Source: Pirellulales bacterium (GTDB taxonomy: Bacteria > Planctomycetota > Planctomycetia > Pirellulales > JAICIG01). Taken from it: a stretch of 32,568 nt of DNA. A program made the position numbers and the translations under genes. This document shows, piece after piece, positions 1-32,568 of this stretch; position 1 is the stretch's first letter; each line of letters starts with the position of its first letter. The notes beneath the pieces are model-generated. The model saw nothing but the letters and a program-made list of their open reading frames with translations. It searched no databases and had not been told where the DNA came from. The DNA lies in contig DATLUO010000025.1 in the NCBI GenBank assembly GCA_035533075.1, positions 1-32,568 of the forward strand, written 5' to 3'.

Positions 1-8
1 TTTTACAC

Positions 9-47
9 GGTGGGCCGGCGCTCCCAAACTCGCTGGTCCCACCCTAC
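9..47 (-). repeat. REP-like hairpin element, copy A
   Basis: Read on the minus strand, a GTAG foot (complement of 44-47) is followed by a hairpin. The stem arms on the plus strand are GGTGGGCCGGCG (9-20) and CGCTGG-T-CCCACC (31-43), which pair over 12 bp with one G-T wobble and one bulged T, around a 10-nt loop (21-30). Copies B (7581-7619) and C (11164-11202) share the stem exactly. Copy A differs from them only at two loop bases. The M28 peptidase ATG lies 11 bp beyond the element. Confidence 0.75.
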
Positions 48-57
48 ACTTACAACC

Positions 58-2118
58 ATGCCCCCGCACTACCGATTCTGCTCAGTCCGTGCCCTTTGCC
101 ACCTCTTCGCCCTCGTGGCGGTCCTTTCCGGCACAGCGCGACCAAGCGTCGCGGCCGAAAACGCGACCGAAAACACGACCGAGGCACGGGCAACCGAAGT
201 ACGCCTCTACGAGGCGGTCAAGTTTCTCGCGTCCGACGAACGCGAGGGCCGCGGCGTGGGCACCCACGGGCTCGATCAGGCGGCCGACTTTATCGCGCAA
301 CAGTTTGCCGCCACGGGGCTGAAAACGTCGCTCTTCGACGGCGGCCCGTTCCAGAAGTTCAACATGGTCGTGGCCACCGAACTGGGGCAGCCTAACCGGC
401 TGAAACTGCTGCGCCCGGCCAGCGATGAACAACCGGACGGCCAGACCATCGAGCTGAAGCCGGCTGCCGACTTCAACCCCTTGGCCATCGGCGGTGCCGG
501 GCAGTTCAGCCTGCCGCTGGTTTTCGCCGGCTACGGCATCACCGCGAAAGACGAAAAATACGACGATTACGCCGGCATCAACGCGGAGGGCAAAGCCGTG
601 CTGCTGTTGCGGCACGAACCGGAACAGAACAACCCGCACAGCGTCTTCAACGGCACCGACCATTCGGTGTACGCGCCGTTCACGCGAAAGGTCTCGAATG
701 CCTATCAGCACGGCGCCGCGGCCGTCGTTTTTTGCAACGACGAATTCGACCTGAAGAAAAACGTCGAACGGCGGATGAAGCGTTGGCAAGCGGCCGTCGA
801 TGAGTTGACCGCCAGCCAGGCCAAATTCAAAGAAATCGCCGGGCCGACGCCGGAACAGGTCGAGCAACAACGGCGGCAGATCGACAAGTTGCTGAAGGAA
901 GTCGGGTCGCAAGGCGAAAAGTTGTGGGCGGAATACGATCCATTGCTGCCGTTTTTTGGAGCGGGCCTGGGCGACGAGGCGCACAAGATGCCCGTGGTTT
1001 TTTGCCGTCGCGCCGTGCTCGACCCAGTCGTCAAGGCGGCCCTCGGCAAAACGATTACGGAGCTGGAAAAGCAGATCGACGCGGGACCCACACCGGCCAG
1101 CGCCGAGTTGGCGGGATGGCGGCTGGAAGGCCAGATCACGGTCGTCCGCCGCGAAGCCGAAGTCAAGAACGTGGTGGCCGTGCTTGAAGGCGAAGGCCCG
1201 CACGCCGACGAAACGATCGTCGTGGGCGCCCACTACGACCACCTGGGCATGGGGGGCGAAGGCTCGCTGGCGGCCGGCGTCAAAGAGGTGCATAACGGGG
1301 CCGACGACAACGCTTCGGGCACGGCGGCCCTGATCGAGGTGGCCCGGCGGCTGGCGTCGCGAACGGAAAAACTGCCGCGTCGCGTCGTCTTTCTGGCGTT
1401 CACGGGCGAAGAGCGGGGCCTGATCGGCAGCGCTCGCTATTGCCGCGACCCGTTGGTTCCCTTGGACAAAACCGTGGCCATGCTCAACATGGACATGGTC
1501 GGACGGCTGGCCGACGACAAGCTGATTGTGCAAGGCGTCGATACGGCCACGGAGTTCGGGCCGGTGATCGACCACCTCGCCGACCGTTACGGCCTGAAGG
1601 TCACGAAACAGCCGGGCGGCTTTGGGCCGAGCGACCACTCCTCGTTTTATCCGCACAAGGTGCCGGTGATGCACTTTTTCACCGGTACGCACAGCGACTA
1701 CCATCGGCCCAGCGACGATTACGAGAAGATCAACTTGCCCGGCATGCGGCGGGTGGCGGAGATGGTGGCGGATACGGTGGTCGAGTTGGCTGAGCTAGGC
1801 GAGCGGCCGCATTACCAGGCGGCCAAGTCGAAGCCGCAATTTCGCGGCGGCGACCGGCCGTACTTCGGCAGCATCCCCGACTTCGGCAGCGACGAGCCGG
1901 GCTATCATCTGGGCGGCGTTTCGCCCGACTCGCCGGCCGACAAGGGAGGCCTGAAGGCCGGCGACGCCATCGTGAAGCTGGGCGAATACAAGATCGGCAA
2001 TCTGGAGGATTTCGATGGCGCGTTGCGCAAGTTCAAGGCCGGCGATAAGGTGTCGTTGATCGTGAATCGCGACGGCAAGCAGGTCACGCTGGAAGTGGTG
2101 CTCGATCCTCCGAGATGA
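58..2118 (+). CDS. Secreted M28 zinc aminopeptidase with PA and PDZ domains
   Basis: Predicted exported metallopeptidase of 686 aa. An N-terminal signal peptide (about residues 1-33, ending near PSVAA) is followed by a protease-associated (PA) domain (about 150-370), the M28 catalytic domain (about 370-590) and a C-terminal PDZ domain (about 605-686, with GVSPDSPADKGGLKAGDAI). M28 zinc-site motifs are visible: HYDHLG (H392), NGADDNASG (D416/D417), FTGEERG (E451/E452), MLNMDMVG and SDYHRPSD. The ATG at 58 was chosen because it starts the signal peptide; an in-frame GTG at 10 would add 16 residues translated from the REP-like repeat. The PA domain is interrupted by a charged, probably helical stretch of about 75 residues. 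PDZ-tailed M28 enzymes usually act outside the cytoplasm on peptides; the substrate here is unknown. Confidence 0.9.
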   Translation: MPPHYRFCSVRALCHLFALVAVLSGTARPSVAAENATENTTEARATEVRLYEAVKFLASDEREGRGVGTHGLDQAADFIAQQFAATGLKTSLFDGGPFQKFNMVVATELGQPNRLKLLRPASDEQPDGQTIELKPAADFNPLAIGGAGQFSLPLVFAGYGITAKDEKYDDYAGINAEGKAVLLLRHEPEQNNPHSVFNGTDHSVYAPFTRKVSNAYQHGAAAVVFCNDEFDLKKNVERRMKRWQAAVDELTASQAKFKEIAGPTPEQVEQQRRQIDKLLKEVGSQGEKLWAEYDPLLPFFGAGLGDEAHKMPVVFCRRAVLDPVVKAALGKTITELEKQIDAGPTPASAELAGWRLEGQITVVRREAEVKNVVAVLEGEGPHADETIVVGAHYDHLGMGGEGSLAAGVKEVHNGADDNASGTAALIEVARRLASRTEKLPRRVVFLAFTGEERGLIGSARYCRDPLVPLDKTVAMLNMDMVGRLADDKLIVQGVDTATEFGPVIDHLADRYGLKVTKQPGGFGPSDHSSFYPHKVPVMHFFTGTHSDYHRPSDDYEKINLPGMRRVAEMVADTVVELAELGERPHYQAAKSKPQFRGGDRPYFGSIPDFGSDEPGYHLGGVSPDSPADKGGLKAGDAIVKLGEYKIGNLEDFDGALRKFKAGDKVSLIVNRDGKQVTLEVVLDPPR

Positions 2119-2120
2119 TG

Positions 2121-2234
2121 TCATTGCCAACCGCGGACCCAGCGGTACGCCAGCCAACACAACAGCGGAAACAGCACGAACACCGCGCCGTAGGTGAAGA
2201 ACCAGGTCCAACGGCTATAGGGCCAACGGGCCAT
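2121..2234 (-). CDS. Possible 37-aa single-pass membrane peptide
   Basis: A short ORF too small for usual gene callers: MARWPYSRWTWFFTYGAVFV, then LFPLLCWLAYRWVRGWQ, then TGA. Residues 11-30 form one hydrophobic segment flanked by Arg/Trp-rich ends, as in small membrane proteins. Its ATG lies inside the last codons of the upstream membrane-protein gene (20-nt overlap, different frame) and has AGAGA just upstream, consistent with translational coupling. It ends 2 bp from the stop of the convergent M28 gene and so fills the space exactly. I do not recognise a family. It could be a chance ORF, but the composition is unlike a shadow of a neighbour. Confidence 0.4.
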   Translation of the reverse strand: MARWPYSRWTWFFTYGAVFVLFPLLCWLAYRWVRGWQ

Positions 2235-3012
2235 TCTCTCGATCACTTCGGGCACGAGCCACAAATTGCACCGGCACCATTGTAGCCTGTTGCGCCGGCT
2301 GCGGCAGCTTCAGCTCGATCCTCGCCCCGTGCGGAAAGAGTTGACTCAGCTTCAGTACTGCATTCTTTTCACCCACCGGCTGCATTTCGAATCGGGGCCG
2401 CTCGGCAAAGGGCGGGCAAAAACTGACATGCCCGGCCGCACTGCGGCTGCCGCGCTCGACGGTAATCGTAATCGTGCCGTGGATCGTCTCTGCGCCATCG
2501 GCGGTCAACGCACGGGTCAACTGCTGCAGCACACGGTTTCCGGGCGCCGACGCGGGCCGGCCCGCGACGCGCACGCCGCGCCGCCTGGCAACCGCTTTCC
2601 ACCAGGCCCAACCTTCCTCGGCGCCGACGACCAGCCAAAAGAACAGAGCCGCCGCCGGCGAACCACTTCGCCAAGTCAGCGACGCGCCCCAAATCGCCAG
2701 CCCCAAGCTGGTCAGCAGCAAGGGCGGCAGCTTATCCGAAGGCGAACCGTCGGCCACCGTCCATGCGGCACGCATCATCCAGGCAACCAGGGCCAGCAGC
2801 AGGGCCGCCAGCACGGTCTGTCCAAACGTAAGCGTGCGCACGGAATGTACCCAAGTCCGGGCAGCGACTAGGACGCCCGCGGTCAGAAGCCATGCCATGA
2901 GCAGCGCACCCACGGCATGCAAAAGCCGCAGCGTCGCTCGGCGCTCGCCGCCCCGGCGCACAGGGAGTCCGGCCGGTGCGTCCCACAATCGGTCTCGCGC
3001 ATCCGCGGCCAC
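2215..3012 (-). CDS. Hypothetical multi-pass membrane protein downstream of metK
   Basis: 265-aa protein of unknown function. About four hydrophobic segments lie in the first half (roughly residues 28-50, 60-82, 95-112 and 117-135). A soluble C-terminal half (about 150-265) is rich in beta-type sequence such as IHGTITITVERG and ARIELKLPQPAQ. The GTG start at 3012 lies 4 bp after the metK stop, so the two genes are almost certainly co-transcribed. A later start is possible, since the first 25 residues are not hydrophobic. No catalytic motif was recognised. Confidence 0.7.
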   Translation of the reverse strand: MAADARDRLWDAPAGLPVRRGGERRATLRLLHAVGALLMAWLLTAGVLVAARTWVHSVRTLTFGQTVLAALLLALVAWMMRAAWTVADGSPSDKLPPLLLTSLGLAIWGASLTWRSGSPAAALFFWLVVGAEEGWAWWKAVARRRGVRVAGRPASAPGNRVLQQLTRALTADGAETIHGTITITVERGSRSAAGHVSFCPPFAERPRFEMQPVGEKNAVLKLSQLFPHGARIELKLPQPAQQATMVPVQFVARARSDRENGPLAL

Positions 3013-3016
3013 GGCC

Positions 3017-4201
3017 TTAACCGGCCACCGCCGCGATGCCAGCCGCGTCGAGCAATGCGGCCGCGCCTGCGGTGCTTTCCCAGGTGAAGCTCGGCTCGCT
3101 GCGGCCGAAGTGTCCGCCCGCCGCCGTCAACTGGTAGATTGGCCGGCGCAGCTCGAGATACTTGATGATGCCGCTGGGCGTGAGCGGATAGACTTCCCGC
3201 ACCAGTTCACAGATTCTGCCGTCTTCGAGTTTGCCGGTGCCGTCGGTGTCGATATGCACGCTCACGGGTTCCGAGACGCCGATCGCATAAGCAAGCTGCA
3301 CCTCGCAACGGTCGGCCAGTTCCGAGGCCACGATGTTCTTGGCGATATGGCGGGCCATGTAGGCTGCGCTGCGGTCGACCTTCGTCGGGTCTTTGCCGCT
3401 GAACGCGCCGCCGCCGTGCCGCCCCCAGCCGCCGTAGGTGTCGACGATGATCTTGCGGCCGGTCAGACCGCAGTCGCCGTGAGGACCGCCGACCACGAAG
3501 CGGCCCGTTGGATTGACGTGATAGGTGATGTCGCCGGAAACCAGGTCGGCCGGCAAAATGGGCTTCACAATCTGGTTGATGACGGTCCGGCGGATTTCTT
3601 CGTGGCTGACCTCGGGCGCGTGCTGTGTGGAGACGACGACGGTGTCGATCCGCACCGGACGGTTTCCATCGTATTCCACGGTCACCTGGCTCTTGCTGTC
3701 GGGCCGCAGCCAGCGGATGGTTCCCGCGCGCCGCGCCGCGGTCAGGGCGTTCGTGATCCGGTGGGCCAAGGCAATCGGCAGCGGCATCAGTTCGGGCGTG
3801 TCGTTGCAGGCATAGCCGAACATCAGTCCCTGGTCACCGGCGCCGATCTCTTTGCCGGTGGAGGAGTCTTCGTTCACGCCCTGGGCGATGTCGGGGCTTT
3901 GCTTGCCGATCATGACCATCACGGCGCAAGTGTCGGCGCAAATGCCCATCTGGTCGTCGGTGTAGCCGACTTCGCGAATCACGCGGCGTACCACGTCGGC
4001 GTAATCGACCACGGCACGGGTGGTGATCTCGCCGGCCACGATGGCCGCCCCGGTCGTCACCAGGGTCTCGCAGGCCACGCGGCTGTAAGGGTCTTGGGCG
4101 AAGAGCGCGTCGAGCACCCCGTCGGAGATCTGGTCGGCCAACTTATCGGGATGGCCCATGCTGACCGACTCGCTGGTGAACAAATACTTGCCGGAAGCCA
4201 C
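3017..4201 (-). CDS. metK: S-adenosylmethionine synthetase (methionine adenosyltransferase)
   Basis: Makes S-adenosylmethionine from ATP and methionine in the cytoplasm. The 394-aa length fits the bacterial family (about 380-400). Family signatures are present: [19 protein letters not shown] near the N-terminus, [12 protein letters not shown] in the middle, and GGHFGR close to the C-terminus. I chose the GTG at 4201 because translation then begins just before KYLFTSESV, as in the family, with GGAG about 9 bp upstream. An in-frame start further upstream would add about 30 unrelated residues. A consensus TATAAT lies about 60 bp upstream. The gene is followed at 4 bp by a membrane protein gene. 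Confidence 0.95.
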
Positions 4202-4261
4202 AGTTCGATCTCCGTGAGAAAGTGAAATCTTGAGCGGCGCGGTCGGCCGCCGAAGTTGCAA

Positions 4262-4291
4262 ATTATAGGCTGCCGGCGGTGGATGGAGCAA
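4262..4291 (-). promoter_or_regulatory. Likely metK promoter
   Basis: On the minus strand TTGCTC (4286-4291) is separated by 18 bp from a perfect TATAAT (4262-4267). A transcript would start near 4255, giving a leader of about 55 nt before the GTG at 4201. The -35 box overlaps the start of the decayed methyltransferase ORF on the other strand. No experiment supports it. Confidence 0.55.
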
Positions 4292-4575
4292 GGCGATTTT
4301 TGCCCGGCTCGATCAATTCGTCGTTCCGTTATCACCTGCGGGCACACGAAGCGGCGGGGTTTCGAGTAAGGCACGTCTCGGTGCATGATTACCGGCCGAC
4401 GCTGCGCGCCTGGTTCGACAACCTGGTCCGCAACCGCGATCGGGCGATCGAGCTTGTCGGCGTAAAGACCTACAACCGCTATCTCGTCTTTTTCCCGGCC
4501 TCGTGGCACTACTTCGATCGGATGACCGGGTTCGTGGTGCGGCTGGTCCTGGAGAAGCCCTCACCGACGCAGTAA
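4279..4575 (+). pseudogene. 3' remnant of a cyclopropane-fatty-acyl-phospholipid synthase-type methyltransferase
   Basis: The 98-aa reading frame (GTG at 4279) contains RAHEAAGFRVRHVSVHDYRP, then TLRAWFDNLVRNRDRA and VKTYNRYLVFFPASWHYF. This pattern is typical of the last 80-90 residues of CFA synthase-like SAM-dependent methyltransferases. The SAM-binding Rossmann domain (normally about 250 residues upstream) is absent: metK and its promoter occupy that place on the opposite strand. No start with a plausible ribosome site is seen. The last 67 bp overlap, tail to tail, the coding end of the PQQ-propeller gene. I read it as a truncated gene relic. An expressed short protein is possible but unlikely. 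Confidence 0.6.
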
Positions 4576-5870
4576 ACCGCCTGGTTCGACCGCAACAGCA
4601 AGCGGCCTTGCACCACCGCCGGGCTGGCATTGAAATCGCTGCCGTCCGATTCGATCTCGTTGTGGGCCAGCAGCTCGAATTTCGGTCCTTGTGCCAGCAC
4701 AAACGTGCCGTTCCGCCGGCTGACCACGTAGAGCTTGCCGTCGGCGGCGACCATCGAGGCGTACACCGGCGAACTGCGGCCGCGACCGCCCCCGCCTGCC
4801 AAGCCGCTCAGCCGTTCGCGGTACACCTGATCGCCCGACTGGGCCTTCAGGCAGTAGGCCGTACCCTTGTCGTCGACCCAATAGAGATAATCGCCCAGCA
4901 CGACCGGCGAGGGAACATAGGAGCCGACGGTTTTTTTCCAGACGAGGCCGCTCTTGGTCACGTCGTCGTGGCCGCCGGCGCGAATGGCCGCGGCGCCGGT
5001 CCCGCCAGGCCCGCCGCCGAGGGCATAGATGATTCCCTGCTGCGCGACGGCCGTTGTGTTGGCCGCGCCGCCCAAGGCGTTGGCGAACCAGAACAGCCCG
5101 CCGTCTTTCGGATCGAGGCCCCAGATCTCGCCCTGGAGATTCACCACCAACTCCTCTTGCTTGCCGGCATTGACGATCACCGGCGTGCTTTGTGAGCTGC
5201 CATAGCCTTTGGTTTCGGTCTTCCACACCTGGCTGCCGGTCGCCGCGTCGAGTCCTAAGATCGCCTGCCCTTCGGTGCTGGCGTTCACGATCAACAGGTT
5301 CTTGTAAACAGCCAGGCTGCTGCCGGAGCCCATCCGCATGAAGTCGGAGCCAGTGCCGACGGCGGTCCGCCAAAGTTGGCTGCCGTCGAGGTCGAAGGCG
5401 AGCACGCCGCTTTTGCCGAAGAAGACGAATACCCGCTTTCCGTCGGTGGCCGCCGTGTGCGAGGCATAACCGTGTTCGGCGAGCATGCCGCCGTATTGGT
5501 CTTCCGGCAGCGTCGCCGGTACGGCTTTTTGCCATAAGGTGGCGCCGTCGTGCAGGCGGACGCAGACGAGGCTTCGCATAAGCTTCTCCTCGTCGCCAGG
5601 ACTGGAGGGATCGACCCCATAGCCGCTATAGCAAGTGACGAACACGCGGTCGCCGGTCACGATGGGACTGGAGCTTCCTGGGCCGGGCAGAGCGGTCTTC
5701 CACGCGATGTTCTTCCCGTCGTTCCAGGTGAGCGGAACATCTTGATCGAGACTGACCGCCAAACCATCGGGACCACGAAAGCGGGGCCAATCGTCGGCAA
5801 CGGCGCCGTGCCCGACAAGGAACGGAAGCGCAGAGATCAAAACACCGATCGTTTGACGGTAGCGTTGCAT
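4509..5870 (-). CDS. Exported PQQ-type beta-propeller repeat protein
   Basis: 453-aa protein with a signal peptide (about residues 1-25, ending GHGAVA). The mature N-terminus DDWPRFRGPDG is typical of planctomycete outer-membrane/periplasmic PQQ-like propellers. Blade motifs recur: GATLWQKAVPA, GSQLWRTAVG, TGSQVWKTETKG, SGLVWKKTVG and SGDQVYRERL, which look like W-docking repeats of a seven- or eight-bladed propeller. No dehydrogenase catalytic residues were identified, so a scaffold or binding role is as likely as an enzyme. The propeller seems to end at about NQAVYCVGEG. The last 15 residues (FSRTSRTTNPVIRSK) are read antisense through the methyltransferase relic, so this tail is probably acquired. 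Confidence 0.88.
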   Translation of the reverse strand: MQRYRQTIGVLISALPFLVGHGAVADDWPRFRGPDGLAVSLDQDVPLTWNDGKNIAWKTALPGPGSSSPIVTGDRVFVTCYSGYGVDPSSPGDEEKLMRSLVCVRLHDGATLWQKAVPATLPEDQYGGMLAEHGYASHTAATDGKRVFVFFGKSGVLAFDLDGSQLWRTAVGTGSDFMRMGSGSSLAVYKNLLIVNASTEGQAILGLDAATGSQVWKTETKGYGSSQSTPVIVNAGKQEELVVNLQGEIWGLDPKDGGLFWFANALGGAANTTAVAQQGIIYALGGGPGGTGAAAIRAGGHDDVTKSGLVWKKTVGSYVPSPVVLGDYLYWVDDKGTAYCLKAQSGDQVYRERLSGLAGGGGRGRSSPVYASMVAADGKLYVVSRRNGTFVLAQGPKFELLAHNEIESDGSDFNASPAVVQGRLLLRSNQAVYCVGEGFSRTSRTTNPVIRSK

Positions 5871-6228
5871 GCGAAAATGTCCCGGAGGTTCTGGTTGCTG
5901 GTATGTTTGCCACTAGCTTTAGCTGGTGGTTCGGCCCATGAGAAGCAAGTCTTTTGAGCCGGCTTCAGCCGGATTCCAACTTGCGGCTTTAGCCAAACTC
6001 TGAGCCATCGCCGATTAAGAAGCCCGGCTGAAGCCGGCTCAGGATCCTTGATGATGCTCCTGCGCCACCAGCTAAAGCTGGTGGCAAACACGGTGGTTGT
6101 CGTTGTCGCGGAATACTTCGCCTAGATTCAATGGAGTCCGAGCAGTTGCTTTTGAGTATGCCAAGCCCATCCTCCGTGACGTAGTGCCGCTTGGCCCGGT
6201 GACGGTTACATTCTCGCCCGCGGCGGGC
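5871..6228. other. Intergenic gap holding a nested inverted repeat
   Basis: No convincing gene in 358 bp. The main content is the nested inverted repeat at 5904-6090 (listed separately). A 13-nt palindrome, GCCCGCGGCGGGC (6216-6228), directly follows the stop codon of the minus-strand HD-domain gene. It lacks a following T-tract on that strand, so it is a weak terminator candidate at best. Confidence 0.6.
5904..6090. repeat. Nested palindromic repeat cluster (a-b-c-b'-a')
   Basis: Outer arms: TGTTTGCCACTAGCTTTAGC... (5904-5929) and its inverse (6065-6090) match at 25 of 26 bases. Inner arms: GAGCCGGCTTCAGCCGG (5956-5972) and CCGGCTGAAGCCGGCTC (6024-6040) are perfect inverse copies. The centre has TTGCGGCTTTAGCCAA (5979-5994). 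Each arm is itself a small palindrome, for example CCACCAGCTAAAGCTGGTGG. The structure could form one long cruciform or several small hairpins. Confidence 0.8.
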
Positions 6229-7557
6229 TTACTCCAGCCGGTCGAGCGTCTTTTCCAACAGCCGCGGCAGCGACCCCAACGCCCGCAGGTCGGCGGCGAT
6301 CCGCGGGTGCCCGAAAATGCGGACCCGTTTTACATAGTCGTCGAACTGCTGCTCGGCCAGCGCCCGAACCACGGGCGAAACCTCGCCCAACGGCCGATAG
6401 CGGCCCTCTTTGACGAAGTAGACGTCGATGTCGAACTCGACTTCGCGCGTCACCGGCGGGGCGTCGAACAAAACCTCGTGCGGCGCGACGATGCGGCCCA
6501 ACGCCGTGCTCGCGGTTTCCGCGAACGCCTCGGCGCATTCCGCCAGCCAGGGATACGGCCGCCTCGCCAGCCGCTCATATAGATCGCGTTGCTCGAAGAA
6601 GCTATATTGGGCCACTCGCTTATAGAGCCGCCGTTGCGGGCCAAAAAGTCCGTCCAACAGGTCGCTCGCCGGACCCTCGCCGGCCGCGGCGATCAGCTCG
6701 TCAATCACCCGCGCTTCGGTCTGGCGAAACGCCCAGTCGAGATCGAGCGACTCGTGCAGCAGATAAAACGCCCGTTGCAGCATGGCGGTGGCCGAGCGCA
6801 CGCCGTGGTGCCAATAGACCTCGCTGAACATCACATAGCGGGCAAAGACGAGCATTTCGGCCGCCGTCTTCCCCTTTTCGCTGACGGCCAACGCATCGCC
6901 CGCCTCGTTCAGACAAAGACTGCCGATCAGCCGACCCTGGTCGAAGTTTCGGCCGTAGGGGACGCCCGCGTGCAGGCTGTCGCGCATCAGGTAATCCATC
7001 TTGTCGACGTCGATCGGCCCCGACAGCATGCTGGCCAAGATCTGGCTCTTCTTCCCTTGCGGCTCGTCGGAAAGCAGCGCCACCACGTCACGGGCGTCGA
7101 TCTGCCAATCGCTCCGCAGGGCATCGGCAATTTCGCCGGTCAGCAAGAAGCGGCCGGCGAACAGCTCATGCCGCGGAACGCCGGGCAAGCGAATGTCTTC
7201 GATCGGGTGGCAGAAAGGCCAATGTCCCAAATCATGCAGTAGAGCGGCGACGATGAACAGTTCGGCGTCGGCCTCGTCGATGGCCTTCGCGAAGCGGTCG
7301 TCATGCGCCAACTGTTTGAGATACATCAGGGCCAGGCGATAGACGCCCAGGGCGTGCTCGAACCGCGTGTGAATGGCGGCCGGATATACGAGCGCCACCA
7401 GGCCGAGCTGGCTGATGCGTGCCAGCCGCCGGAACTCGCTGGCATCGATCAGCCGCCGCACGCGATCAGTGAGCGGCACATCGAGCTCCGGCGGGATGCG
7501 CACGAGTCCTCGTCGCGCGTCGAGCCCTGCGATTTCAGGTAGGTCGGCGATTGCCAC
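6229..7557 (-). CDS. HD-domain phosphohydrolase, dNTPase/SAMHD1-like
   Basis: 442-aa cytoplasmic HD-superfamily enzyme. The metal-site motifs match the dGTPase/SAMHD1 pattern: HTRFEHALGV (H68), LLHDLGH (H108-D109, H112) and IDVDKMDYLMRD (D183). SAMHD1 has the same H...HD...D quartet and the same DVDK-DY signature. The likely reaction is hydrolysis of deoxynucleoside triphosphates to nucleoside plus triphosphate, or a related nucleotide. The substrate cannot be settled from sequence. A C-terminal region of about 200 aa (helical, then VEFDIDVYFVKEGRYRPLGE) is in the usual place for the family's regulatory part. The gene stands alone, divergent from the HEAT-repeat gene. Confidence 0.88.
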   Translation of the reverse strand: MAIADLPEIAGLDARRGLVRIPPELDVPLTDRVRRLIDASEFRRLARISQLGLVALVYPAAIHTRFEHALGVYRLALMYLKQLAHDDRFAKAIDEADAELFIVAALLHDLGHWPFCHPIEDIRLPGVPRHELFAGRFLLTGEIADALRSDWQIDARDVVALLSDEPQGKKSQILASMLSGPIDVDKMDYLMRDSLHAGVPYGRNFDQGRLIGSLCLNEAGDALAVSEKGKTAAEMLVFARYVMFSEVYWHHGVRSATAMLQRAFYLLHESLDLDWAFRQTEARVIDELIAAAGEGPASDLLDGLFGPQRRLYKRVAQYSFFEQRDLYERLARRPYPWLAECAEAFAETASTALGRIVAPHEVLFDAPPVTREVEFDIDVYFVKEGRYRPLGEVSPVVRALAEQQFDDYVKRVRIFGHPRIAADLRALGSLPRLLEKTLDRLE

Positions 7558-7580
7558 CGGTTGATTCCTCGTAGGGCCGT

Positions 7581-7619
7581 GTAGGGTGGGACCAGCGAGC
7601 TTGCGAGCGCCGGCCCACC
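7581..7619 (+). repeat. REP-like hairpin element, copy B
   Basis: On the plus strand GTAG (7581-7584) is followed by the hairpin 7585-7619: GGTGGG-A-CCAGCG, a 10-nt loop, then CGCCGGCCCACC. Stem and loop are identical to copy C. It lies in the divergent gap between the HD-domain gene and the HEAT gene, so it cannot be a terminator of either. A 7-bp-period array begins directly after it. Confidence 0.75.
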
Positions 7620-7620
7620 G

Positions 7621-7690
7621 TGTTCAAGGCGTTAGGCGTTGGGCATCACTTGAACATCGTGCCTAAAGCCTAACGCCCATGGCCTAATGC
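7621..7690. repeat. Degenerate heptamer tandem array 1
   Basis: The sequence can be written in sevens without phase loss: TGTTCAA GGCGTTA GGCGTTG, GGCATCA CTTGAAC ATCGTGC, CTAAAGC CTAACGC CCATGGC, CTAATGC. The left part is a GGCGTTA family and the right part its inverse (GGCGTTAGGC at 7628-7637 against GCCTAACGCC at 7668-7677). TGTTCAA (7621) is also inverted as TTGAACA (7650-7656). Confidence 0.65.
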
Positions 7691-7747
7691 CTCGATTGCT
7701 TGGCATGCCGCATTGTAATCGCGGAAGCGGTTCACCAGAATGCGCCC

Positions 7748-8734
7748 ATGAGCAAGAGCAAGTCCGCCAGCGAGAAGCGTGCCGATCTGAACGCCCTGCG
7801 CGACCGGCTGAAAACGCCGGAATCCGCCCAGGCTTTGCGTAAGGGCCTGGCGGACCGGTCGAACCGTGTTGTCGGCAAGGCCGCTGAGATCGTCGCGGAA
7901 ACCGACGACAAAGGTTTTGAAGACGATCTCAAAGCGGCCTACGCGCGGCTGCTGAGCGATCCCGTGAAGAGCGATCCGGGCTGCTTGGGGAAAACGGCCA
8001 TCGTCGAAGCGCTCGTCAAACTCGAGTGCCGCGATCTCGATTTTTATCGCGCCGCGGTCCAATATCGGCAATACGAAGGAGTATGGGGGGGCGATGAAGA
8101 CACCGCGGCGCAACTTCGCGCCGCGGCCGCCATCGGCCTCGTCCTATGCTCCAGCCTGCTGGAGGCGCTGAATCGCTTCGCCGAGATGCTGACCGATCGG
8201 AGCAAAATAGCGCGTGCCGGCGCTGCCCGTGCGATCGCGGCGCTCGCGCATCCTGAAGGAGTGCCGCTGTTGCGGCTCAAGCTGTTGTTGGGCGACAAAG
8301 AGCCGGAAGTCGTGGGAGAGTGCTGCGCGGCGATGTTGCAGTTGGCGCCCGACGACGGACTGCCTTTGGTCGTCCAGCAACTGGCATCGCCGAATCCCGA
8401 CGTGGCCCTTCAGGTCGCTCTTGCGCTGGGGGAATCCCGGCATCGCCAGGCGTTGGAACCGCTGAGATCGGCGTGGCGAAGTCAGCCCGATGCCGATACC
8501 CGCGCCGCCCTGCTGATCCCCATCGCGCTGTTGCGGACCGCGGAAGCGAACGAGTTTCTGCTATCGCTCTTGCGCGGCCGCGACGCGAGGGCCGCGGCCG
8601 ACGCGCTTCGGGCACTCAAGATTCACGGCAAGTCGGGCGACCTGCGGCGGCAGATTGAGGAAGTGGTCCGGAAGACGGGCAACTCGCAATTGGTGACAGC
8701 CTTTGAGCGGGAATTTGGTCCGGCCGAGCGGTAA
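7748..8734 (+). CDS. HEAT-repeat protein
   Basis: 328-aa soluble protein, almost entirely helical hairpins. HEAT-like units are visible in the second half: ARAGAARAIAALAHPEGVPL, then EVVGECCAAMLQLAPDDGLP, then DVALQVALALGESRHRQALE. Members of this group are usually protein-binding scaffolds; the partner is unknown. The ATG at 7748 (MSKSKSASEKRADL) was preferred to the in-frame start at 7700, which would add 16 residues translated from the repeat-rich gap. A lysine-rich N-terminus and no signal peptide suggest a cytoplasmic location. The next gene begins 21 bp downstream and appears to have its own promoter. Confidence 0.8.
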   Translation: MSKSKSASEKRADLNALRDRLKTPESAQALRKGLADRSNRVVGKAAEIVAETDDKGFEDDLKAAYARLLSDPVKSDPGCLGKTAIVEALVKLECRDLDFYRAAVQYRQYEGVWGGDEDTAAQLRAAAAIGLVLCSSLLEALNRFAEMLTDRSKIARAGAARAIAALAHPEGVPLLRLKLLLGDKEPEVVGECCAAMLQLAPDDGLPLVVQQLASPNPDVALQVALALGESRHRQALEPLRSAWRSQPDADTRAALLIPIALLRTAEANEFLLSLLRGRDARAAADALRALKIHGKSGDLRRQIEEVVRKTGNSQLVTAFEREFGPAER

Positions 8735-8744
8735 ATGTTATGAT
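8715..8744 (+). promoter_or_regulatory. Likely promoter of the ParB-like gene, giving a very short leader
   Basis: TTGGTC (8715-8720), an 18-bp spacer, then TATGAT (8739-8744). A start about 7 bp after the -10 box would be near 8751, only about 5 nt before the ATG at 8756, so the message would be nearly leaderless. No Shine-Dalgarno sequence precedes that ATG (AACTCATAAG), which fits. Confidence 0.45.
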
Positions 8745-8755
8745 AAACTCATAAG

Positions 8756-9055
8756 ATGAGCGCGCGGGAATTCTTGCAGGTCGATCCTGCCTCATTGCAC
8801 CTGCCAGGCTCGCGTCGCGATGGCGCCGACCCGGTGAAACTGCAGCGGCAATTCGCGAAATATGGCAACACGATTGATGGAATGCCTCCGCTGGAGGTGA
8901 AGCGGGGAAGTGATGGAGATCTCGTCATTTATGATGGAGTGACGCGAGCAACTCGAGTTGCGACGTATCTTCCGGGTACGCTGATTCCTGTCGAGGTGAC
9001 GGGGAATCTGAGGGGACCGGTCGGCGCATTGTCAACAGTGGGAGACAAAATATGA
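8756..9055 (+). CDS. Small ParB/Srx-fold-like protein
   Basis: 99-aa protein. Its order of elements resembles the ParB N-terminal fold: a short strand (FLQVDPASLHLPGS), a helix (DPVKLQRQFAKYG), a P-L strand (MPPLEVKRGSDGDLVIYDG) with the IxDGxTRAxR turn, and a final strand (IPVEVTG). The basic GVTRATR stretch is where ParB-family proteins bind nucleotide. It is far shorter than true ParB and has no HTH domain, so it is not a chromosome-partition protein. The stop overlaps the start of the next gene (ATGA), so both are made together. A toxin-antitoxin-like or small regulatory module is possible, but I cannot assign a function. Confidence 0.65.
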   Translation: MSAREFLQVDPASLHLPGSRRDGADPVKLQRQFAKYGNTIDGMPPLEVKRGSDGDLVIYDGVTRATRVATYLPGTLIPVEVTGNLRGPVGALSTVGDKI

Positions 9056-9309
9056 ATGGTTGCGTATCACTGCGCCGGGAACTTCTTGCCGCGGTGGAGG
9101 AAATCAGTCTTATCCGACCAGATTGGCGACTGGGGCAACTGGTCGCCAACCTTGCTACGACCGCCGGTCGGTTAGACGCCGGGGCGGTGTGGGAGCTCGA
9201 CGACACGGAAGCCCTGGCCGCAGCAAAGGTCTTGATTGAGCAGCATCGTAGCGCCGCCGCCGCTGAAATCGCCGAGCCTGCGGCTATGCGTGGCGGTCGC
9301 GGAACCTAA
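9052..9309 (+). CDS. 85-aa hypothetical protein coupled to the ParB-like gene
   Basis: A small acidic helical protein. The stretch ISLIRPDWRLGQLVANLATT, followed by a linker and VWELDDTEALAAAKVLIEQH, has the look of a compact conserved family whose W-R-G-Q-L and W-x-L-D-D-x-E elements are evenly placed. I know similar short proteins only as uncharacterised. It overlaps the preceding ParB-like gene by 4 bp (ATGA), which usually means coupled translation and a joint function. The last 15 residues (Ala/Gly/Arg-rich) look unstructured. The gene converges with the membrane-protein gene at 9324, leaving 14 bp between them. Confidence 0.65.
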   Translation: MNGCVSLRRELLAAVEEISLIRPDWRLGQLVANLATTAGRLDAGAVWELDDTEALAAAKVLIEQHRSAAAAEIAEPAAMRGGRGT

Positions 9310-9323
9310 GAGCGCCAGAATTG

Positions 9324-9734
9324 TCAATCCGAGCTTGGTTGTTGCTCGGGTTTGAGCAGCCAGTGCGCCGAACCACAGCCAAGCCCGATGAGCGGCGTTG
9401 CCAACAGCACCGCGGCGGTTTGCAGCCGCATTTGCCCTGCGGCCATCCCGAAGCTCAGTTTCAAATCTGGCCCGACGTTCGCCAGCATTTGTACGTTGCC
9501 CGCAGCAATCTGCAGGGAAACTATCGCCGGAATCGAACAGCCTAAAAAGAACGCCCGAAACTGGCGCGTGCCGCATACAAGGCCAACCACGGTCAACGCC
9601 GGTATTGCCAATTGAGCGAGGATCATGAACGTGCCAGTCACCCAACTCGGATCTGGGACGATCGTCGCAAGGGCGAAGCCGGCCGCAGTCACCACACCGA
9701 GCATCATTCGTAGGGAGAATTGAGGCCTCGTCAT
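9324..9734 (-). CDS. Small membrane protein with planctomycete FSLR-type N-terminus
   Basis: 136-aa protein with four likely membrane segments (about residues 10-27, 35-52, 60-78 and 103-122). The N-terminus MTRPQFSLRMMLGVVTAAGF matches a recurring planctomycete pattern in which 'F-S-L-R-x-(L/M)' runs directly into a hydrophobic helix. No enzyme motif is visible. It starts 25 bp downstream of the waaA stop in the same direction, so it may be the last gene of a secA-waaA stretch. Function unknown. Confidence 0.75.
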   Translation of the reverse strand: MTRPQFSLRMMLGVVTAAGFALATIVPDPSWVTGTFMILAQLAIPALTVVGLVCGTRQFRAFFLGCSIPAIVSLQIAAGNVQMLANVGPDLKLSFGMAAGQMRLQTAAVLLATPLIGLGCGSAHWLLKPEQQPSSD

Positions 9735-9759
9735 AGATATATTGTTTACCGTAACGCCT

Positions 9760-11067
9760 TTATGCCGCGCATGCGGAATGGCTGCAACAGATGTCGACCA
9801 GCGGCGACAGAAGCTCGAATGTGCGATCTGTGGCGCCGAGTTGACTTAAAACGAGCCGCCGCGCGCGTTGACCGAGAGCCTCGGCGAAGGAGCGGTCGGT
9901 AAGGCAGCGACGCACAAATTCCGTCAGCTCGCCGGCGTCGGCGACGACGGCGGCGGCACGTCCGGATAGCATCTGCTCGACAATGTCGCGGAAGTTGCGG
10001 GTGTTGGGGCCGAAGCAGACGGCGGCGCCGTAGGCGGCCGGCTCGATCATGTTTTGCCCGCCACGATTGCCCAGGCTGCCGCCGACAAATGCGATGTCGG
10101 CCGTTCCCCACCAGGCCCCCAACTCGCCAATGGTGTCGACCAGCAGGACCCGCGCGGCCGGACGCGCACCTTCCTCATCCAGGCGACTGCGACGCTGCCA
10201 ATCGAAGCCCGATCGATCCAGCAAGGCGGCCACCGCGTCGAACCGCTCGGGGTGACGGGGCACGACTAACAGCCGCAACGCAGGGTGCTCGCCGGCGAGC
10301 GCATCATAGGCCGACAAGGCCGCTTGTTCTTCGCCTTCCTGCGTGCTGCCGGCCAGAAAAACAACGTCGCCGTCAACGATGCCTGCCAGACGGCGCAGCC
10401 GCACCGTGGCCGCGTTCTGGCGATCGGTCTGCGCGCCGTCGAATTTCATCGAACCGGTGACGCAGACGGTGCCCGGCGCGGCGCCCAGCATCAAGAACCG
10501 TTCGGCATATTCATCGTTCTGCACGGCAAGCAGTTCGAGTCGCGAAAGCGTCCGGGCGATCAGCCGGCGCATGCGACGGTAGCCGTTGAAGCTCCGCTCG
10601 CTCAGCCGGCCGTTGACCACGGCCACGCGTGCATTACTGCGGCGTGCCGCGGCGATCAAGTTGGGCCACAGCTCCAGCTCCGCCAACACCAGGCACGTCG
10701 GACGGATGCGGCGCATCGCCGCCGCCACCGCCCAGGTGAAATCGAGCGGACAATAAAAGACCGTCAGACTCGGATACTTTTTCTGCGCCGTGGCGAATCC
10801 GGTGGCGGTGGTGGTCGACATCACGCACCGCCAGCCCGGCTGCCGCCGCGTGATCTCCACCAGCAGCGGGACGAGTAGATTCACCTCGCCCACGCTCACG
10901 GCATGAAACCAGACGCAAGGTCCGTCGCCGCTGCGCCGTGGCACAAGGCCAAACAGTTTTTCCAGCCAGCCGCGGCGATACTTGCCGTGTGCGATCACCC
11001 GATAGAGCAGCTTGGGCGAAGCCAGGGCGATCAGCGCGAGGTAGAGGAAATTAAAAAGGTAACGCAC
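9760..11067 (-). CDS. waaA: 3-deoxy-D-manno-octulosonic acid (Kdo) transferase
   Basis: Transfers Kdo from CMP-Kdo to lipid A precursor at the inner membrane face (GT30 family). The 435-aa length fits the family. Landmarks in order: an N-terminal membrane-anchoring segment (residues 1-22), HAVSVGE with the presumed catalytic Glu61, LAELELWPNLI, VTGSMKFDG, VPRHPERF, and the C-terminal donor-site block FVGGSLGNRGGQNMIEPAAY. I chose the GTG at 11067 because the protein then starts MRYLFNFLYL like its relatives, with AAGGA about 10 bp upstream. Its presence indicates an LPS-type outer membrane. Whether it adds one or several Kdo units is not visible. Confidence 0.92.
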   Translation of the reverse strand: MRYLFNFLYLALIALASPKLLYRVIAHGKYRRGWLEKLFGLVPRRSGDGPCVWFHAVSVGEVNLLVPLLVEITRRQPGWRCVMSTTTATGFATAQKKYPSLTVFYCPLDFTWAVAAAMRRIRPTCLVLAELELWPNLIAAARRSNARVAVVNGRLSERSFNGYRRMRRLIARTLSRLELLAVQNDEYAERFLMLGAAPGTVCVTGSMKFDGAQTDRQNAATVRLRRLAGIVDGDVVFLAGSTQEGEEQAALSAYDALAGEHPALRLLVVPRHPERFDAVAALLDRSGFDWQRRSRLDEEGARPAARVLLVDTIGELGAWWGTADIAFVGGSLGNRGGQNMIEPAAYGAAVCFGPNTRNFRDIVEQMLSGRAAAVVADAGELTEFVRRCLTDRSFAEALGQRARRLVLSQLGATDRTFELLSPLVDICCSHSACAA

Positions 11068-11124
11068 TGTCGGGCATCCTTTCCCGCTGGCAGTTCTTGT
11101 CCCCAATTTCAGATTGCGTCCGCC

Positions 11125-11157
11125 AATCCAAAATCCAGAATCGAAAATCCAAAATTG
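11125..11157. repeat. Degenerate heptamer tandem array 2
   Basis: AATCC, then AAAATCC AGAATCG AAAATCC AAAATTG in exact 7-bp register. The array lies between waaA and secA and ends 6 bp before REP-like copy C. Confidence 0.65.
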
Positions 11158-11163
11158 CGCAAT

Positions 11164-11198
11164 GGTGGGCCGGCGCTCGCAAGCTCGCTGGTCCCACC

Positions 11199-11202
<4 letters not shown>
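11164..11202 (-). repeat. REP-like hairpin element, copy C, carrying the secA stop codon
   Basis: Same stem and loop as copy B, in the opposite orientation. On the minus strand the GTAG foot (complement of 11199-11202) contains the TAG stop of secA (11199-11201). The hairpin then follows directly, and the sequence after it is ATTGCGCAATTTTGGATTTT. It may therefore also act as the secA terminator. Confidence 0.75.
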
Positions 11203-14900
<3,698 letters not shown>

Positions 14901-14990
14901 GGTCCGCTTTGCGTGCCCCGGTGAGAAATCGCCGCTCCTGCGACCGGCAACCGACGACGGTTCTGTAGGCGCAAGGTTATCCGGCGAAGT

Positions 14991-15019
14991 AGTTTACAGC
15001 TTTTGACGTATGCGGTCAA
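14991..15019 (-). promoter_or_regulatory. Likely secA promoter
   Basis: On the minus strand TTGACC (15014-15019), a 17-bp spacer, then TAAACT (14991-14996). This is the closest match to a housekeeping-sigma promoter in the window. Transcription would start near 14984, giving a leader of about 84 nt before the secA ATG. Confidence 0.6.
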
Positions 15020-15023
15020 GGTG

Positions 15024-15138
15024 GTGATGAGCGAAGAAAGATGAGGGATGAGGGATTGAGAGATGAGAGATAACGGGGCGGTGGTTTGAATTCGGTCATG
15101 ACCCACATCCCTCGTCCTTCATCGCTCATCCCTTCACC
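15024..15138. repeat. Paired degenerate heptamer arrays 3a and 3b
   Basis: Array 3a (15024-15072) reads GTGATGA GCGAAGA, AAGATGA GGGATGA, GGGATTG AGAGATG, AGAGATA. Array 3b (15104-15138) reads CACATCC CTCGTCC, TTCATCG CTCATCC, CTTCACC. Array 3b is roughly the inverse complement of 3a (GGATGAG-type against CTCATCC-type), so the two could fold together. Both hold a 7-bp register throughout. Confidence 0.65.
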
Positions 15139-15200
15139 GACTTGCCAGACGAAGTTCATTTTGCCAATCTCTAGTCACGTTCCACCGGCAAACAGACATC

Positions 15201-16007
15201 GTGCAGCACCCTCACCACAGCAGCGATATTCGCGGTCAGTTGATCTTTCTTGGCACCGGCACCTCGGTCGGCGTGCCGATGGTGGGCTGCGCGTGCGCGA
15301 CCTGCATCAGCAATGATCCTCGCAACAGCCGCCTACGGTGCGGGCTGGCGGTGGGGTTGCCCGACGGGAACTTGCTGGTCGATACGCCCACCGACCTCCG
15401 CACCCAATTGCTCCGCGAGCGGTTGGGGACGGTCCACGCGGTGCTTTACACGCACGAGCATGCCGATCATTTATTCGGCCTCGACGACCTAAGATTGTTT
15501 CCATTCTACCTGGGGCACAAGCTGCCGCTCTATTGCGAAGCGCGGGTCGAAGCCCGCATCCGCCGCTCGTTCGACTACGCGTTCGAGAGCGACGCCGAGG
15601 CGTTGCATCCCGGTGCCATACCTCATCTTACGATCACGCAGATTACCACCGCACCGTTTGATCTGCTGGGCGCGAGGGTGACGCCGATTCGCCTCCGGCA
15701 CGGCCGACTGGGAGTGCTCGGTTTTCGATTTGGCGACATCGCCTACTGCACGGACACCAACGGCATTCCCGACGAAAGCTGGCCGCTCTTGGAAGGACTC
15801 GATGTGCTCGTTCTCGATGCTTTGCGGCCGCGACCGCACGCCACGCACTTCAGCCTCGACGAAGCCGTCGAAGTCGCACGGCGTGTGGGCGCCCGGCGGA
15901 CGTTGTTTACGCATATCTCGCACGAGTTGGAGCACGCGGCGACGAGTGCGTTATTGCCGCAGGGCATGGATCTGGCCTACGACGGTCTAAGGATTCCGCT
16001 GGGATGA
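15201..16007 (+). CDS. PhnP-like metallo-beta-lactamase-fold hydrolase
   Basis: 268-aa MBL-fold enzyme. The zinc-site motif HEHADH (H85, H87, D89, H90) is clear, with later ligands likely in RLRHGRLG, YCTDTNG and THISHELEH. The N-terminal FLGTGTSVGVPMVGCACATC has the GTGxxxGxPxxGCxCxxC layout of PhnP-type phosphodiesterases, which open cyclic phosphates and bind a structural zinc through these cysteines. No phn gene is nearby, so a different cyclic phosphate or phosphoester substrate is likely. The start is a GTG with no clear ribosome site, and no better in-frame start precedes the conserved region. The gene overlaps the next by 4 bp (ATGA). Confidence 0.85.
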   Translation: MQHPHHSSDIRGQLIFLGTGTSVGVPMVGCACATCISNDPRNSRLRCGLAVGLPDGNLLVDTPTDLRTQLLRERLGTVHAVLYTHEHADHLFGLDDLRLFPFYLGHKLPLYCEARVEARIRRSFDYAFESDAEALHPGAIPHLTITQITTAPFDLLGARVTPIRLRHGRLGVLGFRFGDIAYCTDTNGIPDESWPLLEGLDVLVLDALRPRPHATHFSLDEAVEVARRVGARRTLFTHISHELEHAATSALLPQGMDLAYDGLRIPLG

Positions 16008-17404
16008 TAGTGAACAAAGACGAACTGTTGGCCAAGCTCAGGCCGTTCGGTCAAGAGCACCTGCTGGCCTTCTGGGAGATGCTTGACGCCGCGCAGCGCG
16101 AAAAGCTGAACGGCCAGATTGCGGCGATCGATTTTCAGCGCCTCCAAGAGAATCTCCGCACGACAAAACCCGGCGAAGACTGGTCGGCGTTGGCCCGTCG
16201 CGCCGTCGGACCGCCGGCCATCCGGTTGGGACGCAGCGACAACCGGTTTTCGACGGTCGAAGCGCGCGAGGTCGGTGAAGCCTCCCTGCTCGCCGGCCGT
16301 GTCGGAGTGATATTGGTTGCGGGCGGGCAGGGAACGCGCCTGGGCTTCGACCATCCCAAGGGAATGTTTCCCATCGGGCCGGTCTCGGGCGCGACGCTCT
16401 TTCAGATTCTGCTGGAGAAGGTGCTGGCGTCGAGTCGCCGTTATGGCGCGACGATTCCGCTTTACTTGATGACCAGCCCGGCCACGCACGATGAAACCAT
16501 CGCGTACCTCAATGACCACCATCGCTTTGGCATACCCGCACACGATCTGACCGTTTTCTGCCAGGGAACGATGCCGGCGGTCGACGCCGAGTCGGGCAAG
16601 GTGTTGCTGGCCGCACCGGACAGCCTGGCGCTCAGCCCCGACGGGCACGGCGGAATGCCGGCGGCGTTGCGGGCATCCGGCGCGCTGGCCGACATCCACC
16701 GCCGGGCCATCGAGCACCTGTTTTACATGCAGGTCGATAATCCGCAAGTCGTCGCTTGCGATCCGGAGTTCGTCGGCTATCACCTGTTGAGCGAGTCGGA
16801 ACTTTCGACCAAAGTCGTGGCCAAGACGACGCCGCGCGACCGGATGGGCAATGTTGTCTCGGTGGACGGCCGGGTGCGGATCATCGAATACAGCGACTTG
16901 CCCGACGACGTGGCCGAGCAGCGTTTGCCCGACGGCTCGCTGAAGCTCTGGGCGGGCAGCACGGCGATGCATGTCTTTGCGGTCGATTTGCTCGATCGCG
17001 CCAGCCGATCGTCGGGCGTACTGCCGTATCATCTGGCCCGCAAGCGAGTGCCTTACATCGACGATCGCGGCGGGTTGGCGGACCCCGTCGAGGCGAACGC
17101 GATCAAGTTCGAGCAGTTCATTTTTGACCTGCTGCCGGCCGCGCGAAACCCGATCGTCGTCGAGGTCGATGAAGCGACGGAATTTGCCCCCGTCAAAAAT
17201 GCCCCCGGCGCCGAGCGCGATTCGCCCGAACGGGTGCAGGCCCAAATGATCGCCCTTCACCGCCGCTGGCTGCAGCAAGCCGGCGCCAGCGTCGCGCCCG
17301 GCATCGCCGTTGAGATCAGCCCACTTTTTGCTCTCGACGCCGAGGAGACCGCTAGGAGAATCACGCGCGATATGGCGATAACGTCGGACCGATCCCTCCG
17401 CTAG
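16004..17404 (+). CDS. UDP-sugar pyrophosphorylase of the eukaryotic UAP1/UDPGP type
   Basis: 466-aa nucleotidyltransferase of the UDPGP type 1 family, which makes a UDP-sugar from UTP and a sugar-1-phosphate. The glycine-rich UTP-binding loop VAGGQGTRLGFDHPKGMFPI lies at about residues 104-123. Family features follow in order: an uridine-contact segment around GHGGMPAAL, MQVDNPQVVACDPEFVGYHL (metal-binding D), KVVAKTTPRDRMGNVV and a substrate segment near AIKFEQFIFDLLP. This resembles UDP-N-acetylglucosamine pyrophosphorylase of eukaryotes more than bacterial GlmU or GalU. The sugar (GlcNAc-1-P, GalNAc-1-P or Glc-1-P) cannot be fixed from the sequence. Translation is probably coupled to the metallo-hydrolase. 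Confidence 0.85.
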   Translation: MIVNKDELLAKLRPFGQEHLLAFWEMLDAAQREKLNGQIAAIDFQRLQENLRTTKPGEDWSALARRAVGPPAIRLGRSDNRFSTVEAREVGEASLLAGRVGVILVAGGQGTRLGFDHPKGMFPIGPVSGATLFQILLEKVLASSRRYGATIPLYLMTSPATHDETIAYLNDHHRFGIPAHDLTVFCQGTMPAVDAESGKVLLAAPDSLALSPDGHGGMPAALRASGALADIHRRAIEHLFYMQVDNPQVVACDPEFVGYHLLSESELSTKVVAKTTPRDRMGNVVSVDGRVRIIEYSDLPDDVAEQRLPDGSLKLWAGSTAMHVFAVDLLDRASRSSGVLPYHLARKRVPYIDDRGGLADPVEANAIKFEQFIFDLLPAARNPIVVEVDEATEFAPVKNAPGAERDSPERVQAQMIALHRRWLQQAGASVAPGIAVEISPLFALDAEETARRITRDMAITSDRSLR

Positions 17405-17419
17405 AATGCGCATCTGCTG

Positions 17420-17454
17420 AGATCGAAGACCCAAGACCGAAGGCCCAAGACCGA
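17420..17454. repeat. Degenerate heptamer tandem array 4
   Basis: AGATCGA AGACCCA AGACCGA, AGGCCCA AGACCGA in exact 7-bp register. The array abuts the manC start codon, whose A is the last base. A GAAGG inside it is the only candidate ribosome site of manC. Confidence 0.65.
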
Positions 17455-18551
17455 TGCTTCACGCCATCATCATGGCCGGTGGATCCGGCACACGCTTCTG
17501 GCCCGAAAGCCGCGACCTGCGGCCCAAACAGCTTCTGCGCGTCGTCGGCGATCGCTCGATGATTCAGGCCACCGTCGATCGGCTTGACGGGCTCGTGCCG
17601 CCCGAACGAATGTTGATCGCCACCAACGCCAAGCTGGCCGGCGTGGTCGCCGAGCAGTTGCCGGAATTGCCGGACGAAGCCATTCTGGGCGAGCCGTGCA
17701 AGCGCGACACGGCGCCGTGCATCGGCCTGGCGGCATTGATCGTCAGCCGCCACGACGCGGAAGCGACCATGGCCGTCATGCCCTCCGATCACGTCATCGG
17801 CCCCGACGCCGCATTCCGGCAAGCGATCGAGTTTGCAGCGGCGCTGGTCGAAGAACGTCCCGGCCGCATCGTGACCTTCGGCATCCGACCGACCTATCCG
17901 GCCGAAACCTTCGGCTATATCGAGCGCGGCGATCGTCTGGAAACGGCCGCCGCCGTCAAGTTCAAGTCGCTGGCGCCCGCTTTTCGAGTGCGGCAGTTCC
18001 GCGAGAAGCCCAAGGCCGATGTGGCGAGAGCCTACGTCGATTCGGGCAACTTCTACTGGAACTCGGGCATCTTCGTCTGGCGGGCAGCCACCATCCTGAA
18101 CTCCCTGCGGCAGCACCAACCCCCAATGTTCGACCATTTGCAGCGGATTTCCGAGGCCTTCGGCCGGCCCGATTATCAGGCGGTGCTCGACCGTGAGTTC
18201 GCGGCCATCCGTGGCGTCTCGATCGACTACGCCGTGATGGAACACGCCCAAGACGTGGCGGTGATCGAGGCGCCGTACGGCTGGGATGATGTGGGAAGCT
18301 GGCAGGCTCTGGCCCGACTGCACGGCAGCGACGAAAACGGCAACACAGTCCTCGGCAAGCACCTCGGCGTCAACACGTCGGGCACGATCGTCCGCGGCCC
18401 CGCCGACCACCTGATCGTCACGTTGGGCCTGAAAGACTGCGTCGTGGTCCACACGCCCGACGCCACGCTGGTGGCCAACAAGCACGACGAAGAATCGATC
18501 CGCCAGGTCGTGAAGCTTTTGCAGGAAAAAGGTTGGAAGGAATATCTTTGA
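17454..18551 (+). CDS. manC: Mannose-1-phosphate guanylyltransferase
   Basis: Makes GDP-mannose from GTP and mannose-1-phosphate in the cytoplasm. 365 aa, so it is the single-domain form without the C-terminal phosphomannose isomerase. Signatures: IIMAGGSGTRFWPESR, RPKQLL, GEPCKRDTAPCI, VMPSDHVI, VRQFREKPKADVARAY, GNFYWNSGIFVWRA, SIDYAVMEHA and GWDDVGSW. The gene lies 49 bp after the UDP-sugar pyrophosphorylase, with a heptamer array between. A -10-like TAGAAT at 17402-17407 could give it its own promoter, but no good -35 box was found. GDP-mannose would serve glycan, LPS or compatible-solute synthesis. The symbol is a family-level assignment. Confidence 0.92.
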   Translation: MLHAIIMAGGSGTRFWPESRDLRPKQLLRVVGDRSMIQATVDRLDGLVPPERMLIATNAKLAGVVAEQLPELPDEAILGEPCKRDTAPCIGLAALIVSRHDAEATMAVMPSDHVIGPDAAFRQAIEFAAALVEERPGRIVTFGIRPTYPAETFGYIERGDRLETAAAVKFKSLAPAFRVRQFREKPKADVARAYVDSGNFYWNSGIFVWRAATILNSLRQHQPPMFDHLQRISEAFGRPDYQAVLDREFAAIRGVSIDYAVMEHAQDVAVIEAPYGWDDVGSWQALARLHGSDENGNTVLGKHLGVNTSGTIVRGPADHLIVTLGLKDCVVVHTPDATLVANKHDEESIRQVVKLLQEKGWKEYL

Positions 18552-18624
18552 AAATCGGAAAGAAGGGCTGGCGCTCATGCATGCACTCGGCACTGGTCGC
18601 CAACTTTTTGTCGTTACTTCCCCT

Positions 18625-18888
18625 CTATCTGAGACCACCGCCGTAGGGCACTCGGCCCTTTGCTTCCACCGCGGCGTTCCAACGAGCACATATTGCGGCG
18701 AGCCGTTCCTCAGAATCATCTTCAAATGCCTCGACTAATTCGCGTTCTTCTTCGTTCAACGAGAGAACCTCGAAGATGCAGTTGCAAGTGGTGATGAAGT
18801 CGCTACAGAAGGGGCAGAGTTCTCTATTGCAAAACGGCTCATGAAATTGACCCGCCGATGTGCCGCAACTCGGACAGAGAGATCGCAT
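18625..18888 (-). CDS. Small zinc-ribbon protein
   Basis: 87-aa protein starting MRSLCPSCGTSAGQFHEPFC, followed by NRELCPFC and CNC. The CxxC pairs and extra cysteines suggest one or two zinc sites. The rest (EVLSLNEEERELVEAF, EERLAAICARWNAAVEAKGR, VPYGG) is helical. The pattern looks like a recurring small uncharacterised bacterial family. An in-frame GTG at 18903 would add five residues; I prefer the ATG because the first Cys pair then lies close to the N-terminus. Neither start has a clear ribosome site. Function unknown. Confidence 0.7.
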   Translation of the reverse strand: MRSLCPSCGTSAGQFHEPFCNRELCPFCSDFITTCNCIFEVLSLNEEERELVEAFEDDSEERLAAICARWNAAVEAKGRVPYGGGLR

Positions 18889-18988
18889 AAAGTGGCCGTT
18901 CACCGCGTGTGCCCAGCAAGATCGCTCAATTGGTTAGACCTGTTTTGGAAAAAACCATTGCCTACGCGATCCGATAGTCGGAGCTGCT

Positions 18989-19924
18989 TTAGGAATCAAC
19001 GGTTGCCGACGCACCGAGTCCAAGTTCCTCCAGCGAAGTGGCCGTCATCAACGCACGCGCGAGTTCTTTTAGCCGATCGCTTGGCCAAGTCTGTAGCCGG
19101 TCCACGGCGGCTGGCGGCAATGGGCCGAAGCGGGCTTCGAGTTGGTCGCGCAATAGCTCTCGCTGCCCTTTCAGCACTCCACGCAGCTCGATGTGATCAA
19201 AAAAATCGAGTTCCATCGCTTGCACTCCTGGATCCGGATGATTGCGCACCATATCCTCAAACTTTTGCCGCTGCTCTTCGTCCGTCGGAAAATAGGCACT
19301 CAGGCATTCGCAGAGCAACGTCTTGCGATAAGCGTTTTCAGGGCAATGCACGAGTCGTTCGAGGGCCTCGCCCGCCAACGCTATTTTCCGCTCTTTGGGC
19401 ACCCGCATCAAGGCCGCCAAGGCGACGCCCAGCCAATTATCCTGCCGGACGAACTGCTCCCCATCGAGGGCCGGCAGCCCGACATACGGATAATCGAAAC
19501 GCACGAGCCGGTGTCCCCAGAAATGCTCCTCGTAGGCGTCCCAGCCAAGGCCCTCGAGGCCAACCCGCAAATAGAGTCCGATCGGCAGCACCGGCAAGTC
19601 GTACCTCCGGCGTAGCGGCTCGTAGTAGTGAAACATCCGGCGGCGCAATGGCGCGACCGTGTCGGCAGCTTCGATCTCGACGTGAACCAGAGCCAGCCAA
19701 CTCTCCACCGACCGCCCGTCGGGGCCGGGCACGGCTTCGAGCGTCGGCAACTTGGCGAGGACATCCACGTAACGGCTCTCGCCTTCGAGCGCATCGCTGA
19801 CAATCTCCTTGTCGAGCCATTCGGCGCGGCCAAAGTCGAATCGGGCGGCCCAAGTGGGGAAGAAGAGCCAAAAGAACTCGGCGAAGAATTCTTGCAGCAG
19901 CTTCTTGAAACGCGGATCGTGCAT
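18989..19924 (-). CDS. Rpn/PD-(D/E)XK-type nuclease-like protein with DUF4351-like tail
   Basis: 311-aa protein that starts MHDPRFKKLLQEFFAEFFWL. The layout resembles the Rpn/YhgA-like family of putative DNA endonucleases. VDVLAKLP and LALVHVEIEA supply candidate acidic active-site residues (D...ExE), followed by RRMFHYYEPLRRRYDLPVLP, a typical family signature. The C-terminus (ELLRDQLEARFGPLPPAAVD...SLEELGL) resembles the DUF4351 tail found on many relatives. These proteins are often linked to mobile DNA and recombination. The gene begins 5 bp after the fbp stop on the same strand, so it is probably read from the fbp transcript. Larger ORFs extending further upstream run antisense-free but out of frame with fbp and are not real. 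Confidence 0.78.
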   Translation of the reverse strand: MHDPRFKKLLQEFFAEFFWLFFPTWAARFDFGRAEWLDKEIVSDALEGESRYVDVLAKLPTLEAVPGPDGRSVESWLALVHVEIEAADTVAPLRRRMFHYYEPLRRRYDLPVLPIGLYLRVGLEGLGWDAYEEHFWGHRLVRFDYPYVGLPALDGEQFVRQDNWLGVALAALMRVPKERKIALAGEALERLVHCPENAYRKTLLCECLSAYFPTDEEQRQKFEDMVRNHPDPGVQAMELDFFDHIELRGVLKGQRELLRDQLEARFGPLPPAAVDRLQTWPSDRLKELARALMTATSLEELGLGASATVDS

Positions 19925-19929
19925 CTGAC

Positions 19930-20940
19930 TTATTCCGCCTCCGACTCCCCCAAAAACTCCGCCAGCCGCTCCATCTCGAAGCGGCTGCCGACGTAAAGCG
20001 GGGTCCGCTGGTGCAAGTCGCCGGGCACCAGGTCCAAAATCCGCCGCCGGCCGTCGGTGGCCAGCCCGTCGCCCTGCTCGGCCAGAAAGGCGATCGGGTT
20101 CGCTTCGTAGAGCAGCCGCAGTTTGCCTTCGCCGTAGCGCTGCGTGGGCGGGTAGAGAAACACGCCGCCTTTGAGCAACGTGCGATGAAAGTCGGCCACC
20201 AGCGAGCCGATATACCGCGACGAGTAGACCGCCCCGGCGTCGCCCGATTGCAGCCAGTGCAAGTAGCGGCGGCAACCTTCGGGAAAGCTGGCCGCGTTCG
20301 CCTCGTTGACGGAATACTGGTTGCCGCGCGGCGGCATCTTCAGGTTGGGGTGGCTGAGCACGAAGGCCCCGATCGACAAGTCGAGCGTGAAGCCGTGGAC
20401 GCCGAAGCCGGTCGAGTACACCAGCATGGTCGACGAGCCATAGAGCACATAGCCGGCGGCCACTTGCCGGTGCCCCGGCTGAAGCACGTCGGAGGCCGGG
20501 TCGGCGGTGTTGCTGACATTGCGGCGGAAGATCGAAAAAATCGTCCCCACGCTCACGTTCACGTCGATGTTGCTGGAGCCGTCGAGTGGGTCGAAGACCA
20601 CGATGTATTCGCCATGCTGCGGGTTTTCGAGCACCACGACCGGCTCTTCGTTCTCTTCGGAAGCGAGCACGCCCACGTTGCCGCGATTGCCCAGGGCGTG
20701 CAGCAGGGCCTGGTTGGCGAACACGTCGAGCCGCTGCTGTTGCTCGCCGTGAACGTTGGTTTCGCCCGCCGCCCCCAGCATTTCGCTCAGCCCGGCCCGA
20801 CGCACTTGGGCGGCCACAATCTTGGCGGCCAGCGTGATGCCGCACAGCAGCCAGGAGAAATCGCCGCTGGCCCGCGGGTGACGCAAACGCTGTTGGTCGA
20901 GAATGAACTGGGCCGCGGTCATCGGACTGCTGGCGATCAT
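19930..20940 (-). CDS. fbp: Fructose-1,6-bisphosphatase, class I
   Basis: Gluconeogenic enzyme hydrolysing fructose-1,6-bisphosphate to fructose-6-phosphate. 336 aa, the normal class I length. The hallmark FDPLDGSSNIDVNVSVGT lies at about residues 116-133, with metal-site residues D117 and D120. Further landmarks are LDVFAN, SEENEEP, VYSTGFGVHGF, SRYIGSLVADFHRTLLKGG and KLRLLYEANPIAFLAEQ. The ATG at 20940 (MIASSPMTAAQF) is the only reasonable start. A terminator-like hairpin about 160 bp upstream, on the same strand, suggests control by attenuation or a separate short RNA. A nuclease-like gene follows 5 bp downstream. Confidence 0.95.
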   Translation of the reverse strand: MIASSPMTAAQFILDQQRLRHPRASGDFSWLLCGITLAAKIVAAQVRRAGLSEMLGAAGETNVHGEQQQRLDVFANQALLHALGNRGNVGVLASEENEEPVVVLENPQHGEYIVVFDPLDGSSNIDVNVSVGTIFSIFRRNVSNTADPASDVLQPGHRQVAAGYVLYGSSTMLVYSTGFGVHGFTLDLSIGAFVLSHPNLKMPPRGNQYSVNEANAASFPEGCRRYLHWLQSGDAGAVYSSRYIGSLVADFHRTLLKGGVFLYPPTQRYGEGKLRLLYEANPIAFLAEQGDGLATDGRRRILDLVPGDLHQRTPLYVGSRFEMERLAEFLGESEAE

Positions 20941-21319
20941 CGGAGCACCTCACAGAGAAGGGAATCCGGACGTGAAGGGGACCAGACGGCATTATGCAGG
21001 TGACTTCGCCGCCTTGGAAGGGCACGCCGCGGCGCCGTCCGCAGGCCCGGTGGTCGAGGAAGCTCCGGCTGCGGGTCGACACGGGTTTGCAGAAGAAAAG
21101 AGGCCATCTCGTCAGATGGCCTCGAGCATCGGCCGCCAGCGGGTTGCGTGCCGGCACATCGGCCGCAGAGTGCAGGTTGTGCCGTCCGGCATCGACCACC
21201 GCGGGTTGCGGTTACGAAGTTAAACAGAAACGGCTGAAAGCTCCAATAGCAGTTTTTCATTTTAACTCGACATCGCAAGCGCCGCTTTGTAGGCTGGGCT
21301 GGCTTGATAGCGTTCCCGC
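20941..21319. other. fbp upstream region without a recognisable gene
   Basis: About 380 bp between fbp and the frameshifted pseudogene. No protein-coding frame is convincing. The only clear element is the hairpin plus T-tract at 21093-21123 on the minus strand. The 200 bp upstream of it on that strand could be an fbp leader or a small RNA. Confidence 0.5.
21093..21123 (-). terminator. Intrinsic-terminator-like hairpin in the fbp leader
   Basis: On the minus strand GAGGCCATCT, loop GACG, AGATGGCCTC (complement of 21100-21123) forms a perfect 10-bp stem with a 4-nt loop. It is followed at once by TTTTCTT. This is a textbook rho-independent terminator. It lies about 160 bp before the fbp start, with no minus-strand gene upstream to end. 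It is therefore either an attenuator of fbp or the terminator of an unannotated short RNA. Confidence 0.65.
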
Positions 21320-22816
21320 CTGCGTGATACGCACCCAGTTTTGGCACAGTGTACTTTGCAACAACTAGCCCTGTTCGCGGCCGTCAGTGGCTGTTTGTTC
21401 TTCCCGGTTACTGGTGGGTGAGCTGGCTGCACCGCCGAGACGGCTTCGGTTGGACGTTGCGGCTTACCCTGGGGTTCGTGTGGTCGTTCGCCCTGTTCAG
21501 CCTGCTGGGCGGGCCGTTTCTGTGGTTCGGCGGCAGTTTTGCCGCGTTTTCCTGGATGCTGGGTGGGTTGTGGGCCTTGTTTGTCCCGCTGAGCTGCTGC
21601 TTGTGGTGGCGCACGCGGCACCTCCTTCCGCCGCCGAGGGCACTTTTTGATTCGCATCTGGCAGGGCAAGGCCGTGATGCTGCACCTCGCGTTTCCGCTG
21701 ATGGCCACGTTGCTGATCCAATTATCGCGGCAGGTCAGCGTGCGCCTCTGGCTGTCGCTCGTGGCGGCCGTGTGCTGCGCTCTTGGCTTCAGCTCGTCGT
21801 CGATCTTTCTCGGCTTGGCCCTGATCTCTTGTCTGTCACTTGCCTTGGTCGCCACGATGGAGAGCGGACGAATCACGTTTTTGGCGTTGGCCACGGCAGC
21901 ATGCCTGCCGCTTGTCGGGGAGGGTGCGGCAATTCTCGCCGACACGCATCTCGGCGTGGCCATCGCCGGCACGGCAATGCCCCCGGGGCGAGCAGACGAC
22001 AGCTTGGCAATTCTGGGTCCGCTATTTGTTGTTCGACTGTCTCCGCGGCGGCTGCGCCGACGTGCTGTGGATCGTTTCGCTGCCGCTCGCGGCCCTGTTG
22101 CTCGGCGAGCCGAGACGTCTCGCCTTTCCGATCTATCATCCCCTCGTGCTGCTCTTCGGGCAAAACCTGATGAAGGTGCCGCCCGACCTGATCGCCATTG
22201 CCCGGCGGTTGGAGGCCGACCCCGACATCCCGAGCGGCACGTGATCTTGTGCGGCGAAGAGGTGACGTCGTTTTTGACCCCCTGGTCGCCGCGTTTTCGC
22301 TACGTCGTCACCCGCACGTTCTATCTGCCGTGTGGCGGCCTCAACCCGGAGCTGCGCGAAGGGAGCGAGAGGTTCTTCTTGAACATGGCGGCACACAACG
22401 GCAGATTTGCCGAGGCGGCTTATCGCGCACGGCTGGTTCTGGGCCATCAGCGGCCCATTCCGGCGGCGGTTTTGGCGGGGAGCGTGAAGTTCCGCCTTCC
22501 GCCAATTGCCGACCTGCACCGATTGGCCGACGTGCCCGAGCTTCTCGACCGCTACCATGTGGAATACATCATCACGTCGCCGCCGCTCTGGCTCGAAGAC
22601 CCGGACCGCGATTCGTTGGCAGCCACGTTGCTCGCCCAGCGCGATGAACTCTTTCGCGAATTGGGATTTGAGGAAGTGCATGCCGGCCACGAGCATTCGC
22701 TATGGCGGCGTTCGGCGTCGGCAGCGACTGGCACGCGGCCCTCGCGAACGCTACCCTACAAGCTTCCCGCGCGCGGCGACGCCCGTCGCCGGTTCTCGCC
22801 AAGTTCTTCACCGTAG
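21320..22816 (+). pseudogene. Frameshifted multi-pass membrane protein gene
   Basis: Coding-like sequence is split over all three plus-strand frames. One frame gives LAQCTLQQLALFAAVSGCLF (to about 21395). The next gives PGYWWVSWLHRRDGFGWTLR and further membrane segments (to about 21640). A third gives IWQGKAVMLHLAFPLMATLL with several helices (to about 22025). Another gives RYLLFDCLRGGCADVLWIVS up to about 22240. The earlier frame then resumes with VILCGEEVTSFLTPWSPRFR and ELLDRYHVEYIITSPPLWLE. At least three, probably four, frame changes are needed to join them. The whole would be a membrane protein with a soluble C-terminal domain, possibly DUF6077-like (uncertain). True decay and assembly errors cannot be told apart here. 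Confidence 0.65.
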
Positions 22817-22826
22817 AGATCGTATC

Positions 22827-25151
22827 ATGCACGCTTCCAGGCGCCGTGGACTGCTGGTTGCCGTCGCTTGCCTTTTTGGTTTGCCGCTCGCCGCCGCTTG
22901 CTTTTTTTCTTTGCCGCTCGCCGGCAAGCAAGCCAAGCAGCCCGGCGACGAAGCCAAAGAACCCGACGAGGGAAGCAGCGAGGCCGGGCATTCGTTGCAC
23001 GGCGCCGTGTTCGACGAAGGGCCGCGGCAACGCGCCTACCTGATGGGCGGCACCGGTTCCGTCTCCCTGAAGATCACCACCAAGTCGCCCGAAGCGCAGC
23101 AGTTCTTCGATCAGGGCCTGGGCCAGCTCCACGGCTTTTGGTATTTCGAGGCGGAGCGTTCGTTCCGCCAGGCTGCCGCGATCGATCCGGACTGCGCGAT
23201 GGCCTATTGGGGCATGGCCATGGCCAACCGCGAGAACGGCAAGCGGAGCCGCTGCTTCATCGCCGAGGCCGTCAAACGCAAGGCAGCCGCCACGCCCTAC
23301 GAGGCGGCCTGGATCGACGCACTCGAGCATCACTTCGCTCCCGGCCCCGACGGCCAGCCGCAAGACGACCGGCAGCGCCGGCGTCAGCTTGTCCGCGCCC
23401 TGGAAGAAATCGTGCATGAACATCCGGAAGAGATCGAGGCCAAGGCTTTCTTGGCCCTATTGATTTGGGAGAACAGCGGCTACGGCATCCCCATCGCCAA
23501 CTACGAAGCCGTGGCGGAGCTGCTGCGCGAAGTCCACGCCGTCAGTCCCATGCATCCGGCCCACCACTACGTGATTCATCTTTGGGACAACGATAATGCG
23601 GCGCGGGCGCTGCCGTCGGCGGCAGTTTGCGGGCCGTCGGCGCCGTCCATCGCCCACATGTGGCACATGCCGGCACACATGTATTCGAAGCTAGAGCGCT
23701 ACGCCGACGCCGTCTGGTGTGCGGAGGCCGCGGCCCGCGTCGATCACGCCCACGCGCTCCACGACCGTGTGATGCCCGACCAGATCGACAACTACTCCCA
23801 TAACGGCGAGTGGCTGGTCGAGAACCTGACCTTCATCGGCCGCGTGCGCGACGCCGTCGACGAGGCCGCCCACCTGGCCGAGCTGCCGCGCCACCCGAAA
23901 TACAACAGCATGACGAGCGGTTCGGGCACCAGCAAGCTTGGCCGGCGCCGCCTGCTGGCGATCTTGCCGCAGTTCGAGTTGTGGGACGATTTGTTGCGGC
24001 TGGCGCAGACGGCGAGCTTGGAACCCTCGGACGTGGAAGGGTATTCTGTCCGCCGCCACGGCGCGTTGGGCGCCGCCCTGATCGCGAAGGGCAAGCTGAC
24101 GGAGGCGAAGAGGCACATCGTCGCCCTGCAGGACCTGCGGAGCAAGGTGCAAGCCGAACAAGCCCAGGCCCGCGGCGAGGCGGCCGGCCGTTTCCAGGGC
24201 CGGCTGGCAGTGATCGCCGCCGCGCTCAACGAGCTGCAAGGACGCTGGGCACTGGCCTCGAACGACGTGCCGGCGGCGCTAGCGCACTTCGCGAAGGCCA
24301 AGGATTTGACCAAAGAGTTTCGCTCGCGCGTCGAGTTGCGGGCCGGCAACAAGGCGAAGGCCGAGCAGCTTGCCCGCGAGGCCGTCCAGGTAGGGAAAAA
24401 CCACGTGCTGCCGCTGGCCAACTGCGTGGAAGTGCTCTATGCCTGCGGCAAGTCGGGCAAGGCGGCCGAGGAGTTCCGCAAGCTGCAAGCGATTTCGGCC
24501 TTTATCGACCGCGACGTTCCGATCTTTAAGCGGCTCGACGAGTTGGCGCCCAAACTTGGGTTGCCGAGCGAGTGGCGAATGCCCTATCAGCCCTCCGGAG
24601 ATCTGGGCGAGCGGCCCGATCTGGCTTCGTTCGGCCCTGCCCGCTGGCGCCCGTCGCCTGCGCCGGAGTGGACGCTGCCCGACGATCGCGGCGAATCCGT
24701 TTCGCTGGCTCAATATCGAGGCCGGCCGCTCGTGCTGATTTTTTATCTGGGCTTCGGCTGTCTGCACTGCGTGGAACAATTGAACGCCTTCGCTCCGAGA
24801 CAAGCGGAGTTCGCCCGATTGGACATCGACCTGGTGGCGATCGGCACCGACGAGGTCGATGTCTTGCGCGCCTCGCTGGAGGCCCGCGCGGCCGCCGGGC
24901 AGCCGCCCTTGCCGATCAAGCTCTTGTCGGACGCGGGGCTGAGCGTCTTCAAGAGCTATCGGGCCTACGACGATTTCGAGGACCTTCCGTTGCACGCCAC
25001 GTTCCTGATCGACAAAAAGGGGCTCGTGCGCTGGCAGGACATCAGTGCAGAACCCTTCACGGACGCCACGTTTTTGCTCGACGAAGCGCAGCGGCTGTTG
25101 CGTTTGCCGTCTGCGACCGGCGAGCCGAGAAGCGCCGGCACGAATTTCTGA
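22827..25151 (+). CDS. Exported TPR-like protein with C-terminal redoxin domain
   Basis: 774-aa protein. A signal peptide (about 1-33) contains a duplicated 10-residue hydrophobic unit (ACLFGLPLAA, ACFFSLPLAG). Residues 75-600 are helical repeats that start with FFDQGLGQLHGFWYFEAERS and AAAIDPDCAMAYWGMAMAN, the TPR-like opening of a known group of secreted bacterial proteins. The C-terminal 160 residues form an AhpC/TSA-Redoxin domain: a strand (LVLIFYLGF), then C645-L-H-C648 and VEQLNAF, and ATFLIDKKGLVRWQD. The CxxC suggests a thiol-disulfide role, though peroxiredoxins usually have one Cys here. The ATG at 22827 begins the signal peptide; the in-frame sequence before it lies in the pseudogene. 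Confidence 0.85.
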   Translation: MHASRRRGLLVAVACLFGLPLAAACFFSLPLAGKQAKQPGDEAKEPDEGSSEAGHSLHGAVFDEGPRQRAYLMGGTGSVSLKITTKSPEAQQFFDQGLGQLHGFWYFEAERSFRQAAAIDPDCAMAYWGMAMANRENGKRSRCFIAEAVKRKAAATPYEAAWIDALEHHFAPGPDGQPQDDRQRRRQLVRALEEIVHEHPEEIEAKAFLALLIWENSGYGIPIANYEAVAELLREVHAVSPMHPAHHYVIHLWDNDNAARALPSAAVCGPSAPSIAHMWHMPAHMYSKLERYADAVWCAEAAARVDHAHALHDRVMPDQIDNYSHNGEWLVENLTFIGRVRDAVDEAAHLAELPRHPKYNSMTSGSGTSKLGRRRLLAILPQFELWDDLLRLAQTASLEPSDVEGYSVRRHGALGAALIAKGKLTEAKRHIVALQDLRSKVQAEQAQARGEAAGRFQGRLAVIAAALNELQGRWALASNDVPAALAHFAKAKDLTKEFRSRVELRAGNKAKAEQLAREAVQVGKNHVLPLANCVEVLYACGKSGKAAEEFRKLQAISAFIDRDVPIFKRLDELAPKLGLPSEWRMPYQPSGDLGERPDLASFGPARWRPSPAPEWTLPDDRGESVSLAQYRGRPLVLIFYLGFGCLHCVEQLNAFAPRQAEFARLDIDLVAIGTDEVDVLRASLEARAAAGQPPLPIKLLSDAGLSVFKSYRAYDDFEDLPLHATFLIDKKGLVRWQDISAEPFTDATFLLDEAQRLLRLPSATGEPRSAGTNF

Positions 25152-25595
25152 ATAGCCGTGGGCAACGGCATCGGTAGCTGGGGCAAAGCTGGCCGCGCTC
25201 GATAGAAACACTCGTCCAACGCGCGGCCGGCCAGCGATGCCCCTTGCCCAGTCGCCCGATCTGGGCATGAAGCTCGCGATTTCAGGTTGTGTTGATCGGC
25301 TGCCAATTATTCGCATGAGCGGACTTACTGTTCCGCCCCTGGCGTTCGGATTGCGATTTCGCGAGGACAGATCGTTTCCTCGAATGACGGGGATTTTTCG
25401 CGGTAATCTAACAATCAACGCACAGTACCCTAATGTTTGACGGTTATTCTCGTGTCCAGTTCCGGTTCGGCGATTCATTCGCCTAGGGGAGAATGAGCGA
25501 ACAGCACCAGAACCAATCGAATGATAGGCGAACGAAATTATGCGTTTCAGGTTTTCCCGCAGTTGTGCTCCCACGTTTTTTGAAAGGATGTTTGC
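25152..25595. other. Intergenic gap before the first DUF1559 gene
   Basis: 444 bp without a recognised gene. A TTGACG at 25437-25442 resembles a -35 box but has no -10 partner at 16-18 bp. Short ORFs here (25237-25440 and 25493 onward) have no family features. AAAGGA at 25583-25588 is a good ribosome site for the DUF1559 gene at 25596. Confidence 0.55.
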
Positions 25596-26735
25596 ATGAA
25601 ATCGACCCTTCGTCGACCGCGTACGAGACGCGGTTTCACTCTCGTCGAGCTGTTGGTGGTGATGATCATCATCGGCTTGCTCATCGCCTTGTTGTTGCCC
25701 GCGGTGCAGTCCGCGCGCGAAACGGCCAGGCGCAGCCAATGCACCAACAACATGAAGCAGATCGCGCTGGCCTGCCTCACCTATGAATCGAACTACAAGG
25801 TGCTGCCGCCGCGCACGATTTACATTGGTACCAGTGGCCTGCCCAGCTCGCTTAACATCACGGGTGCAAAATTCACGGGCGTCGGCGCCCTGATCCTGCC
25901 GTACCTCGATCAGGCTAAGATGGCGAACCAGTGGAATTACAACTATCCGTGGTGTTACGGCACGGGCGTCCTCAATTCCGGCGTGAGCTCGAGCGCCAAC
26001 GTGGTGAACCTGCAGATCGCCAACACACAAATGCCGATCTTCATGTGCCCCAGCGCGCCAAACCCGCGCATTCCCTTCCCCGACGCAATCGCCATTGCCA
26101 ACCGCGGGCTCCCGAACTACGGCTTCTCGACCACAGCCACTACGGTTCAGTTCGGTTACTGCGATTATTCGATCCAGGAAGGTCTCAACTACGACGCCGC
26201 GATCGCCTACGCCGGTTATTCGTCATCTGGCTTGGCGGCACCCTTCAACGACACCACGCAATGGGGCGGCACGCTGCCGGGGCCCTTCTGGCACGCCGGC
26301 TCGACTACGTTTGGTACCCCGATCGCGATGATCACCGACGGCACGTCGGAGACCATCGGCTGGATCGAAGACGCCGGCCGGCCCGCGCTGTACTACGGCG
26401 GTAAACTGGCCGTCAAGAACCTCGGCGATCCCGGCGTGACCGGCGCCGTCGTCACCACCGACGGATGGGGTTGGGCCGACACGGAGATCGGCTCGTTCAT
26501 TTGCGGCGCCGTCGGCGGAACGAGTTCGGCCATCACCACCGTGCTCGGACCCAATGCCGGCACATGCTTTGTCAACTGCGTCAACGACTCGGAGATCTAC
26601 GCCTTCCATCCGGGCGGAGCGATGGTCGCCTACGTCGACGGCTCGGTCCACTATGAAAGCATCGACGTGGCGCCAAATACTCTCGGGGCGCTGTGTACGA
26701 TGAACGCGGGAGAAATCATCACGAATCCCGACTGA
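25596..26735 (+). CDS. DUF1559 pseudopilin-like protein 1
   Basis: 379-aa planctomycete-type protein. The N-terminus [20 protein letters not shown] is a type IV pilin/type II secretion pseudopilin signal: G before F is the prepilin peptidase site, E is at +5 and a hydrophobic helix follows. The DUF1559 body carries [20 protein letters not shown] and ends with the H-X9-DG motif [12 protein letters not shown]. Several cysteines (WCYG, MCPSAP, ICGAV, TCFVNC) suggest disulfides outside the cytoplasm. AAAGGA precedes the ATG at a good distance. It is closely related to the gene at 29374. Such proteins are probably assembled or anchored at the membrane; the role is unproven. Confidence 0.92.
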
Positions 26736-26777
26736 GTAGTAGGCACGTTTGTTTTCTCCGTGCCTCTCGGTTCCGCG

Positions 26778-26861
26778 GCCGGGTGACGTCCCATGACGTT
26801 CGTCGCCCGGCTGCGTCCGCCCTAGCAAGAAGCACGTGCCTCCGCCGGGCGCGCCCGGCGG
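26778..26861. repeat. Two strong hairpins after DUF1559 gene 1
   Basis: Hairpin 1 (26778-26811) pairs GCCGGGTGACG with CGTCGCCCGGC (11 bp including one T-G wobble) around a 12-nt loop. Hairpin 2 is the perfect palindrome CCGCCGGGCGCGCCCGGCGG (26842-26861). Neither has a T-tract, so they may protect the transcript end or be repeat elements rather than intrinsic terminators. Confidence 0.5.
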
Positions 26862-26926
26862 GGGCGATGATGGGCAGCCAGAAGCCTGTCTGCCCGTCAT
26901 CGCCCTAACGCAGGGAATCCATCCCC

Positions 26927-28177
26927 ATGAAAAGAAATCCGGTCCCCCACATTCTGGCGACGTTGGTCGGCCTGGCGCTGCTCGGCAGGGAGGCCGTTGT
27001 GCCTGCCGAAGTTCAACTGTTGGGCTCGGCGAGCTTCGCCGGCAACGCCAGCGATAGGTCGAACGACGATGCCACATTGGAAGGCGGCGTACCGGCAAAT
27101 CGCTTTGGAGGGATTTCGGCGATTGAGTACAGCGGTGCCGACGACCGCTACCTGGTGCTTTCGGATCGCGGTCCGGCCGACGGCGCCACGTCGTATCGTT
27201 GCCGGTTTCACGTGCTGCGGCTTGCGGTCAGTCCCGATTCGGCCACGCCGGTGGTCGCCGATCTGGTGTCGACCGTCTTCTTACGTAACGAGCAGGGCCG
27301 AAACCTGACCGGCTCGGCGGCCGCCTTTGATGACAAGCAGCCGAATCGCGGCTTGCGGTTCGATCCCGAATCGATCCGGCGGGTGAAGGACCGGTTTTAT
27401 ATGTCCGATGAGTATGGTCCATTCATCGCCGAGTTTTCGACGGCAGGCGATCGCCAGCGGTTGCTGGGCGTGCCGACTCGATTTCAGGCTTTGCACCCGG
27501 CGGCAACCCCCGAGGAAGAGGCGAGGCTGAATTCCAGCGGTCGCCAGACCAATGCCGGTCTGGAAGGCATGGCGGTTACTCCCGACGGACGCAGCCTGCT
27601 GGCCATCATGCAGCGGCCGCTGATCCAAGACAGCGCGGCCGGTTCCAAGGGAGGCAAGCGTCAGGGACGCAACAATCGCGTGCTTGAAGTCAACCTGGCC
27701 GACGGCCGGACGCGCGAATACGTTTATGTTCTGGACGACGACGGCTACGGTGTAAGCGAGGTGTTGGCCGTCAACAATCATGAGTTCCTGGTGCTGGAGC
27801 GAGACGGCAAGGGCGGAAACGAGGCCGAGTGCAAGCGGATCTACAAGATCGACGTGACTGGGGCCGGCGACGTGAGCGGCGTCGAGACGTTGCCGGCGGG
27901 GCCACTTGCCGAAAAGATCAAGCCCGTCAAGAAGACGCTGCTCGTCGACCTGCTCGACCCGCGCTTTGGCATCCGGGGACCCCATTGCCCCGAAAAGATG
28001 GAAGGGCTGGCCTTTGGCCCCGACCTCGCTGATGGCCGCCGATTGTTGATTCTGGCCTGCGACAGCGACTTTGACGAAAAGCGTCCGACCGTGTTCTATG
28101 CGTTTGCGGTGGACCCCAACGACCTGCCGGGATTCGGCTGGTCGTATGGCCCGGAGAGCGCGTCCCACAACAAGTGA
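26927..28177 (+). CDS. Exported esterase-like/phytase-like beta-propeller protein
   Basis: 416-aa protein with a signal peptide (about 1-26). The mature part resembles the 'esterase-like activity of phytase' family (PF13449): GGISAIEYSGADDRYLVLSD, DRGPADG, FDPESIRRVKDRFYMSDEYG, NAGLEGMAVTPDGRSLLAIM, EVLAVNNHEFLVLERDGKGG and EKMEGLAFGPDLADGRRLLI. These recurring motifs and acidic residues fit a calcium-binding propeller. The substrate is unknown, perhaps a phosphoester. It sits 191 bp after the first DUF1559 gene, and its stop overlaps the next possible start (GTGA), so it and the zinc-ribbon gene are likely read together. Confidence 0.83.
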   Translation: MKRNPVPHILATLVGLALLGREAVVPAEVQLLGSASFAGNASDRSNDDATLEGGVPANRFGGISAIEYSGADDRYLVLSDRGPADGATSYRCRFHVLRLAVSPDSATPVVADLVSTVFLRNEQGRNLTGSAAAFDDKQPNRGLRFDPESIRRVKDRFYMSDEYGPFIAEFSTAGDRQRLLGVPTRFQALHPAATPEEEARLNSSGRQTNAGLEGMAVTPDGRSLLAIMQRPLIQDSAAGSKGGKRQGRNNRVLEVNLADGRTREYVYVLDDDGYGVSEVLAVNNHEFLVLERDGKGGNEAECKRIYKIDVTGAGDVSGVETLPAGPLAEKIKPVKKTLLVDLLDPRFGIRGPHCPEKMEGLAFGPDLADGRRLLILACDSDFDEKRPTVFYAFAVDPNDLPGFGWSYGPESASHNK

Positions 28178-29367
28178 CCATTGTGAAGTATCCGCACTCG
28201 AACCCCCAGAACGCTGAAACACGGGCCCGCAACAGCGAACAACGCGCTGCCAGCAGCGACGATCGCAAGGATTCACGGCCTCGCATCGGGCGTGCGCCAG
28301 CGGAAAGTCTTGCGACGCCGAGCGTGGACGGGAGGTTCGCCGACAGGTTCAAAGAGTATAAGTACGTTCCGCTGGAGTGTCCGAGCTGCGGCTTCGAGGG
28401 GAAGGTGAAGATCACCATGCTCGACCGCACGTTCCATTGCAAAGAGTGCAACCAACAGTTTCACGTGACGGTTCGGGGGACGGTGCCCGGCAAGCGGCCG
28501 CCCGACGAGCACGCAGTCGGTCCGGGCGCCCCGGTCGAGCTGAATAAGCCGAACATGGTCGAAGTATGGTTCGGCTATCTTCCGCGCGGCGCGCGTTGGG
28601 CGATGCTGCCGGTGGCCGTGGGAGCCTTCGTGCTTCTCGTCCTGCTGTTCCGCTGGACGCGAGACGCGCCGCTGCCGCGAGACCTGCCGAAGCGGGCCGA
28701 ACTGGCGGGCCGGGCCCTTGCACTAGGTGATTTGCAAACGCTCGATCGCATGGCGATTTCGGACCAGCGTAAAACGCTGCAAGAATGGTATGAAGCGGTT
28801 CGAGCCAAAGAATTCGAGGGCTTGACCCCGGAGTCGGAGCTGGGGGTGACCGTCGGCGAGTTGAGCAAGCTGTTGCGCAGGGTGGAGAGAGTGCCCGGCA
28901 AGAAAAAGAAGGTGGCGGTGGCCGATTTCCGCACGCCCGTGGAAATCGCCCTGCCGCCGGACGGCGACGATATGCAGCTCGTCGCCCAGGTCGACATGGT
29001 CTGGGTCAAAGAGGACGGCGAGTGGCGGATTGACGGAGATTGGTTGCGCGACAGCGAGCAGCGAATCGTGTTCGGGCCGCCGCGGCCGTTCGTTCCAGCC
29101 GTTCCCACAGGGGACGCGGCGGAAGAGATGTTGACGCAGGATGACTTCGAGGACGTCAACACCGAGGACGGCGACGCGGGCGAGGCGGCGCCCAACCCCG
29201 CCGCGCCGCCGCCGAATCGTCCTAAAACCGCGCTGGAACGAAAACGAATGCGCGAAGCCCAGGCTATGAAGGAATTTGCCGAACTACAAAAAGCCCAGGC
29301 ACAAAAGGCGGTGGAGCAAAAGAACGCCCCACCCCCGCCCCCGCCACGAAAAAGACGGGAGAACTAG
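28174..29367 (+). CDS. Zinc-ribbon single-pass membrane protein with Pro-rich tail
   Basis: 397-aa protein of unknown function. A disordered N-terminus (1-60) leads to a zinc ribbon, CPSCGFEGKVKITMLDRTFH plus CKEC (C69, C72, C89, C92). One membrane helix follows (about 142-161, AMLPVAVGAFVLLVLLF), then a folded C-terminal domain (about 165-310, ending EDGEWRIDGDWLRDSEQ). The end is acidic, then a coiled-coil-like KRMREAQAMKEFAELQKAQA with a proline run (PPPPPP) at the C-terminus. The GTG at 28174 overlaps the preceding stop; a second GTG at 28183 is also possible. The zinc ribbon would be cytoplasmic if the N-terminus is inside. It lies between two pseudopilin-like genes. Confidence 0.8.
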   Translation: MTIVKYPHSNPQNAETRARNSEQRAASSDDRKDSRPRIGRAPAESLATPSVDGRFADRFKEYKYVPLECPSCGFEGKVKITMLDRTFHCKECNQQFHVTVRGTVPGKRPPDEHAVGPGAPVELNKPNMVEVWFGYLPRGARWAMLPVAVGAFVLLVLLFRWTRDAPLPRDLPKRAELAGRALALGDLQTLDRMAISDQRKTLQEWYEAVRAKEFEGLTPESELGVTVGELSKLLRRVERVPGKKKKVAVADFRTPVEIALPPDGDDMQLVAQVDMVWVKEDGEWRIDGDWLRDSEQRIVFGPPRPFVPAVPTGDAAEEMLTQDDFEDVNTEDGDAGEAAPNPAAPPPNRPKTALERKRMREAQAMKEFAELQKAQAQKAVEQKNAPPPPPPRKRREN

Positions 29368-29373
29368 GTGGCC

Positions 29374-30495
29374 ATGAGACTGAAAAACATCCCTCACCAC
29401 GCGCGGCGGAGCGGGGGCTTTACCGTCGTCGAGTTGCTGGTCGTGCTGAGTATCATCGGCTTGCTCGCGGCCCTGCTGCTGCCGGCGGTGCAGTCGGCGC
29501 GCGAGTCGGCGCGGCGCACTCAATGCTCGAACAATCTCAAGCAAATCGCTTTGGCGACGCTCGGCTATGAGAGCGCGCACCGTGTCCTGCCGCCGGGGAC
29601 GATTTACACATCCGTCAGCCATCCGCAGGGCGACGCTTGCACGGCACCGACAACGCTCCTGCTCCCATATCTCGAGCAAAACAAAATTGCCAACCAATGG
29701 AACTTCAATTTCCCCTGGTGTTATGAGACGGCGGGCGCGGCGATCAATAGCGGAGTAAGTTCGCTGGCCAACGGCGTGGTCGTCAACGGCCTTATCGCCC
29801 AGCAGAAGTTGCCGGTGATGATCTGCCCCAGCGCGCCCAACCCGCGCATTCCGTTGCCCGACGCGGCGGCCTTCATCAACCGCAACCTGAACCAGGCCCC
29901 GTACAACGTCGATACCACCGGCGCGGGCTATCCCCTGCCGGTGTATGCCTACGGCGATTATTCGGGGTGCGCAGGTCTCGACGTCAATTTCGCGCTCAAC
30001 TACTGCAATTACAACTCGGGCCTGACGGCTGCGTTCAGCACCGCCTATGCCGGGGCCATTCCGGGCGTCTTCTGGCACAATAGCAAGGTGATGGCAAACT
30101 TCTCGGTACCTGTCGCCATGATCCGCGACGGCACGTCAAACACTTTCGGCTGGCTGGAAGACGCCGGCCGCCCCGCGTTGTACTACGGCGACCGGCCGGC
30201 CACGAAGAACGATGCCGCCAACGCCGGCGGCTTGGACGGTGCGGTGACCGTCGCCGGTTGGGGCTGGGCGGATACCGAGATCGCCAACTTGATCTCCGGC
30301 GCGGCCGTGGCGAGCAGGCCCGCTTGCGCCGTCAACGGCACCAACGACGGCGAAATCTATTCGTTCCATCCGGCCGGAGCGAACTGCGTCTTCGTCGACG
30401 GCTCTGTCCACTTCATCACCGCCGAAATCAGCAATTTCCCCCTCGGCGCCTTGGCGACGATGAACGCCGGAGAGATTGCCGAGACACCGGATTGA
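29374..30495 (+). CDS. DUF1559 pseudopilin-like protein 2
   Basis: 373-aa paralogue of the gene at 25596. The prepilin signal is [20 protein letters not shown], with the cleavage site between G and F. Shared stretches include [34 protein letters not shown] and GWGWADTEI, then [12 protein letters not shown] (H-X9-DG) and a NAGEI ending. I chose the ATG at 29374 with AGG five bases ahead. A GTG at 29368, directly after the upstream stop, is an alternative and does not change the mature protein. The similarity over the full length indicates a local duplication, with a phytase-like and a zinc-ribbon gene between the copies. Confidence 0.92.
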
Positions 30496-30509
30496 AACGG
30501 GGCGAACCG

Positions 30510-32144
30510 ATGCGGCGATCGAGCGAATCCGTGCTATGCGCCGCATTGGCGCTGGGGACCGCGGTTGTGTATGCGGGCAGCTTGGAAAACGAGTTCGTCA
30601 ATTTCGACGACGACCGCTACGTCTACGAAAACCCGACGGTCCGCGGCGGCCTGTCTCGCGAGGCGGTGGCCTGGGCCTTTTCCACATTTCAGGAGGGAAA
30701 CTGGCATCCCTTGACATGGCTGTCGCTGCAAGCCGACCGCTCGCTTTTCGGACTCACCCCGCGGGCTTACCATACCACCAACCTGGTTCTGCACACGGCG
30801 AATACGTTGCTGCTGTTCTGGATCATTCGCCTGATGGCCGGCGCAGTCGGACGCAGCGTCTGGATCGCCGCGTTTTTCGCCCTGCACCCCTTGCACGTCG
30901 AGTCGGTGGCCTGGGCCTCCGAGCGCAAGGACGTGCTTAGCACGTTCTTTTTGTTTCTTTGCCTGCTGTCTTGGGTGGCTTACGCGCGGCGGCCCGCCGT
31001 AGGAAAGTATTTGTTGTCGCTGGCTCTGTTCGCCCTCAGCCTGATGTCGAAAGCGATGGGCGTCACTTTGCCGCTGGTTTTGCTGTTGCTCGATTTTTGG
31101 CCACTGGACCGCTGGCCGCAGGCCGAGTTGGACCGGCGGCGCCAACTGAGAACAGGCGCCATATTGCTGATCGAGAAGCTCCCCTTCTGTTTGTTCAGCG
31201 GGGCGATCGCGGCGACGGCCGTGTTTACTCAATCCCACGGCAGTACCATGGACTACGGACACTCGATCCCGTTGTCCGCTCGGCTGCTGACGGTGCCCGT
31301 TAACTATGTGACGTACTTATGGCAAACATTCTGGCCGGTTGATCTGGCGGTTCTTTACCCGCACCCCGGCGCCGATTTGCCGCATTGGAAGCCGCTGGGC
31401 GCGGTGGTTGAGCTGGCCGCCGTCACGACGTTGGTGCTGCGGAAACGAAGCACTCGGCCTTACCTGCTATTCGGCTGGCTCTGGTTTTTGATCGCGCTGT
31501 TGCCGGTGATCGGGTTGGTACAGATCGGCGGTCAGGCCACCGCCGATCGCTACATGTATCTGCCGATGGTGGGGTTATTGATCGCGTTCTGCTGGGCCGC
31601 CTACGATCTGGCCGGCGAGTACCATTGGCATCCCGCAGTGTTGGCTGCGGCGCTGGCCGTCTGTCTGTTGAATTGCGCCAAGCTGACCACGTGTCAGATC
31701 GCCGTATGGCACGACGGCGTCACTCTTTGGGGCCATGCTTTGGCGATCACTCCGCCAAGCCTCTGGGCCTGCAATCAGTACGGCCAGGCGCTGGCGGTAC
31801 AGGGCGAAGACGAAGAGGCTGAGCACTGGTTTCGCCAGGCCCTGGCGATCGATCCGACGGCTCTCGCGCCCAACGCCAACTTAGGCAGCAACCTGCTGCA
31901 CCAAGGTCGGCCGGAGGAAGCCGCGCAGTACCTTTTGATCGCCCTTGAGACGCGGCCGGACGATGCGCTGTTGATCGAACGGCTTGGCCTCGTCGAAGAA
32001 ATGCAAGGGCGCCTCGACGCGGCGCTCGGCTACTACGAGCGTGCGGCCCAACTCGTTGCCAAAGCGCCGCGGTTTCGCCAAGACATCGAGCGCGTGCGCG
32101 CGCAGTTGGCCAAGCACGGGCCGGCGAATCACGTACACGAATGA
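30510..32144 (+). CDS. TMTC-like membrane glycosyltransferase with TPR tail, copy 1
   Basis: 544-aa protein with about ten membrane segments and C-terminal TPR repeats (about 415-525). The GT-C-type first outer loop has NFDDDRYVYENP (D33-D35), followed by NWHPLTWLSL and ALHPLHVESVAWASERKDVL. These are hallmarks of bacterial relatives of TMTC/PMT-type protein O-mannosyltransferases, which move a sugar from a lipid carrier to a protein outside the cytoplasm. The ATG at 30510 begins right before the first helix; in-frame sequence upstream lies inside the DUF1559 gene in another frame. Only 14 bp separate it from that gene, so they are probably one transcript. A tandem paralogue follows. Confidence 0.85.
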   Translation: MRRSSESVLCAALALGTAVVYAGSLENEFVNFDDDRYVYENPTVRGGLSREAVAWAFSTFQEGNWHPLTWLSLQADRSLFGLTPRAYHTTNLVLHTANTLLLFWIIRLMAGAVGRSVWIAAFFALHPLHVESVAWASERKDVLSTFFLFLCLLSWVAYARRPAVGKYLLSLALFALSLMSKAMGVTLPLVLLLLDFWPLDRWPQAELDRRRQLRTGAILLIEKLPFCLFSGAIAATAVFTQSHGSTMDYGHSIPLSARLLTVPVNYVTYLWQTFWPVDLAVLYPHPGADLPHWKPLGAVVELAAVTTLVLRKRSTRPYLLFGWLWFLIALLPVIGLVQIGGQATADRYMYLPMVGLLIAFCWAAYDLAGEYHWHPAVLAAALAVCLLNCAKLTTCQIAVWHDGVTLWGHALAITPPSLWACNQYGQALAVQGEDEEAEHWFRQALAIDPTALAPNANLGSNLLHQGRPEEAAQYLLIALETRPDDALLIERLGLVEEMQGRLDAALGYYERAAQLVAKAPRFRQDIERVRAQLAKHGPANHVHE

Positions 32145-32169
32145 AGCCCACTCACCGCTTGTTTTGTCC

Positions 32170-32568
32170 ATGCCCACCGGAGAATCCGTGCTAGCGAAAA
32201 ACTACTTCTGGCTGAGCATCGTGTTGGCGGCAGGGACCGCCTGGGCGTACGCCGGAACCCTGGAGAACGGGTTCGTCGATTTGGACGACAATGTCTACGT
32301 CTACCAGAACCCAATGGTGCGTCGCGGCTTGTCCGGACCCGGCGTCGCCTGGGCGTTTCGCACTCTGGAATACGGCAACTGGCACCCGCTGACGTGGTTG
32401 TCACTCGAGGCGGACCGCCAGTTTTTCGGCCTCGGTCCGCGCGGGTTTCACCGCACGAATGTCGTTCTGCACGTGGCCAATACGGTGTTGCTGTTTTGGG
32501 CCGTGCGGTTGATGACCGGCGCCGCGCTGCGTAGCGCCTGGGTGGCGGCGTTTTTCGCGCTGCACCCC
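32170..32568 (+). CDS. TMTC-like membrane glycosyltransferase, copy 2 (cut by window end)
   Basis: N-terminal 133 residues of a second family member. GFVDLDDNVYVYQNP, GNWHPLTWLSLEADRQFFGL, NVVLHVANTVLLFWAVRLM and VAAFFALHP match the first copy nearly position by position. The ATG at 32170 is shown, because its product aligns with copy 1 from 'ESVL' onward. However, GGAG lies five bases before an in-frame GTG at 32188, so translation may start there. It begins 25 bp after copy 1. The gene continues beyond the window, so a TPR tail cannot be confirmed. Confidence 0.82.
   Translation, partial: MPTGESVLAKNYFWLSIVLAAGTAWAYAGTLENGFVDLDDNVYVYQNPMVRRGLSGPGVAWAFRTLEYGNWHPLTWLSLEADRQFFGLGPRGFHRTNVVLHVANTVLLFWAVRLMTGAALRSAWVAAFFALHP

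Follow-up and report, generated by a model that had tools for sequence, protein, structure and literature searches.

A probable terminator hairpin upstream of fbp in a Pirellulales genome, and the non-coding RNAs near comparable stems

A hairpin followed by a T-rich tail lies on the minus strand upstream of the fructose-1,6-bisphosphatase gene (fbp) of a Pirellulales bacterium, in an intergenic region of about 400 bp that separates fbp from a broken DUF6077 gene. Judged from sequence, there is about an even chance that it is a lineage-specific terminator that closes a short non-coding transcript and shields fbp. We infer that minus-strand transcription would start within this intergenic region and would end at the hairpin, which would act as an intrinsic terminator. 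The transcript, on a very rough estimate 150 nt long, would be a weak or divergent RNA or one specific to the lineage. The hairpin would thereby keep this transcript out of fbp, and fbp would have a promoter of its own between the hairpin and the gene. The hairpin is ordinary in itself, and a regulatory role in fbp expression is not supported.

The hairpin, its setting and its excess over chance

The window, that is, the whole stretch of 32,568 nucleotides that was analysed, corresponds to contig C25 of a genome that totals 8.54 Mb over 296 contigs. In the window, fbp occupies 19930..20940 on the minus strand (PF00316, PF18913), and its nearest relatives among named records are planctomycetes. 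The terminator-like hairpin is located at 21100..21123 on the same strand, where the sequence from 21123 to 21100 reads GAGGCCATCT-GACG-AGATGGCCTC, then TTTTCTTCTG. Its stem comprises 10 bp with no mismatch and encloses the 4-nt loop GACG, with a predicted energy of -18.1 kcal/mol. The tail, read from the sequence as TTTTCTTC (21092..21099, minus strand), has T at six of its first eight bases, the tract being interrupted by a C. A stable stem-loop with a U-rich tract directly 3' is thus present, as expected of an intrinsic terminator. The end of the stem at 21100 and the fbp ATG at 20940 are 159 nt apart, which bears out the initial annotation of a perfect 10-bp stem with a T-tract on the minus strand about 160 bp before this start codon. 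Its statement that no minus-strand gene precedes the hairpin also holds, the next called gene upstream being on the plus strand at 22026. Between the two lies the remnant of a plus-strand DUF6077 gene (21394..21916). We regard this gene as broken, because only two pieces of the profile are present, positions 16-89 (21394-21615) and positions 249-344 (21635-21916); what should connect them is absent, and the later piece is read in other frames.

Such hairpins are rare by chance. Twenty dinucleotide-shuffled windows contained on average 0.1 hairpins each with a stem of at least 10 bp and at least five T, vs two in the real window, the second of which, a T-tailed 10-bp stem on the plus strand at 30926-30949, sits inside a gene called at 30546-32144. 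As a genome control, a sample of 1,618,917 bases with 1314 called genes was picked by contig number, plus a few stretches around earlier matches; genes outside the window were called with a home-made codon-score caller rather than a standard annotator. In this 1.62-Mb sample, 195 stems between genes reach a length of 10 bp or more. At least five T among the eight adjacent bases were found after 16 of them and before three, and at least six T after nine and before none, so that the terminator-like arrangement is commoner than its mirror image. The window hairpin belongs to the stem class showing this excess and is therefore, as far as its sequence can indicate, likely to be a genuine intrinsic terminator. 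Intergenic stems of 9 bp in the same sample display no such excess (two with T after, eight with T before); the outcome therefore depends on the stem threshold. Classical terminators are few in this genome, and the window hairpin marks one probable case.

The main rival of the terminator reading is that the hairpin is a chance palindrome or a relic with no present function, perhaps left behind when the locus was rearranged or decayed, which the broken state of the adjoining DUF6077 gene could suggest. We regard this as less likely. It is consistent with the presence of the hairpin as a single, unconserved copy in the genome, with the decay of the adjoining gene, whose family did not turn up in any of the 116 other genomes searched within the order, and with the 3 of 19 long T-flanked intergenic stems that are of the control kind; against it stand the scarcity of such hairpins in shuffled windows and the nine-to-none excess of at least six T after the stem.

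The same 24 bp could also be viewed as a double-stranded DNA operator, an inverted repeat binding a regulator of the divergent genes. Its perfect symmetry and its position in a divergent intergenic region would suit such a role, but with up to two mismatches only five other sites exist in the genome, three of them inside called genes, and the two sites between genes centre on TTCGAA and lack the loop sequence of the window hairpin. The T-run is moreover one-sided, as in a terminator, and we consider an operator very improbable. Membership in a palindromic repeat family was likewise rejected: allowing up to four mismatches, the 20-mer of the window was found only once in the 1.62-Mb sample, in which three TTCGAA-centred cousins of this 20-mer occur between genes besides the window.

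Stems without an upstream gene and the putative short transcript

The 16 T-tailed stems of the genome sample include eight with no same-strand gene upstream, seven that follow a same-strand gene, and one at a contig edge. The window hairpin is one of the eight. The others comprise a stem behind a tRNA-Pro gene (L159, 4063-4099); a stem that ends an RNA, family A, which occurs in 16 of 57 genomes if the own one is counted (L105, 8688-8733); two that end copies of a second RNA, family B, found in 20 of the 57, own included (L179, 1720-1751, and L199, 1348-1378); one that ends a multi-copy element of about 130 nt with matches in 3 of the 57, own included (L178, 5905-5941); and two within GC-rich repeats (L164 and L181). 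As five of these seven close RNAs or elements, a terminator with no gene before it usually marks the end of a non-coding transcript in this genome.

The multi-copy element (L178, 5810-5941, plus strand) combines a promoter-like TTGCCA-18-TATACT with a terminator, exists in 14 near-full copies, often as inverted pairs, and is also present in the one same-family genome; it could be described as a MITE-like element or as a multi-copy small RNA element. A shorter, 9-bp T-tailed stem on the plus strand of L195 (7716-7736) follows an apparent tRNA 3'-end fragment and is possibly an integration site.

A short non-coding transcript ended by the window hairpin would extend over roughly 21094..21244 on the minus strand. 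Its candidate start is a weak promoter-like TTGCGA-16-AAAACT at 21251..21278 on the same strand, which scores 8.5 bits, a value reached in a 0.275 fraction of 200 shuffles, vs 15.3 bits for the tRNA-Pro gene and 14.7 bits for the L178 element. All promoter scores derive from approximate sigma-70 matrices. Apart from the genome itself, no homologue of this stretch was found in 57 relatives or 397 genomes of the class, where only short matches occurred, of 18-54 nt among the matches listed; the homologues expected of a conserved small RNA are lacking in these genomes. A similar search, used as a positive control, recovered the comparison RNAs in 16, 3 and 20 of the 57 genomes, own included. The window yielded no tRNA or tmRNA in a dedicated scan, and 6S RNA (RF00013) had no match in the genome at E 10 and none in the window stretch.

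The suggestion that a short RNA is encoded between about 21124 and 21320 therefore fares unevenly: the hairpin may well be its end, and the lack of homologues, the single copy and the weak promoter candidate speak against it. For the terminator reading as a whole, the excess of T after long stems, the tendency of gene-less stems to close RNAs and a promoter-like site between the hairpin and fbp are favourable, and the upstream promoter candidate that is no better than chance, the absence of a homologue and the C in the T-tail are unfavourable. The short-RNA reading comes close to the preferred explanation but is weak.

The hairpin as a possible leader of fbp

The initial annotation had also proposed that fbp is controlled by conditional termination through a leader with aptamer potential. 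In such an attenuator, transcription would start upstream of 21124, and a ligand, a protein or the ribosome would set termination versus read-through into fbp. The position and orientation of the hairpin suit this arrangement, the leader together with the terminator folds better than shuffled sequences (z -3.15), and a family of exactly such a layout, family A, exists elsewhere in the genome. Nevertheless, the 137 nt before the terminator fold like shuffles (z -0.02), and the folding excess therefore comes from the terminator. Pairing of the stem arms with 21124-21320, by which an antiterminator could exclude the terminator, remains at chance level, 155 and 375 of 500 shuffled leaders being as strong. 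Rfam searches of the window stretch at gathering and relaxed thresholds returned chance matches only.

Conservation upstream of orthologues is lacking as well. Of the 87 fbp loci listed, one is that of the window, and the 86 others were scanned upstream; L082 and L088 were dropped for a match too near the contig end, which made the upstream slice wrong, and L018, L041 and L058 for having less than 150 nt upstream. The window hairpin is missing from all 81 usable loci, several of which look like one genome held in two collections (equal identities). Other T-tailed stems, unlike that of the window, lie upstream of fbp in four of the 81 (L009, L050, L080 and L085). The one other family member searched is 88% complete and gave no fbp hit, and the fbp comparison thus covers relatives from outside the family. 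Within the data at hand, the conservation in relatives to which the initial annotation had looked is not observed.

The best promoter-like site also argues against an attenuator, because it lies downstream of the hairpin. This candidate fbp promoter, TTCCAA-17-CATAAT at 20991..21019 on the minus strand, scores 10.8 bits, a value reached in a 0.005 fraction of 200 shuffles, and from it the fbp leader would measure about 44 nt. The promoter-like scores suggest, then, that the fbp transcript does not include the hairpin. Nor did the covariance models of the two RNA families place the hairpin among their members: family A model R1 does not list it and, with filters off, finds nothing at 21.1 kb (its best score elsewhere in the window being 12.9 bits), and family B model R2 gives only 5.4 bits (E 4.8) at 21089-21191 on the minus strand. 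A leader peptide from the ATG at 21260 was considered and rejected. Its frame has an aromatic-rich start and runs on as far as a stop that overlaps the beginning of fbp, but its codon score of -0.16 per codon, vs 0.24 (sd 0.07) for genes, is that of non-coding sequence, and no stop precedes the terminator.

Taken together, these results do not sustain conditional termination of fbp, and we hold such an attenuator to be improbable. An equally slim chance attaches to the reading that a leader or small RNA confined to this lineage lies before fbp and gates gluconeogenesis through conditional termination; its recent origin would explain why the sampled genomes contain no relatives of it.

RNA families A and B and comparison with known systems

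In a genome with scarce terminators, the gene-less ones mostly flag non-coding RNAs, and pursuing them led to family A, a by-product of greater interest than the window hairpin. Family B is represented by L179 1710-1840 and L199 1337-1466, both on the minus strand (model R2, alignment A2). It consists of a conserved GCGCTTGTGACGC stretch with a terminator and in this genome lies immediately upstream of large tRNA arrays; it has no Rfam match except tRNAs, and two-sided changes occur in only 3 of its 18 predicted pairs. The arrays themselves, on the minus strand at L179 62-1700 and L199 143-1232, are dense series of 15 and 10 consecutive tRNA genes and are perhaps part of a mobile element.

Family A measures about 111 nt, carries a built-in terminator and is found on the minus strand at L105 8685-8796 (contig C50), with a second copy at L234 518-629, also on the minus strand. 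Its alignment A1, drawn from 27 places, served to build model R1; A1 was used because 48 of the 122 rows in alignment A3 match the same hairpins in antisense. Two-sided changes support 14 of the 29 predicted pairs, a number reached by none of 500 shuffles and by no slid control. Model R1 matches 25 of 148 genomes of the class, own included; a single genome contains as many as 18 matches, antisense echoes of the stem among them. The family has no match in Rfam 15.

Among 74 sense copies of family A, the best call downstream is a frame on the same strand in 67 and on the opposite strand in one; five copies have no clear frame, and one lies too near the end. A same-strand gene therefore follows in 67 of the 68 clear cases, at a median distance of 90 nt from the end of the RNA. 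For comparison, 485 gaps of at least 150 nt in the sample of the own genome comprise 155 divergent, 273 tandem and 57 convergent ones. The 66 distinct downstream proteins include 15 MpsC (PF10057), 6 Transgly_assoc, 4 DUF3309, 3 CsbD, 3 response regulators, 2 BON, 2 YflT and 1 CsrA. We take MpsC to be the former DUF2294, and MpsC, CsbD and BON proteins presumably go with stress responses; for YflT, the stress link comes from its Pfam title. On sequence grounds, family A resembles either an attenuator- or riboswitch-like leader that carries a terminator or the gene of a small RNA, placed before genes that are often of the stress type. It is a candidate for a leader through which planctomycetes would control stress genes by termination. 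No report of it was found in the literature on DUF2294 riboswitches, CsbD/GlsB noncoding RNA and planctomycete structured RNAs. The sections of a survey of structured RNA motifs that were consulted (PMC2864571) contain no motif like family A, and its table includes a Rhodopirellula-1 motif with no Rfam number, from which family A is not set apart.

Two known systems offer points of comparison for the window hairpin. With the intrinsic terminators of small RNA and tRNA genes it shares a GC-containing perfect stem, a 4-nt loop, a U-rich tail and the absence of a same-strand coding gene upstream, but the transcript that it would close is putative and homologue-less, with a weak promoter. With the general class of terminator-type riboswitch or attenuator leaders it shares a terminator placed before a co-oriented metabolic gene, whereas it has neither a conserved or structured leader nor antiterminator pairing above chance, and the likely promoter lies downstream of the hairpin.
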